A stretch of 62,621 nt of DNA from an uncultured Verrucomicrobia subdivision 3 bacterium (GTDB lineage Bacteria > Verrucomicrobiota > Verrucomicrobiia > Limisphaerales > UBA11358): positions 1 to 62,621 of the forward strand of contig CAIKKJ010000191.1 in the NCBI GenBank assembly GCA_903827955.1, in the 5' to 3' direction. A program made the position numbers and the translations under genes. Below, in pieces: positions 1 to 62,621 of the stretch. Below the pieces are notes generated by a model. It saw nothing but the letters and a program-made list of their open reading frames with translations. It was not told where the DNA came from and did no database searches. Numbering within the stretch: position 1 is the stretch's first letter; each line of letters opens with the position of its first letter.

Positions 1-1551
1 ACTAAATTTGCTGGCGTGATCGCGGCGGTATTGGCTGGTGCATTTTCTGCCCTGTCGGCGGAAACCAATTCGGCGCGACCGAACATCGTCTTCATCATCA
101 TTGACGATCTTGGCTGGCGCGATTTGTCCTATATGGGCAGTCAGTTTTATGAGTCACCCGCGATTGACAAGTTGGCGTCGGAAGGTTTGTCGTTCACTCG
201 CGCTTACGAAGCTGCGCCGCGTTGTGTTCAATCGCGCTATTCAATCATGACGGGAAAAAACCACAATCGCCCTGAACTACGTGGCGAACGTGGTCTCGCT
301 GCCGATCAGGGAACGATTGGCAAAGCATTCCAGCAGGGTGGCTACACAACTTTCTACGCCGGCAAATGGCATCTTGGCGGCGAAGAATCCTACTGGCCAA
401 TGCATCGTGGTTTTGATTTTGATGTTGGTGGCTGCGCACTCGGCGCGCTCGGCACGCACTTCTGGCCGTATTATCAGACCAACAAGCCGTCGGACATTGG
501 TCCGCGCGAATCGCATAACGTCGCACCATTTGGTTTGGAATTAGGCAAACCTGGTGAATACATCGCTGACCGCCTAACCGATGAGACAATTAAGTTTCTG
601 AAGTCGCACAAGTCCGAGCATCCCGACCAGCCGTTTCTAGTTTACCTCGCGCATTATCAAGTTCATCAGCCGCTCGAAGCGAAGCCGGACGATGTAAAAT
701 ATTTTGAAAGCAAGTTGGCGAAAATGCCGAAGCAAACCGGCCCGGATTATGAAAATGACCATACCGGCAAGGTGAAGTTGAAACAGGATTTGCCGGTGTA
801 TGCGGCGATGATCAAGAGCATTGATGACAGTGTGGCGCACATCCGTCAGGCGCTGGTGGATCTGGGCTATGATAAAAATACGGTTATCGTTTTTACTTCG
901 GACAACGGCGGACTTTCCACGGCTGACCTGCTCGGAAATCGTTCGCTATCCACTTCCAACAAGCCGCTGCGCACCGGCAAGGGCTGGCTCTATGAAGGCG
1001 GCAATCGCGTGCCGTTGATTGTCTATTGGCCGGGCGTGACGACGGCGGGAACAACGACTGATCGCGCCACGGTGGGCACGGATTATTTTCCGACATTTCT
1101 CGACATCGCCGGTTTGCCGCTTCGCCCCAAGGAACATCTCGATGGCGAAAGTTTTGTGCGCGTGCTCAAAGGTGATTTGAATAATCAGCGTCAGCAGCCC
1201 ATTCACTGGTATTTTGACGACGCGAAGATAGGCACGGGCAACACCGCGATGGCCGCGATGCTCGATGGCGACAAGAAACTCGTGCAGTTCATCTACGAGA
1301 AAAAGGATGAGCTGTATGACATCCGCCAAGACATAGGCGAACAGCATGACCTCGCTGCCGCAAATCCGGAAATCGTGGCTGCCATGAAACAGAAACTTGC
1401 CGCGTGGGAAAAGCAAGTTGGGATCAAGCCGCTCAAGCAACATCAGATTGACGAGATCGAAAAAATCATCGCCGAAACCAAAGGCGAGAAGACCGCGAAG
1501 GAAGGCAAGAAGAGGAAGAAGAACAGTCAGGCGACAAACACAGACGATTAA
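1..1551 (+). CDS. Secreted sulfatase (type I, arylsulfatase A-like), 5'-truncated by the window edge
   Basis: The reading frame is open to the first base, so the true start probably lies outside the window; a GTG at 16 is the only candidate inside it. The visible N-terminus is the end of a signal peptide (hydrophobic, then ALSA before ETN). The sulfatase core is clear: PNIVFIIIDD metal-binding Asp pair, GKWHLGG and a late TSDNGG metal-binding motif. The formylglycine site, encoded around 223-237, reads C-V-Q-S-R, with Gln where the family normally has Pro or Ala. The C-terminus is Lys-rich. The family hydrolyses sulfate esters of glycans in the periplasm or outside the cell. It is the first of three sulfatases in this cluster and ends 45 bases before the next. 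The exact substrate is not readable. Confidence 0.9.
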   Translation, partial: TKFAGVIAAVLAGAFSALSAETNSARPNIVFIIIDDLGWRDLSYMGSQFYESPAIDKLASEGLSFTRAYEAAPRCVQSRYSIMTGKNHNRPELRGERGLAADQGTIGKAFQQGGYTTFYAGKWHLGGEESYWPMHRGFDFDVGGCALGALGTHFWPYYQTNKPSDIGPRESHNVAPFGLELGKPGEYIADRLTDETIKFLKSHKSEHPDQPFLVYLAHYQVHQPLEAKPDDVKYFESKLAKMPKQTGPDYENDHTGKVKLKQDLPVYAAMIKSIDDSVAHIRQALVDLGYDKNTVIVFTSDNGGLSTADLLGNRSLSTSNKPLRTGKGWLYEGGNRVPLIVYWPGVTTAGTTTDRATVGTDYFPTFLDIAGLPLRPKEHLDGESFVRVLKGDLNNQRQQPIHWYFDDAKIGTGNTAMAAMLDGDKKLVQFIYEKKDELYDIRQDIGEQHDLAAANPEIVAAMKQKLAAWEKQVGIKPLKQHQIDEIEKIIAETKGEKTAKEGKKRKKNSQATNTDD

Positions 1552-1596
1552 CATGTAAATCGCAGGCAATTTTTACGGTTCAATTAAAACACTCAC

Positions 1597-3282
1597 ATGA
1601 AAAAAATAAAAAACAGCTGGTTGGGCAAAGCCGCCGCCATCTTCATGGCCGCAACTACACTTGGCCTCGCCGCAGACACTAAGAAACCCAACGTCCTGTT
1701 TCTCGTCGTGGACGATTTGCGACCTGAACTGGGATGCTACAGCAAGGACTACATCAAAAGTCCCAACATTGACGGCCTTGCCAAGTCAGGCATGGTTTTC
1801 AACCGCGCGTATTGTCAGCAGGCGGTTTGCTCGCCTTCTCGCTCCAGCGTGATGACCGGCACGCGGCCCGACACGACGAAGGTGTGGGACTTGGTCACGT
1901 CTTTTCGTGACGCGCTGCCGGATGTTGTGACGCTCGGACAGCAGTTCAAGGCGAACGGATATTTCGTGCAGGGCATGGGGAAAATTTATCACGGCGGTCT
2001 GGATGATGCGCCGACCTGGTCCGTGCCGTGGCAGGAACCCAAGGCGCCGGTGTATGCGCTGGCGGCAGATGCAGCGCTCGTTGGCGTGAATGTTCAGCCG
2101 GTGGATGAAGATGGCAAAGGCAACAAAGGTGCGTCCGCCGACGCTTACTCGCTGCCCAAAACTAACGCAGTCAGCGCTGATGTATCGGCTGGCGAAAAGA
2201 CCGGCAAGAAGGCAAAGAAAAATGGCAAAAAAGGCAAAGCGAAAGCTGGCGTGACTGCCGATGCAACCACCGGCGCGGCCGCAGCAGCCGGCGGCGATGG
2301 CGGCAAGGCCAATTCGCGCGGTCCGATCTATGAATGCGCCGACGTGCCGGACAATACTTTCACCGACGGCAAGACCGCCGACCTCGCGGTGAAAACTTTG
2401 GACGAGATGAGCAAGAAGTCGCAGCCGTTTTTCCTCGCGGTTGGTTTTCACAAGCCGCATCTGCCGTGGGTCGCGCCGAAAAAATACTGGGACATGTATG
2501 ATCCGGCGAAAATCGATCTCGCGCCGAATCAGTTTTTACCCAAGGACGCGCCTGACTACGCTGTGCTGCCGAATGACGGAGAAGTTCGCGCCTACAAGGG
2601 CGTTCCTCCGAGTGGCGAGATTCCGGCCGACGTGCAGCACAAGCTCAAACAGGCTTACTTCGCCAGCACCAGCTACACCGATGCGCTCGTCGGCCAGGTG
2701 CTCGCGGAACTTGATCGTTTGCATCTCCGTGACAACACCATCGTCGTGCTCTGGGGCGACCACGGTTGGAAACTCGGCGAACACATGGCATGGGGCAAAC
2801 ATAGCAACGTTGAAAACGACGTGAACGCGCCGTTGATTTTTTCCGCGCCCGGAATGAAGGCGGCCGGCGCGCACTCCGATGCGCTCGTGGAGTTCGTGGA
2901 TATTTATCCGACGCTTTGTGATTTGGCCGGCATCCCGAAGCCCGGTCATCTCGAAGGCACGAGCGTCAAGCCGTTGCTGGATGATCCGAAGCTGCCATGG
3001 AAAAGCGCGGCGTTCAGTCAGTATCCGCGCAACGCTGGACATACTGGCGCGGGCAAACTTATGGGCTACACGATGTGCACTGATCGCTATCGCCTGACCG
3101 TTTGGGTCAGCAACACCGACCACTCGAAGGTGGACGCCACGGAACTTTACGATCATCAAACCGATCCGCAGGAAAATTACAACATCGCCAAGAAACCGGA
3201 GAATGCCGAACTGGTCGCAAACCTGATGGCACAATGGAAAGCCGGCTGGCAGGCGGCAAAACCGGCGATGGCTGCCAAATAA
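1597..3282 (+). CDS. Secreted iduronate-2-sulfatase-like sulfatase
   Basis: A 561-residue type I sulfatase. A basic, hydrophobic signal peptide (about residues 1-26) precedes PNVLFLVVDDLRPELGCY. The catalytic motif is C78-S-P-S-R, a canonical formylglycine site, and WGDHGWKLGEH near residue 390 supplies further active-site residues. The DDLRPELGCY and RTKVWDL-type wording is typical of the iduronate-2-sulfatase group, though substrate cannot be fixed from sequence. Between about residues 195 and 235 there is a low-complexity Lys/Ala/Gly insertion absent from the otherwise similar paralogue at 9313-10869; it is probably a surface linker. It lies in the + strand polysaccharide cluster, 12 bases before the GH2 gene. 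Confidence 0.93.
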   Translation: MKKIKNSWLGKAAAIFMAATTLGLAADTKKPNVLFLVVDDLRPELGCYSKDYIKSPNIDGLAKSGMVFNRAYCQQAVCSPSRSSVMTGTRPDTTKVWDLVTSFRDALPDVVTLGQQFKANGYFVQGMGKIYHGGLDDAPTWSVPWQEPKAPVYALAADAALVGVNVQPVDEDGKGNKGASADAYSLPKTNAVSADVSAGEKTGKKAKKNGKKGKAKAGVTADATTGAAAAAGGDGGKANSRGPIYECADVPDNTFTDGKTADLAVKTLDEMSKKSQPFFLAVGFHKPHLPWVAPKKYWDMYDPAKIDLAPNQFLPKDAPDYAVLPNDGEVRAYKGVPPSGEIPADVQHKLKQAYFASTSYTDALVGQVLAELDRLHLRDNTIVVLWGDHGWKLGEHMAWGKHSNVENDVNAPLIFSAPGMKAAGAHSDALVEFVDIYPTLCDLAGIPKPGHLEGTSVKPLLDDPKLPWKSAAFSQYPRNAGHTGAGKLMGYTMCTDRYRLTVWVSNTDHSKVDATELYDHQTDPQENYNIAKKPENAELVANLMAQWKAGWQAAKPAMAAK

Positions 3283-3294
3283 ATCCGTTGCTTG

Positions 3295-5742
3295 ATGAAA
3301 CGATTCCGACTTCCGAATTGGTTGCGGATTTCTGCCGCCGGGGCGTTGGTGTTTTGCACCAACGCCTTTGGCGCGGAGACCGTCCAACCGCTCGACAAAA
3401 ATGGCTTGGAATTTTACCAAGGCTCGCTCGGCAGCATCTGGGAAATCTGGCGCGGCGACAAAGCGACGGACAACGTAAACTGGACGCCCGTCACGCTGCC
3501 GCATTGTTTCAACGCGCGCGACTCGGTTGATCCCGACTCGCGTTACTATCAAGGCCCGGGCTGGTATCGCACGCACCTGAAAGTGGCAAATCCGTATCCG
3601 AACGGACGCACTATGCTGCACTTCGACGGCGCGGGACAAAAGTCTCAGGTCTTCGTCGGAATGAAAAAAGTTGGCGAACATCTTGGCGGTTACGACCAAT
3701 GGGATGTGGACATCACGGATGCCGTCGCGAATGAGAGCGAAGTGCCGCTGGCCGCGCTGTGCGACAACTCACGCGATGCAGAGAGCATCCCGTCCGACTT
3801 GAGCGACTTCAATCGCTACGGCGGACTTTATCGTCACGTCAGCCTCGTCTATGTGCCAGCGCTTTCGCTGAAGCGAGTGCACATCGAACCAACGCTCGGC
3901 GCGGATGGCAAAGCCAGCGTGAAAATTCGCGGGCGGCTTTATAATCCGACGGAGTTAAAGGATGAAACGGAATTGGTTGTCGAAGTCCGTGATACGAGTG
4001 GAAAAACAATTCATTCCGCCACGCAAAAAATTACGCCGTGGCCCGGTGAAAAAGAAATCAACGCTTTTGAAATTTCTAAACCCGAACTGTGGTCACCGAA
4101 AGCTCCCACACTCTACACTTGCACCGTCAAACTGAAGTCTGCTCAGGGCGAGCAGGCGGTGACGGAAAAATTCGGCGTGCGTTCTTTTGAATGGGTTGAG
4201 CACGGGCCATTCAAGTTGAACGGCGAGCGGCTACTGCTTCGAGGCACGCATTATCACGAGGATCACGCTGGGGTGGCCGCCGCCGTGCCGGATGACGTTG
4301 TGCGCCAGACGTTGCAGGCCATGAAAGATATGGGTGCGAATTTTGTCCGACTCGGACATTATCAACAAGCGCCGCTGGTTTTGGAAATGTGCGATGAACT
4401 CGGAATCCTGGCCTGGGAAGAAATTCCGTGGTGTCGCGGCGGGCTTGGCGCCGAGCGTTATCAACAGCAGGCGCTCGACATGCAAAAGGCGATGATTGAC
4501 CAGCATTACAATCATCCGTCTATCATTTTGTGGGGACTCGGCAATGAAAACGACTGGCCGGGTGATTTTGAAAATTTCGACAAGGACGCGATTCACGCCT
4601 TCATGACGAAATTGAATTCGCAGTCGCATGAACTAGATCCCTCGCGCAAGACCGTGATTCGCCGCTGCGATTTTTGCAAAGATGTTCCCGACGTTTATTC
4701 GCCGAGCATCTGGGCGGGCTGGTATAGCGGACGTTACACGGAGTATCGCCAGTCGGTGGAGAAAGGCATCAAAGACACGCCGTATTTCTTCCATGCCGAA
4801 TTCGGCGGCGACAGTCATGCGCGGCGTCATTCGGAAGAGCCGGAAAAATTTCTTGGCGCGGTGGCGACAGGGCAGGGGACGGCAGAAGTCGGCAAGGCAT
4901 ACAAAGGCAGTGGCGGCAAGGCGCGGCCGTCGAAGGACGGCGACTGGTCAGAGAGTTATATCATCAACCTTTTCGACTGGCATCTCAAAGAACAAGAGAC
5001 GATGACGAATCTCACCGGCGCGGCGATGTGGATTTTCAAGGACTTCGCCACGCCGTTGCGCCCGGAAAATCCCGTGCCGCGCGTGAATCAAAAGGGCGTC
5101 GTGGAACGCGATGGCACGTTGAAGGAAAGTTATTTTGTGTTTCAAAGCTACTGGGCCGACAAGCCGATGATCCATATCTACGGCCACACTTGGCCGACGC
5201 GCTGGGGTAAAGCTGGTGAGGAAAAAATGGTGAAAGTTTTTTCCAATTGCCGCGAAGTGGAATTATTCGTGAATGGTGTTTCTGTCGGCGTGAAGCAACG
5301 TAACAGTCAGGATTTTCCCGCCGCCGGTTTGCGCTGGAGCGTTAAGTTGAACGAAGGAACGAATACGTTGCGTGCGGTTGGTAAATCCGACGGCGGAGAA
5401 GTAACCGACGAAATTGTTCAGTCGTATCAAACCGCTCAGTGGGGCAAGCCGGCCAAGCTGTCGCTCAACGAAATTTTGCGGAGCAACGAAGTCGTCACGA
5501 TTGAGGCGCGTGTGTCCGACAAGGATGGCGTGCCCTGTCTTGATGCGGCAAATCTGATTCGATTTGGTGTGACTGGCGATGGAAAATTGCAAGATAACCT
5601 CGGCACGTCCACTGGTTCGCGCGCGGTGCAATTATACAACGGGCGCGCTCAAATCAGCCTTCAACTCACGGGTGATGCGGCCGCCAGTGTGACGAGTGAA
5701 GGCATCAAGACCGCATTTCTAAATCTGACAACCTCAAAATGA
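3295..5742 (+). CDS. Secreted glycoside hydrolase family 2 enzyme (beta-galactosidase/glucuronidase type)
   Basis: The ATG at 3295 is preferred over the TTG one codon earlier and gives 815 residues. A signal peptide (to about residue 27, ending NAFGA) is followed by the GH2 jelly-roll, Ig-like and TIM-barrel order. The acid/base is E418 in GLGNEND and the nucleophile E502 in FFHAEFGG. The motif around DDVVRQTLQAMKDMGANFVR marks the barrel start. A further Ig-like region follows from about residue 640. GH2 enzymes remove non-reducing beta-linked Gal, GlcA or Man; which one is not clear here. Its stop overlaps the start of the lyase gene by ATGA, so the two are probably translationally coupled. 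Confidence 0.92.
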   Translation: MKRFRLPNWLRISAAGALVFCTNAFGAETVQPLDKNGLEFYQGSLGSIWEIWRGDKATDNVNWTPVTLPHCFNARDSVDPDSRYYQGPGWYRTHLKVANPYPNGRTMLHFDGAGQKSQVFVGMKKVGEHLGGYDQWDVDITDAVANESEVPLAALCDNSRDAESIPSDLSDFNRYGGLYRHVSLVYVPALSLKRVHIEPTLGADGKASVKIRGRLYNPTELKDETELVVEVRDTSGKTIHSATQKITPWPGEKEINAFEISKPELWSPKAPTLYTCTVKLKSAQGEQAVTEKFGVRSFEWVEHGPFKLNGERLLLRGTHYHEDHAGVAAAVPDDVVRQTLQAMKDMGANFVRLGHYQQAPLVLEMCDELGILAWEEIPWCRGGLGAERYQQQALDMQKAMIDQHYNHPSIILWGLGNENDWPGDFENFDKDAIHAFMTKLNSQSHELDPSRKTVIRRCDFCKDVPDVYSPSIWAGWYSGRYTEYRQSVEKGIKDTPYFFHAEFGGDSHARRHSEEPEKFLGAVATGQGTAEVGKAYKGSGGKARPSKDGDWSESYIINLFDWHLKEQETMTNLTGAAMWIFKDFATPLRPENPVPRVNQKGVVERDGTLKESYFVFQSYWADKPMIHIYGHTWPTRWGKAGEEKMVKVFSNCREVELFVNGVSVGVKQRNSQDFPAAGLRWSVKLNEGTNTLRAVGKSDGGEVTDEIVQSYQTAQWGKPAKLSLNEILRSNEVVTIEARVSDKDGVPCLDAANLIRFGVTGDGKLQDNLGTSTGSRAVQLYNGRAQISLQLTGDAAASVTSEGIKTAFLNLTTSK

Positions 5743-8090
5743 CAAAACGAATTTTTTTCTCGCTGTTCACCTGTGCGGCTGTCCTCTTCGCCAGCGCGGA
5801 CGAAACGTCGCCGCGTTATTTTGGTGCAAGCCCGGGTGCATTGGCCGAGGCCAAGGCGCGGTTGGCGGCGCATGACAAAGCTTTGTCGCCCGTGCTCAAG
5901 GTGCTCATCAAAGCGGCAGACAATGCGCTGCAAATCCCACCGCCATCGGTTGTTGAAAAAAGCAAAACGCCACCGAGCGGAGATAAGCATGATTACATGA
6001 GCGTCGCGCCCTATTACTGGGCCAACCCGGAAAAGCCGGCCGGTCTGCCTTACGTCCGGCACGACGGCAAAGTGAATCCGGAAAGCCGCGACGATGGTTT
6101 TGATCACGGTCGCATCGGTTCGATGGCGAAAAATGTCGAGTCGCTGGCACTGGCCTATTATTTCACTGGCAAGGAAGTGTATGCGGAACACGCGGCAAAA
6201 ATGCTGCGTGTCTGGTTTCTTGATCCGGCAACGCGAATGAATCCCAATCTGAATTTTGCACAGGCTGTGCCGGGAGAAAACACAGGGCGCGGCACGGGAA
6301 TTCTCGAAGGTCGAAACGTCTCCGCCGCGGCAGACGCCGCCCAACTGCTGGCGGGTTCGCCGGCCTGGACGGAGATGGACCGGGCCGAATTCAAGGCGTG
6401 GCTGGAAAAATATTTGGACTGGCTGCTGACGAGCAAGGCCGGGCACGACGAATTCAACGCCCGCAACAATCACGGTTCGTGGTTTGACGTGCAAACGGTG
6501 GAACTGGCACTGGTGCTGGGCAAGACGGACGTGGCAAAAAAAATTGCCGAAGGCGCGAAACAAAAACGCGTCGCGACCCAGATTGAGCCGGATGGGAAAC
6601 AGCCGCTGGAGCTAGCGCGGACGGCGGCGTTCAGCTATTCGCATTTCAACCTCGAAGCGCTGTTTACACTTGCGACCATGTCCGAATATGTCGGCGTGGA
6701 TCTCTGGCATTGCCCGCTGGCCAGCGGCAAATACGCGTTCGCGACGGCGTTGGATTTTTTGCTGCCTTACGTCGCCGATCCAGCCCAGAAATGGCCTTAC
6801 GAGCAGATCAAAAATTTCAACCGCTCCGAGTTTGCCCCCCAACTGCGTCAGGCGGCGGTGGTCTATCAGGAGGCAAAGTATGAAAAAATTCTCGCCGCCC
6901 TTCCGGATGCCGCGCACGAACGTTATCAGCTTCTCAGCCCCGTGCCCGCAGGTAAAAAAATGGATGTCGGTGCGATTGACCGTGAGCGCATTTTGAGAGC
7001 GGCCGATGCGGCTTTATCGCTCGCACCAATCACCATTACGAAGTTTCACGCGGAGCACAGCGTCGGCGGGCCGAATGATTTTTATTCCAACGGTGATTAC
7101 TGGTGGCCCGATCCGTCGAAGACGAACGGCCTGCCTTACATCCAGCGCGACGGTGAAACGAATCCCGGCAACTTCAACGAGCATCGGATGGCGATGCGAC
7201 AGTTGCGCGACGCCGTGGCGGCGCTGGGCGCGGCCTACAAAATTTCTGGCGATGAAAAATACGCGACCAAGGCGGCGGCGTTGCTGAAATTTTTCTTTCT
7301 CGATGACGCGACTCGCATGAATCCCAATCTGCAAAACACGCAGGCGATTCCCGGTCGCGACAACGGCAGCGGTCGTAGCTTCGGCATCATTGACGGTCTT
7401 CACATGATTGAGATCCCGCCCGCGATCGTCGCGATGGAAAAATCTGCCGCGTTCACGCCGGAACTGGTGGCCGGCTTGAAAAAATGGTTTGCCGAGCTCG
7501 CCGAATGGATGGCGACCAGCAAGAACGGCAAGGATGAAGCGGCGGCGAAAAACAATCACGCCGTCGCGTTCTGGCTGCAATTTTCCTGCTACGCACGCTT
7601 CACCGGCGACGAGGCGAAACTTGCGGAGTGCCGCCGGCAGATCAAGGAAGTCTTCGTGCCGAACCAGATGGCGACGAACGGTAGTTTCCCGGCGGAGCTG
7701 AAGCGAACGAAGCCCTACGCGTATTCGATTTTTCAGCTCGATAACATGACGACGCTCTGTCAGGTGCTTTCGACGCCGGAAGATGATTTGTGGAAATTTG
7801 AAATGCCGGATGGTCGCGGCATCCGCAAGGCCGTCGCGTATCTCTATCCATATCTCGCCGACAAATCCCAGTGGCCGCTGAAGCCGGACGTGATGGCGTG
7901 GGATGGCTGGCCGTCGCGTCAATCCAATCTGCTTTTTGCCGGTCTCGCGTTTGGTGAGCCGAAGTATCTGGAGCTTTGGAAGAAGCTTTCGCCCGATCCG
8001 ACGAATGCCGAAGTGCGCCGCAACATCGCAATCACACAGCCGGTGTTGTGGGTAAACGCATCCTCTGCGGACGGGCCGGGCAAAAACTGA
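5739..8090 (+). CDS. Secreted protein with two tandem alginate-lyase-like (PL5-type) domains
   Basis: The 783-residue protein begins with a signal peptide (about residues 1-20) and carries two copies of an alginate-lyase-type alpha/alpha barrel, about residues 60-400 and 412-775. Both copies keep the same landmarks: a Y-Y/W-W-P/A-NP segment, GLPY(V/I)xRDGxxNP, FLDxATRMNPNL and an Asn-Asn-His motif. The PL5 catalytic set (Asn-His, Arg, Tyr) is present twice: N244-H245, R294, Y300 and N606-H607, R656, Y662. His-Arg spacing is 49 and Arg-Tyr spacing 6 in both. Family members cleave uronic-acid polysaccharides by beta-elimination; alginate, glucuronan or a sulfated uronan are all possible. The start overlaps the GH2 stop by ATGA and GH8 follows 7 bases later. 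Confidence 0.88.
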   Translation: MTKRIFFSLFTCAAVLFASADETSPRYFGASPGALAEAKARLAAHDKALSPVLKVLIKAADNALQIPPPSVVEKSKTPPSGDKHDYMSVAPYYWANPEKPAGLPYVRHDGKVNPESRDDGFDHGRIGSMAKNVESLALAYYFTGKEVYAEHAAKMLRVWFLDPATRMNPNLNFAQAVPGENTGRGTGILEGRNVSAAADAAQLLAGSPAWTEMDRAEFKAWLEKYLDWLLTSKAGHDEFNARNNHGSWFDVQTVELALVLGKTDVAKKIAEGAKQKRVATQIEPDGKQPLELARTAAFSYSHFNLEALFTLATMSEYVGVDLWHCPLASGKYAFATALDFLLPYVADPAQKWPYEQIKNFNRSEFAPQLRQAAVVYQEAKYEKILAALPDAAHERYQLLSPVPAGKKMDVGAIDRERILRAADAALSLAPITITKFHAEHSVGGPNDFYSNGDYWWPDPSKTNGLPYIQRDGETNPGNFNEHRMAMRQLRDAVAALGAAYKISGDEKYATKAAALLKFFFLDDATRMNPNLQNTQAIPGRDNGSGRSFGIIDGLHMIEIPPAIVAMEKSAAFTPELVAGLKKWFAELAEWMATSKNGKDEAAAKNNHAVAFWLQFSCYARFTGDEAKLAECRRQIKEVFVPNQMATNGSFPAELKRTKPYAYSIFQLDNMTTLCQVLSTPEDDLWKFEMPDGRGIRKAVAYLYPYLADKSQWPLKPDVMAWDGWPSRQSNLLFAGLAFGEPKYLELWKKLSPDPTNAEVRRNIAITQPVLWVNASSADGPGKN

Positions 8091-8097
8091 TCGCAAC

Positions 8098-9309
8098 ATG
8101 AAACGCGTCAACACCGCCGGAAAGCAGACGCGGCTGGCATTTGTTTTTGGCGGCCTGTGCGCTTTGACTGCCCTGGCTGATGTCACCCGGCCATTCCCGC
8201 AGGCGGCAAATGTAAGCCACGGTTTGCGCCCGGAAGTTTTCACCCGCCCGGAAGTCAACGCCGCCGTCAGTAACTATTATTTTTATTGGAAAGGAAAATT
8301 CCTGCTGCCGTCAGCCAAGGTCTCCGGTGATTACAAAGTAGACTTTGACGGCAAAGGCACGACCGTTTCCGAGGCGATGGGTTATGGGATGCTGCTCACG
8401 GTTTACATGGCCGGCGCGGACATCAATGCCCGGGCGTGCTTCGATGGCTTGAATCGTTTTCGGAAACGTTATCCGTCCAGCATCAATCCGAGGTTAATGT
8501 GCTGGAAAATTCCCGCGAATGAAAAAACCGTTCGTGATGATTGCGCGACGGACGGCGACTTCGACATGGCTTTCGCTTTATTGCTTGCGCACAAGCAGTG
8601 GGGCGATGAAACCTATTTTACCGAGGCCACCAATTTGATTTACAACATCCGTCGCAGCCTCGTGCGTGCGGATTTTTCGTTACGGCTTGGCGATTGGAAT
8701 TCGGCCGAAGGTCAGACACGTCCGTCGGATTTTATGCCCACGCACTTTCGCGCCTTTCACGCGGCGACGGGCGACGGCGTGTGGACGAACGTTGAAGCGA
8801 AGTGCTACACCATCCTTGAAGAACTACAAACCAACTTTGCGGCAACCACAGGGCTGATTCCTGATTTCGCCGTCGCTACAAACGGCGGATGGCAGCCGGC
8901 GAAGCCAAAGTTTCTCGAAGGTCCGCACGATGGCGAATACAACTACAACGCCTGCCGCGTGCCGTGGCGCATTGGTTGGGCCGCGGTGGGCAACCATGAC
9001 GAACGTGCGCAAAAATTGTTGGAGCGGTTCGCGGCATGGGCCACGAAGCAAGTCGGCAGCCCAGAAAAATTTCAGGCTGGCTACCGCCTTGACGGCACAA
9101 GTCCACGCGGCAGCGATTTCGACACGGCGTGTTTTGTTTCGCCCACCGGCGTGGCCGCGATGGCTTGCAGCAATCAGGTTTGGTTGAACCAGACTTTCAG
9201 CTACGCCATAAATCGCAAGGAGGGTTATTACGAAGACAGTATCAATTTGTTGTGCCTGCTGGTCATGTCGGGTAACGCGTGGTTGCCGGGAAATCCAAAA
9301 TTAAATTAA
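8098..9309 (+). CDS. Secreted glycoside hydrolase family 8 endo-glucanase/xylanase-like enzyme
   Basis: A 403-residue protein with a signal peptide (about residues 1-27). The GH8 signature is plain: SEAMGYGML, with E92 the expected general acid, and ATDGDFDMAFALLLAHKQW, containing the catalytic-region Asp residues 152-156. Other family landmarks are the LRLGDWN-like and RPSDFMPTHFRAF segments (about residues 195-220). GH8 enzymes hydrolyse beta-1,4 glucans, xylan, chitosan or mixed-linkage glucans by inversion. It lies 7 bases after the double lyase gene and 3 bases before the third sulfatase, so it is almost certainly in the same transcript. Confidence 0.92.
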   Translation: MKRVNTAGKQTRLAFVFGGLCALTALADVTRPFPQAANVSHGLRPEVFTRPEVNAAVSNYYFYWKGKFLLPSAKVSGDYKVDFDGKGTTVSEAMGYGMLLTVYMAGADINARACFDGLNRFRKRYPSSINPRLMCWKIPANEKTVRDDCATDGDFDMAFALLLAHKQWGDETYFTEATNLIYNIRRSLVRADFSLRLGDWNSAEGQTRPSDFMPTHFRAFHAATGDGVWTNVEAKCYTILEELQTNFAATTGLIPDFAVATNGGWQPAKPKFLEGPHDGEYNYNACRVPWRIGWAAVGNHDERAQKLLERFAAWATKQVGSPEKFQAGYRLDGTSPRGSDFDTACFVSPTGVAAMACSNQVWLNQTFSYAINRKEGYYEDSINLLCLLVMSGNAWLPGNPKLN

Positions 9310-9312
9310 ATC

Positions 9313-10869
9313 ATGAATCGAACGATGCTCTTAGCCATATCGCTGGCGGCTGCTTATTTGCTTTTTGCAGCGAGGACGAACGCTGTCGACGTAGCATCCA
9401 CGAAACTAAACGTCCTCTTCATCGTATTAGATGACTTGCGGCCCGAACTGGGATGTTACGGCAAGGATTACATCAAGAGTCCGAACATTGACCGCATCGC
9501 GGCGCAGGGCATGGTTTTCAACCGCGCTTATTGCCAGCAGGCGGTCTGCTCGCCGACGCGTTCCAGCTTGCTCACCGGCACGCGGCCAGACACGACGAAG
9601 GTGTGGGATTTGAAAACGCATTTCCGCACGGCCTTGCCGGATGTCGTCACGCTGCCGCAGCTTTTCAAGGAGAACGGCTATTTCGTTCAAGGCATGGGCA
9701 AAGTTTTTCACGGCGGCTTCAACGACCCGAAATCATGGTCCGTTCCGTGGGTGAATCCGAAAGCGCAGGTCTATGCGTTGCCGGAAAATCAGGAACTGAA
9801 TTCGCACAAGCCTGCCGGCGAGCCGGATGGCGACGGTGAAAGCAAGGCGGCGATTCCGGGCGAGAAAGAACCTTACGCGGCCGGCGAAATCGCGACCAAC
9901 CGCCTCAACACGCGCGGCCCGGCATTCGAGTGCGCCGATGTTCCTGACAACGCTTACACCGATGGCAAGGTGGGCGACCTGGCCTTAGCGGCGCTGCGCA
10001 ATATCGCGGGAAAGAAAGAACCTTTCTTTCTCGCGGTTGGATTGGTGAAGCCGCATCTACCGTTCGTCGCGCCCAAAAAATATTGGGATCTTTACGACGA
10101 AAAACAAATCCAGCTAGCACCTAATCCGTTTCGGCCGAAAGATGCGCCGGAATACTCGATCATCGAAGGCGATGAACTGCGAATGTATCACGCCATTCCC
10201 ACCGGACACTTGTCAGATGATCTTGCGCGCCAGCTTAAGCACGCCTACTACGCGTGTGTGAGCTACACCGACGCACAAGTTGGTCGCGTCTTGGATGAGC
10301 TGGATCATTTTGGTTTGCGCACTAACACGATTGTGATTTTGTGGGGCGACCACGGTTGGAAACTTGGCGAGCATGACGCGTGGTGCAAACACAGCAACGT
10401 TGAGAATGACGTGAATGCGCCGCTGATTCTTTCCGCGCCCGGGATGAAAAACGTCGGCACACATAGCGACGCGCTGGTTGAGTTTGTGGATGTTTATCCG
10501 ACGCTCGCCGAACTCGCCGGGCTGCCGCTGCCAAAACTTCTCGAAGGAACGAGCTTCAAGCCGTTGCTCGACGATCCGAAACGTTCGTGGAAGACGGCGG
10601 CATTCAGCCAGTATCCGCGCAGTATCATCGCGACGCACGGCAAGGATTTGATGGGCTACACCATGCGCACCGACCGCTATCGTTTCACCGTCTGGGTGGA
10701 TCGCGCCGATCATTCAAAAGTTGATTCCACGGAGCTTTACGATCATCAAAACGATCCGCAGGAAAATGTGAACATCGCCAAAGTTCCGGCCAACGCCGAA
10801 CTCGTCCAGCAGTTGATGGCGCAATGGAAACGCGGCTGGCAGGGCGCGAAACCGCCGGTTGCAAAATAA
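9313..10869 (+). CDS. Secreted iduronate-2-sulfatase-like sulfatase (paralogue of 1597-3282)
   Basis: A 518-residue type I sulfatase closely similar to the one at 1597-3282, with the same NVLF(L/I)V(V/L)DDLRPELGCY opening, a C79-S-P-T-R formylglycine site and WGDHGWKLGEHD. The signal peptide covers about residues 1-24. It lacks the long Lys/Ala-rich insertion of its sister and has a shorter acidic loop there instead. Two near-identical sulfatases flanking glycosidase and lyase genes suggest either two sulfation positions on one glycan or a recent duplication. It starts 3 bases after the GH8 stop and ends 26 bases before the cytochrome start. Confidence 0.93.
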   Translation: MNRTMLLAISLAAAYLLFAARTNAVDVASTKLNVLFIVLDDLRPELGCYGKDYIKSPNIDRIAAQGMVFNRAYCQQAVCSPTRSSLLTGTRPDTTKVWDLKTHFRTALPDVVTLPQLFKENGYFVQGMGKVFHGGFNDPKSWSVPWVNPKAQVYALPENQELNSHKPAGEPDGDGESKAAIPGEKEPYAAGEIATNRLNTRGPAFECADVPDNAYTDGKVGDLALAALRNIAGKKEPFFLAVGLVKPHLPFVAPKKYWDLYDEKQIQLAPNPFRPKDAPEYSIIEGDELRMYHAIPTGHLSDDLARQLKHAYYACVSYTDAQVGRVLDELDHFGLRTNTIVILWGDHGWKLGEHDAWCKHSNVENDVNAPLILSAPGMKNVGTHSDALVEFVDVYPTLAELAGLPLPKLLEGTSFKPLLDDPKRSWKTAAFSQYPRSIIATHGKDLMGYTMRTDRYRFTVWVDRADHSKVDSTELYDHQNDPQENVNIAKVPANAELVQQLMAQWKRGWQGAKPPVAK

Positions 10870-10895
10870 GCCTCATTGCCGCAAAGTCTTTTCCG

Positions 10896-13208
10896 ATGAA
10901 ATTATGCTTAAACCGATGGTTGATGACCGCCGCCATCGGTTTGACCTTCGGCAGACTATGGGCCGACCCCAATCAGGCTTCTGTTGGTGAGATGCATTTT
11001 TCCACCAATCAATCGCCGACGAATATTTATACGGCCTATGCGGGTTCGGAAAGCTGTCGCGGCTGTCACGAAGACGCGTATGCGGCGTGGTCAAAGTCGC
11101 ATCACGGTCTGGCCGAGCGAACGTTGCGGGCGGATCTCGACACATTGGCCTTCGAGCCGTCACGGACATTTTCGCATGGCTCGCAATCCACCGAGACGCG
11201 TGGCACCAACGGCCAGCCACAAATTGTTACGCTCGGCTTCAACAACAAACGCGAGGCCTATCCAGTTGCGCGCGTCATCGGTCACGATCCGCTGCGGCAA
11301 TTTCTCACGGCGATTCCGGGTGGACGATTGCAAGTTCACGAAGCGTCGTTCGATCCGCGCAGCAACCAATGGTTCAACGTCTATGGCGCGGAAGACCGGC
11401 AGCCGGGGGAATGGGGACATTGGACGGGGCGCGGCATGAATTGGAATTCCATGTGCGCCGCCTGCCACAACACGCGCCTGCTGAAAAATTACGATGAGGC
11501 CGCTGATGTTTATCACACGACAATGGCTGAGCGTTCGGTCGGCTGCGAAGCCTGTCACGGGCCGATGAAAGATCACGTCGAATGGAGCACGCTGCACAAA
11601 AATAGCAGCGCCGTTGATCCAACGCTGAAGAAATTAAGCAAACACCAGATGCTCGATACCTGCGGCTCATGTCATGCACGGCGTGCGGAATTGGCCGGCG
11701 ACTTCAAACCGGGCGATAAATTCTTCGATGACTTCGACCTCGTGACCGTGGATGCCTCGGAAATTTTTTATCCCGATGGTCAGATTCACGACGAGGATTA
11801 CGAGTTCAATGCGTTTCTCGGCAGCCGGATGCACGCGGCGGGTGTGAAGTGCGGCGACTGTCATCAACCGCACACTTCGAAAATAATTTTGCCGGGAAAT
11901 GTTTTGTGCATGCGCTGCCACTCGGGCGGCGTGAGCAACGCGCCGGTCATCAATCCCGTGACCCACAGTCACCACCAGGTTTTCGGCTACGATGCGACGG
12001 GCAAGCTTACAAATTCAAATCTCACAGCCTATCGCCCAAAGGAAATTAAGCAGACTGGCGGCGAGTGCGTTAATTGTCACATGCCGCAGACGGTTTACAT
12101 GCAGCGGCACTGGCGGCATGACCACGGCTTCACGATTCCCGATCCGCAACTCACGAAAGATTTCAACATCCCCAACGCCTGCAATCGCTGCCACACCGAC
12201 AAAGACACGACGTGGTCATTGAATGCGGTGCAGAAATGGTATGGCACAAACATGAATCGCCCGACGCAGCAGCGCGCACGCTGGCTTGCGGAAGCACGGT
12301 TGGGCAATGAGTCGGCGCGCGCGCCTTTGCTGCGATTGTTGGCGACGAATGAAATCCCATTTTGGAAAGCGGTGACGGCCTCGCTTTTGGAACCGTGGGC
12401 GGCTGACCCAAGCGTGACTTCCGCGCTGACAAATTTGTTGCACGATGAAAATCCACTGGTGCGTGCGAAGGCGGCGCAGTCGCTCGCTCCACTGCTTGAG
12501 TTGCGCGTGCCGGGAGTGGAAGCCGCTATGCGCGCAAGGCTGAATGACCCGGTTCGCAGCGTCAGATTTGCAGCTGGTTGGGCTTTGCGAGAAATGCTGG
12601 ATACAAATTCGCCGGCCACCCGCGAAATGTTGCAAACCATCCAAAATAATGCCGACCAACCCATTGGCCAGGCACAGCACGCTGTGTGGCAGCTTGCTCA
12701 CGGCGAAGTTGAGCCGGCACTCGCGCACTACACCAAAGCGGTTGCTTGGGATTCCAATTCGCCGCCGTTCCGCATTGATTACGCGGTGGCCTTGAGTCTG
12801 GCCGGACAATCCAGCAACGCGCTGACGCAGATTCAAGCGGCCTGTCGGCTCGCGCCGAAGGATGCGGAAAATTTCTATCGTCTCGGCCTCGCGTGGAATG
12901 AAGTCGGCAATCTCGCGCAAACGGTCGTCGCATTGGAAGAAGCAGTGCGCCTGAATCCGCGCTATGATCGCGCGCTTTACAATCTGGGTTTGGTTTACAA
13001 TCAGCAAGGCGACTCGGCCAAGGCAATTGAAACGCTCAAACGCGCGGAGTCGGCGAACGTGCGTGACGCGCGGGCCTCGTATGCGCTCGCGACAATTCTG
13101 GCGCAGGTGGGACGAAAACCGGAAGCGATTGCCGCCGCGCGCCGGGCAGTGGTGATTCAGCCGGATTTTGCCGAAGCACTGGAACTGATCCGTTCGTTGT
13201 CGCGGTGA
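10896..13208 (+). CDS. Exported octahaem cytochrome c with HEAT and TPR repeats
   Basis: The ATG at 10896 starts a typical signal peptide (MKLCLNRWLM, ending about RLWA) and gives 770 residues; an ATG at 10824 lies inside the preceding sulfatase and adds no signal-like sequence. Eight CXXCH haem-c sites follow between about residues 54 and 430: CRGCH, CAACH, CEACH, CGSCH, CGDCH, CMRCH, CVNCH and CNRCH. The first half resembles the cytochrome c554/c' group. After it come HEAT-like repeats (about 455-600) and TPR repeats (about 610-765). The architecture suggests periplasmic electron transfer in a scaffold. No partner reductase is adjacent; a link with glycan breakdown is inferred only from position after three sulfatases and three glycan-cleaving enzymes. 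Confidence 0.9.
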   Translation: MKLCLNRWLMTAAIGLTFGRLWADPNQASVGEMHFSTNQSPTNIYTAYAGSESCRGCHEDAYAAWSKSHHGLAERTLRADLDTLAFEPSRTFSHGSQSTETRGTNGQPQIVTLGFNNKREAYPVARVIGHDPLRQFLTAIPGGRLQVHEASFDPRSNQWFNVYGAEDRQPGEWGHWTGRGMNWNSMCAACHNTRLLKNYDEAADVYHTTMAERSVGCEACHGPMKDHVEWSTLHKNSSAVDPTLKKLSKHQMLDTCGSCHARRAELAGDFKPGDKFFDDFDLVTVDASEIFYPDGQIHDEDYEFNAFLGSRMHAAGVKCGDCHQPHTSKIILPGNVLCMRCHSGGVSNAPVINPVTHSHHQVFGYDATGKLTNSNLTAYRPKEIKQTGGECVNCHMPQTVYMQRHWRHDHGFTIPDPQLTKDFNIPNACNRCHTDKDTTWSLNAVQKWYGTNMNRPTQQRARWLAEARLGNESARAPLLRLLATNEIPFWKAVTASLLEPWAADPSVTSALTNLLHDENPLVRAKAAQSLAPLLELRVPGVEAAMRARLNDPVRSVRFAAGWALREMLDTNSPATREMLQTIQNNADQPIGQAQHAVWQLAHGEVEPALAHYTKAVAWDSNSPPFRIDYAVALSLAGQSSNALTQIQAACRLAPKDAENFYRLGLAWNEVGNLAQTVVALEEAVRLNPRYDRALYNLGLVYNQQGDSAKAIETLKRAESANVRDARASYALATILAQVGRKPEAIAAARRAVVIQPDFAEALELIRSLSR

Positions 13209-13480
13209 AATTCACGGACGGTAAAGAACTCACAGCGCAAAAACGGAACACCAATGCAAAGCAATTCTATCATCCTCCAAGCGACATTTTTCGTTCCGCC
13301 GCTCTTGGGCGAGGCGGTTGCCGGTGCGGTGCTGACCAACGGTTCGCGGTTTTATCGCACTGCCCGGATGGCTGTTGCCCCATTCACCCAATGAGACCAA
13401 TGCTGGCGCCTAGTGCGGGCCTGATGCCTTGCGATTGTATGAAATCTTGTGCGTCCCAGTTTCTGATTTAGAATCGCATC

Positions 13481-16400
13481 ATGCCCATCCGCTTCAAATG
13501 CTTCGTCGCTTTGCTGCTGCTGTCGGCTGTTTTTTGTCCAATGTCGGGGCGGGCGGACCTGGCAACAAACTCTTCCGCGTGGTCGTTTCGTCCGTGGCAG
13601 ACGGAGGACGGCCTGCCGGACAACAGCGTGACGGGAGTGGCGCAGACTTCCGACGGCTATCTCTGGGTGGCGACCTACGGCGGGCTGATGCGTTTCAACG
13701 GCGCGGGTTTTTCGGCGGTGCAACTGCCCGGCGTCTTCAAAAAATCCATCCGCACCATGCTGCTCGGCCAGCGGGAAACGTTCTGGCTGGGGATGGAATC
13801 CGGCGCGGTTCTGTGTCTGGAGTCGAATAAGTCGCACACTTACGGTGCTGCGGACGGGTTGCCCGTTGAGCGCATCGCGGCCATGGCCGAAGCCCGCGAT
13901 GGAGCGGTGTGGGCGATTTATCCCACCGCGCTCTGCCGGCTAAAAAATGGCGCGGTCAACCGGTTCACCGGGGCGGAGGGTTTTCCGATGGGCATCAATC
14001 CGTGGGTGGCCACAGATGCGGACGGACAAATCTGGTTTTCCAAAGGCGGTCAGGTGGGTGTGGTTCGCGACGGGCAACTGGTGAAAAAATTTTCATTCGA
14101 TGAAACGGCCGTTCGCATTTGCGGCGGGTCATCGCCGGGTCTGTGGATTTGCGCCGGGCCACGCCTGTTGAAGTATTCGGAGAATCACGAGCCGGAAGAA
14201 GTCGCGCGGTGGACGAATCACATCGATCCGCAGGCGTTGTTCGAGGATCGCACCGGCGCGCTGTGGGTCGGGACGGCGGCGGACGGACTTTTCCGTTTCA
14301 AGAACGGTGTCCTGGAAAAAGTTCCCAGCTCGCAACAGGCCGTGAATTGTATCAACGAAGATCGCGAAGGCAGCATCTGGGCCGGCACGCGCGGTGGCGG
14401 GTTGAATCTCATCCGCCCCAGCGCCGCCACTCTCATCGGGCGCGACACTGGCCTGCCGTTTGAAGCGACGGCTTCCGTGTGCCAAACCACGGACGGCCAG
14501 ATGTGGGTTGCGGCGCAAAATGGAACACTGGCCTGTCTGAAAAACGACCGCTGGGAGGTGGTTGATGCGCAAGCTGGCTGGCCGGGCAATATCGCAACGT
14601 GCGTGGCGGCGGACAAAAAAGGCGGCGTGTGGGTCGGTGCGCGCAACCGGACGTTGAATTTTTTCCACGACGGCGTTTGGAAAACCTGGTCGCGCGCCGA
14701 TGGTCTGCACAACGGCTCGGTGCATCTGATTTTTGTCGCGGCCAACGACGACGTGTGGGTGGTCGCCGGTTCGCCGAGCCGCTTGCAACGGTTGCGCGCT
14801 GGCGTCCTCACTGAACCGTTTCCGTTGCCTGGCGAGAACCGCACCATCCGGGCCATGGCCGAAGGCGCGGACGGCACGCTCTGGATCGGCACGCTGGAGG
14901 GACAGCTTTTGCGCGTAAAGGATTCTTCGCTCATCGTGGAAACAGCGGCGATCAATCCCGGCGGCGAGCCGATTCGCGCGTTGGAAACCACGCTGGACGG
15001 GGCTTTGCTCGTAGGCTACGCGGGTGCGGGCATCGGCTGGTTAAAGGCGGGAAAGTTTTCGCACATCACCGAAGCCAACGGGCTGACGGATAATTTTGCC
15101 TCACAGCTTTTGACCGATGAACGCGGGAATCTGTGGATCACGGGCAATCGCGGTGCGTTTCAAATCCAATCCAACGAGCTGGCGGCGGTGGCCAACGGTC
15201 GCGCGGATAAATTGCGGTCACTCGTTTTGGGCCACAATGAAGGGTTGCCCAATTTTCAGCCAAACTCGGCGAATTTTCCCAGCGTCTGCAAGTCAGCGGA
15301 CGGACGGCTGTGGTTCGCCCTGCTCAACGGCCTGCTCATGGTGCAGCCGGAAAACATCCGGGGGAATCCGCTGCCGCCACCTGTGGTGCTGGAACGCGTG
15401 CGGGTGGATGACCAGCCGACCGCGCTCTACGACAGCGCTTCGCCTTTGCGGACTGAAAACGGAATAAATTTTACGGACTTGCGCAGCGACGCCGAGACGC
15501 TGCGACTCCCGCCGGGATATCGAAAACTGGAATTGGACTTTGCCGCCTTGAGTTTTGCCTCGCCGGAAAATGTGCAGTTCCGTTACCAGCTTGAAAATTT
15601 CGACGAGAAATGGATTGAGGCCGGCAACCAGCGCAGCGCGAAGTATTCACATCTGGCTTCGGGCAGCTACCGCTTTCGTGTGCGCGCCTGCAATAACGCC
15701 GGCGTGTGGAACGATGCTGGCGCGGCGCTGGATATCGAGGTCACGCCGTATTTCTGGCAGCGCTGGTGGTTTCGCTTGCTGGTGCTGGTGGTGTTCACCG
15801 CGAGCGTGGTGGCGGTGGTGCGCTACGTTTCCTTCCGCCGTTTGCGCGCGCGGATGCTGCACTTGGAGCAACTGGCCGCCGTGGAAAAAGAGCGTTCGCG
15901 CATCGCGCGCGACATGCACGACGAGGTGGGGGCCAAGCTCACGCGCCTCTCGCTGCTGACGGAAATGGCCGGTGTGAATCCCGAAATCCCAATTTCCGCG
16001 CTCGACGACGTGCGGGAAATTTCCGAGACCGCACGCGAAACCATCCGCTCGTTTGAGGAAGTTGTCTGGGCCGTGAACCCACGCAACGACACGTTGGCAG
16101 ATCTCGTGCATTATCTCTGCCGTTACGCTGAAGATTATTTCGAGAGCAGCCCGGTGCGCTGTGTTTTTGATTTGCCTGAAAAAATTCCCAGCCTTGCGCT
16201 GCCGACGGAAGTTCGCCGGCAAATTTTTCTCGCCGCCAAGGAGGCGCTGAACAATGTGCTCAAGCACGCCAGGGCAAATCGTGTCTGCGTGTCTTTCTCC
16301 GCCACTGCCGGCGAATTCAAAATCAGCATCGAGGATGATGGCTGCGGATTCAACAGCGCGGTGCCGCCCAAGCGCACCGGCGGCGGCAACGGCTTGGAGA

Positions 16401-16516
16401 ACATGCGCGAACGTCTGCGGAGCGTGGGCGGCGAATTTGATTGTCGCAGCACAGCGGGACATGGCACGCGCATCAGTTTCGGAGTTCCAGCCGCACCTGG
16501 TCTGCCGAAATCCTAA
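13481..16516 (+). CDS. Propeller-sensor histidine kinase (two-component regulator propeller, Y_Y_Y, HisKA_3)
   Basis: A 1011-residue membrane sensor. After a signal peptide (to about residue 25) come about ten propeller repeats (for example TSDGYLWVATYGGLMRF, DRTGALWVGTAADGLF) covering residues 35-600. A Y_Y_Y domain (about 660-755), one membrane segment (about 763-785) and a cytoplasmic NarL-type kinase follow. The phospho-acceptor is His813 in RIARDMHDEVG, and the ATPase domain (about 900-1005) has NNVLKHA and DDGCGF boxes. Such sensors usually detect oligosaccharides in the periplasm. The position directly after the sulfatase/lyase genes and before a NarL-type regulator suggests it controls this cluster. 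Confidence 0.92.
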   Translation: MPIRFKCFVALLLLSAVFCPMSGRADLATNSSAWSFRPWQTEDGLPDNSVTGVAQTSDGYLWVATYGGLMRFNGAGFSAVQLPGVFKKSIRTMLLGQRETFWLGMESGAVLCLESNKSHTYGAADGLPVERIAAMAEARDGAVWAIYPTALCRLKNGAVNRFTGAEGFPMGINPWVATDADGQIWFSKGGQVGVVRDGQLVKKFSFDETAVRICGGSSPGLWICAGPRLLKYSENHEPEEVARWTNHIDPQALFEDRTGALWVGTAADGLFRFKNGVLEKVPSSQQAVNCINEDREGSIWAGTRGGGLNLIRPSAATLIGRDTGLPFEATASVCQTTDGQMWVAAQNGTLACLKNDRWEVVDAQAGWPGNIATCVAADKKGGVWVGARNRTLNFFHDGVWKTWSRADGLHNGSVHLIFVAANDDVWVVAGSPSRLQRLRAGVLTEPFPLPGENRTIRAMAEGADGTLWIGTLEGQLLRVKDSSLIVETAAINPGGEPIRALETTLDGALLVGYAGAGIGWLKAGKFSHITEANGLTDNFASQLLTDERGNLWITGNRGAFQIQSNELAAVANGRADKLRSLVLGHNEGLPNFQPNSANFPSVCKSADGRLWFALLNGLLMVQPENIRGNPLPPPVVLERVRVDDQPTALYDSASPLRTENGINFTDLRSDAETLRLPPGYRKLELDFAALSFASPENVQFRYQLENFDEKWIEAGNQRSAKYSHLASGSYRFRVRACNNAGVWNDAGAALDIEVTPYFWQRWWFRLLVLVVFTASVVAVVRYVSFRRLRARMLHLEQLAAVEKERSRIARDMHDEVGAKLTRLSLLTEMAGVNPEIPISALDDVREISETARETIRSFEEVVWAVNPRNDTLADLVHYLCRYAEDYFESSPVRCVFDLPEKIPSLALPTEVRRQIFLAAKEALNNVLKHARANRVCVSFSATAGEFKISIEDDGCGFNSAVPPKRTGGGNGLENMRERLRSVGGEFDCRSTAGHGTRISFGVPAAPGLPKS

Positions 16517-16654
16517 CCTGTCCACACTTCATCCGACTGGCTCGCGTGACCGCAAAGGTTAAAATGAAGACAGCAAATGAATTTAGTTTCCACCACGTCC
16601 ATGATAGATTCGTCCACGCTGTCAGCCAGTCTGATGGCGTCATTGGAATCCGCC

Positions 16655-17305
16655 ATGATTAAAGTCTCCATTGTCGAGGACGACGCCAAGCTGCGCGAAA
16701 CGGTCGTGCGCTATTTCGCGGGGCGGCCCGGCTTCCGATGCCTCAAATCTTATCCGAACGCGGAGGCGGCCCTCGACGATATCCCAAAGCATCTGCCTGA
16801 CGTCGTGCTGATGGACATCAACCTGCCCGGCATGAGCGGCATTGAATGTGTCTCCCGCCTGCGCAAAGCCGCGCCGTCGGTGAAGATCATCATGCTCACC
16901 GTTTTTGAAGAAGGCGAACAAGTGTTTCAGGCATTGTCTGCCGGTGCGTTTGGTTATTTGGTAAAAAGCAATCGTCCAGCAAAAATTTTGGAAGCCATCC
17001 GGGAAGTTTATGACGGCGGCTCGCCCATGTCCGGTCACATCGCGCGCAAAGTGGTGCAATCCTTTCAGGCGCACGCCGCCGCCAATGCGTCCGCCAATGC
17101 CGAGACGGAATCGCTCACCGCGCGCGAACTAGAAGTGCTACAAGGCTTGTCACGCGGCCATCCCTACAAAGAAATCGCCAGCGAACTTGGCATCAGCTTG
17201 AGCACCGTGCGCACCTACATCCAGCGTATCTACGAGAAGCTGCACGTCCACAGCCAGACCGAGGCGGTGATGAAATATGCGCGCAAACAGCAGGCCGAAT
17301 CTTGA
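16655..17305 (+). CDS. NarL/FixJ-family response regulator
   Basis: The start at 16655 gives MIKVSIVEDD, matching the start of the paralogue at 52176 (MIKVAIVEDN); upstream in-frame ATGs (16577, 16601, 16634) only add unrelated residues. The receiver domain (about 1-120) has E8-D9-D10, phospho-Asp D54 in VVLMDINLPG and Lys in GYLVKSN. A LuxR-type HTH (about 145-205) has LTARELEVLQGLSRG and the recognition helix in ISLSTVRTYIQRIYEKL. It follows the propeller kinase and should be its partner; the likely targets are the upstream glycan genes, which is inference. Confidence 0.92.
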   Translation: MIKVSIVEDDAKLRETVVRYFAGRPGFRCLKSYPNAEAALDDIPKHLPDVVLMDINLPGMSGIECVSRLRKAAPSVKIIMLTVFEEGEQVFQALSAGAFGYLVKSNRPAKILEAIREVYDGGSPMSGHIARKVVQSFQAHAAANASANAETESLTARELEVLQGLSRGHPYKEIASELGISLSTVRTYIQRIYEKLHVHSQTEAVMKYARKQQAES

Positions 17306-17476
17306 CGGGTTGGTATACAAAGTGACAGCAATCCGGCATTGAAGTAATTGGGAACAACCTTCCACTGCGAAGTCGTTCGCAACTTGCTATGCATGACCAG
17401 CGATGGCTCTCCAATTTAAGACGGTGGATAGTGTGGGGTATGAGCGAACCGTTGTCGGCCCAACGTTCCTTATTGC

Positions 17477-18454
17477 TTAACGTGCGAAAATTTGCCGAAT
17501 TACTTCCTCGATGGGCACTTCTTGAATGTCAATATCCGTCACCGGTAGGCCATCTAGCAGTGTTTTGCATGTCTGGATGACGCGATCACGCTTCACTTTG
17601 AACTTAATCGCGCCGGGAGATTTTTCAACAACTTCGCCATAGCGGCTCAAGTCGGCTTCGGCGTAAAAATCCGCATTTTCACAACGGATTGTGACAAGTT
17701 TGCAATCGGCAAAGCGATCCACAATTTCGGCGAGCTTGCCGTCGAAGAATAGCTTGCCGTGGTCAATGATAATGACTCGTTCGCACAATTCCTGAATATC
17801 GGCCATGTAATGGCTCGTCAGTAAAATTGTGGTTTTCTGTTGCGCATTATGGCGGCGGATGAAATCGCGCACGGTTTTTTGCGAGGTCACATCAAGACCA
17901 ATGGTCGGCTCGTCAAGAAATAGCACCTTCGGTTCATGTAACAACGACGCGATGAGTTCCATCTTCATCCGCTCGCCGAGCGAAAGCTCGCGGACGCTAA
18001 CATTGAGCTTGTCCTTCACGTCCAACAGCGTCGTCATGTCGCCGACAGTTTTTTCAAAATGCTCTTTGGGGATGCCGTAAATTTTAGCGTTCAGCTCCAG
18101 CGATTCTCTCGCTGGCAAATCCCACCACAATTGATTTTTTTGGCCGAGCACGAGCGCAAATTGGCGGCGGTAGTCATCGTGCCGTTCCCAGGGCGTGTGG
18201 CCGAGAACTTGCGCTGTGCCGCCGGTCGGGTAAAGCAGGCCGGCAAGCATCTTGAGTGTGGTAGTTTTGCCCGCGCCGTTCGGGCCTAGAAAGCCAACGA
18301 GTTCGCCGGGTTCGATTTTAAAGCTGACGTCGTTGACGGCAAACGTCTGCTCGTATTGCCGGCGGAAAAGTCCTTTTATCGCTCCGGAAAACCCCGGTTG
18401 TTTTTTGTAGGTGCGAAAGGCTTTAGTCAGTCCTTTGACTTCAATGGCAGGCAT
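17477..18454 (-). CDS. ABC transporter ATP-binding protein (ABC-2 exporter type)
   Basis: A 325-residue ATPase. Walker A is GPNGAGKTTT, the Q-loop follows in LVLGQKNQLWWDLP, the signature is LSLGERMK, Walker B is VLFLDEPTIGLD and the switch His is in LLTSHYM. The extended N-terminus (about 40 residues before Walker A) and the C-terminal 70-residue domain match ATPases that pair with ABC-2-type permeases, often for export of polysaccharide, lipid or drugs. No permease gene is next to it in this window, so the partner is unknown. It is on the minus strand, 69 bases downstream of dnaA, and may be co-transcribed with it. Confidence 0.88.
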   Translation of the reverse strand: MPAIEVKGLTKAFRTYKKQPGFSGAIKGLFRRQYEQTFAVNDVSFKIEPGELVGFLGPNGAGKTTTLKMLAGLLYPTGGTAQVLGHTPWERHDDYRRQFALVLGQKNQLWWDLPARESLELNAKIYGIPKEHFEKTVGDMTTLLDVKDKLNVSVRELSLGERMKMELIASLLHEPKVLFLDEPTIGLDVTSQKTVRDFIRRHNAQQKTTILLTSHYMADIQELCERVIIIDHGKLFFDGKLAEIVDRFADCKLVTIRCENADFYAEADLSRYGEVVEKSPGAIKFKVKRDRVIQTCKTLLDGLPVTDIDIQEVPIEEVIRQIFAR

Positions 18455-18460
18455 CGCGGG

Positions 18461-18510
18461 AGTTTTAAGTCTCAGGTTTCCGGTTTCAAGTTTTCGTTCA
18501 ACTCAAAACT
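18461..18510. repeat. AT-rich imperfect palindromic repeat between dnaA and the ABC gene
   Basis: The 69-base dnaA/ABC gap is mostly a run of TTTTAAG/TTTCAAG-like words bounded by AGTTTT (18461-18466) and AAAACT (18505-18510). It resembles the AT-rich insertions seen inside thiE (23788-23818) and purL (32098-32140). No T-tract or clear hairpin marks it as a terminator. It may be a copy of the same short repeat family. Confidence 0.4.
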
Positions 18511-18523
18511 ATGGAATGAAAAA

Positions 18524-19930
18524 CTAGCGCGTCAGCTGTTTTTCAAGGTGCAGGACGCGCTGTCGGACGTTGGCGTCCACTTCCATGCGATCTTTGACGA
18601 GTCGGCAGGCGTGCAGCACCGTGCCGTGGTCGCGTCCGCCAAATGCTTCACCGATGACGTTCAGAGAGCTTTCGGTTAATTGACGTGAAAGATACATGGC
18701 AATCTGGCGCGGAAAGGCGATGTTTTCCGGGCGGCGCTTGCTAGTCATGTCTGCAAGGCGGATGTCGTAGTTTTCAGCAACTTTCTTCTGGATGACTTCA
18801 ATGCTTATGGTCTGGCGGCCTTCTTCATGGAGAATTTCGCGGAGCAGACCTTCGACGACTTCGATCGTGAGCTTCTTGCCCGTGAGCGAGGCGAACGAGG
18901 CGACGCGAATGAGTGCGCCTTCCAACCGCCGGATGTTCGTGCGGATGCGCGTGGCGAGGAAATTAATGACGTCATCCGGGAGCGTGACGTTCATGAACTG
19001 CGCCTTTTTTTGCAAGATGGCGAGGCGCATTTCAATGTCCGGTGGCTGTAAATCAGTCACCAGACCCCATTCGAAGCGCGAGACAAGGCGGTTTTCCAGA
19101 CCTTGCATTTCGCTCGGCGGGCGATCGCAGGTCAGGACGATTTGCTTGCCGGCTTCTTTCAAGGCGTTGAACGTATGAAAAAATTCTTCCTGAATGCGTT
19201 CCTTGCCAGCGAAAAATTGAACGTCGTCAATCAGCAGCACGTCGGTGTGACGATATTTTTTGCGAAATACTGCGAGCTTGTTGTTTTGAATCGCATCAAT
19301 GTATTCGTTGGTAAATTTTTCCGAGGAAACGTAGGCCACGCGGGCACTTTTTTTAGTGCTAGCAACGTGCTGGCCGATGGCGTGCAGCAGATGTGTCTTG
19401 CCTAGACCGACGCCGCCGTAAAGAAACAACGGGTTGTAAGCCTTGCCAGGGGTCTCGGCTACGGCCTTCGCAGCGGCAAAGGCGAAATTGTTGTTTGCGC
19501 CGACGACGAATGTGTCGAAAGTGTTTTTTGGGTTGAAATGCAGATCACCATTGGCTGCCGCACGTTCTTGTGCAGTTTCAGAATTTTTTGGCTTGGTTGA
19601 AGCGGCCGATGGCAGTGTGATTGGAGTGGTGGGCAGGTTGCCGTTGGTCACTTTGAATTTCACCGCAAGTCTGGCGCCGGCGGCGATGGCCACAGCGTCC
19701 TGCATGAGACTTAAATAATTATCCTTGAGCCAAACTTCACAAAACTCGTTGGGGGCTTCAATGGTGAGATGGTGGCCATCCACCGCGCTGGCGCGCAGGG
19801 AGGCGAACCACATGTTGAATGTGTCCCGGCTTAACTTGACGCGGAGATGCTCCTGCGCCGTGTTCCAAATTTTTTCTGCCGAAATTTGCATATTGTTGCC
19901 GCTGTCACCCGAATCCCAGTGCTTATTCAC
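18524..19930 (-). CDS. dnaA: Chromosomal replication initiator DnaA
   Basis: A 468-residue DnaA with all four domains. Domain I is near residues 15-95 (KIWNTAQEHL, FNMWFASL), followed by a variable linker. The AAA+ core has Walker A GGVGLGKTH at 172-180 and Walker B VLLIDDVQFF at 231-240. The C-terminal HTH carries the DnaA signature around GRDHGTVLHACRLV. The frame opens with GTG at 19930, preceded by a GGAAAG-type Shine-Dalgarno; an internal ATG 13 codons later is an alternative. A DnaA-box-like sequence (19923-19931) overlaps the GTG, which would fit autoregulation. Confidence 0.96.
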   Translation of the reverse strand: MNKHWDSGDSGNNMQISAEKIWNTAQEHLRVKLSRDTFNMWFASLRASAVDGHHLTIEAPNEFCEVWLKDNYLSLMQDAVAIAAGARLAVKFKVTNGNLPTTPITLPSAASTKPKNSETAQERAAANGDLHFNPKNTFDTFVVGANNNFAFAAAKAVAETPGKAYNPLFLYGGVGLGKTHLLHAIGQHVASTKKSARVAYVSSEKFTNEYIDAIQNNKLAVFRKKYRHTDVLLIDDVQFFAGKERIQEEFFHTFNALKEAGKQIVLTCDRPPSEMQGLENRLVSRFEWGLVTDLQPPDIEMRLAILQKKAQFMNVTLPDDVINFLATRIRTNIRRLEGALIRVASFASLTGKKLTIEVVEGLLREILHEEGRQTISIEVIQKKVAENYDIRLADMTSKRRPENIAFPRQIAMYLSRQLTESSLNVIGEAFGGRDHGTVLHACRLVKDRMEVDANVRQRVLHLEKQLTR

Positions 19931-20385
19931 TTCGTCTTTCCGCCGGCTTTTTCGTCAGAGCCGACAGTCAGTCAACCGTGCTGGCGGACGTGATTCAAGC
20001 GAAATTTTCAAAAGTTTTTCTGCCGTTTGCGCCGACTGCTATCTGAAAGATGAAAAAATCCATATTTTAATAGGGTAAAACCAGATTTTTTCTTCCGGTC
20101 CGCACGGCGCATCCGCAAATTGTGCCGGTGAACTTCCCTGCCGCGATTTACGTCAGCGTTTTTAAGTCATCGTCCGGAAACTTACGAGGACAACATATTA
20201 ACTCTTATTCACGAGTTATTCACACCCCGAAAACATCTTTAAAAAACCAGCGGTTTGATGTTGTTTCAGCGTGGCGGACGGGCGGGCGCAAGCGCGGCTG
20301 GTATAGCAATCCTGCTTCGGGTTCCGCGCGCAGGCTAATCAAATCGGCGCTTGCTACAACAATTACTTATACCTGCGCGTTTGTG
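19931..20385. other. Gene-free region upstream of dnaA with DnaA boxes: candidate oriC or dnaA control region
   Basis: No convincing gene is present. Two DnaA boxes stand in tandem on the + strand: TTATTCACG at 20205-20213 and a perfect TTATTCACA at 20216-20224, 11 bases apart. A third near-match, TTATTCACT, sits at 19923-19931 over the dnaA start. An AT-rich stretch near 20046-20085 could act as an unwinding element. Three boxes are few for an origin, so this could instead be a dnaA autoregulatory region. Confidence 0.45.
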
Positions 20386-20414
20386 TTGACAAAAATAAGC
20401 GTCTATGATTAACT
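20386..20414 (+). promoter_or_regulatory. Candidate sigma-70 promoter for the structured RNA
   Basis: A perfect TTGACA (20386-20391) lies 17 bases before TTAACT (20409-20414), which has a TG extension. An alternative pairing is TTGTGT (20381-20386) with a good TATGAT (20404-20409), also 17 bases apart. The region also contains a 7-bp perfect inverted repeat (CTATGAT/ATCATAG, 20402-20421) that could be an operator. Confidence 0.5.
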
Positions 20415-20415
20415 G

Positions 20416-20604
20416 ATCATAGTTGCAGGCGGCATAAGGGTGGTGTGCTGAGAGTGCCGGCAACCTGATCTTTGAATTTATAATTTCGGCTCTGGCTTGA
20501 GTGCAGCTGGAGCACGAGTTCTCCGTAATCTTACGTTGTGCTCATTCTGAATTCCCCGGATCTTTTGGCCATCCTCTGGCTGACTGATCCGGTTTTTTCT
20601 TTTT
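20416..20604 (+). ncRNA. Unassigned structured RNA (small RNA or leader of hemL)
   Basis: About 185 bases lie between a promoter-like sequence and a strong intrinsic terminator, with no credible reading frame. Visible helices include CGGCA/TGCCG (20430-20434/20455-20459). CTCTGGC/GCTGGAG (20490-20496/20506-20512) competes with GAGCAC/GTGCTC (20510-20515/20538-20543); the two share bases 20510-20512 and cannot form together, as in riboswitches and attenuators. The 5' half has GCTGAGA and AACCTGATC words that recall the TPP riboswitch, but the GCGTAGGGA-type 3' box is missing. hemL starts 96 bases after the terminator. It may be a free sRNA or control hemL. Confidence 0.5.
20556..20604 (+). terminator. 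Strong rho-independent terminator
   Basis: CCGGATC (20556-20562) pairs with GATCCGG (20586-20592), with an inner GCCA/TGGC stem, followed by TTTTTTCTTTTTT on the + strand. No + strand gene precedes it, so it terminates the RNA starting near 20416. Confidence 0.85.
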
Positions 20605-20700
20605 TGGGTGGATGTTTTTGGCTCCACTGATGTCAAAATCTGGCTGGCGAAGTTCAATACTTGTCTTTGTATCTGCGCTGGCCATTGTTAATTTGTTCGC

Positions 20701-21984
20701 ATGAATCGCGCAGAATCTGAAAAACTTTTTGTTGAAGCCTTGCAATATATCCCCGGCGGCGTGAATTCTCCCGTGCGCGCCTTCCGTGCCGTGGGCGGGA
20801 ATCCATTTTTCGTCAATCGGGCTGCCGGCGCAAAACTTCGTGATGTAGATGGAAACGAGATGATTGATTACGTGCTGACGTGGGGGCCGGCGATTCTTGG
20901 CCATGCGCATCCTAAAATCATTGCCGCCGTCAAATCGGCCGCCGAATTGGGAACCAGTTTCGGCATCCCCAATCCGCTTGAAGTCAAAATGGCCAAGCTC
21001 ATTTGCGGCCTTGTCCCCAGCGTGCAAAAAGTCCGCATGACCAATTCCGGCACCGAAGCGTGCATGAGCGCCATCCGACTGGCGCGTGGTTTCACGCGAC
21101 GTGATAAAATCCTCAAGTTCGACGGTTGTTACCACGGTCACGTTGACTCTCTTTTGGTGAAGGCTGGTTCCGGTGCGCTGACCTTTGGGCAGCCGGATAG
21201 CGCCGGTGTGCCGGCGTCGTTTACACAGCACACAATTGTCGCGCCGTTTAATGATTTTGACGCGGTGAAACAAATTTTTGCCGCGAATAAAGATGAAATC
21301 GCCGGCGTCATCATTGAGCCGGTTCCGGGCAACGCCGGTTTGTATCTGCCTCAGCCTGGCTATCTTGAATTTCTCCGCGAAATTACTGCAGCCAACGGCG
21401 CGCTTCTGATTTTTGATGAAGTGATGACCGGCTTCCGTCTGGCACGCGGAGGCGCGCAGGAACTTTTTGGCATCACGCCTGACTTGTCCACGTTCGGCAA
21501 AGTCATTGGCGGCGGCCTGCCGGTCGGTGCGTTTGGTGGTCGGGCAGAAATTATGGACTACCTTGCGCCGCTCGGCCCGGTGTATCAGGCCGGAACCTTG
21601 AGCGGCAATCCTGTGGCGATGGCCGCCGGTATCGCCAATCTTGAAGAACTGGAAGCGGTCAACGCGTATCAAAAACTTGAGCAATTCGGCGCGCAGCTTG
21701 AAGCCGGCATGAAAGCCGCCGCGCAGTCCGCCAAGATACCTGTGCAGTTCAACCGCTGTGGCTCGATGTTCTGTGGTTATTTCACCAGCCAGCCGGTTCA
21801 CAATCTGGCCGATGCGATGACAAGCGACCGTGAGCGTTTCAAAAAATTCTTCCACGGTATGTTGGACGCAGGAGTCTATCTTGCGCCATCGCAATTTGAA
21901 TCCGGCTTTATTTCCACCGCGCACACGGCGACCGATATCGAAAAAACCGTGCAGGTGGCGGCTCAAGTTTTTCGGAAGTTGTAA
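20701..21984 (+). CDS. hemL: Glutamate-1-semialdehyde 2,1-aminomutase
   Basis: A 427-residue class III aminotransferase that converts glutamate-1-semialdehyde to 5-aminolevulinate in the C5 pathway of haem synthesis. The N-terminal [11 protein letters not shown] and RNxGTEAxMxA-like ([17 protein letters not shown]) motifs are typical. The PLP Lys is K267 in [12 protein letters not shown], and FDEVMTGFR holds the cofactor Asp. Length is normal for the family. It is a single gene, 96 bases after the terminator of the structured RNA. The many c-type haem proteins in this window would depend on this pathway. Confidence 0.97.
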
Positions 21985-22062
21985 CATTTTTTCAAAATCC
22001 ACGTCTGGTATCGCATCCACCGCACCAAACCAACGGTGGTTTCACCCGAAAATAAATTGATT

Positions 22063-22488
22063 ATGAAACTGAACAAAATGCTCGCAGTGGTCGCGCTCGC
22101 GGCCGCCGGACTGTTTGCCGGCAACACGCTACAAGCACAGGAGGCTCCCAAACCCGCCGGCGACCAGGCTCCTCCCGGAATGCGCCGTCCGCCGCTGTCC
22201 GTGGACGCCATCGCCAAGCAACTCGACCTCACCGACGACCAAAAAACTAAGATCAAGCCGATTTTTGAAGACATGCAGAAACAATTCGGTGAACTTCGTA
22301 AGGACACCAGCCTCTCGCAGGAAGACCGCCGGGCGAAATTGAAGGCTGCCCGCGACGGTGTCACCACCAAGCTCAAGGAAATTCTCACGGCGGAGCAACT
22401 CGCCAAATGGGAAAAAATGGGCCCCGGCAACCGCCGCCCAGGTGCCACCACCCCGCCGCCGGCAGCTGCAGACAAAGCTAAAAACTGA
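22063..22488 (+). CDS. Small exported Spy/CpxP-like protein
   Basis: The ATG at 22063 is chosen over a GTG at 22036 because it starts a clean signal peptide (MKLNKMLAVVALAAAGLFAG, cleavage near LQA). The mature part is helical and charged, with LSVDAIAKQLDLTDDQKTKI and LTAEQLAKWEKM segments; the two LTxxQ-type helices resemble Spy/CpxP periplasmic chaperone-like proteins. The ends are Pro/Ala-rich. It has 141 residues and is followed by its own terminator. The specific function is unknown. Confidence 0.75.
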   Translation: MKLNKMLAVVALAAAGLFAGNTLQAQEAPKPAGDQAPPGMRRPPLSVDAIAKQLDLTDDQKTKIKPIFEDMQKQFGELRKDTSLSQEDRRAKLKAARDGVTTKLKEILTAEQLAKWEKMGPGNRRPGATTPPPAAADKAKN

Positions 22489-22503
22489 TTTGTGCGGACA
22501 ACG

Positions 22504-22540
22504 AAAGGGACGGCCACAAGCCGTCCCTTTTTTATTTTTT
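22504..22540 (+). terminator. Rho-independent terminator of the Spy-like gene
   Basis: AAAGGGACGGC (22504-22514) pairs perfectly with GCCGTCCCTTT (22520-22530) around a 5-base loop, followed by TTTATTTTTT. It lies 16 bases after the stop codon. Confidence 0.9.
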
Positions 22541-22677
22541 GACTGCAACCTGCTTCTTCCCGTCCGCGTTTGAGCGGCAGTATGAAAAAATAATTTTTCT
22601 CGGCTGGCAAACGCGTTGCATCTAGCGCAATGAATTGATTTGAGGAAATGCCTGCCCGCCGTTAAAGTGACGGCACT

Positions 22678-22754
22678 GCGCGCGTAGCTCAACTGGATAG
22701 AGCGTCGGTCTCCGAAGCCGAAGGTTATGGGTTCAACTCCCGTCGCGCGCACCA
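22678..22754 (+). tRNA. tRNA-Arg (anticodon CCG), CCA encoded
   Basis: The cloverleaf is complete in 77 bases. The acceptor is GCGCGCG/CGCGCGC, the D stem GCTC/GAGC, and the anticodon stem TCGGT/GCCGA with loop CTCCGAA (anticodon CCG at 22712-22714). The T arm has loop TTCAACT, and the discriminator A is followed by a genomic CCA. It reads the Arg codon CGG. Confidence 0.95.
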
Positions 22755-22833
22755 TGTTTTCCCTTCCGGAATTTTCCCCCGCAAAAAATTTCCTGTTTGA
22801 CGATTGCGCGCAAAGAACGAAACTGCCCAAGCC

Positions 22834-23454
22834 ATGAACCTTAAACGCTGGTTTGCCTGGGCTTGCCTCGCGCTGGTAGTCGTCGCGGAAGTCGCGTTGT
22901 TCCGCGCCTATCGCGAACACGACGCGCTGTCGGCGGAACTGCGCAACACGCAAGCGGAATTGCGGCAGGCGGCGGCGGAGCGTGACGAACTGAAAAATTC
23001 CAACGCCGGTTTGCAGGCGGCGGAAATTTCCCGGCTGCGGAAACAAAATCAAATTCTCACCAACCAAGTCGCGCAATGGCGCACGGCCTTGGAGCAGTTA
23101 AATTCCGAAAGCCAGTCTAACGCGCAGCACCTCGCCACCGCGCGCACTGCGCTGCGTTTGCAGCAGGAGCATTTGCAGCAATTGCAGACCGAGAGCCAGC
23201 AAATCCTCGACGCCAGCGTGAGCGTCATCCAACGCAAGTCGTGCATCAACAACCTGCGGCTGATTGACGATGCCAAGCAACAGTGGGCGCTGGATTTTGG
23301 CCGACCACCGACCGCCGTGCCGCCGGTGAAGGAACTGCTGCCGTATTTCAAAGACAAAATCTTCCCCGAATGTCCGAGCGGCGGGACAATTTATCTGAAC
23401 GCGGTGAATGAAGTTCCCACCTGCTCAATCACTGGTCACGCGCTGCCGCAGTAA
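22834..23454 (+). CDS. Membrane-anchored coiled-coil protein with pseudopilin-like C-terminus
   Basis: The ATG at 22834 (MNLKRWFAWACLALVVVAEV) gives a single N-terminal membrane segment and 206 residues. A long Gln/Glu/Leu-rich coiled coil follows (about 30-140). The C-terminal 70 residues contain CINNLRLIDDAKQQWALDF, a Cys-Pro-Gly-Gly-like CPSGGTIYLN and PTCSITGHALPQ, the same wording as the C-terminus of many Verrucomicrobia prepilin-like proteins. There is no prepilin cleavage site, so the coiled coil seems to have replaced the pilin N-terminus. A decayed paralogue lies at 47244-47660. Function is unknown. Confidence 0.75.
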   Translation: MNLKRWFAWACLALVVVAEVALFRAYREHDALSAELRNTQAELRQAAAERDELKNSNAGLQAAEISRLRKQNQILTNQVAQWRTALEQLNSESQSNAQHLATARTALRLQQEHLQQLQTESQQILDASVSVIQRKSCINNLRLIDDAKQQWALDFGRPPTAVPPVKELLPYFKDKIFPECPSGGTIYLNAVNEVPTCSITGHALPQ

Positions 23455-23481
23455 AAATTTTCTTTGCGGTCTTTGCGTGAG

Positions 23482-24120
23482 TCAAGCCAGTTTCCGTCGA
23501 AACTCCGCGCACGCCTTCGCCACATCCGGCGCATTCAAGATCGCCGAGACCGCGCAGATGCGTTTCGCGCCCGCTGCCAGCACTTCATCAATCGTCTGCA
23601 AGTTGATGCCGCCGATGGCAAACCACGGAACAGTCACATTCGCCGCCGCCCAGCGGACATACTCCAACGTCACCGGCTTGGCCGTCGGCTTGGTGTCCGT
23701 CGCAAAAATCGGTCCGATGGCGATGTAATCCGCGCCCGCCTCCAGCGCGCGTTGCGCTTGCGCCGGAGCGTGGGTGGACAGGCCAATTTTTAGTTTTGAA
23801 TTTTTAGTTTTAAGTTCGGAAACATTTTTGAAGCCGGCGTCAAAAAAATCTTCCTGCCCCAGATGGCAGATGTCTGCGCCGATTTCGCGCGCGATTTCCA
23901 GATGGTCGTTGATGACCAACCCCACGTTCGCGGCCCGCGTGACCGGCAAAATTTTTTCCGCCATGCGCCGGATTTCATCGGGCGAAGAATTTTTGGCGCG
24001 CAACTGAATCAAGTCACTGCCGCCAGCGCAGAGCTGCTGCGCGACGAATTCCGGCGTGCGGCCGTGCAGGTAGGCCGTGTCCACGAAGGTGTAAAGTTTG
24101 CAATCCGTGAGCGGTTTCAC
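23482..24120 (-). CDS. thiE: Thiamine-phosphate synthase
   Basis: A 212-residue TIM barrel that joins HMP-pyrophosphate and the thiazole phosphate to make thiamine phosphate. Landmarks are IQLRAKN, VINDHLEIA, GADICHLGQEDF, GLSTHAPAQA, YIAIGPIFATDTKP and FAIGGIN. Between GQED and GLSTH there is a Lys/Ser-rich extra piece (VSELKTKNSKLKI) encoded by an AT-rich repeat-like stretch. The gene stands alone on the minus strand; no other thi gene is nearby. Confidence 0.95.
   Translation of the reverse strand: MKPLTDCKLYTFVDTAYLHGRTPEFVAQQLCAGGSDLIQLRAKNSSPDEIRRMAEKILPVTRAANVGLVINDHLEIAREIGADICHLGQEDFFDAGFKNVSELKTKNSKLKIGLSTHAPAQAQRALEAGADYIAIGPIFATDTKPTAKPVTLEYVRWAAANVTVPWFAIGGINLQTIDEVLAAGAKRICAVSAILNAPDVAKACAEFRRKLA
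23788..23818. repeat. AT-rich repeat-derived segment inside thiE
   Basis: The stretch holds two copies of TTTTTAGTTTT separated by GAA, in a GC-rich gene. It encodes the Lys/Ser/Leu insertion of ThiE between GQED and GLSTH. The base composition contrasts strongly with the flanking coding sequence. Confidence 0.5.
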
Positions 24121-24214
24121 GGATTTATTTTAACCGCGAAAGACACAAAACACACGAAAGAGTTTGGGCGATGACTAGCCTGCCGTGATTTTTTCTGCGG
24201 ATATTTTAAGCCAA

Positions 24215-24282
24215 CCTCCCCCTCATCCCGGCCTTCTCCCCCAGTGGGGGAGAAGGTGGCCGAAGGCCGGATGAGGGGGAGG
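24215..24282. repeat. GC-rich long palindrome between the vWA gene and thiE
   Basis: CCTCCCCCTCAT (24215-24226) pairs with ATGAGGGGGAGG (24271-24282), and the inner CTTCTCCCCC (24233-24242) with GGGGGAGAAG (24246-24255) around a 3-base loop. It is a REP-like intergenic palindrome of a type common in environmental bacteria. It could stop or stabilise the vWA transcript but has no T-tract. Confidence 0.7.
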
Positions 24283-24307
24283 CGTGGCCTTCACCGTTCG
24301 CGTGCTC

Positions 24308-26644
24308 CTATTTTTCCGCCAGCCGCTGCGCGGTTTTGACGAGCGTGAGAAATTCCGAGCGATAGCCTTCGGCATCCGATCCCTTCGCGGCTTGCGCGAT
24401 TTCCAATACCGATTCAAAGTTCGCGTTGCCGGCGAATTCCGATCCGTGCAGTAGCATCCCGAATTCCGCCACCGCCGCGGCGAATTTGAAATCGGTCGAA
24501 GCCTGTTCAAAACGCTTGCCGTTGTCGGTCACGGGGAATTGGAGCAACCGGCTCTTGTCGCCGTTGGGCTGCTTGTAGCGCAGCTTGAGCGTGAGCAGCT
24601 CTTTGCTCGTATCCGAAGCATAGCGCTCCGATTTCTCATCCGCCGGATGCTGATACTTCAAGTCATCCACTTCGCCGCTGCGGATTTCCGCGCCCGCCGG
24701 CACGACTTCGTATAATGCCGTGACCGTGTGCCCTGCGCCGATTTCGCCGGCGTCTTTTTTATCATTGTTAAAATCTTCCTTCCGCAGCATCCGCTTCTCG
24801 TAGCCGATCAACCGATACGCCGCGACCTGTGCGGGATTGAATTCCACCTGGATCTTCACGTCCTTCGCAATCGTCACCAGCGTGCCGCTCATCTGATCGA
24901 TCAAAACTTTCTGCGCCTCTTCCAGCGTGTCGAGATATGCGTAATTGCCGTTGCCCTTGTCCGCGAGCTTTTGCATCAGCGCGTCCTTGTAATTATCCGT
25001 GCCGACGCCAAGTGTGGTTAGCGCCACGCCACTTTTGGCCTTGTCTTGAATCATTTTCACGAGCTGGTTTTGGTCGCTAATGCCGACATTGAAATCGCCG
25101 TCGGTGCAGAGCAGCACGCGATTCACGCCGCCTTTGATGAAATTTTCCTGCGCCACATCATAAGCCGCTTGGATGCCCGCCGCGCCAGCAGTTGAACCGC
25201 CCGCACCCAGTTCATCAATCGCCTGGAGAATGGTTTCCTTTTGCGCGCAGGAAGTGGATGGAAGCTTCACGCCCGCCGCACCGGCGTAGATCACGATGGC
25301 CACGCGGTCGTTCGCCGTCATCTTTTTCACAAGCTGACGCAATGCCTGCTTGATGAGCGGGAGCCGTTCCGCAGGCTGCATCGAACCGGACACATCAATC
25401 AGGAAGACAAAGTTGCTCGGCGGCCGTTTGTCCTGCGCAATCTCGCGGCCTTTCAAACCGATGCGGACGAGGCGATGCTCGGCGTTCCACGGGCAGCCGG
25501 CGATCTCGATATTCGCCGCGAACGGACTGTCGCCATGCGGTTGCGGATAGTTGTAGTGAAAATAATTCACCAACTCTTCGATGCGCACCGCATCGCGCGG
25601 CGGCAACTGTCCGGCGGTCAAAAACCGGCGGACGTTGGCGTAAGACGCCGTGTCCACATCAATCGAAAACGTCGAGAGCGGATGGTTTTGCGCGGTGAGA
25701 AACGCGTTTTCATTGCGGCTAACGTAAGCCTGATTTTTGCCCCGCGCCTGGTCGGCATTGGACTGGACGAGCCGGTAAACCGATTTGGGTTCATCGCGGT
25801 CTCGCAGCTTGTCACCAGTGACAAGTGAACCATTGAAACCGAATGCGCCGGCTGGTTGCCGGACTGATTTGGTTGCGTAAGCACCGCTGGCATCCAGATT
25901 TCGGGTCGCTGAATTGACTCCCAGATTCCCGCCGCCGCCGCCGAAGCCGCCGCTGGCGCTGAATCTGCTTTCGCCAGCAATAGCACCCAAGGTTTCATTT
26001 TTACCACTCACGACGACCGCTGACCCAGCAGGCATTTTTTTTAGCGCTGGCAGTTCGGCCGCTGGTGCTGCATTGACGTAATTCAAAGTTTCAGTCTGCT
26101 TCGTGGCGACCGCCGCAGATTCCGGCGCTGGCGGCGCAACCGTGACCGTCATCGTCGCAGGTGCGGTCGCAGGAGAATCAAAAACTGCGACTGGCTGGTT
26201 CGCCTGCGGTTCTTCTTTGAGTTGTTTTTCCGTCGCCAACTGCCGCTGCTCCTGCAGTAAGGCGACTTTTTTTGATTTCATTTTTGATACGGACAACGAG
26301 GGCAACAGCATCGCCGCCAGCATCGCCACGATGGCAATCACCACCAGCGCTTCAATCAAACGGAATTGCGGCAACCACTGCCGCGACCAAAAGCCCGGCG
26401 CATCCGCCGAGCGGATTTTTTGCTGCAACGCCCGCGCCTGCGCCGACGTGAGCGCCGGACATTCTTCGGCCTTCAGTTCGCCCTCCAGCAACGTCGCCGT
26501 CTGCTGCACTTCCGCCACCCAGCGACGCGCCTCGGCGTTTTCCGCGAGCAGTTTTTCCACCGCACCGCGTTCCGCCGCGTCGAGTTCGTTCAACGCGTAA
26601 GCCGTCAACTTGGCTTCATCAAAATCGGGTAAATTGTTTTTCAT
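24308..26644 (-). CDS. vWA-domain protein with anti-sigma-like N-terminus and prepilin-like membrane segment
   Basis: A 778-residue protein encoded 19 bases after an ECF sigma gene. Residues 5-60 (LTAYALNELDAAERGAVEKLL) resemble the cytoplasmic part of anti-sigma factors but lack the zinc Cys residues. The membrane segment at 94-118 (FRLIEALVVIAIVAMLAAML) is almost a prepilin N-terminus. After a Pro/Ala/Gly-rich linker comes a YfbK-type region with a vWA domain (about 410-590). The MIDAS is D417-V-S-G-S, with T484 and D515, followed by a DUF3520-like C-terminus. It probably senses or holds an envelope ligand and may control the sigma factor. That pairing rests on position and the N-terminal resemblance. 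Confidence 0.85.
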   Translation of the reverse strand: MKNNLPDFDEAKLTAYALNELDAAERGAVEKLLAENAEARRWVAEVQQTATLLEGELKAEECPALTSAQARALQQKIRSADAPGFWSRQWLPQFRLIEALVVIAIVAMLAAMLLPSLSVSKMKSKKVALLQEQRQLATEKQLKEEPQANQPVAVFDSPATAPATMTVTVAPPAPESAAVATKQTETLNYVNAAPAAELPALKKMPAGSAVVVSGKNETLGAIAGESRFSASGGFGGGGGNLGVNSATRNLDASGAYATKSVRQPAGAFGFNGSLVTGDKLRDRDEPKSVYRLVQSNADQARGKNQAYVSRNENAFLTAQNHPLSTFSIDVDTASYANVRRFLTAGQLPPRDAVRIEELVNYFHYNYPQPHGDSPFAANIEIAGCPWNAEHRLVRIGLKGREIAQDKRPPSNFVFLIDVSGSMQPAERLPLIKQALRQLVKKMTANDRVAIVIYAGAAGVKLPSTSCAQKETILQAIDELGAGGSTAGAAGIQAAYDVAQENFIKGGVNRVLLCTDGDFNVGISDQNQLVKMIQDKAKSGVALTTLGVGTDNYKDALMQKLADKGNGNYAYLDTLEEAQKVLIDQMSGTLVTIAKDVKIQVEFNPAQVAAYRLIGYEKRMLRKEDFNNDKKDAGEIGAGHTVTALYEVVPAGAEIRSGEVDDLKYQHPADEKSERYASDTSKELLTLKLRYKQPNGDKSRLLQFPVTDNGKRFEQASTDFKFAAAVAEFGMLLHGSEFAGNANFESVLEIAQAAKGSDAEGYRSEFLTLVKTAQRLAEK

Positions 26645-26663
26645 AACGTGCCTTGGTTGAAAA

Positions 26664-27179
26664 TTAAATGGTGCCTTCCGTTTCCGTCATTTGCTGGCGC
26701 AGGGTTTTGAGCGCGGTGTGAATCAGGAAGCCGACATTCGTCACGGACAATTTTGTGACGCCGGCAATTTCCTTGTAGCTCAAGCCATTTTGAAATTTCA
26801 GCCGCACGACCTCCTGCTGGTTCGGCGGCAGATGCTTCATCAACCGCAGCGCGCGGCTGGTGCTTTCGTTGTGTTCCGCCTGTGCCGCCGGGGAATGTTC
26901 CCGGCTGGGTTGCGCGGCGAGTTCGATGTCGTCCAATGGTTTCATGCGTTGTTCCTTTCGTTGGATGTCGAACGCACGATTGCGGCAAACGGTGAAAAGC
27001 CATTGGGCCAGGTGGCCCTCAATTTTGGCGGGATCTTCGGCACACAGCCGGAGAAAGGTGTCTTGCACCACGTCGCGGGCGCGGTCGAGGTCGCCCGTGA
27101 TCTGCGTGGCGTAGCGCATCAGCGGGCCTTCGTGCTCGCGCAATGCCGCCCTGATCCAGTCCGATTTAGCTTCGGTCAT
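26664..27179 (-). CDS. ECF-type RNA polymerase sigma factor
   Basis: The ATG at 27179 follows a GGGAAA Shine-Dalgarno; a GTG ten codons upstream lies inside the predicted leader hairpin. The 171-residue protein has region 2 (RYATQITGDLDRARDVVQDTFLRLC, then HLAQWLFTVCRNRAFD) and region 4 (LPPNQQEVVRLKFQNGLSYKEIA with its HTH). It is the first gene of a two-gene unit with the anti-sigma-like vWA protein. The Shine-Dalgarno can be masked by an upstream complementary sequence (see 27185-27248), suggesting translational control. Confidence 0.92.
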   Translation of the reverse strand: MTEAKSDWIRAALREHEGPLMRYATQITGDLDRARDVVQDTFLRLCAEDPAKIEGHLAQWLFTVCRNRAFDIQRKEQRMKPLDDIELAAQPSREHSPAAQAEHNESTSRALRLMKHLPPNQQEVVRLKFQNGLSYKEIAGVTKLSVTNVGFLIHTALKTLRQQMTETEGTI

Positions 27180-27184
27180 AATCG

Positions 27185-27248
27185 TTTCCCGTTTTATGCG
27201 TCCATCCACAGAGACAACGGATGGATGGGAGTTTTATTAGACGGGAAA
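27185..27248 (-). promoter_or_regulatory. Leader hairpin that can mask the sigma-factor ribosome binding site
   Basis: On the minus-strand transcript UUUCCCGU (complement of 27241-27248) can pair with ACGGGAAA (complement of 27185-27192), which contains the Shine-Dalgarno of the sigma gene. A second stem, TCCATCC/GGATGGA (27201-27207/27219-27225), nests inside. The 8-bp outer stem would hide the start until opened by heat, a protein or RNA. Confidence 0.5.
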
Positions 27249-27294
27249 TGAAATATTTTTGCAGCCGCTAAAATCAGCAGAGAGCCCGATAACT

Positions 27295-27876
27295 TTATTT
27301 ACCAGTTTGGCCAAACCATTTGCGAAGAACTTGAACAAAGATTTTGTCCGCACGTTCGCTGACAACTTCAACAAACGAGTAACCACGTTTGACGGCGAGC
27401 CAGAGCGAGGTGGCGAGTAGGACGATGAAAATAGTTTGGTTCTGCCAACCGTCCAGTTTCCATTGGTGTTTCCAAAACCAAATCGGATGGCGGAACAGCG
27501 GTTCGGAATAGCAAATCGGCCAAAGGTCGCCGACAGTTGGTCCACGCGAGCCAACAAGGTCACAGAGCAGATGCAGATGAAACGCCAGCAAGCACAGCAG
27601 CAAAACCTGCCAGCGTTGCCGCGCGAAAAGCGTGAGCAGAATTGAAACAGCAATCGCTCCCGGCCAGCCATGCAGCAAGATGTGGTGATACTGCTGGTAG
27701 TATTGGAACGTGCATTCCTTGCCGGAAATAAAAGAGCCGACGACATCTGCCACTACGCCGAGGCCGTCCGCGTCCGGCACGACGCCCGCCCACGCCACCA
27801 GCTTGCGATCCCGTGGATTGTTGGTGGTTGCCGAAGCAATCAGCCAGCTACCGACGAGATGCGTGAATGGGGACAT
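27295..27876 (-). CDS. YdjM-like membrane-bound metal-dependent hydrolase
   Basis: A 193-residue protein with the family's N-terminal MSPFTHLVGSWL, an internal PDADGL (likely metal ligands), HHILLHGWPGA and FHLHLLCDLVGSRGP motifs and three or four hydrophobic segments. These proteins are integral membrane hydrolases of unclear substrate. It ends 115 bases upstream of the sigma-factor start and faces the same way. Confidence 0.85.
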   Translation of the reverse strand: MSPFTHLVGSWLIASATTNNPRDRKLVAWAGVVPDADGLGVVADVVGSFISGKECTFQYYQQYHHILLHGWPGAIAVSILLTLFARQRWQVLLLCLLAFHLHLLCDLVGSRGPTVGDLWPICYSEPLFRHPIWFWKHQWKLDGWQNQTIFIVLLATSLWLAVKRGYSFVEVVSERADKIFVQVLRKWFGQTGK

Positions 27877-27939
27877 AATTTATTTACGGCGACAATTTTT
27901 CGCGGTGCGGCAGATGATCGGTGGCCGTCCGCTAGGACT

Positions 27940-28068
27940 TCAGCGCGCCAAGGCCGTGTCGCTGGTGTCTTCAAACAGAAATTTCAGCGTCGGCGATTCG
28001 ACGTGGCCGTCGCAAAAGACCACGTTGGCTTTGCCTTGGTGGCGGATGAAATTAGCTGCATTGCGGAA
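27940..28068 (-). pseudogene. C-terminal remnant of an H-X9-DG prepilin-like protein
   Basis: Forty-two codons ending in TGA read FRNAANFIRHQGKANVVFCD then GHVES, an exact H-X9-DG motif as in the C-termini of Verrucomicrobia prepilin-like proteins (compare [14 protein letters not shown] in the gene at 61338). An in-frame TAG stands immediately upstream, and nothing pilin-like precedes it. The DUF4236 gene runs into the fragment in another frame and uses a stop within it (28052-28054). The simplest reading is that incoming DNA removed the rest of the pilin gene. Confidence 0.75.
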
Positions 28069-29413
28069 CTACAAGAGATCCACCACAACCCGGACAACGA
28101 AATTCTTGCCCAGCGGCTTCAGCATTTACCTCGATTGGCTGTTTGCAAAACTGGCACTCAAAATGAACATCCGTCCCAACAATTTTAGGTTGGCTTGGAG
28201 TTTCCGTTGAACTCTCGACTGGCGCTGATTCAGGATTTTCAGTCGGCTCAATCTTGACGGTAATCTGATTGTCAAATGATGCGGCGAAACTTTTCCATGA
28301 TGCAGCAAATCGCTCTAAACGTTCTGGATTGGAAGCGACAAATTTTTCATCCAATCCGGTTGCGCTTTTTAAGATCAATTCTCCGTAAAGAGCAATTGGA
28401 ATTTCGTAATTGCCGGCAAACCGCTTATCCCGACTTCCGTCTTTGTTTGTTTTGGCCCACTCTTGCCCAACCACTTTGGAATCGCTGGGCACTCCGTCTG
28501 CTTCAATAAACCTATATGGCTTGTAAACCAAAACCACATCGCGAAAGGCAATCATTGAGAACGCGGTATTCGAGGCGCGAAAAAGAATAAAACCTGGATA
28601 CAAATAAATATCACCGCCATTCGCATTTTCCAGATGGGGAACTTGTTCTTCCCATTGGATAAAATCACAACCACGAAGATTAAAGCTGACTTTTTTTCGG
28701 CTGATGCTGTTTACGGCTGTTGTCCGTTCTCGATATTTGTCAGTTGCCCTTTCTGCTGTGACATCCCAGATGGCGTTACATCCGGCCAAAGCGGAAAAGT
28801 CATCTCTCATCCTGAAGAATGGTTCCGCCTGCTCTGGCGCGAGATCAATTTCGGTAGCTATCTTGGCGAGACGAAGTTGTTCCTCGAGTTCTACTGCTTT
28901 TGCTGTTGCGATTTCTGCAATGACCCTGCGGTTTTCAAATGATTTCTTGAAAAGTTTTTTGAAAAGAAACCCATTTTCCCACGATGAATATTTTTTTGAA
29001 GCTCGCTTGTTTTCTTCGTTGGCTTTCAAAAATTCACGGCTCGTTTCCTCGTGTTGCTCGTAGGCCGTTTGAATCAAATCTTTCAATTCGCTTAAACTAG
29101 CACTCGTCATTTGTTCTGTGCTGGCGCTGCGAATTTGACGAATTGGAGGCATCCCTGGCTCAGGTTCAACAATAAAATCTGATTGAGGCGGATTAAGATT
29201 TGGACTCGTTAGCGGTGATGGGTTCTGCCCGCCAGAAAGATGTTGGCGAAATGAAATACCTGTGCCCGGAATTGAAGCCGTAGCCATTAACCCGCGATTT
29301 CCAAGATTTAGGGTGAAAGGAGCACCACCGATGCTGGCACTCAATCCTGTTTTTGAAAGATTGAGTTTCAAACCCGGCAAAATTTTGAACGACTGACGGA
29401 ATCGAAAACTCAT
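28052..29413 (-). CDS. DUF4236-domain protein with C-terminal zinc ribbon
   Basis: A 453-residue protein. Residues 1-60 (FRFRQSFKILPGLKLNLSKT, then GISFRQ) are a DUF4236 domain. A Glu/Lys-rich helical stretch (about 110-190) and a beta-rich middle region follow, and the end has a C-x2-C...C-x2-C zinc ribbon (FECQFCKQPIEV, FRCPGCGGSL). The gene is richer in A/T than its neighbours and its last codons come from a broken prepilin gene, both signs of acquisition. DUF4236 proteins are common in accessory regions but have no settled function. Confidence 0.82.
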   Translation of the reverse strand: MSFRFRQSFKILPGLKLNLSKTGLSASIGGAPFTLNLGNRGLMATASIPGTGISFRQHLSGGQNPSPLTSPNLNPPQSDFIVEPEPGMPPIRQIRSASTEQMTSASLSELKDLIQTAYEQHEETSREFLKANEENKRASKKYSSWENGFLFKKLFKKSFENRRVIAEIATAKAVELEEQLRLAKIATEIDLAPEQAEPFFRMRDDFSALAGCNAIWDVTAERATDKYRERTTAVNSISRKKVSFNLRGCDFIQWEEQVPHLENANGGDIYLYPGFILFRASNTAFSMIAFRDVVLVYKPYRFIEADGVPSDSKVVGQEWAKTNKDGSRDKRFAGNYEIPIALYGELILKSATGLDEKFVASNPERLERFAASWKSFAASFDNQITVKIEPTENPESAPVESSTETPSQPKIVGTDVHFECQFCKQPIEVNAEAAGQEFRCPGCGGSLVVPQCS

Positions 29414-29462
29414 ATTTTTCCTATGGTTTAATCGCCGGTTAATTCACTGGCAATGTTTGTTT

Positions 29463-29579
29463 TTACGCCATCGCGCGGGCGATGCTGTTCCACCAGCCGT
29501 CGTGCAGTTCGGTGAGCGGGGCGGAGAATTCTCCGCCGGCGGTTTTCACCGTCAGCTTGTCGCCGCCAAGGGACATCAT
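29463..29579 (-). pseudogene. Displaced copy of the purL 3' end (38-codon fragment)
   Basis: On the minus strand it reads [20 protein letters not shown] and on to [10 protein letters not shown], nearly the same as the PurL C-terminus. Bases 29465-29569 match 30143-30247 at about 91 percent by eye. The first ATG overlaps the antitoxin stop by ATGA, so it could even be translated by coupling. It marks one side of a repeat pair that encloses the toxin-antitoxin module. Confidence 0.8.
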
Positions 29580-29794
29580 TTTGCCACGGCCTTTTGCCGG
29601 CGAATAATTTGCGCCAAGGCCCGCAACGAGTCGTTCACCGCCTCGGCATTAGGGAAAATCCGCGCCACGTCCGGCGCCAGCACCACCACGTTGGTGCCCT
29701 GCTGGTGGCGTCGGGCATACTTGCCGCGCACGCCAGCGGAGAAATCATATTCCGGCTGCATGTCCTTCGGGGATTTAGCGGTTGGTTTGCTCAT
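29576..29794 (-). CDS. Antitoxin of a BrnT-type toxin-antitoxin module
   Basis: The ATG at 29794 gives 72 residues (MSKPTAKSPKDMQPEYDFSA...). The DMQPEYDFSAGVRGKYARRH and GTNVVVLAPDVARIFPNAEA wording is characteristic of a small antitoxin family found beside BrnT-type toxins, ending in a ribbon-helix-helix-like NDSLRALAQII. It overlaps the toxin gene by 20 bases, with the toxin first. Antitoxins of this kind usually bind their own promoter as well as the toxin. Confidence 0.78.
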   Translation of the reverse strand: MSKPTAKSPKDMQPEYDFSAGVRGKYARRHQQGTNVVVLAPDVARIFPNAEAVNDSLRALAQIIRRQKAVAK

Positions 29795-30056
29795 AATTCT
29801 TTCGTTCGCGCCGGCTCGCGGGCCGCGCGCTGATGATGCGGATATTATCACCGCGTTCGGTGTGGACGACAACCAGAATCCGGCCCCGATGCGAACGGCC
29901 CAAAATGATGAACCGATTTTCGGCCTCTGAATGCACCGGATCGGGAATGGTCAATGAATCGGCATCGCCAAACACCGTGGTCGCCTCCTGAAAACTGACT
30001 TGATGCTTGGCCAGATTGGTTCCGGCCTTGTTGGCATCCCACTCAAACGTCAGCAT
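29775..30056 (-). CDS. brnT: BrnT-family RNase toxin
   Basis: The ATG at 30056 gives MLTFEWDANKAGTNLAKHQV, the standard BrnT opening; an in-frame start at 30110 would add unrelated residues. The 93-residue protein has FEWDxxKAxxNxxKHxVSF, then EATTVFGD, a RFIILGRS strand and RIISARPASRRERKNYE. These are the features of the BrnT ribonuclease fold, which cuts mRNA in cells unless bound by its antitoxin. The pair sits just downstream of purL between two copies of the purL 3' end. Confidence 0.88.
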   Translation of the reverse strand: MLTFEWDANKAGTNLAKHQVSFQEATTVFGDADSLTIPDPVHSEAENRFIILGRSHRGRILVVVHTERGDNIRIISARPASRRERKNYEQTNR

Positions 30057-30140
30057 GGCGAGAGTTGAACCAACTTGCCGCTCCGGCGCAAACAAAAAAG
30101 CGGCCTCCATTTTTGGAAGCCGCTTTCATTGCAAAAGAAA

Positions 30141-32555
30141 TCACGCCATCGCGCGGGCGATGCTGTTCCACCACGGGTCGTGCAGTTCGGTGAGCGGACC
30201 GGAGAATTCGCCAGCGGCAGTTTTCACCGTCAGCTTGTCGCCGCCGACTTTGCCGATCTGCACGGCGGGCACGCCCATGAGCTTGGCGCGTTCGACCACT
30301 TTCACGGCGTCGAGCGGTTTGCAACTGATGACCACGCGCGATTGCGTTTCGCCGAAGAGCAGGGCGTCCAGCCGGTGGGGCGAGGCTACTGACGAGCCGT
30401 CTTCCGCACCCCCATCGGCTCGCGAGGACGCTCGCCCCACCAATGAAAGATCAATCGTTGCCCCAATCAATCGCGGCGTTTCCCGAGCAATCAACTGCGA
30501 GATGCAGCTTTCCGCGAGCGCGACGGCGAGGCCGCCTTCGCTGCAATCGTGCGCGCTCTTCACGAGACCGGATTGGATCAGGCCGATGAGCGTGGTGTGC
30601 AGCGTCTTCGCGACTTCGAGGTCGCAACGCGGCGGCGAGCCGGCCTTCTTGCCGTGGATGACTTGCAGATACGCGCTGCCGCCGAGGCCGAAGATCGGGT
30701 CGGCTTGGTCCACCGCGTCGCCGAGCAGGATGACGGCGTCGCCTTCGTCCTTGAACCATTGCGTGGTGACGTGCTCCAGCTTTTCGATGAGGCCGACGAC
30801 GGAAATCGTGGGCGTCGGATCAATCGGGCCAGCGGGGCTTTGATTGTAGAGCGAGCAGTTGCCGCCGGTGACAGGCGCGTTGAAGGCTTTGCAACCTTCC
30901 GCGAGTCCGCGCACGGATTCCTTGATCTGCCAGAACAGCTCGGGCTTGAGCGGGCTGGGCATGTTGAGATTGTCCGTCGCGCCGAGCGGCAAAGCGCCGG
31001 AGCAGGCGAGATTGCGGCAGGCTTCGGCCACGGCGATTTTCGCGCCTTCGTAAGGATCGAGATAAACGTAGCCGCCATTGCAATCCACGGTCATGGCGAT
31101 GAGCTTCTCGGAAACTGTCGGGTCGCCGACTTTGGCGGCGAGTTCCGCGCTCATAACGGGCAGGGAATCCGTCTTGATGCGGATGACCGCCGCGTCGCTG
31201 CCGGGCAACACCACCGAGCCGTCGCGCACTTGATGATCGTATTGACGATAAACCCAGTTCTTGGACGCGATGCTCGGGAACGCGAGCAACTTTTTCAAAA
31301 CGTCCGCGGGCGCAGTCGTGTCGGCGATGCCGTCGAGACGGAACGCTTTCACTTCCGCGATGTAAGCGGGTTCTTTCGCTTCGCGCTGATACACCGGTGA
31401 TTCGTCGGCGATTTTCTTCGCGGGAATGTCCACGACGAGTTTCCCGCCATGGCGCACCTTCATGTGGCCGGTGTCGGTGATGATGCCGATCTCGGCCCAC
31501 GGCAAATCCCATTTGTCGAAAATGCGTTTCACTTCCTCTTCGCGGCCCTTATGGACGACGATGAGCATGCGCTCCTGCGATTCCGAAAGCATGAGTTCGT
31601 AGCTGCTCATGTTCGCGGCGCGTTGCGGAACTTGGTCGAGTTCGATCTCGATGCCCGTGCCGGCGCGCGCGGCCATTTCGCAGGTGGAACAGGTCAAACC
31701 CGCCGCGCCCATGTCTTGCATGCCGGCGACCGCGCCGGTGGCGAGCAGTTCGAGGCACGCTTCGCACACGAGTTTTTCCATGAACGGATCGCCGACCTGC
31801 ACCGCGCCGCGCTGTTGCTCGGCGGATTCCTCGGTCAAATCCTGCGACGCAAACGCCGCGCCCGCGAGACCGTCGCGACCCGTCGCCGGCCCGACATAAA
31901 ACACCGGATTGCCCACGCCCTTGGCCGCGCCGCGCGTGATCTGTTCATGGCGCAGAACGCCGAGACAGAACGCGTTCACGAGCGGATTGCCTTGATACGT
32001 CTTGTCGAAATACACCTCGCCCGCGACGGTCGGAATGCCGAAGCAATTCCCGTAATGCGCGATGCCGCTGACGACGCCGGCGAACAATCTCCGATTGTTG
32101 GCAATTTCAGATTTTGAATTTGAAATGTCAGATTCGCCGTTCGCCGTGATCGGTCCGAACCTCAACGAGTTCACCGCACACACCGGCCTTGCGCCCATCG
32201 TGAAGATGTCGCGCACGATGCCGCCGACGCCGGTGGTTGCGCCCTGAAACGGCTCGACCGCGCTCGGATGGTTGTGCGACTCGATCTTGAACGCGATGGC
32301 GATGCCGTCGCCGATGTCGATGATGCCGGCATTTTCCTCGCCCGCCCCGACGAGAATCTTGGGCGACTTGGTGGGGAAGGTCTTGAGCAACGGCTTGGTA
32401 TTTTTGTAGCTGCAATGCTCGCTCCACATCACAGAAAAGATGCCGAGCTCGGTGTAGCTCGGCGTGCGGCCGAGGATTTCCACGGCATGGGCGTATTCTT
32501 CCGGCGTGAGGTTGTGTTTGGCAACCAACTCTGGGGTGATGGCGGGTTCGGTCAT
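30141..32555 (-). CDS. purL: Phosphoribosylformylglycinamidine synthase, PurL subunit
   Basis: An 804-residue PurL of the small-subunit type that works with PurS and PurQ to make FGAM in purine synthesis. Motifs include [14 protein letters not shown] (residues 41-54), [17 protein letters not shown] and, near the end, [14 protein letters not shown]. It is about 60 residues longer than the usual subunit, partly because of two in-frame insertions. Residues 141-153 ([12 protein letters not shown]) are AT-rich encoded, and residues about 704-729 ([11 protein letters not shown]...) come from a GC-rich palindrome. purQ and purS lie further upstream, separated from purL by an IS element and accessory genes. 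Confidence 0.96.
30374..30441. repeat. REP-like palindrome inserted in frame in purL
   Basis: GGTGGGGCGAG (30374-30384) pairs perfectly with CTCGCCCCACC (30431-30441), and CGAGCC (30393-30398) with GGCTCG (30417-30422). It encodes the Ser/Ala/Arg/Gly-rich insertion between IDLSL and LLFGETQSR of PurL. Length is 68 bases; with adjoining bases the reading frame is kept. Confidence 0.7.
32098..32140. repeat. AT-rich palindromic insertion in purL
   Basis: ATTTCA ... TGAAAT arms enclose GATTTTGAATT in an otherwise GC-rich gene. It encodes [12 protein letters not shown] between TANG and the [17 protein letters not shown] block, where other PurL proteins run directly into an LF-x-x-V-V block. It resembles the AT-rich segment in thiE. 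Confidence 0.55.
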
Positions 32556-32561
32556 TTGAAA

Positions 32562-32792
32562 TTATTTTTCCACGTTTGAACGCAAATTGTTTTGAAGCCT
32601 AACAACACCAGCTCGTCTGTTCAAGCAAACCAATCCTTCAAAGCATTCATCGCAAATTGTCCAAATGTGAAAAATGTCATTAAAACGTGGCTTCATATCC
32701 AGAACAACCGACCGCGAAGGGCGTGTCTGCCAAAAATCACCTGTTACAGAACCGCACATTTCACAGAAGGACTTAGCTTCGCGCAAAATCAT
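32562..32792 (-). CDS. Small Cys-rich (degenerate HNH-like?) protein
   Basis: A 76-residue frame ending 6 bases before purL. It has C-E-M-C-G and, after a 30-residue gap, C-D-E-C-F-E-G, so it probably binds zinc. The spacing recalls small HNH-type proteins (CxMCG ... CxxC) but the catalytic His residues are absent. Base composition is AT-rich like the neighbouring XRE-HNH pair. It may be a remnant or a real small zinc protein; it could be co-transcribed with purL. Confidence 0.5.
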   Translation of the reverse strand: MILREAKSFCEMCGSVTGDFWQTRPSRSVVLDMKPRFNDIFHIWTICDECFEGLVCLNRRAGVVRLQNNLRSNVEK

Positions 32793-32880
32793 AATCCAGC
32801 CTAGTCTGCATCCTCGCCAACAGGCAAGAATGTTCTTTTAAGGAACACGCCAAGAGCTGCTTTCTGTTACAAAATAGCAA

Positions 32881-33156
32881 ATGGTAGCAAGCTCCAAAAA
32901 GGCCGAATCGCGCAACATCATCGGCGAGCGAGTCAAAGAGGCGCGCCAGAATTTCAGCCCACCGCTGACGCAAGACCAGCTTTCCGGTCGTTTGGCGAAG
33001 GAAGGAATCCAAATTGACCGGGTTGTTCTGGCTAAAATCGAAAGCGGATTGAGATGCGCTTTTGATTATGAGGTAAAGGCATTGGCTTCGGTTTTGAAAG
33101 TGGACGCCAACTGGCTGCTGGGAATTTCGTCCCGAAAAATCAAATCGTCCCGATGA
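32881..33156 (+). CDS. XRE-family HTH regulator
   Basis: A 91-residue protein with a helix-turn-helix from about 13 to 75 (IIGERVKEARQNFSPPLTQD, then QLSGRLAKEGI, VVLAKIESG) and the family's LASVLKVDANWLLG ending. It overlaps the HNH gene by ATGA, so the two are coupled, and runs opposite to the pur genes around it. It probably regulates its own small operon, as controller proteins of nuclease genes do. Confidence 0.85.
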   Translation: MVASSKKAESRNIIGERVKEARQNFSPPLTQDQLSGRLAKEGIQIDRVVLAKIESGLRCAFDYEVKALASVLKVDANWLLGISSRKIKSSR

Positions 33157-33785
33157 GCTTTCAAACTGCGGCATATCTTCGGAAGGCAACAGGGCGAGCC
33201 AAGTCAGATGTGGCAAATAAGCTCGTGAGTATGTTTCTCCACGAAGTTAGCCGCAAAATTACTGCGAAGATTGGATTTAATGTCGCTGATGAGAAATACG
33301 TCCATGCAGTTGAAACCGAGTTTGGAGGTCATTGTTGTTACTGCGGCAGATTGCTGGAAAGCGACAGGGCAGCCGTTGAACATCCAGACGGCATGAACCG
33401 ATTTCGAGCGGGATTGCACATCCCTGGCAACGTGCTCGTCTCTTGCAAGAAATGTAACAACGAGAAGCGACGCGACGACCAGCTTCATGAACTCACGTTG
33501 GCAAAGACTGGATGGGAATCATTCCTTTCGCATGACGGAACAAAATGCGGCGAACATTGTAAAACCTGTGCCTATTGGAAAACCATTTGGCCGGAGGAAA
33601 TGAGGGCCAAAAATTTGAAGGCAGCACGTCGAAAGATTTTAGAGTTTCGCACGCGTTATCAAAAATCAATTGAGTTAAATACCAAAGCTCACGATTCGCT
33701 CCGTCAAGAATTGGATAAAATCTATCGGGAATGCCAATCATTCGCGACGGACAGAATCAAGAAGGCTGTTGAAGCGGTTGCGTGA
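33153..33785 (+). CDS. HNH nuclease-like protein
   Basis: A 210-residue protein with an HNH/zinc core at about 60-115: HCCYCGRLL, VEHPDGMNRFRAGLHIPGNV and CKKCNNEKRRDD. The first His-Asp-Gly of EHPDG and the Asn of GNVLVSC fit the HNH fold. A second Cys cluster (CGEHCKTCAYW) and a basic helical C-terminus follow. No methyltransferase is next to it. It could be a restriction-like nuclease, a phage-defence effector or a mobile-element gene. The XRE regulator is translationally coupled upstream. Confidence 0.78.
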   Translation: MSFQTAAYLRKATGRAKSDVANKLVSMFLHEVSRKITAKIGFNVADEKYVHAVETEFGGHCCYCGRLLESDRAAVEHPDGMNRFRAGLHIPGNVLVSCKKCNNEKRRDDQLHELTLAKTGWESFLSHDGTKCGEHCKTCAYWKTIWPEEMRAKNLKAARRKILEFRTRYQKSIELNTKAHDSLRQELDKIYRECQSFATDRIKKAVEAVA

Positions 33786-33799
33786 CGCGCCGCAGCCCA

Positions 33800-34418
33800 G
33801 CGCCGTAGGCGCGACATCTTTGTAGAAACCAAGACCAAACATTCTCTAGCTCCGTCAGGAGCGACATATTCCGCAAATCATTCCTCGCCGGTTTTGAAAA
33901 TGTATCGCGGGTCGTATTCCACCCCAAACTTCTCCAGCAACGCAACGTATTCCTCGCGGAAAGATTTCTTGGCATGATGTTTTTGCTGGTTCTCGATGTA
34001 ACGAATCACCGCGCCAAGTTGGGAGCGCGAATATGAAAACGCGCCAAAACCTTCCTGCCAAGAAAATCTTCCGATTACCCACCGCTTTTCGTTGATGAAT
34101 TTTGACGAGCCGGCTTTTACATCACGCACCAAATCTGAAAGCGATGAATCTGGTCGCAAACCGACGAGCAAATGCAAATGATCCGGCATATTGTTTATGG
34201 CAATCAGTTTTTGTTTCTGACCGGAAACAATGCCGGTGATGTATTTTTGCAGTTCGTCGTTGTGTTCGGGCTTGATGAGGCTTTGCCTGCCTTCAACGGC
34301 GAACACGACGTGGATATAAATTTGCGTGTAGGTGTTGGCCATGCGCCGAAGATGCCGCTCCTGACGGAGCTTGAAAACATTTTTGTTTCGCTTCTACAAA
34401 GATTTCACACCTACGGCG
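33800..34418. mobile_element. IS200/RAYT-like element with long inverted ends
   Basis: The transposase gene is bracketed by similar sequences in opposite orientation: 33800-33872 and 34344-34418. Each has an outer G/CGCCGTAGG word, a CTTTGTAGAA word and an inner AGCTCCGTCAGGAGC hairpin (33848-33862; complement 34356-34370). The left end also forms GCGCC/GGCGC. Such hairpin ends match the single-strand transposition signals of IS200/IS605 and REP-associated transposases. It sits 29 bases after the purQ stop. Confidence 0.75.
33878..34342 (-). CDS. REP-associated / IS200-type Y1 transposase
   Basis: A 154-residue Y1 transposase. It has the opening YTQIYIHVVFAVEGRQSLI, the HUH metal motif in MPDHLHLLVGLRPD, and the catalytic Tyr in AVIRYIENQQKHH. 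The length and the TYTQIYIHVVFA start are typical of the REP-associated tyrosine transposase group. The gene is intact and lies inside inverted hairpin ends, so the element may still be mobile or may have helped spread the local palindromes. Confidence 0.92.
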   Translation of the reverse strand: MANTYTQIYIHVVFAVEGRQSLIKPEHNDELQKYITGIVSGQKQKLIAINNMPDHLHLLVGLRPDSSLSDLVRDVKAGSSKFINEKRWVIGRFSWQEGFGAFSYSRSQLGAVIRYIENQQKHHAKKSFREEYVALLEKFGVEYDPRYIFKTGEE

Positions 34419-34447
34419 TTTCAACAGGCGAACAAAGCAAGTTTACT

Positions 34448-35158
34448 TCACGCCGCTTGCGCAACGGTTTTGTTTTTGAGCGCGGCGAAGATGCTTTCGA
34501 AAATCCATTTGCCGTCGTCGCTGCCGAGGAGCGGTTCGCAGGCGCGTTCGGGGTGCGGCATCAGGCCGGCCACGTTGCGCTTTTCATTGCAGATGCCGGC
34601 GATGTTTTGCAGCGCGCCGTTCGGATTCGCGGTGTCGGTCAGGTTTCCAGTGGCGTCGCAGTATTGCCAGAGGATTTGATTGTTGGCCTTGAGCTGCGCG
34701 AGCGTTTCTTCGTCGGCAAAGTAGCAGCCTTCGCCGTGGGCGATGGGCACACGAAGAATTTTGCCCACCGGGATCTGGCTGGTGAACGACGAATCGTTCG
34801 TGGCGGTCTTGAGGAAAATGTTCTCGCAGTGGAATTGCAGGTCGCGGTTGCGGATGAGCGCGCCGGGCAGCAGGCCGGCTTCGGTGAGGACTTGAAAGCC
34901 GTTGCAGATGCCGAGGACGAGGCCGCCGTTGTCAGCGAATTGTTTCACGGCCTGCATCACGGGGCTGAACCGCGCGATCGCGCCGCAGCGCAGATAATCG
35001 CCGTAGCTAAAACCGCCGGGCACGATGACGCAATCGGTGTCGCCGAGCGAGGCGTCCTTGTGCCAGACGAGCCGCGCGGAATGGCCGAGGTGTTGCAGCG
35101 CGTGGACGGCGTCCTGGTCGCAGTTGCTGGCGGGGAATTGGAGGACAGCGAAGTTCAT
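34448..35158 (-). CDS. purQ: Phosphoribosylformylglycinamidine synthase, PurQ glutaminase subunit
   Basis: The ATG at 35158 gives 236 residues ([20 protein letters not shown]); a GTG five codons upstream lies inside an intergenic repeat and is less likely. It is a class I glutamine amidotransferase. The nucleophile is C85 in [10 protein letters not shown] and the His-Glu pair is in GLMPHPERA. It supplies ammonia to PurL for FGAM synthesis. It follows purS by 85 bases and is separated from purL by about 1.9 kb of accessory DNA. Confidence 0.96.
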
Positions 35159-35168
35159 TTTTCTTTTT

Positions 35169-35237
35169 GCCACAGAGGCACAGAGATCACTGAGGAAAAC
35201 AAAAGGGAATTCTCTGTGCGCTCTGTGTCTCTGTGGC
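35169..35237. repeat. CTCTGTG-type inverted repeat between purS and purQ
   Basis: A 17-base arm starting GCCACAGAGG (35169-35185) pairs with one ending TCTCTGTGGC (35221-35237), 16 of 17 matching. It fills most of the 85-base purS/purQ gap and could form a long hairpin in the mRNA, affecting PurQ level relative to PurS. This word is a widespread intergenic repeat in environmental bacteria. Confidence 0.7.
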
Positions 35238-35243
35238 TGAAAT

Positions 35244-35486
35244 TTATTCGATTTCTACTTTGTAATCTTCAATCACCGGGTTGCTGAGCAGCTTGTGCGC
35301 GGCGTCGTTGATGGCTTTGGTCGCGGCGGCTTTGTCCGTGCCGGCCGCGAGGTCGATCTCGATATATTTGCCGATGTGGACGCCGGTGACGCCGGAGTAG
35401 CCCATGTGTTCGAGGGCTTTTTTGACAGTGATGCCTTGCGGGTCAACGACCGCCTTTTTGGGTGTGATGATGATTTTAGCTTTCAT
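35244..35486 (-). CDS. purS: Phosphoribosylformylglycinamidine synthase, PurS subunit
   Basis: An 80-residue PurS that bridges PurQ and PurL. It has the family's KAKIIITPKKAVVDPQGITV start, ALEHMGY, VHIGKYIEIDL and the AHKLLSNPVIEDYKVEIE end. It is the first gene of the minus-strand pur operon. Confidence 0.95.
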   Translation of the reverse strand: MKAKIIITPKKAVVDPQGITVKKALEHMGYSGVTGVHIGKYIEIDLAAGTDKAAATKAINDAAHKLLSNPVIEDYKVEIE

Positions 35487-35713
35487 TCGTGAACGGGGTA
35501 ATTCTCCCGCAAAAAATCGGACGGCATGATGGCGAAAATTTTCACGTGGAGCGAGCAGTTTTTCGTGCGTTGAAAATTATGCACGCTGGCCATTGTTGAA
35601 CAGCGCGGCGTTGGCGAATCAAGTGTCGCCACGCACATTTGCCAGCAATCTGCCCATTCAGCCGTTTGGCACGGGGCAAGCTGATTTCATTTCAGGACAG
35701 GGAAATATTTACC

Positions 35714-36289
35714 ATGAACATCTCGAATGCCGAACCGTCGTCACCTTCGCCAGCAGATGCCATCAACGTCTGGCTGGTGGACGACAACAAGGGGGTGCGC
35801 AGTGCGTTGAAGGATTTGCTTGGCCTGTGCGCAGGAGTGCGCTGCACGGCTGAATTTCATTCACCGAATGCGGTGTTGAGCGCGCTGGCCAGCCGGCCCG
35901 GCCCGGACGCCATCTTGCTCGACATCCAGATGGGCGCGGCAAATGGCCTCGACGCCATCCGCCCAATCAAGGCGCTTTCCCGGCACACGCAAGTGGTGAT
36001 GTTCACGACGTGTTTTGACCGTGAATCCAAACAGCGCGCGCTCAGCAACGGTGCGACGGACTTCCTGCTGAAAAGTGCTTCGTTTGAGCGCATTATTGCC
36101 ACGCTGGAACACGCCGCCAAGAATCCTGCGCCACATTTAAAATCATCGGCGACCACCACGCGGCCCAAATCAACTGTGTTGTCGACCGATTCTCCCGGCC
36201 GCAGTCCGCGCCGGTTGCCATGGCTGGACAATTGCCTCGATCTGCTTTCCATCCGCAAACGATCTCGCGCACAGACGGCGCGGAGTTGA
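35714..36289 (+). CDS. Stand-alone receiver-domain response regulator
   Basis: The ATG at 35714 (MNISNAEPSS) has an AGGGAAA Shine-Dalgarno; the longer frame from 35639 adds unlike residues. Receiver domain at about 17-140: D23-D24, phospho-Asp D70 in AILLDIQMG and Lys in DFLLKSA. The last 50 residues are basic and Ser/Pro/Arg-rich with no HTH. It may act by protein contact or be an output-truncated regulator. No kinase is adjacent; zwf follows 99 bases later. Confidence 0.85.
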   Translation: MNISNAEPSSPSPADAINVWLVDDNKGVRSALKDLLGLCAGVRCTAEFHSPNAVLSALASRPGPDAILLDIQMGAANGLDAIRPIKALSRHTQVVMFTTCFDRESKQRALSNGATDFLLKSASFERIIATLEHAAKNPAPHLKSSATTTRPKSTVLSTDSPGRSPRRLPWLDNCLDLLSIRKRSRAQTARS

Positions 36290-36388
36290 ATTTTTTTCAT
36301 CGTCGGCCACCAATCATTTCATGCTGCCGGCTGCTTTTGCAAATAAGCAGGGTTGAAATTCGTCGCTGTTTCCGCGACAGTTGCGGTC

Positions 36389-37939
36389 ATGAGAATCTTG
36401 AACTCTCCTGCCAAGACTGCCGGCGGCAACGGCGACCGCAAAAACCTCGATGCGTGCTCCATCGTCATCTTCGGCGCGAGCGGCGACCTCACCGCGCGCA
36501 AGTTGATTCCCGCGCTCTACCATTTGTTCAAAGAGAAGCAGATGCCCGCGATGTTCCGCGTCATCGGCTTCGCACGCCGCGAGAAGACCGATGCGCAATG
36601 GCGCACGGAATTGCGCACGGCGCTCGACCAATTTTCCCGCACGAAGCCGGTGGACGACAAAGTATGGGCGGCCTTCGCGGAAAATATTTTTTACTGCGTT
36701 GGCGACCTCACTGATGACGCAGCCTACGCGAAGCTTGGCAAGCAACTCGCCGCGTTCGGCAATCCGGCGTTGAGCGAAAATCTTTTATTTTACTTCGCGA
36801 TTTCGCCGAGCCAGTTCGGCGGCGTGGTGGAGCAGGTCCACAAATCAGGCCTGCTGAAAAAAGACGGACCGGGCTGGCAACGGCTCGTCGTCGAGAAACC
36901 TTTCGGCCACGATCTGCCATCCGCGCAGAAGCTGAATCACGAACTGACACGCTTTGCGCATGAGTCGCAGGTCTTCCGCATTGACCATTATCTCGGCAAA
37001 GAAACGGTGCAGAACATCTTGATGTTCCGCTTTTCCAATTCCATTTTCGAGCGCCTGTGGAACCGCGAATCCGTGGACCACATCCAAATCACCGTTTCCG
37101 AAAAAATCGGCGTGGGCGACCGCGGCGGATATTACGAGGAGGCCGGTGCGCTGCGCGACATGGTGCAGAACCACATGCTACAAGTGCTCTCGCTCATTGC
37201 CATGGAACCGCCCGTTTCGCTCGAAGCCGAGGCCGTCCGCAACGAAAAGGTGAAGCTGCTCCAATCCATTCGTGCGCTCACGCCAGAGGACGTCGCCAAG
37301 CAAATCGTGCGCGGCCAGTATTTCGCCGGTGCCGTGGGCGGCCAGATGCGGCCGGGTTACCGGCAGGAAGTCAAAGTGAAGCCAGATTCAAACGTCGAGA
37401 CGTTTGCCGCGCTGAAATTGTTCATAGATAACTGGCGCTGGAGCGGCGTGCCGTTTTATCTGCGCACCGGAAAAAATCTGCCGTTGAGCGCGAGCGAAGT
37501 GCGAATTCAATTTCGCCCGACGCCGAATGTTTTGTTCGCCGCGCAGTGCGGAAACAAACTGGACGCCAACGCGCTCACGCTGCGCCTCCAGCCGAACGAG
37601 GGGATTTCACTGCATTTCAACGGCAAGGTTCCCGGCACGACCATCGGTGTGCGCCCCGTGCGGATGCACTTCAGCTACGACGCCGAATTTGGTGCCTACA
37701 CGCCCGAAGCCTACGAACGACTGCTGCTCGAAGCCATCGCCGGTGACGCGACGCTCTTCATCCGCCGCGACGAAGTGGAGACCGCGTGGAAGATCGCCGA
37801 CTCCATCCGCACTGGCTGGGAAGGCAAGGCGCTGACGAACCGCGAATTTTACGGTGCTGGCACCTGGGGGCCAATTGCCGCCGACGATTTGCTCGCGCAA
37901 CTCGGCCATGTGTGGCACGAGCCGCAGGTGATAAAGTAA
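36389..37939 (+). CDS. zwf: Glucose-6-phosphate 1-dehydrogenase
   Basis: The ATG at 36389 gives 516 residues; a TTG at 36353 is a weaker choice. It carries the NADP site GASGDLT (29-35) and the active site RIDHYLGKE (197-205, with H200 and K204). The reaction makes 6-phosphogluconolactone and NADPH. pgl lies two genes downstream, and both transketolases are in this region, so the locus covers much of the pentose phosphate pathway. Confidence 0.96.
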   Translation: MRILNSPAKTAGGNGDRKNLDACSIVIFGASGDLTARKLIPALYHLFKEKQMPAMFRVIGFARREKTDAQWRTELRTALDQFSRTKPVDDKVWAAFAENIFYCVGDLTDDAAYAKLGKQLAAFGNPALSENLLFYFAISPSQFGGVVEQVHKSGLLKKDGPGWQRLVVEKPFGHDLPSAQKLNHELTRFAHESQVFRIDHYLGKETVQNILMFRFSNSIFERLWNRESVDHIQITVSEKIGVGDRGGYYEEAGALRDMVQNHMLQVLSLIAMEPPVSLEAEAVRNEKVKLLQSIRALTPEDVAKQIVRGQYFAGAVGGQMRPGYRQEVKVKPDSNVETFAALKLFIDNWRWSGVPFYLRTGKNLPLSASEVRIQFRPTPNVLFAAQCGNKLDANALTLRLQPNEGISLHFNGKVPGTTIGVRPVRMHFSYDAEFGAYTPEAYERLLLEAIAGDATLFIRRDEVETAWKIADSIRTGWEGKALTNREFYGAGTWGPIAADDLLAQLGHVWHEPQVIK

Positions 37940-37961
37940 AAAGTATTCGGCAGGGAAATTT

Positions 37962-38423
37962 ATGTCCGAATACAAAGCCACCATCAAATGGCAGCGAACC
38001 GGCGTTGATTTTCTCAAGGGCAAGTATTCGCGGGAACATACTTGGACGTTTGACGGCGGCGCAGTCATTCCGGCCTCGCCTTCGCCACAGGTTGTGCCCA
38101 TGCCTTACTCAAACCCGGCGCACGTTGATCCAGAAGAGGCTTTCGTCGCATCCATTTCAAGCTGCCATATGCTCACGTTTCTTTTTGTGGCTTCAAGGCA
38201 GGAATTTCAAATTGACAGCTACGAAGATGAAGCGGTCGGCGTGATGACCAATAATGAAAAAGGCGTGCCGTGGGTGAGTCTGGTGACGCTGCATCCAAAA
38301 ATCATTTACAGCGGAGGCAAATTGCCCGCGCCGGCGGATGAAAAGCATCTGCATCATCTGGCTCACGACCAATGCTTCATCGCGAATTCAATCAAGACAG
38401 AGGTTGTCGTTCATTCCAGATAA
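37962..38423 (+). CDS. OsmC-family peroxiredoxin-like protein
   Basis: A 153-residue OsmC/Ohr-family protein. The two redox Cys are in SISSCHMLTFL and AHDQCFIANS, and the DPEEAFVASISSCH motif is typical. Family members reduce organic peroxides. It sits between zwf and pgl, 22 bases after zwf, so NADPH production and peroxide defence may be co-expressed. Confidence 0.92.
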   Translation: MSEYKATIKWQRTGVDFLKGKYSREHTWTFDGGAVIPASPSPQVVPMPYSNPAHVDPEEAFVASISSCHMLTFLFVASRQEFQIDSYEDEAVGVMTNNEKGVPWVSLVTLHPKIIYSGGKLPAPADEKHLHHLAHDQCFIANSIKTEVVVHSR

Positions 38424-38439
38424 GGCAATTCCGATTTTT

Positions 38440-39162
38440 ATGCAAAACTTTGAACTCCTTTCCTTCGCCAGCGCCGACGAACTGGCCCGCGCCGCCGCCA
38501 GTGCTTGGCTGGATGAAATCGAGGCGGCCAATCGCGCGGGCAAACTGCATTGCGTCGCGCTTTCCGGCGGGCGCATCACGCAAAAGTTTTTCAACGAAAC
38601 CGTCGCGCAAGCCAAAGTGCGCAGCGCTTCCTTCGCCAACGTCCATTTTTTCTGGGCCGACGAACGCTGCCTGCCGCCGACCGACCCGGAGAGCAATTTT
38701 AAGATAGCGAACGAACTGTTGTTCATGCCGCTGAACATCGCCGCCGAAAAAATTCACCGGCTGCGCGGCGAAGATCCGCTTCAGTCGGCCGTGAAAGCTG
38801 CCGAAGCAGAGCTGTGTCGCATCGCGCCGCAAAACATAAACAGCAGGCCGGTTCTCGACCTGGTTTTGCTGGGCATGGGCGAGGACGGCCACGTCGCTTC
38901 GTTGTTCCCGAACGCGGGGCCGGAAATCCTGAACTGCGCTGCGCCATATTTGGCGGTGGGTAATTCGCCCAAACCACCGCCAACACGGATTTCGTTGAGC
39001 TACCAGACCATCGCCGACGCCCGGCAGGTCTGGGCGCTGGTCTCCGGTGTCGGCAAGGCGGATGTGCTGCGGGAGACCTTGAAACCAGACGGTCGGACGC
39101 CGCTGGCGCGGGTCATCTGTTTGCGGCCGGTGAAAATTTTCTCAGATGTGGCGCAGTTTTAA
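38440..39162 (+). CDS. pgl: 6-phosphogluconolactonase
   Basis: The ATG at 38440 (MQNFELLSFASADELARAAA) gives 240 residues, 16 bases after the OsmC stop; the longer frame runs back into osmC. Family motifs are ALSGGRITQKFF, FFWADERCLPPTDPESN and LLGMGEDGHVASLFP. It hydrolyses the product of zwf to 6-phosphogluconate. The end is followed by a 450-base gap with repeats and a terminator. Confidence 0.94.
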   Translation: MQNFELLSFASADELARAAASAWLDEIEAANRAGKLHCVALSGGRITQKFFNETVAQAKVRSASFANVHFFWADERCLPPTDPESNFKIANELLFMPLNIAAEKIHRLRGEDPLQSAVKAAEAELCRIAPQNINSRPVLDLVLLGMGEDGHVASLFPNAGPEILNCAAPYLAVGNSPKPPPTRISLSYQTIADARQVWALVSGVGKADVLRETLKPDGRTPLARVICLRPVKIFSDVAQF

Positions 39163-39388
39163 CTTGTAACCAAACGGTTAATTGCTAACATACCGCTGTG
39201 GGCGGCGCAGGTTTAGAGTGGTGAAAGAATTCTGAAAAAAGTTTGAACTTTTCCTTTCCGGCTGCGTCTGAATATATGTCGGCAGGATGATTTTTACGGT
39301 TGTTTGAAAATTTCGCTGTCCGTTTAGGGTTGGCATAGGGGATTTGCTCGCGGTGCGGCTCGGACAGCGCCCCAAGTTGGTCGCATCG

Positions 39389-39460
39389 CCCTTCTGAGCG
39401 CCCTTCTGAGCGCCCTTCTGAGCGCCCTTCTGAGCGCCCTTCTGAGCGCCCTTCTGAGCG
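39389..39460. repeat. Six perfect tandem copies of a 12-base unit
   Basis: The unit CCCTTCTGAGCG repeats six times without a mismatch, exactly 72 bases. Perfect identity implies recent slippage. Each unit contains TTCTGA, a weak -35-like word, and the last sits 17 bases before the TATAAT at 39475. Confidence 0.95.
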
Positions 39461-39494
39461 CCTTGGTGAAGGCGTATAATCCCTGTCACCATCG

Positions 39495-39525
39495 AGGCCG
39501 GACGCAAGTCCGGCCTTTTGATTTT
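39495..39525 (+). terminator. Rho-independent terminator
   Basis: AGGCCGGAC (39495-39503) pairs perfectly with GTCCGGCCT (39508-39516) over a GCAA tetraloop, followed by TTTGATTTTT. It can end the zwf-osmC-pgl transcript or a short transcript from the TATAAT at 39475. Confidence 0.85.
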
Positions 39526-39614
39526 TCCGGAGTGGCGTGCCGGGCGCTGTGGCGGCGTGCCGGCGGCGGAATTACGCATTGATTCACCCCGCCAGCAGGT
39601 TAAAATCTTTACGC

Positions 39615-40628
39615 ATGAAACATCAGCTGGACTTCGAGAAGCCAATCGCAGAATTACAGAACAAGCTGGAAGATTTGCGCGCGCATCCAGAGAAGCATTC
39701 CCTCGGCATCAGCTTCGAGGAAGAATGTTTGATCATCGAAAAGAAAATCGAAGAAACCCGCCGCCAGATTTTCCTGAACCTCACGCCGTGGCAGCGCGTC
39801 CAGTTGGCGCGCCATACCAAACGGCCTTACACGCTGGATTATCTTGAGAAGACGTTCACCGATTTTCAGGAACTGCATGGCGACCGGATGTATGCGGACG
39901 ACCACGCAATGGTCTGCGGCTTTGCGCGGTTGGGCGGTCACCGCGTGGTGGTCATCGGCACGCAGAAGGGTCGCAACACCAAGGAAAACATCCTGCGCAA
40001 CTTCGGCTCCGCGCATCCCGAAGGCTACCGCAAGGCGCTGCGCCTGATGAAGCTTGCGCACAAATTCAGCCTGCCCATCATCACCTTGATTGACACGGCG
40101 GGCGCTTATCCGGGCGTCGCCGCCGAGGAACGTCATATCTCCGAAGCCATCGCCGTTAATTTGCGCGAAATGATGCTGCTGGAAGTTCCCATCATCGCCG
40201 CCGTCATCGGCGAAGGCGGTTCCGGCGGTGCGCTGGGCATTGGCGTGGCCGACCGCGTTTTGATTTTGGAGAATGCTTATTATTCTGTCATCAGCCCGGA
40301 AGGTTGCGCGGCGATTTTGTGGAAAGACCGCGCTAACGCCGGCAAAGCTGCGGCCGCGCTAAAAATCACCGCGAAGGATTTGCTACACCTCAAGCTCGTG
40401 GATGAAATCCTGCTCGAACCGCTTGGCGGCGCGCATACGGATTACGACGCGACGGCAAAAATTCTCAGGGAACACCTGCTCAAACATCTTGAAGAAGTGC
40501 AGTCACTTCCGGTGGCGGAGCGATTGAAGCAACGCTACGCCAAATTTCGCGCCCACGGGCATTTCGTCGAGAAGCCCGAGGCGGTTGAAATCAAGCCGGC
40601 CAAAGCGGCTGAACCTGCCGCTGCTTGA
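39615..40628 (+). CDS. accA: Acetyl-CoA carboxylase carboxyltransferase, alpha subunit
   Basis: The ATG at 39615 gives 337 residues starting MKHQLDFEKPIAELQNKLED, the standard AccA start. Further landmarks are FTDFQELHGDRMYADDHAMV, IDTAGAYPG, IGEGGSGGALGIGVAD and YYSVISPEGCAAILWKD. It catalyses malonyl-CoA formation with AccD (not in this window). The C-terminal tail is Ala/Lys-rich. It is followed by manA 2 bases later. Confidence 0.96.
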   Translation: MKHQLDFEKPIAELQNKLEDLRAHPEKHSLGISFEEECLIIEKKIEETRRQIFLNLTPWQRVQLARHTKRPYTLDYLEKTFTDFQELHGDRMYADDHAMVCGFARLGGHRVVVIGTQKGRNTKENILRNFGSAHPEGYRKALRLMKLAHKFSLPIITLIDTAGAYPGVAAEERHISEAIAVNLREMMLLEVPIIAAVIGEGGSGGALGIGVADRVLILENAYYSVISPEGCAAILWKDRANAGKAAAALKITAKDLLHLKLVDEILLEPLGGAHTDYDATAKILREHLLKHLEEVQSLPVAERLKQRYAKFRAHGHFVEKPEAVEIKPAKAAEPAAA

Positions 40629-40630
40629 TC

Positions 40631-41602
40631 ATGCTTTATCCCTTTATTTTCCGCCCGATTTTCAAAGACCGCATCTGGGGCGGACGCGAACTTGAACGGC
40701 TCTACGCCAAACAAATTCCCGCTGGCCGTATTGGTGAGGCGTGGAAAATCTCCGACCGGCCCGGCGATGCCAGCGTCATCGCCAACGGTCCGCTCGCCGG
40801 GAAAGATTTGCGCTGGCTGATGGAACATCACGCGGCGGAAATTCTCGGCGGCGCCAAACCGGCGGCAGCAGGTCGCTTTCCACTGCTCTGCAAAATTCTC
40901 GATGCGCGGGAAAAATTGTCACTCCAAGTCCACCCGCCTGCCAGCAAGGCGGCTGAACTGAAAGGCGAACCCAAGACCGAAATGTGGTTCATCGCCGATG
41001 CGGCGCCGGGCGCGAGCCTTTACGTCGGACTCAAGCGCGGCGTGACGCGCGCAGAGTTTGAGCAGAAAATTTCCGACGGCAGCGTGGCGGATTGTTTTCA
41101 ACGCATTCCGGTGAAGGCAGGCGACGCGATGTTTCTGCCGAGCGGCCGCGTCCACGCCATCGGCGATGGTCTGGTAATTTTTGAGATCCAGCAAAACTCC
41201 GACACGACCTACCGCGTGTTTGACTGGAACCGACTGGGTCTCGACGGCCAGCCGCGCGAGATGCACGTTGCGCAATCGCTGGCGAGCATTGATTTCAATG
41301 ACTTTGAGCCAAAACTGGTGGAGACGCAATTTGTCGCTGATGAAAAAATTCAGAAGCGGGTGCTCGTGAATGACCTGTTGTTCAATGTCGAGGCGTGGAA
41401 ATTAAATTCTGGCGCGGGCAGTTCGCTGAAACCGAAAAAACTTCAAATCGTCGCCGTGACCGGTGGCGCGGTGGAAATCAAGAGCGAGGCGACCTCGGTG
41501 GTTTTGTCCGCCGGAGATTTTAGTTTAATTCCAGCGAGCTTGGAGCGGACGGAAGTTTTGGCGAAATCAGACGCGGCTTTGCTGCGCGTCGAGGCGAATT
41601 GA
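40631..41602 (+). CDS. manA: Mannose-6-phosphate isomerase (class I)
   Basis: A 323-residue cupin enzyme, starting at ATG 40631 just after the accA stop. It has the KDRIWGGREL start, GEAWKISDRPGDAS, zinc motifs LQVHPP and TEMWFI, and GRVHAIGDGLVIFEIQQNSD with catalytic-site residues. It interconverts mannose-6-P and fructose-6-P, linking sugar release to glycolysis or to GDP-mannose. It is probably co-transcribed with accA. Confidence 0.93.
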   Translation: MLYPFIFRPIFKDRIWGGRELERLYAKQIPAGRIGEAWKISDRPGDASVIANGPLAGKDLRWLMEHHAAEILGGAKPAAAGRFPLLCKILDAREKLSLQVHPPASKAAELKGEPKTEMWFIADAAPGASLYVGLKRGVTRAEFEQKISDGSVADCFQRIPVKAGDAMFLPSGRVHAIGDGLVIFEIQQNSDTTYRVFDWNRLGLDGQPREMHVAQSLASIDFNDFEPKLVETQFVADEKIQKRVLVNDLLFNVEAWKLNSGAGSSLKPKKLQIVAVTGGAVEIKSEATSVVLSAGDFSLIPASLERTEVLAKSDAALLRVEAN

Positions 41603-41604
41603 TC

Positions 41605-41814
41605 TCACCACAGAATTTTCGGCGAGGCTTTCTCCTTTTTCTCGTTCGTCATTTCAGAACTGCCCAATTCAATTTTCAACCAGAGCCAGATTCGGCCGAG
41701 CAAGCCGATGGATGGTTTTTGAAGTTTGGCCGCTTCAATCAAAGCCTTGCGTTTCCGGGCTTCGCGGCTGCTCATCCAGCGATTAAAACCGTCGGCGGTA
41801 AACGAGTTTTTCAT
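41605..41814 (-). CDS. Small hypothetical protein after yqgE
   Basis: A 69-residue frame starting MKNSFTADGFNRWMSSREAR, 2 bases after the yqgE stop, so coupling is plausible. It has a basic helix, then GLLGRIWLWLKIELG, a possible amphipathic or membrane-touching helix, and a Lys-rich end. I do not recognise the family. Confidence 0.6.
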   Translation of the reverse strand: MKNSFTADGFNRWMSSREARKRKALIEAAKLQKPSIGLLGRIWLWLKIELGSSEMTNEKKEKASPKILW

Positions 41815-41816
41815 TT

Positions 41817-42380
41817 TTAATTCCACGACAAATCTTCCGGCGTCTGCGAAAGGAGTTTGTTTTTCCAGCCGCCCTTTTCGTGCAGGATCTTCTCCCAAAG
41901 TTTGTCCGGCGGCGTTTCAAAAACCAATTCCAGCGAAGCCGGGAACGTGAGCCACGATTTACGCTTCATCTCATTTTCCAACTGACCGGCACTCCAGCCG
42001 GCATAGCCGGCGAACAGCCGCACTTTTTTCGCCGCCGAAAACGATTCGCCGATTTCTAGCAGGTCATCCAGCGAATGGCCAAGCGCGAGGTTAGGCAGCA
42101 CATCGGCTTCCGGGATGAACGTATCGGTGTGCAGATAACTCAAGGCGCCAGGTTGCACCGGGCCGCCGAGAAAGAGGGGCGATTCCTTCAGCGCGTCCGG
42201 CAGGTCGGCCACGATGACTTCCCCGGCGTTCTTGCCGAGCGCGCGGTTGAGGACGAGGCCGAACGCGCCTTCGGCATTGTGCTGGCAGATGAGGACGACC
42301 GTGCGCTGGAAAAATGAGCCGCCGAGCTGCCCACTGTCGAGCAGCAACTGGCCTTGCAGAAATTTCTTTTTGTCAGCCAT
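41817..42380 (-). CDS. YqgE/AlgH-family (UPF0301) protein
   Basis: The ATG at 42380 (MADKKKFLQGQLLLDSGQLG) gives 187 residues. Family motifs are F(F)QRTVVLICQHNAEGAFGLV, the FLGGPVQP stretch, LDDLLEIG and LFAGYAGWSAGQLENEM. The molecular function is not settled; AlgH relatives influence alginate production in Pseudomonas. The minus-strand gene follows the transketolase terminator. Confidence 0.93.
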   Translation of the reverse strand: MADKKKFLQGQLLLDSGQLGGSFFQRTVVLICQHNAEGAFGLVLNRALGKNAGEVIVADLPDALKESPLFLGGPVQPGALSYLHTDTFIPEADVLPNLALGHSLDDLLEIGESFSAAKKVRLFAGYAGWSAGQLENEMKRKSWLTFPASLELVFETPPDKLWEKILHEKGGWKNKLLSQTPEDLSWN

Positions 42381-42435
42381 CGCTGAAACAATTTGCACCA
42401 ACTCCTCGCCGCTGGCAAAAAATAAAACCGGACTG

Positions 42436-42480
42436 CAAAGAAAAAACGCGAAGGAATGATCCTTCGCGTTTTTGATTTTT
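42436..42480 (-). terminator. Bidirectional terminator after the transketolase gene
   Basis: CGCGAAGGA (42447-42455) pairs with TCCTTCGCG (42460-42468). T-tracts follow on both strands (TTTTTGATTTTT on +, TTTTTTCTTT on -). It ends transcription of tkt, whose stop is at 42494, before yqgE. Confidence 0.88.
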
Positions 42481-42493
42481 AGTTTCTTGGCGG

Positions 42494-44323
42494 TTACAGC
42501 GATTTCACTTTTTTCACAATCGCCGCGGCGTCGATGCCGAATGCCGCCATGAGTTCCGCCGCGTGGCCGGAGCGGGGGATGCCGTTGACTGCGAGCTTGT
42601 GCACCTTGATGCCTTCGCTGCTCAATTCGCCGGCGACGGCGTCGCCGAGACCGCCTTCAGAATAGTGATCTTCCACCGTGATGACGGTGTTGTTTGTCTT
42701 TTTCGCAGCGGCGAGAATTTCTTTTTTGCCGAGCGGCTTGATGCTGTAAGCGTCAATGACCGTAATGTTGATGCCTTCGGCTTTCAGCGTGTCCGCCGCT
42801 TTCAAAGCCTCGAACAACGTCACGCCCGCGCCGACGACGGTGACCTTGTCGCCGGTGCGCAACACTTTTGCGCCGCCGATGGGGAACTGCTCGTCGTTGC
42901 CGTAGATGACCGGCGTTTTCGGGCGCGAGGTGCGGAGGAAGCAGACGCCTTTGTGCGTCGCCATCTGCTCGAGCAATTTTTCCGTGGCGACGGCTTCCGC
43001 CGGATACAAAACGGTGCTGCCAACAATCGCCCGCATGAGCGCCAAATCTTCCAGCGCCATTTGTGACGGGCCGTCTTCGCCGATGCTGATGCCGACGTGC
43101 GAGCCGACGAGTTTCAAATTCGATTGCGAAATACCGGCGACGCGGATCTGATCCGCCGCACGCGTGAAGAACGTCGCAAACGTCGAGGCGAACGGAACAT
43201 GTCCGCGCGTGGCAAAACCAACGGCAACCGCGACCAAATTCTGTTCCGCGATGAAACACTCGGTGAAGCGGCTGGGGAAAGCTTTGAAGAATTTTTCCGC
43301 GTAGGTGGAATTCTTTGTGTCGCCATCCATCGCGACAATCGCGGGATTCGCGCCGCCAATACGGACGAGCGCGGCGCCGTAGGCTTCGCGCGTGGCGATG
43401 GCGTCGCCGAGTTTGTAGCTGATGGCCGGGTAGCTTGCCGGCGCGGCGAGGTTCGGCGCGGGCAATGGCGACGGTGATGCAATCGGCACGCCCAGGCCAG
43501 ATCTGGCGCTCGGGGACAGTTCGGCAATGGCCGCTGCGGCTTCGTCTTTGCTCAACGGTTTGCCGTGCCAGTTGTCTTTGTCTTGGATGAAGGAAACGCC
43601 CGCGCCTTTGTAAGTTTTGGCGATGATGACGAGCGGTTTTTCATCCAGGCCGACACCGCCCAGAACTTCGATGATTTCTTCGATATCGTGGCCGTCCACC
43701 ACTTCCACGCGCCAGCCGAACGCATCGAACCGTTTTGAATAAATGCTGATGTCGTGACCGAACATCGTCGCCTGGCTCTGGCCGAGGCGGTTCGCGTCTA
43801 CGATGGCGATGAGATTGCTCAACTTGTAAAAGCCCGCGAGGTTCGCTGCTTCCCAGACCGCGCCTTCGGCGATTTCGCCGTCGCCGAGCAAAACGTAGGT
43901 GTTGTAATCGAGATTGTCCTGCCGCGCGGCGAGCGCCATGCCCACGCCGACGCCGAGACCCTGGCCAAGTGAACCGGTCGCCACATCGGCGAACGCGAGG
44001 CGCGGAGTCGGATGACCTTCGAGGTCGTTGCCGAACTGGCGCAACTTCAAAAGTTCCGCGACGGGAACGAATCCATTTTCCGCCCACGCGGCGTAGAGCA
44101 GCGGCGCGGCGTGGCCTTTGGAGAGAATGAAACGGTCGTTGTTGTAGTAGTGCGGATTCTTCGCGTCATACTTCATGTGACCGAAGAACAGCGCGGCCGT
44201 GACATCCGCCGCCGAGAGGCAGGAAGTCGGGTGACCGCTACCCGCCGCCGTGGTGGCTTCGATGGAGTGGATGCGCAGTGTGTTGGCGATGCCCTTCAAC
44301 AGTTCGATGTCAGTTTCAATCAT
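42494..44323 (-). CDS. tkt: Transketolase
   Basis: A 609-residue single-chain transketolase. It has AAGSGHPTSCLSAADV, the ThDP motif LLGDGEIAEGAVWEAANLAG...IVDANRL, and the pyrimidine-domain TECFIAEQNLVAVAVGFA with the catalytic Glu. The C-terminal domain ends with AVNGIPRSGHAAELMAAFGI. It is slightly short compared with 630-680-residue enzymes. It moves two-carbon units in the pentose phosphate pathway. A divergent relative lies at 47697-49781, on the other side of a foreign gene block. Confidence 0.95.
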   Translation of the reverse strand: MIETDIELLKGIANTLRIHSIEATTAAGSGHPTSCLSAADVTAALFFGHMKYDAKNPHYYNNDRFILSKGHAAPLLYAAWAENGFVPVAELLKLRQFGNDLEGHPTPRLAFADVATGSLGQGLGVGVGMALAARQDNLDYNTYVLLGDGEIAEGAVWEAANLAGFYKLSNLIAIVDANRLGQSQATMFGHDISIYSKRFDAFGWRVEVVDGHDIEEIIEVLGGVGLDEKPLVIIAKTYKGAGVSFIQDKDNWHGKPLSKDEAAAAIAELSPSARSGLGVPIASPSPLPAPNLAAPASYPAISYKLGDAIATREAYGAALVRIGGANPAIVAMDGDTKNSTYAEKFFKAFPSRFTECFIAEQNLVAVAVGFATRGHVPFASTFATFFTRAADQIRVAGISQSNLKLVGSHVGISIGEDGPSQMALEDLALMRAIVGSTVLYPAEAVATEKLLEQMATHKGVCFLRTSRPKTPVIYGNDEQFPIGGAKVLRTGDKVTVVGAGVTLFEALKAADTLKAEGINITVIDAYSIKPLGKKEILAAAKKTNNTVITVEDHYSEGGLGDAVAGELSSEGIKVHKLAVNGIPRSGHAAELMAAFGIDAAAIVKKVKSL

Positions 44324-44435
44324 AAAAATTTAGAACGCAGAGGTTAGCCGACGCGCGTTCAAAGCCAAGACGGAAAATGATTAACAATCCGCATAGCCTT
44401 GGCGATGAATGTTGCTTGCCGTTACAATCCAAAAA

Positions 44436-45491
44436 ATGCCTGCCAAAAAATCCAAGTCGGTAAAAGTTGTAAGGGATTGGAAACGTGCTCCAAACAAAAA
44501 AACCACGCTTGCAACGAACCAACTGCACGAGGACACGACACCCTACATTGTTGAGACGCCCCGCAAACAACGCGCTTCTACCGTTGCCGCAAATCGCAAG
44601 TATGCCGTTGAGTTTGTCAGCACCGCAAAAAGCATTTCTACGGGTTGGTTGAAAACCTTCAACTTGGAAAATGCCGTTAGCTTTGGATTGCCCGAAGTGG
44701 ACGACCGTTACCACATCTGGCGCGTCCCGCTGGTGAAGGCGGGAACAAAAGACCGAATCGGTGAAGTGGTGATTGATGCCTATACTTCCTTGATTTCAGC
44801 AAGCGAGACCACCGCACCGGAAGTTTTGGAAGCACGTTTGCTTGGTCGGAACGAGACGGAAAAGCCGGAGATGAAATCAAACGGCCATCCCACTCAAATG
44901 CAGGCTTCGTTTGTTCGGAACACCGTGATTCTCGGCGACTGCGAGCAGGCGTTGCTGGATATGCCGTCGCAATCAGTGGATTTAATTTTTACTTCCCCGC
45001 CGTATTACAACGCTCGCCCTGAATACGAAGATTATCTTTCTTACGAAAGCTATCTGCTGAAAATGCGGCGCATCATTCACAACTGCCACCGCGTTTTGAG
45101 CGAAGGTAGATTCTTTGCGATGAATGTTTCACCTGTTTTGATTCGGCGAGCCAGTCGCAACGAAGCGTCTCAACGCATTGCCGTGCCGTTTGACTTGCAC
45201 CGAATTTTTGCCGAGGAGGGTTTTGATTTCATTGACGACATCCATTGGGTAAAGCCGTCGGGTGCGGGTTGGGCGACGGGACGCGGACGCCGATTTGCCG
45301 CCGACCGCCAACCGCTGCAATACAAGGCCGTGCCGGTGACGGAATACATTTTGGTTTATCGCAAGCACACGGACAAACTGATTGACTGGAACATTCGCAA
45401 CCACCCTGACCAGCAAGCTGTGAAGGATTCAAAAATCACGGGCGAATATGAAGCAACAAACCTCTGGCGGTCTTCTTTTGCTTTGAATTAG
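44436..45491 (+). CDS. DNA methyltransferase (N4-cytosine/N6-adenine), C-terminally truncated
   Basis: The ATG at 44436 gives 351 residues. After a unique N-terminal domain (about 1-160) it carries the target motif TSPPYYNARPEYEDY (S187-P-P-Y), the GRFFAMNVSP strand and EYILVYRKHTDKLIDWNI. The order is motif IV first, so the SAM-binding motif I (DPFxGSGT type) should follow near the end. The protein stops at ATNLWRSSFALN with no such motif, and none is seen in the downstream frame. It therefore probably lacks methyltransferase activity. The + strand gene begins a foreign, AT-richer block between the two transketolases. Confidence 0.82.
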   Translation: MPAKKSKSVKVVRDWKRAPNKKTTLATNQLHEDTTPYIVETPRKQRASTVAANRKYAVEFVSTAKSISTGWLKTFNLENAVSFGLPEVDDRYHIWRVPLVKAGTKDRIGEVVIDAYTSLISASETTAPEVLEARLLGRNETEKPEMKSNGHPTQMQASFVRNTVILGDCEQALLDMPSQSVDLIFTSPPYYNARPEYEDYLSYESYLLKMRRIIHNCHRVLSEGRFFAMNVSPVLIRRASRNEASQRIAVPFDLHRIFAEEGFDFIDDIHWVKPSGAGWATGRGRRFAADRQPLQYKAVPVTEYILVYRKHTDKLIDWNIRNHPDQQAVKDSKITGEYEATNLWRSSFALN

Positions 45492-45500
45492 AATCGGGCA

Positions 45501-46535
45501 ATGCCAAAACCGATGCTGCAAAAATTCACAAATCAAGACCGGCAGCTTGTTGTAAAAGAGCTTGAGAGGATTCAAAAAACCAAGCTCGAACCATTTCCCG
45601 TCTCTCGAAAACTTTTTTCAGATGCGAGCGGAAAGTTTTATTGTGTTTTCGGTGGAACTGGCGATTGGCATGGCGTGCCTGCGGCCTTGATGTCACAGAT
45701 TGAACGGAATGCCGCTAAAACACTGCTCGTCATCGCCAAAAAATATACGACGCGAATAAACCTATGCGTCTCTTCTGCGGAAACATTCATTGCCAACAAA
45801 AAGAAACTCCCGCGAACCAGTGTTGGGGGCTATCAGTTTCATACGGTTGTCGAAGAAGATGGTGTTCGCCTCTTTCAAATTCCAGAAGTTGAACTGAAAA
45901 AAGTTAGCGAGATCGTATTGCCGATTCAGGGACGCGGCCCGGCATTTGGTTCTGATGTCTCCAAAATAATAAACATAGATATGCTTCCATCGGCAAAAAT
46001 GCCGAAGCTGGAAGATGACGAAGAGGCAACGCACAGCGACATCGAGGCCAAGCTTTTGTTGATCGGCTCATATCTTGGCTACCGAACTTTCACACCAGAC
46101 AAGTCGAAGAAAAGTCGGTATGGAAAATTGGGTGATTTATGTTCGGAACAAGAAATTCCGACCGATTATGTCCCCGCACGGCAATTGGCCACCGTGAAAA
46201 ACATTGATGTGATTTGGTTCGATGCGGATGGTTTACCAACACATTGTTATGAAGTTGAGCATTCAACCGATGTAACCAAAGGGCTTTTGAGGCTTTATCA
46301 AATCCGAAAGCTGCGGATCAAGATGTTCATAATCGCGGCAGACAAAGCTAAAACCAAATTCGAGACAGAACTAAAAAAAGACCCGTTCTATCAAGTCAAA
46401 GAGGAATACATTTTCAAAAGCTACCAAGAGCTTGAGGATTTTTTCGATTCTGTTAAGCGATTCACTTTTTTGAAAGATTCATTTTTGCTTGAAGAACAGT
46501 TGTCCAAGCCCAAAAAAAGGAAAACAAATGAATAG
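45501..46535 (+). CDS. Putative restriction endonuclease-like protein
   Basis: A 344-residue protein 9 bases after the methyltransferase stop. The N-terminal half is not recognised. The second half has an IEAKLLLIGSYLGYRTFTPD helix-strand, IDVIWFDADGLPTHCYEVEH and DVTKGLLRLYQIRKL. The D ... E-x-E arrangement resembles a PD-(D/E)xK-type nuclease core with Glu in place of Lys. Position beside a methyltransferase supports a restriction role. It overlaps the next frame by 8 bases (ATGAATAG). Confidence 0.6.
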   Translation: MPKPMLQKFTNQDRQLVVKELERIQKTKLEPFPVSRKLFSDASGKFYCVFGGTGDWHGVPAALMSQIERNAAKTLLVIAKKYTTRINLCVSSAETFIANKKKLPRTSVGGYQFHTVVEEDGVRLFQIPEVELKKVSEIVLPIQGRGPAFGSDVSKIINIDMLPSAKMPKLEDDEEATHSDIEAKLLLIGSYLGYRTFTPDKSKKSRYGKLGDLCSEQEIPTDYVPARQLATVKNIDVIWFDADGLPTHCYEVEHSTDVTKGLLRLYQIRKLRIKMFIIAADKAKTKFETELKKDPFYQVKEEYIFKSYQELEDFFDSVKRFTFLKDSFLLEEQLSKPKKRKTNE

Positions 46536-47211
46536 TCGAACATTGATTGCTGCGCGTCCGGCAGTTCCTGCACAGATTTTCACGACTGGAGCATATTTAA
46601 GTCCCGTGAAATGTGTTGTTGATGGGCGGGAGCATTGGCTGTGGAAAGTTGACGAATTTCACGATGATTCTTTTCAGCTTGGTGAAGAATGTAATCCCGT
46701 CGAGAATTCAAAGACTTTGGCCGGATTGATGTCTGTTCAATCCTGATTTAGAAAACCTTCAAAAGTATTTTGGCTCTCAAGCAAAATTGGTGAGCGCGAA
46801 GCCGATGCCACACTCTTGGTAGCTGACGGACAGGCAGTTCGTTTTGATTTGGGATTCATTGGCAAAGGAAATCCAGAAATTACGAAAGACAAGGTTTCAC
46901 GATTCGAGCGCAACTTTGAAATTGGCGAACATAAGTTTCACTCCGCTACTTGCATCATCGTGGATCGCGTCGGTGCAAGTTCAGCGCTGGAAGATCAAGC
47001 CAAACGAGCCGGAGCGAAACTCATTCAAATGAGCATGAGCTATTGGCCGATTGAACTCGCGCAATGGCTGTTCAGTGAATTCAAATACAAATCAGATATT
47101 TTAACCACCAAGCCGGAAGACTTGTCCAATCTGCTAAAAAAGAAACTCGCCGCCGTTTCATTCGAGAATTTTGTTCAAGGACTCACCGTTTCAGAAGCGG
47201 AAGAAGAATAA
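46528..47211 (+). pseudogene. Disrupted accessory gene of the restriction-modification-like block
   Basis: The first part (46528-46746, MNSRTLIAARPAVPAQIFTT...) ends at TGA 46744-46746. The second part (to 47211, ...LLVADGQAVRFDLGFIGKGN...VSEAEEE) is in the same frame with no clear start. Between them the +1 frame reads LFNPDLENLQKYFGSQAKLV, which looks more protein-like than the in-frame reading, so two compensating frameshifts are likely. If intact it would have been about 220 residues. The family is not recognised. Confidence 0.6.
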
Positions 47212-47243
47212 TTTCACCGCCCGGTTGCGCGGATAAAAGCCGA

Positions 47244-47660
47244 TCACTGCGGCAGAACGTCACCGGCGACATTGCAACTGGGCAGCTCGCCGACGGCATT
47301 GAGGGAATAGGTTCCACCTTCGGGACAAACAGGAAAAACTCCGTCCTTCAGATACGGCAATAGGTCGCGCGCGGTCGGCACAGCGGCATCGTTCTTGTTT
47401 TTTTCGAGCGCCCACTGTTGTTTGGCCGCGTCAATCTGCCGAAGATTGTTGATGCAGGCGTTTTGGTTGATGACCGCCGCGCCGGCGAGGGCGAGCCTTT
47501 GTTTTTCAGTCTGGAGCTGCTGCAAATGATCCTGTTGCAAGTTGAGCGCGGTGCGGGCGGTGGCGAGCCGGTCGGCCAATTGATTATTTTCCGTCTGAAG
47601 CTGCTGGGCGCTAGTCAGTGCGGCGGCGAGCTTGGCGGTAGCGGCGCTCTGTGAGCGCCG
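47244..47660 (-). pseudogene. 5'-truncated paralogue of the coiled-coil/pseudopilin-like protein
   Basis: The minus-strand frame (open from 47660 to the TGA at 47244) reads ...QLADRLATARTALNLQQDHL, ACINNLRQIDAAKQQWALEK, CPEGGTYSLNAVGELPSCNV and AGDVLPQ. It is a clear relative of the protein at 22834-23454, but its membrane segment and first half of the coiled coil are missing. The frame opens only with TTG at 47579, and a palindromic repeat (47637-47694) lies exactly where the lost 5' part should be. It is probably dead. Confidence 0.75.
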
Positions 47661-47694
47661 TTAAAGATTGAGCCGGTCATAGACCGTCGCTGCA
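47637..47694. repeat. REP-like doublet of palindromes
   Basis: Hairpin one is CGGCGCTC tgt GAGCGCCG (47642-47660) and hairpin two CGGTC ata GACCG (47674-47686). The outer edges, GTAGCGGCG and CGTCGCTGC, are imperfect complements, so the whole unit is a REP doublet. It lies between the tkt-like stop (47697) and the truncated gene and has replaced the 5' end of that gene. Confidence 0.7.
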
Positions 47695-47696
47695 GG

Positions 47697-49781
47697 TTAT
47701 TTTCCGAGCAGCGCCAGCGCCGCTTCCGCCAGCTTCGGCGCAGTCAGCCCGTGCTTCACATAAAGTTCTTCGGCCATGTAAGCCGACTGGCCGAACTCAT
47801 CGTCTATCCCCAGCGTCTTGATGGTGTGCGCGATACCGGAATTTGAAAGCGCGTGCGACACTTGCGCGCCCATGCCGCCGATGATCTGGTGGTCTTCGAT
47901 GGTGACAACTTTTCCGCCGCACGCTTTCACCGCCGCGCCGATGCTCTCGATGTCCACGCGGTTCACGAACGGATTGCTGATGACGGTCGCTTTCACACCT
48001 TTCGCCGCGAGCAGTTTTCCGGCTTCAATGGCTTTGTTCACCAGCACACCGCAGCCGATGAGCACCACGTCGCTGCCGGTGGAAAGAACCTGCGCCTTGC
48101 CCCACGGATATTTTGCGCCTTCGATCCACGTCAGCGGATAATTTTCGCGGCCGACAAAAAAGATGTAGCTGTTGCCGTCTTTGCCCGCCGCGCGGTCGGA
48201 GGCGAATTGCTGGATGGCTTGATACATCAGTGATTCCGCCTCGTCGAAGCAGCTCGGCGCGATGACAACCGTGTGCGGAATCGCCGAGAGTGCGGCAAAA
48301 TACGTGGTGGCCTGATGGCTCGCGCCGTCCGCCGCGTCTTGAAAACCGATGTGCGAAAACATCGCGATGACCGGCGCTTGCGAGAGCGCGGCCATCGTGA
48401 GCGGAAGATTTCCTTTCGTCACGCCGAATTGTCCGAACGTGTCCACGATGGGAATGAAACCGGATTTCGACAAACCAGCGGCGACGCTGATCATGTTCGA
48501 TTCCGCGATGCCGACTTCGATGAAGCGGTCGGGAAAACTTTTCTGGAAAAAGCTGATGCCCGTCGAGCCTTGCACATCGGCGGACACGGAATAAACTGGC
48601 AAACCTTCGGTCGCCGCGCGCACGGCGGCTTTCGCGAGGCCGGCTTGAACTTTGTCCGTCTTCGGTTTCGCTGGAGCAGCAACGCCAGACGCGGCTGCTG
48701 CATCGGCCTTGGCTTTTTTCGCGGCTTCGGATTTTTCCCAATTGCCGCGCAGAGTTTGTGCCCACGTCATCAAATCAGCCGGCACAGTGTCGCCTTTGAA
48801 AAGTTCCGTCATCCAGTCGCAAATTTTCTCGCCGTTCGCGAGCGGGAAGCCGTGGCCGCCGGCAGAGTTTTCCTCGGTGGCCTTGATGCCGTAGCCTTTA
48901 ACTGTTTTGCAAATCACGGCGACGGGTTGCTTCGGATTCGCCTTGGCCGCAGCGATGGCTTTTTCCACCGCGAGATAAACTTCCTGCAAATTATTTCCAT
49001 TGGGAACATTGATGACATTCCAGCCGAGCGCAGGCATCGCGGCGAACGACGGTTGCATCGAGAACGAATCTTTCGTGATGCGACCGGAAAGTTTCGTGTC
49101 GTTGTCGGAAATTAGCAGCACGAACGGATTCACGCGATCTTTCGCAGCGAGGCCGGGAATCGCGGCGAACGCTTCTTTGGCTTCGCCTTCCATGCTCGCG
49201 CCGTCGCTGACGACGCAGATCGTCACGCGGTCCCGCTTCGCTACCTTGTCGCCGATGGCCAGGCCTTGCGCCTGCGGCAGCGACGAGCCGAGCGGGCCGT
49301 TGCTCATCAAGACGCCTGCGGGATTGATGTGCGATTCGCCATGGCCGGTGAGCTTGCTGGAGATGCTGCGGAAACCTTTGAGCGTGTCGAACGTCATGCC
49401 GTCGAAACCATAAAGCGCGCGCAACGCATAAACGCCATTCTCCGCGTGGCCGGCGTCGTTGATGTAGTTGAACGCCTCATGCCACTCGCGTCCTTGCGTG
49501 GCGAACATGATGCCGTGAATCGCCGCGTTCATTTCCGCGAACGCAGCCGGGCCACCCCAGTGGCACGCCGCGCCACCGACGACGGCATGGACATCCATCA
49601 ACGCCACGAGCGCCCGCGTCGCGCGCGGATCGGCGAGCGTGATTTCCGTGCCGGCAGCATTTTTTACCTTGGCGGAATATTTCGGTGCGGCCGTGGGCGT
49701 GGACGCGAGTTTAGATTTGAGTTGGAGCGGCGCGAGCGGCGGGGCTTGCACGGCTTGGACGACGGAGGTATCAGCGGCCAT
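47697..49781 (-). CDS. Divergent transketolase-like enzyme
   Basis: A 694-residue protein with transketolase layout but unusual motifs. The cofactor motif is CVVSDGASMEGEAKEAF ... LLISDND instead of GDG-N. MSNGPLGSSLPQAQGLAIGD matches the transketolase GPLGQG block, and FIEVGIAESNMISVAAGLSK holds the catalytic-type Glu. An Ala/Lys-rich linker (about 350-375) joins the two halves. The first 40 residues are Ala/Pro-rich and not conserved in known enzymes. It may be a transketolase with a changed donor or a related ThDP enzyme. Confidence 0.85.
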   Translation of the reverse strand: MAADTSVVQAVQAPPLAPLQLKSKLASTPTAAPKYSAKVKNAAGTEITLADPRATRALVALMDVHAVVGGAACHWGGPAAFAEMNAAIHGIMFATQGREWHEAFNYINDAGHAENGVYALRALYGFDGMTFDTLKGFRSISSKLTGHGESHINPAGVLMSNGPLGSSLPQAQGLAIGDKVAKRDRVTICVVSDGASMEGEAKEAFAAIPGLAAKDRVNPFVLLISDNDTKLSGRITKDSFSMQPSFAAMPALGWNVINVPNGNNLQEVYLAVEKAIAAAKANPKQPVAVICKTVKGYGIKATEENSAGGHGFPLANGEKICDWMTELFKGDTVPADLMTWAQTLRGNWEKSEAAKKAKADAAAASGVAAPAKPKTDKVQAGLAKAAVRAATEGLPVYSVSADVQGSTGISFFQKSFPDRFIEVGIAESNMISVAAGLSKSGFIPIVDTFGQFGVTKGNLPLTMAALSQAPVIAMFSHIGFQDAADGASHQATTYFAALSAIPHTVVIAPSCFDEAESLMYQAIQQFASDRAAGKDGNSYIFFVGRENYPLTWIEGAKYPWGKAQVLSTGSDVVLIGCGVLVNKAIEAGKLLAAKGVKATVISNPFVNRVDIESIGAAVKACGGKVVTIEDHQIIGGMGAQVSHALSNSGIAHTIKTLGIDDEFGQSAYMAEELYVKHGLTAPKLAEAALALLGK

Positions 49782-49980
49782 AAATTTTAAGCAATGTTAA
49801 GGAATGATTCTAAGTCGGCGGCGGCAAAAGAGAAGGGCGAATTCTGTGAAAATGATGCAAACAATTCATCAAAGCCAGCATTTTGGCTCGCGGCTTGGCG
49901 GACGTTCGGTCGGAAAATCCTGAAGGGATTAAAACAGGTAAGGCCACATCATTTATCGGCAGGGTTGCATCAGATGGTCA

Positions 49981-50010
49981 TTGACACTTCCGACGGCGCG
50001 GGATTACAAC
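49981..50010 (+). promoter_or_regulatory. Candidate promoter of the second kinase gene
   Basis: A perfect TTGACA (49981-49986) is followed after 18 bases by TACAAC (50005-50010), four of six matches. It lies 52 bases before the chosen kinase ATG in the 280-base gap between divergent genes. Confidence 0.4.
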
Positions 50011-50061
50011 AAGTCATTGCCGCAACATGTGTCAGATAATCTTTGCCACTTGAAGGTTTTA

Positions 50062-52179
50062 ATGAGCAAGAATTCCAGCAGCCTCACCGGCACCAGATTT
50101 CAGAGCCGTTTCGGTCTGCGGACGGTAGGGATGCTCGTTTTCTTATTGTCCCTTGCAATGCTGATGAGCTTGGGGCGGGCAGAGGAATTGCGCACTGCCG
50201 AGGCGGTGCGGGCGCTGAAAACGGAGCAGGCACCAAAAAAAATACCGGTGCGTCTGCGCGGTGTGGTGACTTTTTTTGATGAGCAGCTGTATTCTCGATT
50301 CATTCAGGACGACACGGCGGGCATCTATCTTCAGGCGTCCACAAACACGCGCACGCTCTTTCCCGGGCAGTTGGTGGAAATAGTGGGGGCCACCAGTCCC
50401 GGCGAATATGCACCGGTGGTTTTGGTCAACGATGTGCAGGTATTGGGTGAGGCGCCGCTGCCTCCGCCCAAGCCGGTGAATTACGAACAACTCGCCACTG
50501 GCATTGAAGACAGCCAGTTCGTGGAAATCACTGGCATTGTCCGGTCGGTTCGGCCCTTGGAAAAGACGCCGTATTTTGACATTGAAATTGTCACCGGGGG
50601 CGGTCGACTGCTGGTTTATGCGAAAAGCCTTCCGGTGGCGGAGGCTAAGGAACTGCTTGATAGCACCGTGCGCGTGCGTGGCGTTTGTTCTACGCAGTTT
50701 AATCATCAGCGCCAGCTCTTTGCCATCCGGCTCATGGTGCCGCGTCCGGATGATATAAAAATTGAAGCCCCAGCGGCTGAGAATCCCTACGAAACCTATG
50801 CGCATCCGATCAGCAGTTTGTTGCAATTTACCCCGCAGAAAAGCTATGGCCACCGCGTGAAACTGGCCGGCACGGTGATTTATTTTGATCCCGGCACGGC
50901 CTTATTTCTTCAGGATAGCAACCACGGGGTGGAGATTCAGACGAAGGAACATATTCCGCTGGCTCTAGGGGATCGGGTGGAGGCGCTGGGATTCGTCGGC
51001 CAGGGCGACTATACGCCGTTGCTGCAAGATGCGGTGTACCGGAAAATTTCCAAGGGGCCGACTTTGGCCGCACTACCGCTGACCGCCGACGGAGCATTGA
51101 AAGGCGATCACGATTGCCAGTTGATTCAAGTTACCGGTCGTTTAATTGACCGCACTCAGCATGCGAATGAACAATTCCTCATTTTACAGGCCAGTAATTT
51201 TATTTTTCAGGCCAGTCTCAAACAGGCCGATGGACGCGATAATTTTATCCGGCTGGCCAACGGCAGTCGCGTGGCAGTGACAGGCGTGTGCCGGATTGAA
51301 CCCGGCAAGTGGGAGGCGGGTGAAAACTGGCGGGCAAAATCATTCAGCGTCCTGCTCCGTTCACCAGAGGATGTGGTTCTGCTGGAGGCGCCGTCTTGGT
51401 GGACCTTGGAGAAAGTGTTGTGGATTGCCGGGGCGTTCGCCTTCGCTACCCTGGCCGCCTTTGGGTGGATTGGGGTGTTGCGGCGGCAGGTGGCAGAACG
51501 GACGCGTGAGTTGGAAGTCCAAATTCAGCAACGCCAGCTCGCCGAACGCCGGCGCGAAATTGAACAGGAACGTGCTCGCGTGGCCCACGACTTGCACGAC
51601 GACCTGGGTTCCCGTTTGACCGAGGTTAATATGCTGGCCACCCTGGCCAAAAGTCAGACCACGTCACCTGACGAAAAAGAGCGCTACCTAACGGAACTGA
51701 CCGGGACGGCGGGCCAAATGGTAACTTCGCTCGATGAAATCGTCTGGGCGGTGAATCCCCGCAACGACACCATCGCCTCGCTGGCGAGTTATTTTGGCGC
51801 CTACGCGCAACGGTTGCTCGACATGGCCGCCATCACCTGTGGTTTGGATATCGCCGAGGATTTGCCGGAGCATCCGCTGAACCCGAAATTTCGGCAGGAA
51901 CTTTTTTTTGCCTTCAAAGAGGCGCTCAATAATGTCCTCCGCCATGCGGCGGCCACGCAGGTCTGGCTGCGGATTTCCGTGCACGAGGCCAGCCTGATTG
52001 TGGAGGTGGCGGACAATGGCCATGGTTTTGATCCGCAAAAACGGCAGGCGGGCGATGACGGGATTGCGAACATGAACGAGCGAATGCGAGGTCTGGGAGG
52101 CATGTGCGAAGTCACCAGCGACCCGAAGCTGGGAACGACGGTTCGCTTTCGCGCACCGCTGCCCGACGAAAGCTTATGA
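50062..52179 (+). CDS. Sensor histidine kinase with OB-like periplasmic repeats (HisKA_3)
   Basis: The ATG at 50062 has an AAGG ribosome site and gives 705 residues; an ATG at 49981 is in the promoter region. A membrane segment near residues 23-40 is followed by four OB-fold-like repeats (about 60-430), for example IPVRLRGVVTFFDEQLYSRF and HRVKLAGTVIYFDPGTALFL. A second membrane segment lies at about 448-470. The kinase has His512 in RVAHDLHDDLGSRL, the DEIVWAVNPRND stretch and DNGHGF ATPase motif. It shares its kinase half with the propeller kinase at 13481 but has a quite different sensor. It overlaps its regulator by ATGA. Confidence 0.92.
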   Translation: MSKNSSSLTGTRFQSRFGLRTVGMLVFLLSLAMLMSLGRAEELRTAEAVRALKTEQAPKKIPVRLRGVVTFFDEQLYSRFIQDDTAGIYLQASTNTRTLFPGQLVEIVGATSPGEYAPVVLVNDVQVLGEAPLPPPKPVNYEQLATGIEDSQFVEITGIVRSVRPLEKTPYFDIEIVTGGGRLLVYAKSLPVAEAKELLDSTVRVRGVCSTQFNHQRQLFAIRLMVPRPDDIKIEAPAAENPYETYAHPISSLLQFTPQKSYGHRVKLAGTVIYFDPGTALFLQDSNHGVEIQTKEHIPLALGDRVEALGFVGQGDYTPLLQDAVYRKISKGPTLAALPLTADGALKGDHDCQLIQVTGRLIDRTQHANEQFLILQASNFIFQASLKQADGRDNFIRLANGSRVAVTGVCRIEPGKWEAGENWRAKSFSVLLRSPEDVVLLEAPSWWTLEKVLWIAGAFAFATLAAFGWIGVLRRQVAERTRELEVQIQQRQLAERRREIEQERARVAHDLHDDLGSRLTEVNMLATLAKSQTTSPDEKERYLTELTGTAGQMVTSLDEIVWAVNPRNDTIASLASYFGAYAQRLLDMAAITCGLDIAEDLPEHPLNPKFRQELFFAFKEALNNVLRHAAATQVWLRISVHEASLIVEVADNGHGFDPQKRQAGDDGIANMNERMRGLGGMCEVTSDPKLGTTVRFRAPLPDESL

Positions 52180-52808
52180 TTAAGGTTGCCATCGTTGAGG
52201 ATAACAAAACCGTGCGCGAGGGGTTCGAAACCCTGCTCAACCGCACGACGGGTTTTCAGTGCGTGTGCACCTGCGGCACGGTGGCGGAGGCGTTGAAAAA
52301 AATTCCCAAGGCCAACCCGGACGTGATCTTGATGGACATTCAGTTGCCGGATTCCACCGGCGTGGAATGCACGGCCAAAATCAAGGAGCAGATGCCGAAG
52401 GTTCACATCGTCATCGTCACGGTGTATGAGGATTCGGAGCGCATTTTTCAGGCCCTGCGGGCGGGCGCGTGCGGCTATCTGCTCAAGCGGGCGCAGCCGG
52501 AAAAAGTCATTGCCGCGATTAAAGAGGCGATGGAAGGTGGTGTGCCGATGACTCCGGAAATCGCGCGCAAAGTCATTGGCCAGTTTCGCGGTCAGGCCAC
52601 GGTGGCGGAACAAATGGAAAATCTTTCCGACCGCGAGCGCGAGGTTTTGGAGTTGGTCATGCACGGTCACGGCAACAAGGCGATCGCTGAGCGGTTGGGC
52701 GTCACGGTGGCGGCGGTGAAATGGCATCTCCAGCACATCTACGAAAAGTTGCACGTCCATTCAAGGACGGAGGCGGCGCTGAAATTCAAGCAGGGGCAAG
52801 GCACGTAA
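52176..52808 (+). CDS. NarL/FixJ-family response regulator
   Basis: The ATG at 52176 overlaps the kinase stop (ATGA) and gives 210 residues, MIKVAIVEDNKTVREGFETL. Phospho-Asp is D54 in VILMDIQLPD. The HTH is in LSDREREVLELVMHGHGNKA and VTVAAVKWHLQHIYEKLHVH. It is the partner of the OB-sensor kinase. A dyad element starts 4 bases after its stop and recurs before the second surface protein, a candidate target. Confidence 0.94.
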   Translation: MIKVAIVEDNKTVREGFETLLNRTTGFQCVCTCGTVAEALKKIPKANPDVILMDIQLPDSTGVECTAKIKEQMPKVHIVIVTVYEDSERIFQALRAGACGYLLKRAQPEKVIAAIKEAMEGGVPMTPEIARKVIGQFRGQATVAEQMENLSDREREVLELVMHGHGNKAIAERLGVTVAAVKWHLQHIYEKLHVHSRTEAALKFKQGQGT

Positions 52809-52811
52809 AAC

Positions 52812-52849
52812 CTAGCCGTTTAGCTAGCTAGGTGTTTGACGGGTTTGGG
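52812..52849 (+). promoter_or_regulatory. Dyad element, copy 1, before the di-haem oxidoreductase gene
   Basis: Begins CTAGCCG, continues with GCTAGCTAGG (52823-52832), then TTTGA and TTTGGG. It matches 57908-57944 in the same order with 18 of 21 identical bases in the core. The CTAGC ... GCTAG arms form a dyad. It lies 130 bases before the start codon of the oxidoreductase gene. Confidence 0.55.
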
Positions 52850-52978
52850 ATAAGATTCCATTTGCCCCCTGCGCCACCACCGCCGGTTACTTAATCGCCA
52901 CGCCAGTTTTTGGTTCGGCGTTGAGTCCCAAGGTTAAAAATCAGGCGATTGAAACGATGAGCCTAAATAAATAATCGC

Positions 52979-55900
52979 ATGAAAAAATTGATTGCCGGGA
53001 TGCTGGTCGTCGCCATTACCGGACTGGCGCATGCGGCGCTCAACGCTTACGAGCCGTTTAATTACACCACCTCGATTCCCAATGGCACGGCCAGCACCGC
53101 CAGCGGGTTCACTGGTAATTGGACGGGCGGAACCACTCCCTCAATTACTACCGGCCTGACCTACACCGCCCTGCCGTCGGCTAATAATTCTTTCAATTCA
53201 ACAAGCGGGCGGCAGTCCGAAAATTTTGCCGCGCCACTGGCCAGCGGAACGAAGTGGATCAGTTTTCTATTCAACCTCACTGGCAATAACGGTGGAAATA
53301 TTTGCGGCATCTATTTTCCCAATGGCGGCACGGGTTTGTTTTTTGGCTATGGCTTGGCACCGTTCTCCGGCACGCAAGGCGGCTTAGGTCTGGGTTCCAT
53401 CAATACTGTTGGCACCGCCACGCAAGGCGCAACTTCCTTGGCAAGTTCCTTTCTCGGCACCTATGGCACGACGCCTTATTTGGTCGCGATTAAAATTGAT
53501 TTCAACACCGCGGGCACGAACGACACGGTCACGGTTTATCTGAACCCCACGGCGAACTCAGCCACGCCCGTTGTGGCGTCGACTTACGCTGTTAGTTCGT
53601 TTGATGTGGGAACCATCACTGGGATAGGGTTTCAAAACTCGGGCGGCGGATTTGCCATCAAGGCGGATGAGATTCGCGTGGGCGACACTTATGCCGATGT
53701 GTCCGGCGGCAGCAGCGGACCAGCGCCGCTCACGCCAGTCATCACGGGCGTTACGCCGGGAACGGGGCTGACCAATGGCGGCACGGTGGTGACGATTACT
53801 GGCTCCAATTTTCTAACGGGAGTCACGGTGAAGTTTGGCGCGAGCTTCGGAACGGGAATTTCATTGAACAATTCGACCAACCTTTCCGCGACTACCCCCA
53901 GCGGTGGAGCGGGCGCGGTGAACGTGGTGGTGTTAAATACCAATGCGCTCGCGGCCACCAATCTGAATGGCTTCAACTATCTGCTGCCACCGCCACCACC
54001 GCCGGTGCGGCCCAGCATTGTTCCTGGTAGCGTGGTGAAGTCGGGCGCGAACTTGAGCTTCATCTGGCTCGGCGGGACGAATACGACCAGCGTGCTGCTC
54101 ACGTCCACGAACGTTGCGCCCGGTTCCAGCTGGACTCCCGTGGCGACTAACACGTTCGGCAGCGACGGGCGCTCCACGAATAGCCTGCCCGTGAGTCTCG
54201 GTGAATCGAAACGCTTCTATGGTCTGGCGCTGCCGGCGGACATCGTCGTGGTGCAGGCACCGACCGGTTTGCAAGCTATTCCATCAGGTTCCACCAATGC
54301 GATCGGTCTGGCGTGGACGGCCAGTGTTTCTCCCGGCGTGATCGGTTACCGCGTTTTCTACGGCACGAACAGCCTGAACCTGACGAATTCAACGGACGTC
54401 GGCAACGTGACCTCCGCCATCATCTCCGGCTTGATCTCCGGCCAAACTTATTTTCTCGCCGTCGTCGCGCTCACGGCCAGCGGTCAGAGCTTCGCGGTGG
54501 ATGCCACCATTTCTGCCCAGACCGATACGCAAGCGGGAATCATCGCGCTCTTCGACGCCTTCACCCCGCTGGAACCCGCGACCACGGTGGACACGCCCAC
54601 GAATCGCATCACCTATCTCGCTGACCGAGTGCGCGACCGGCACGCCCGCGAAGACAACTTTCACATCTACGACCACTACCTAAGCTGGTATTGGGAGCAG
54701 CGCATGGCGAACATCCAGATCATTGACCGCGTGGCGAAAGGCGGGACCAGCATCACCTTCAACTACACCACCCAGGATCAATTGAATCCCGCTGAGTTCC
54801 GCACTTTTTTCGGCGGCATCACCACCGTGGCTCAATACAACAATAATCAGATCGCGACCCTCGTTTCCACAAACGCATCGGCCACGCCTGGCGAAATTGA
54901 TTTTAATTATTCCGCGACCATCAATGCCAATGCCCAGTTCGGTAACCGAGCGCTGACCAATGGTGATCGCGTGGAAGTGGAAATTAGCCAGTTCCTGCTC
55001 GACCCAAGGCACGGACGCAACAACTACTACGGCACGGTGCTGCTCTACATCGTGGGGCAAGGCATCGTCCCGTGGGCGGAGGGACAAGATCTGGGTTTCA
55101 ACGGCGGCATCGTCGGGAGCGTCAACCAGAGCCTCGACTCCTATCCGTTGTCCACGAACGCTTGGATGGGTGGCAAGACCACGTTGCCCTATCAATACTC
55201 CAGCGAGCCCGAGCATCGCTTCAAGCAAACGGCCGGAAACATTTCTCCGACGAACGGCCTGCCGTTTATGCTCGGCCGCCGACTGCATCACACCGACTTT
55301 GGTGATGGCACGCATTCGGAACCGGACAACCCGATTTATACCGAGCAGATTGGCAAGCTTGGGCCGAAGTTTATCAATCGCAGTTGTGTGGCGTGCCACG
55401 TCAACAACGGTCGCGCCTTGCCGCCGGCCATCGGCGCGCCGATGTTGCAATCGGTCGTCAAAGTCGGGAGCAACGCCAGCGGTTCGCCGCATCCAGTGCT
55501 TGGTTCCGTGTTGCAGCCGCAGTCTGTCAGCGGGCCCGTCGAAGGCGGCGCGACCATCTCGAGCTATACGACCACCAGCGGACAGTATGGCGATGCGACG
55601 GCGTATTCGTTGCAGAAGCCGAATTACACATTCACTGGCACCACCCCGACATTTTTCTCCGTGCGGATTGCGCCGCAGCTTGTTGGTCTGGGTTTGCTGG
55701 AAGCGGTGAGCGAAAGCACCGTCATGGCGCTGGCTGATCCAAGCGACACCAACGCGGATGGCATCTCCGGTCGCATTCAAACGGTGATTGATCCGCAGAC
55801 CAGCCAGCAGCGGCTCGGGCGCTTTGGCTACAAAGGCAGCAAGACCCGCGTCAGTCATCAAATCGCCGCCGCCTATAACACCGACATGGGCGTTACCTCT

Positions 55901-56428
55901 CCGATATTTCCCGTCCTCGACGACGGCACCTCCAATGCCATACCTGAAGTCAACTTCGACGACATTGATAAATTAAACCGCTACGTCACGTTGCTCGGAG
56001 TCGCCGCCCGCCGCAACCTATCAGACACCCAGGCGTTGCAAGGTGAACAACTTTTCGCCAGCGCTAACTGTGTGAAGTGTCACACCCCGACGCTGACGAC
56101 CAGTCCATATCATCCCATGACTGAACTTCGCAACCAAACCATTCATCCTTACACCGATCTCCTGTTGCATGACATGGGACCCGGCCTGGCCGACAACATG
56201 GGCGAAGCCAGTGCCAGCGGTTCCGAATGGCGCACGGCACCGCTCTGGAGTATCGGCCTCACGGCGGGCGTCAGCGGCGGCGAGGCGTATTTGCACGATG
56301 GCCGCGCGCGCACTTTGGAGGAAGCCATTCTCTGGCACGGTGGCGAAGCCGAGGCGGCGAAGGAATCTTTCCGTAATATGTCCGCCGCGCAACGCGCCGC
56401 CGTCATCAAGTTTTTGAATTCGCTATGA
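52979..56428 (+). CDS. Exported di-haem oxidoreductase (DHOR/DUF1111) fused to lectin-like, IPT/TIG and Fn3-like domains
   Basis: A 1149-residue exported protein. After the signal peptide (to about 20) comes a lectin-like module (about 22-241) also found twice in the protein at 58000. Then come an IPT/TIG-like domain (about 250-340), a Pro-rich linker, an Fn3-like domain (about 428-515) and an uncharacterised domain (about 520-700). The C-terminal half is a DHOR-type di-haem domain with CVACH (about 803) and CVKCH (about 1030) and the IHPYTDLLLHDMGPGLAD and GEAYLHDGRA motifs. Family members are cytochrome-c-peroxidase-like redox enzymes. Its stop overlaps the GH5 start (ATGA), so the redox enzyme and glycosidase are made together. 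Confidence 0.88.
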   Translation: MKKLIAGMLVVAITGLAHAALNAYEPFNYTTSIPNGTASTASGFTGNWTGGTTPSITTGLTYTALPSANNSFNSTSGRQSENFAAPLASGTKWISFLFNLTGNNGGNICGIYFPNGGTGLFFGYGLAPFSGTQGGLGLGSINTVGTATQGATSLASSFLGTYGTTPYLVAIKIDFNTAGTNDTVTVYLNPTANSATPVVASTYAVSSFDVGTITGIGFQNSGGGFAIKADEIRVGDTYADVSGGSSGPAPLTPVITGVTPGTGLTNGGTVVTITGSNFLTGVTVKFGASFGTGISLNNSTNLSATTPSGGAGAVNVVVLNTNALAATNLNGFNYLLPPPPPPVRPSIVPGSVVKSGANLSFIWLGGTNTTSVLLTSTNVAPGSSWTPVATNTFGSDGRSTNSLPVSLGESKRFYGLALPADIVVVQAPTGLQAIPSGSTNAIGLAWTASVSPGVIGYRVFYGTNSLNLTNSTDVGNVTSAIISGLISGQTYFLAVVALTASGQSFAVDATISAQTDTQAGIIALFDAFTPLEPATTVDTPTNRITYLADRVRDRHAREDNFHIYDHYLSWYWEQRMANIQIIDRVAKGGTSITFNYTTQDQLNPAEFRTFFGGITTVAQYNNNQIATLVSTNASATPGEIDFNYSATINANAQFGNRALTNGDRVEVEISQFLLDPRHGRNNYYGTVLLYIVGQGIVPWAEGQDLGFNGGIVGSVNQSLDSYPLSTNAWMGGKTTLPYQYSSEPEHRFKQTAGNISPTNGLPFMLGRRLHHTDFGDGTHSEPDNPIYTEQIGKLGPKFINRSCVACHVNNGRALPPAIGAPMLQSVVKVGSNASGSPHPVLGSVLQPQSVSGPVEGGATISSYTTTSGQYGDATAYSLQKPNYTFTGTTPTFFSVRIAPQLVGLGLLEAVSESTVMALADPSDTNADGISGRIQTVIDPQTSQQRLGRFGYKGSKTRVSHQIAAAYNTDMGVTSPIFPVLDDGTSNAIPEVNFDDIDKLNRYVTLLGVAARRNLSDTQALQGEQLFASANCVKCHTPTLTTSPYHPMTELRNQTIHPYTDLLLHDMGPGLADNMGEASASGSEWRTAPLWSIGLTAGVSGGEAYLHDGRARTLEEAILWHGGEAEAAKESFRNMSAAQRAAVIKFLNSL

Positions 56429-57870
56429 ACTTCCGGGGCGCGGCCAAGTTGCTTGCGCTCGCGCTGTTTGCCACCGTGACGGCATTCAGCGTTGGCGGCG
56501 CGACAGTGGAGTTGCCGCCGAAGCTGCGCGGCATCAGCACCTCGGACAAATATCTGAAAGCGGATTTGTTCGCCCTGCTGGCGCAAACCGATGCGAACGT
56601 CATCCGCGTCGGCTTCAGCGTGGATTCCACAAATGCACCCACGGCGCAAAATCCGCTGGCTCCCTACGCCACCAATTTGGCAATTCTGGATTCCGCGTTG
56701 CCACTGGCCCGCGCGGCGGGCATCAAAATTATTCTCTGTGCGGCGGAAACGTATGGCTGGAGCCCGAATGTCTTTCAAGGCAGCGCCGCCAACCTCGCAA
56801 CTTACCGCACCAATCTGGCGACTTTCTGGACGGCGATGGCGCAGCGCTATGTGAATGAGCCGGCTATTGTCGCCTACGACCTGTTGAACGAACCGGTCAC
56901 GGACTATTTCTCGCAGGGCGCATGGTTCACGAACGTCATGCCAGCGGCGGTCGCGGCGGTTCGCGGTGTGAATTCCAACATCTGGCTGGTGGTTGAATCC
57001 GAGTATCAGGGTGCGGCGGGCGGGTTCAGCACGATGCCGGTCTTGAGTGACCCGCAGGTTATTTACAGCTTTCATTTTTATTCACCGCACAGCTATTGCA
57101 ACCAAGGGATTCTGAATTACGTCGGCTATACGGCGACTTATCCGGGAAGCAATTCCATGTGGGGAACACCGCCTTTTAAATTCTGGGATAAAGAAACGCT
57201 CCGCAATGAAATGCTGGATGCCATCAACTTTAAAAATGCCCACCCAGACAAGCGCATACTGGTCGGAGAATTCGGCGTGCTCCGCTGGGCGCCCGGTGCG
57301 GACAAATGGCTTAGCGACAGCATCGAACTTTTTGAGGAGTATGGTTGGGATTGGTGCAATCACTCGCCCTCCGGTTGGAACGGCTACAACGCCACTTACT
57401 CTCCCACTGACCAGTCCGTATCCGCCGCGCCCGATGGCGGCGACCGGGGGGCGCGGTGGACGGTGCTGCACCAGTGGTTCAGTTTCAATCCACTGGACGC
57501 TTATGGAATACCGAACGGTTGGAAGACGCAGTTTTTCGGCGCGACCAACGCGGTGAATGGCGGGGCGCTGGATGACTGGGATCATGACGGCATGAACAAT
57601 TGGCAAGAGTATCTGGCGGGAACCAACCCGACGAACGCCGGCTCGAAGTTTCAGGTGACTGATTTCCGGAGGCAGGGCGGAACTAACTTCGTAATCCAGT
57701 GGTCGAGTGTGGCGGGCAAAAAGTATGCCCTCCAGACCTCGACGAACCTATTGGCCGGGTTTACCGAATGGGTAACGAACTACGTCCCAGCAACGCCACC
57801 GCTGAATACACACACGGTCATTTTGGATCAAGTTCAGCGCCATTTCTACCGTGTGCTGGTGGCGCCGTAG
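56425..57870 (+). CDS. Secreted GH5-family endoglucanase-like glycosidase
   Basis: A 481-residue protein with signal peptide (about 1-25). GH5 barrel: acid/base E156 in YDLLNEP, nucleophile E282 in ILVGEFGVLRW, and HFYSPHSYCNQG. After the catalytic domain a Ca-binding TSP3/dockerin-like piece (DDWDHDGMNNWQEYLAGTNP, residues 382-401) and a beta-rich C-terminus follow. GH5 enzymes cleave beta-1,4-linked glucan, mannan or xylan. It is coupled to the DHOR-type oxidoreductase by ATGA overlap, which suggests a shared substrate or compartment. Confidence 0.93.
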   Translation: MNFRGAAKLLALALFATVTAFSVGGATVELPPKLRGISTSDKYLKADLFALLAQTDANVIRVGFSVDSTNAPTAQNPLAPYATNLAILDSALPLARAAGIKIILCAAETYGWSPNVFQGSAANLATYRTNLATFWTAMAQRYVNEPAIVAYDLLNEPVTDYFSQGAWFTNVMPAAVAAVRGVNSNIWLVVESEYQGAAGGFSTMPVLSDPQVIYSFHFYSPHSYCNQGILNYVGYTATYPGSNSMWGTPPFKFWDKETLRNEMLDAINFKNAHPDKRILVGEFGVLRWAPGADKWLSDSIELFEEYGWDWCNHSPSGWNGYNATYSPTDQSVSAAPDGGDRGARWTVLHQWFSFNPLDAYGIPNGWKTQFFGATNAVNGGALDDWDHDGMNNWQEYLAGTNPTNAGSKFQVTDFRRQGGTNFVIQWSSVAGKKYALQTSTNLLAGFTEWVTNYVPATPPLNTHTVILDQVQRHFYRVLVAP

Positions 57871-57907
57871 CCGTGAATATTGCGTCACTTGGCGATGGGT
57901 TGAAAAA

Positions 57908-57944
57908 CTAGCCGCTCGGCTAGCTAGGCAATTGAGGTTTTGGG
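57908..57944 (+). promoter_or_regulatory. Dyad element, copy 2, before the large surface protein gene
   Basis: CTAGCCG (57908-57914) forms a perfect 7-base inverted repeat with CGGCTAG (57917-57923), then CTAGG, TTGAGG and TTTTGGG. It matches the element at 52812 in order and spacing. It lies 92 bases before the start codon at 58000. It could be an operator or an RNA hairpin. Confidence 0.55.
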
Positions 57945-57999
57945 TGTATGGTTGCATTGTCACCCGTATAGCAACTACAAACCTGAACACGAAATTGTA

Positions 58000-60900
58000 A
58001 TGAATACAACCAAAACAATAATATCCGGCCAAAATCAAACTGCGCCGCAAAAGCCAATAAACAAATTACTCATCCTTCTGACACTATTCGTGTTGGTGGC
58101 GTCAAATGCCTTTGCCTCGCTAATCGCTCACGAGCCGTATAATTACACTTTGGGCTCGGCGCCCACGGCCGCTACGGGCACGCCCACCCAGACGACGGGC
58201 GGCGGGTTCAGCGGCGGATATGATGGCGGCGGCCTCACCACGGTTGCGGGTTTGACGTATACTGGCTTGGGAACGACCTTCAATGCCTTGAAACAAACCG
58301 CCGCTTACTCTGGCGAAAATTTGTCCAGCCCACCCTCCAGCGGAACGATTTATCTCAGCTATCTCTTCAACATGAGCGGCAATCCTGGCGGCAACAAAGT
58401 TGGCTTGGAAATGAACACAGGCGGTAATGGTATGTTTGTTGGCGTCACGACGCCGGTCACCGGCACGACCGGCAAGCTGGGTGTCAACCAACAGGTTGGT
58501 TACAACGATGCTGGCCCCAATAAATGGGAATCTTCCACCGCCAACATCACCTATGGCAGCACCTATTTCATCGTGGTGAAACTCGTCGGCACCGGTTCTG
58601 GCTGGACGGGCAGCATCTGGGTGAATCCCACGGCCAATACCAGCACCGAATCAACGCCCGACGGAACTTTTACCATGCCTCAATTCACCATCAGCGCGTG
58701 TTCGATCGTGAATCCCGCTGGCGCTGGCGGTAACTTTGTATTTGATGAGCTGCGCATTGGCACCACTTGGTCCGAAGCGGTTGACTATATCGTCGCCGCG
58801 CCGTCAGCTCCGACTGGATTGGGTGCCACGGCTGGCGGCAACTCCGTCAGCTTGACTTGGAATGCCGCTGCTGGCAGCCCCGTCAGTTATAATGTGAAAC
58901 GCTCTACCGTCAGTGGTTCGGGCTATGTGACAGTTTCCGGTGCTGGCGCGGTGACGGGAACAAATTTTACTGATTCAGTGACCGGTGGAACGACCTACTA
59001 CTATGTGGTTTCGGCGGTGAATGCCGGTGGCGAAAGCGCTAACAGCTCGGAAGTGTCTGCCGCGCCCACCTTGGCCGCGCCGAGCGCGCCCACTGGTTTG
59101 GCCGCAAGTGTGAGTGACGGTCAAGTTGTTTTGAACTGGAGTGCCAGCATCGCTGCTTCCGGTTACAAGGTGAAGCGCTCGACCACCAGCGGCGCGGAAG
59201 TCACCATCGCCAACGTGGGCACGACCGGCTACACCGATTTAACCGTGGCCAACGGCACAACTTATTTCTATGTAGTTTCCGCCACCAACACCGCTGGCGA
59301 AAGCGCCAATTCTTCAGAAGTGAGTGCCTCGCCTGTCGCTTTCGTGAACGCTTACGAGTCGTTCAATTATAGTCTTGGAAGTTTTGCCACCGGCACTGCC
59401 AACACGGGCACCGGACTTACGGGCAACTGGACTGTCGGAAATGGAACTATTGTCAGCGGTTTAACCTACGCCGGTCTTTCGGTTGCTAATAAAGCCATTT
59501 CGACAACCGGTAGCCGCGATCAGGTGTCTTTGACCAGTCCGCTCTCCACCGGAACCAAGTATGTCAGCTTCCTGTTCAATCAGCTTGGCAACAACGGTGG
59601 TAACCTGAATGGGGTCGTCCTTTTTGGCAGCGGTGCCACCAGCCTCATCGTTGGCCTCACGGCTCCTTTTAGCGCGACTGCCGGCAGCCTTGGTTTAGGT
59701 TCGATTGCTACCGCCGGGGCTGGTGCCACCGGGATTACCACGTTCTCGGGCCAGCAAATCACGGGCGGTTTCAACTATAATCAGACGCATCTTGTCGTGG
59801 TGAAAATTGATTTCAACACCTCGGGTAACAACGATACCGTCAGCCTCTGGCTTGACCCAGTGGCTGGCACGAACGCGCCGGCGGGAGCTGCCAATATCAC
59901 TTGGAGCGCCTATGATGTGGGCACGATTACCGGAGTTGGTTTCAACATTCAAGGTGGCGGTTTTGCCGACCAATTTGACGAAATCCGCACTGGAAGCACC
60001 TACGGCAGCGTGGTCGGTGCCCCTTCTGCCACGGTAGTGACCATGGTGGCAGTTTCAACCAATCAGACCACTACGGTGAGCTGGTCAGCTTATAGCACCA
60101 ACATTTATCAGCCGCAAAGCTCGCCCGACAACAGCACTTGGAGTAACGTGGGCAGCCCGATCGTCGGCACGACAACCACCCTGATTACTGATCCTGCCAA
60201 CGCCGCATTCTATCAAATCTTGGAATACTATCCGGTAACTACCGAAGTGGTCGCCAACGGCGGATTTGATTTTGACACGGGTCTGACGCCCGATACGGCA
60301 CAGAACTGGAACAGCGTGCAGAGCCAGCCGCCGGTTTGGATCAACACGGACGGCCATACCGGCACGAACTGCATGGATTTAGCGGTGACAAATGCAACTG
60401 CCGCTGCGAACGGTTCGGAATTGCAGCAAAACACCGTTAACCAAGGAAATCCCGTTACTCCCGGCGTCAGCTACAACTTCTCGTTCTGGGCCAAGCAAAT
60501 CAGCAGCGGCCCTAGCTATGTTCAGCAATACAGCGTCCAATGGTTGTCCAACTCGGTCTTTTTGAGTCAGAGTGGTCCGACGACCTTCAGTGGCGGAAGC
60601 GGCACTTGGGCGCAAATCACCCAAAATGGTCTCATTGCACCTGATGGAGCTACCACTGCGTTGATTCAAATTCTTGGTGTCACCGGCGCGGTGCCGGGCG
60701 GATATGGAGAGGTGCTCATTGACGACGTATCTCTTGCCGCCACCACATTTACGGGCGGGCCGAACATCTTGAATCCGACGGTTCAAACGTCAATGAGTTT
60801 TACCGCCACCGTCAAGACCAACGGCATCACGGCGGGCGACGCGATTGGAACGGTGAACTTCAAGACGAATAGCATCCAATTAAGCGTCAACACGGTGACC

Positions 60901-61239
60901 GGTGGCTTGGCCGCCAGCACCGGGACGAGCATCAACCCGCCTTACACGGTCACCGCCATTTACTCTGGTGACACAACTTACCTTGGCAGCACCGGCACTC
61001 TGACGGTGGGCACCTTTGGTCCGAGTGGCCCGGCGTATCTGACCAACAGTGTGAGCGGCGGTGTGCTCCACCTGTCATGGCCGCCCAATCAAGGCTGGCG
61101 TCTCCAGATGCAGACGAACAGCCTGTCTGTCGGTCTGCGCACGAATTGGACCTACATCACAGACGGAACCCTTTCGAGCACGAACATCACGGCGGACAAA
61201 ACCAAGCCGACCGTGTTTTACCGGCTGACGTATCCGTGA
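58000..61239 (+). CDS. Large exported surface protein: two lectin-like modules, two Fn3 domains, CBM4/9-like and Ig-like domains
   Basis: The ATG at 58000 gives 1079 residues with an N-terminal membrane/signal segment (about 20-40). Lectin-like modules lie at about 42-262 and 448-672; the second is close to the module in the oxidoreductase at 52979. Two Fn3 domains (about 267-357 and 360-445) sit between. A CBM4/9-like domain (about 748-905, FDFDTGLTPDTAQNWNSV), an Ig-like domain (about 910-1000) and a beta-rich C-terminal domain (about 1005-1079) follow. No catalytic residues were seen. It is probably a glycan-binding or adhesin-type surface protein. Confidence 0.85.
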   Translation: MNTTKTIISGQNQTAPQKPINKLLILLTLFVLVASNAFASLIAHEPYNYTLGSAPTAATGTPTQTTGGGFSGGYDGGGLTTVAGLTYTGLGTTFNALKQTAAYSGENLSSPPSSGTIYLSYLFNMSGNPGGNKVGLEMNTGGNGMFVGVTTPVTGTTGKLGVNQQVGYNDAGPNKWESSTANITYGSTYFIVVKLVGTGSGWTGSIWVNPTANTSTESTPDGTFTMPQFTISACSIVNPAGAGGNFVFDELRIGTTWSEAVDYIVAAPSAPTGLGATAGGNSVSLTWNAAAGSPVSYNVKRSTVSGSGYVTVSGAGAVTGTNFTDSVTGGTTYYYVVSAVNAGGESANSSEVSAAPTLAAPSAPTGLAASVSDGQVVLNWSASIAASGYKVKRSTTSGAEVTIANVGTTGYTDLTVANGTTYFYVVSATNTAGESANSSEVSASPVAFVNAYESFNYSLGSFATGTANTGTGLTGNWTVGNGTIVSGLTYAGLSVANKAISTTGSRDQVSLTSPLSTGTKYVSFLFNQLGNNGGNLNGVVLFGSGATSLIVGLTAPFSATAGSLGLGSIATAGAGATGITTFSGQQITGGFNYNQTHLVVVKIDFNTSGNNDTVSLWLDPVAGTNAPAGAANITWSAYDVGTITGVGFNIQGGGFADQFDEIRTGSTYGSVVGAPSATVVTMVAVSTNQTTTVSWSAYSTNIYQPQSSPDNSTWSNVGSPIVGTTTTLITDPANAAFYQILEYYPVTTEVVANGGFDFDTGLTPDTAQNWNSVQSQPPVWINTDGHTGTNCMDLAVTNATAAANGSELQQNTVNQGNPVTPGVSYNFSFWAKQISSGPSYVQQYSVQWLSNSVFLSQSGPTTFSGGSGTWAQITQNGLIAPDGATTALIQILGVTGAVPGGYGEVLIDDVSLAATTFTGGPNILNPTVQTSMSFTATVKTNGITAGDAIGTVNFKTNSIQLSVNTVTGGLAASTGTSINPPYTVTAIYSGDTTYLGSTGTLTVGTFGPSGPAYLTNSVSGGVLHLSWPPNQGWRLQMQTNSLSVGLRTNWTYITDGTLSSTNITADKTKPTVFYRLTYP

Positions 61240-61263
61240 GTTGAATTGGGGTGGATTTGGGAT

Positions 61264-61309
61264 TCCACCGGCGCGGTGCGGCTTTGGGATAGCCGTCCGC
61301 GCCGGTGGA
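61264..61309. other. Strong intergenic hairpin before the prepilin gene
   Basis: TCCACCGGCGC (61264-61274) pairs perfectly with GCGCCGGTGGA (61299-61309), and an inner GGCT/AGCC stem forms within the loop. No T-tract follows on either strand. It lies 25 bases after the surface-protein stop and 29 before the prepilin start; it may protect the upstream transcript or act as a leader hairpin. Confidence 0.65.
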
Positions 61310-61337
61310 CATTAAAAAATAAACTTACGCGAAAACT

Positions 61338-62174
61338 ATGAAATCTGGATTGAGGATCAAGCACCATGCCCGCAGGGCGTTTACCCTTATCGAATTGCTG
61401 GTGGTCATTGCCATCATTGCCATTCTCGCGGCCATGTTGCTGCCGGCCTTGTCCAAAGCTAAAGCCAAGGCGCTCGGCATCAGTTGCATGAGTAATCTCA
61501 AGCAACTCCAGTTAGGCTGGATCATGTATTCAGGTGATAATGGGGACAAAATTGTTCGTAACGGACAAGAACCGGGAGGAGCCACGGTTCCCATCAGTGC
61601 CTCATTTTTGTCAGGCGGTGCCAATGCCGGTTGGGTGCTCGGACGGGTGGATGCGGCGGTGGGCAACTCGGCCACCAACACTGCACTCATTCAAAACGGA
61701 CTGCTTTATCCCTTGGTCAACAGCTTGAAAGTCTACAAATGCCCGGCGGATCGCAAACAATTTAATGGAGCAGATACCATTCGTAGTATGTCCATGAGCG
61801 TCTGGATGAATTCGATCACGAGTTGGAATGACATCATCGGCTATAGCGGTGCCACCCGGTTGCGCGACTTTCGGAAGCAGGGCGATATCAACAACCCCAG
61901 CCCCTCGCAGTGCTGGGTTTTCATTGATGAAAACCCTAACACAATCAACGACGGTTGGTTTGTGGCCGACCCCAACAAACCAAACCTATGGTATGATTGT
62001 CCGGCCAGCTACCACAACAATGCCGGCGGACTTTCTTTTGCCGACGGTCACACGGAAATCAAAAAATGGCGGGATGCCAACATATTAAAAGCCACCGCCA
62101 ACAACGTGCCCCGGGACCCCGGCTCAGATGACTTGTCTTGGTTGACGACCCGAAGCACGTCGCTGATGCAATAA
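61338..62174 (+). CDS. Prepilin-like protein with H-X9-DG C-terminus
   Basis: A 278-residue prepilin-type protein. The N-terminus is a class III signal: basic leader KHHARRA, then [20 protein letters not shown], with Glu five residues after the cleavage point. The C-terminal part has the H-X9-DG motif ([16 protein letters not shown]) typical of the family in Planctomycetes and Verrucomicrobia. These proteins form or decorate type II/IV pseudopili or attach to the envelope. It is the intact version of the remnant at 27940-28068. Confidence 0.93.
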
Positions 62175-62336
62175 CTTGCCGCCGCCGACCGTGCCGTTGG
62201 GATACGGAACCATTTGAAATACAAGCAGGGGAAAATTTTCTCAAACCGTGCTGTCGGCTTTGAGACAAGCGTCACACCGGTTGCTCCTGTCCAGCCGTGG
62301 ATTAAAGAGGATAGTGCGGACAACCCGAAAAATTTT

Positions 62337-62621
62337 ATGAAAACCAAACATCAATTAACCCGCAATCTGGTCGCCTGGTGCGTGCTCGCCGGACTTTGCG
62401 CTAGCGTCCAACCGATCCGGGCTGAAGACACATCCGCAGCCAAAGCCGTCAAACTGCCGTTCACCGTCTTTGACGAAAAAGGCAGCGCCAACAACCACTA
62501 CATCCCCTCCGGCTGGATGGGCAACGCCAAGGCCACCAAGCTGGACGATGGGTGCACCACCAATCCGCACGGCGGCAAAACCTGCCTTAAGGTTGAATAC
62601 ACCGCCACCGATAACTGGGCC
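62337..62621 (+). CDS. Exported protein, 3'-truncated by the window edge
   Basis: The ATG at 62337 starts MKTKHQLTRNLVAWCVLAGL, a clear signal peptide ending near IRA. The visible mature part (PFTVFDEKGSANNHYIPSGW, CLKVEYTATDNWA) resembles the beginning of a beta-sandwich binding domain seen in secreted glycan-related proteins of this phylum. Only 95 codons are visible. The identity is open. Confidence 0.7.
   Translation, partial: MKTKHQLTRNLVAWCVLAGLCASVQPIRAEDTSAAKAVKLPFTVFDEKGSANNHYIPSGWMGNAKATKLDDGCTTNPHGGKTCLKVEYTATDNWA

Follow-up and report, generated by a model that had tools for sequence, protein, structure and literature searches.

The window (the whole stretch of DNA analysed, 62,621 nucleotides) comes from an uncultured Verrucomicrobia bacterium. 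Between its dnaA and hemL genes lies a non-coding RNA (ncRNA) gene, i.e. a promoter, a conserved fold and a terminator that were recognised by comparative sequence analysis (Table 1). The first-pass annotation had described a promoter, a structured RNA of about 185 bases at 20416-20604, a strong terminator and the lack of an ORF at this position, which is in good agreement with our results. Folding of the segment 20410-20606 gives a minimum free energy of -65 kcal/mol (z = -2.4 relative to dinucleotide shuffles), and the predicted transcripts of the homologues are 146-209 nt long with a median of 174. Members of the genus share a conserved AGTTGCAG at the predicted transcript start. The longest complete ORF within the predicted transcript has 28 codons; ORF lengths are patternless among the relatives and none of the ORFs is consistent, which rules out a small peptide gene. 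In the surroundings, the upstream region of dnaA carries the DnaA-box-like words TTATTCACG and TTATTCACA (20190-20225), suggesting that an origin is nearby, and a tRNA gene (22678-22751, plus strand) and a thiE-like gene recognised by its sequence (23482-24120, minus strand) are found near hemL.

Table 1. Predicted features of the RNA gene and its neighbours, in window coordinates.
Feature	Position	Strand	Basis or remark
dnaA, divergent neighbour	18524-19930	-	context; outside the RNA gene
Conserved T(A/T)ATAC-type element	20367-20373	+	about 19 bp 5' of the -35 element; 54/80 homologues
-35 element TTGACA	20386-20391	+	kept in 83/87 homologues
Extended -10 element TGATTAACT, consensus TGATTTAAT/TGATTTATT	20406-20414	+	TG-extended; alignment
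Predicted RNA transcript, 178 nt	20421-20598	+	start put about 7 nt past the -10 element; end at the U tract
5' hairpin, variable in sequence and length, with TPP-like words	20421-20465	+	arm-swap test
U-rich linker with conserved UGAUCUUUGA and UUUCG	20466-20488	+	invariant or near-invariant columns, genus alignment A1
Central hairpin P2 (20489-20497 with 20505-20513)	20489-20513	+	covariation
P2 loop UGAGUGC, 5' strand of the pseudoknot	20498-20504	+	covariation, duplex energies
Joining segment with GUUCUCCGUAAUCYUAC	20514-20537	+	columns mostly invariant in the genus; core retained in other families
GUGCUCA, 3' strand of the pseudoknot	20538-20544	+	covariation, duplex energies
Conserved single-stranded linker UUCUGAAUUCC (others UUCGAAAAUUCC)	20545-20555	+	alignment
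Intrinsic terminator: outer stem CCGGAUC/GAUCCGG, inner stem GGCCA/UGGCU, U6	20556-20598	+	covariation
Terminator apical loop UCCUC	20572-20576	+	YCCYC-type loop among homologues
hemL, downstream neighbour	20701-21984	+	context, not conserved; outside the RNA gene

The same promoter is found throughout the homologues. A -35 element with at least five of six matches precedes 83 of the 87, in comparison to 26% of shuffled upstream regions, and the spacer, 17 nt in the window, has the same length in 73 homologues, while 69 of the 83 carry the TG extension. The T(A/T)ATAC-type element further upstream is also well above expectation (15 from shuffles), and in 46 of the 80 homologues it lies 19-20 bp from the -35 element; it is possible that this is an activator or regulator site, an UP element or a second promoter. 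We note that generic promoter and terminator scanners detected neither the promoter nor the terminator of the RNA at 20386-20598, probably because, TG extension aside, the -10 element is weak and the terminator has an internal loop.

The distribution of the RNA was investigated with blastn and with two covariance models, R1 (19 sequences, 31 pairs) and the broader R2 (87 sequences). A blastn search of 20375-20640 against 40 relatives gave 80-94% identity in most genomes of the same genus and weaker matches in other families, with the highest conservation in the promoter and in the 3' two thirds of the RNA (20460-20603). With R1, 161 of the 196 genomes sampled from the same order gave a match (about 80%, more than 50 families), among them 97 of the 111 high-quality ones. 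In a class-wide draw R2 matched 48 of 52 members of the order and none of about 234 genomes from other orders. A draw of 388 genomes across the phylum returned just two genomes of the same genus and one weak match (G228, E = 0.04) that does not have the conserved core, and a laxer search of 38 genomes from other orders of the class gave a single weak match (G754, E = 0.9). Within the sensitivity of R1 and R2, the RNA is, judging by these searches, specific to one order of the Verrucomicrobia, perhaps the Pedosphaerales.

The RNA is usually present in a single copy. Some genomes have two or three, as is common for sRNA genes, and in two cases the copies are in tandem, about 200 bases apart (L095, 2462-2601 and 2805-2943; L074, 2533-2667 and 2208-2346). 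A search for phage and plasmid copies found none. Matches of a pattern scan are mostly in metagenome-assembled genomes (MAGs) labelled 'Verrucomicrobia bacterium'; two others (L102, 1631-1677; L096, 228-274) are in MAGs that bear the names Akkermansia muciniphila and Methanomicrobiales and are perhaps binning errors.

The covariation values observed for the helices of the RNA, including the pseudoknot, were reached by none of 500 shuffles. In the genus alignment 97.4% of the cells are paired and 14 pairs show double changes. P2 has compensatory changes at all 8 pairs counted, and in the terminator the outer and inner helices are paired in 99.5% and 96% of the cells, respectively, again with compensatory changes. 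The apical loop of the terminator is of the YCCYC type and consists of pyrimidines only in about 80 of the 87 homologues, while the sequence of the stem varies. The 5' hairpin is the most variable part of the RNA among the relatives. Nevertheless, its pairing within the genus is weaker when arms are swapped than with the cognate arms (z = -5.1), and the same is true of a related helix around UGUUCUUUG in other families (z = -4.5).

It is conspicuous that the loop of P2 forms an H-type pseudoknot with the strand in front of the terminator, a feature supported by covariation across families. Summed over the 87 homologues, the duplex energy of cognate partners is -614 kcal/mol, as opposed to -443 +/- 16 kcal/mol for permuted partners. 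In a covariance-model alignment that was not fitted to the pseudoknot pairs, 90.6% of the cells are paired and 6 of 6 pairs show double changes; with slid controls the signal collapses. The strand pairs found in different homologues include GGUAC/GUACY, GGCAC/GUGCC, GACAC/GUGUC, AUAC/GUAU, AGUUCA/UGAACU, GAAC/GUUC and GGUGCA/UGCACC. A local hairpin GAGU..GCUC (about 20516-20542) competes with the pseudoknot for one 3' strand, so the mutually exclusive helices that had been proposed from the letters of the window were a fair description. This hairpin (H3), which initially came from RNAalifold, was replaced in the model by the pseudoknot, the latter being better supported across families. Several unpaired positions, i.e. 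GUAAUCCUAC, AAUUCCCCGG and the YCCYC loop, rank among the most conserved of the whole RNA.

The compensatory changes in the helices and the pseudoknot, together with the directional pair of promoter and terminator, also argue against the idea that the segment is conserved regulatory DNA beside oriC and dnaA that gives no RNA product. A divergent dnaA does adjoin the RNA in 27 loci, but in most other families the RNA lies away from dnaA, and we consider this idea barely credible. We conclude from the comparison of sequences that the plus strand at 20421-20598 is an autonomous ncRNA gene, the expression of which we infer.

The 5' half of the RNA in the window does contain words reminiscent of TPP riboswitches, as had been reported: CTGAGA at 20448-20453 and ACCTGATC at 20463-20470. 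These recall the CUGAGA and ACCUGAUC words of the TPP (RF00059) and HMP-PP (thiS) riboswitches, but the likeness is limited to this one species. CTGAGA is confined to the sequence of the window, and the alignment shows that the relatives have a deletion or an unrelated sequence in place of this segment; in addition, the conserved 3' half of these riboswitches is missing and the next gene is not thiamine-related. The RF00059 model found nothing at the locus at E <= 10, nor did the search of the genome itself give a match here. A TPP or HMP-PP riboswitch is ruled out by the unconserved words and the lack of an Rfam match, and the words are a coincidence. A sub-threshold match to the TPP riboswitch (36.7 bits) lies elsewhere in the genome (L021, 1501-1600; G000:C203:4262-4361).

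A scan with Rfam 15 found no family at the gathering threshold at this locus and nothing relevant at relaxed thresholds, and scans of the relatives found nothing at the RNA. The 6S RNA of the same genome is located at a different locus (G000:C164, RF00013, 62.7 bits), and the SRP and RNase P RNAs were matched above the cut-off at other loci, so that an identity with any of the three is ruled out. The RNA could in principle be a copy of one of these RNAs, or of a TPP or HMP-PP riboswitch, that has diverged below detection. Like 6S RNA it has about 180 nt, is near-universal in its clade and is usually present once per genome, and there are the TPP-like words as well. However, the genome has its separate 6S RNA, the present RNA ends in an intrinsic terminator, and its fold, a hairpin loop pseudoknotted to the strand before the terminator, resembles neither the long hairpin with a central bubble of 6S RNA nor the three-way junction of the TPP riboswitch. 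With the blank Rfam scans of the locus and its relatives, this makes a diverged known RNA most improbable. The comparison rather supports a new sRNA class that matches no Rfam 15 family, one of the alternatives raised in the first-pass annotation; its order-wide conservation and its autonomous promoter and terminator point in the same direction.

The neighbourhood of the RNA, in which genes were named by sequence recognition and not by database search, varies between the related loci. The upstream neighbour is a divergent dnaA in 27 loci and a divergent glnB in 17, and in several of the latter dnaA or glnA follows behind glnB. The divergent glnB (PII), often with glnA, occurs in several families (e.g. 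L036, L039, L044, L045, L063, L081, L088), a context that hints at a link to nitrogen. Downstream of the RNA we find ileS in 20 loci (mostly of the same genus), convergent dnaE in 6 and convergent fbaA in 4; leuC, purC, a DEAD-box helicase gene and others take this place in other families, and this genome is the only one in which hemL comes next. The varied and partly convergent downstream genes indicate that the RNA travels independently of any of them. In the ileS-type relatives a separate conserved TTGACA element lies between the terminator and ileS, thus downstream genes can have promoters of their own. An ileS leader or a T-box is ruled out by this element, by the lack of an Rfam T-box match and by the genes found in the other families. 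One relative has a c-di-AMP riboswitch (RF00379, 61.8 bits) on the downstream side of the RNA (L044, 1133-1301, minus strand).

The same data bear on the proposal that the RNA belongs to a 5' leader and senses a ligand (haem, ALA, glutamate or TPP) as a riboswitch or attenuator. A pseudoknot followed by an intrinsic terminator is a riboswitch-like layout, and both the competing helices and, in this genome, the TPP-like words would fit. But the downstream genes differ by family and several are convergent, which leads us to reject the haem-synthesis riboswitch or attenuator of the first-pass annotation and largely refutes the broader proposal by synteny. The almost invariably paired outer stem of the terminator, the TTGACA element in front of ileS, the poor conservation of the TPP words and the blank RF00059 search also speak against it. 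Moreover, an RNA expressed, as we presume, from its own promoter up to its own terminator would not attenuate hemL. A riboswitch is thus very unlikely. The first-pass annotation had missed the pseudoknot, and also that the RNA is conserved across the order and that hemL is not kept as its neighbour.

An autonomous RNA gene whose product acts in trans is, in our view, highly probable. As to the reading as a whole, we lean towards an order-specific, trans-acting structured sRNA, perhaps one with a RepG-like loop or one that binds a protein. The product would be a structured ncRNA of about 180 nt with its own promoter and terminator, and its pyrimidine-only terminator loop would pair with G-rich stretches. 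The model for this is RepG of Helicobacter pylori, likewise an autonomous intergenic sRNA, whose C/U-rich apical terminator loop binds G-repeats (PMC8295292). The use of the terminator loop as a pairing seed was shown for RepG and is proposed for the present RNA; we do not claim homology. RepG belongs to another phylum, and the present RNA has a conserved pseudoknot. RepG is also reportedly shorter. Based on this analogy, pairing through the C-rich loop is quite conceivable, though we would stop short of calling it probable.

A C-rich single-stranded motif is shared with the C-rich-loop sRNAs of Gram-positives (RsaE-like), which target Shine-Dalgarno (SD) sequences. Such targets, however, are almost absent in this order, and there was no Rfam match to such families. 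An SD-like motif was found before only 1 of 39 homology-anchored starts (ileS 0/20, glnB 1/16, fbaA 0/3) and before 1 of the 36 ORFs of the window, in line with a report that some Verrucomicrobia are SD-scarce (PMC10783764). This near-absence makes a classical anti-SD sRNA unlikely, and it also counts against the pairing mechanism, since C-rich sRNA loops lack their usual target here. A search for the anti-SD at the 3' end of 16S rRNA gave no match in this MAG, which may lack the 16S gene. The leaders carry other short conserved motifs, GTTACCGT before ileS and TAGTATCCGC before glnB, which are -10-like and close to the ATG. Hfq was found in none of 30 relatives, the genome itself included (as against 5 of 14 control genomes), so any helper protein would be another one.

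The undetected Hfq is also compatible with a protein-binding or housekeeping-type RNA, in which the pseudoknot and the joining segments, together with the C-rich loop, would be a protein site, either for sequestration as in 6S or CsrB or as the core of an RNP. The near-universal presence in the order, usually as a single copy, the high conservation of the unpaired GUAAUCCUAC, AAUUCCCCGG and YCCYC positions and the maintenance of the pseudoknot by compensatory change would all suit such a role. Conversely, there is no candidate partner protein, the sequence has no repeated CsrB-type GGA loops, and the RNA is no stand-in for 6S, SRP or RNase P RNA, which are encoded elsewhere in the genome. The conserved unpaired joining segments and the pseudoknot themselves could equally well serve protein or ligand binding. 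We regard protein binding as a tentative but serious alternative and rate base-pairing slightly above it.

Known sRNAs are few in the Planctomycetes-Verrucomicrobia-Chlamydiae group, for which a review counts 8 distinct ones (PMC9029176). The present RNA occurs in the majority of the members sampled from a large environmental order; its fold is strongly backed by covariation, and it has no known relative. A bolder and rather unlikely view would make it a lineage-specific core RNA that serves the order as a global regulator or as part of an RNP, perhaps linked to nitrogen, with a mode of action unlike that of known sRNAs. With the covariance model and the alignment, experiments can be taken up directly in a cultured representative of the order. 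As the order seems to do without Hfq and to be sparing of SD sequences, the mode of action of this RNA would be a test of how regulation works without two textbook features.
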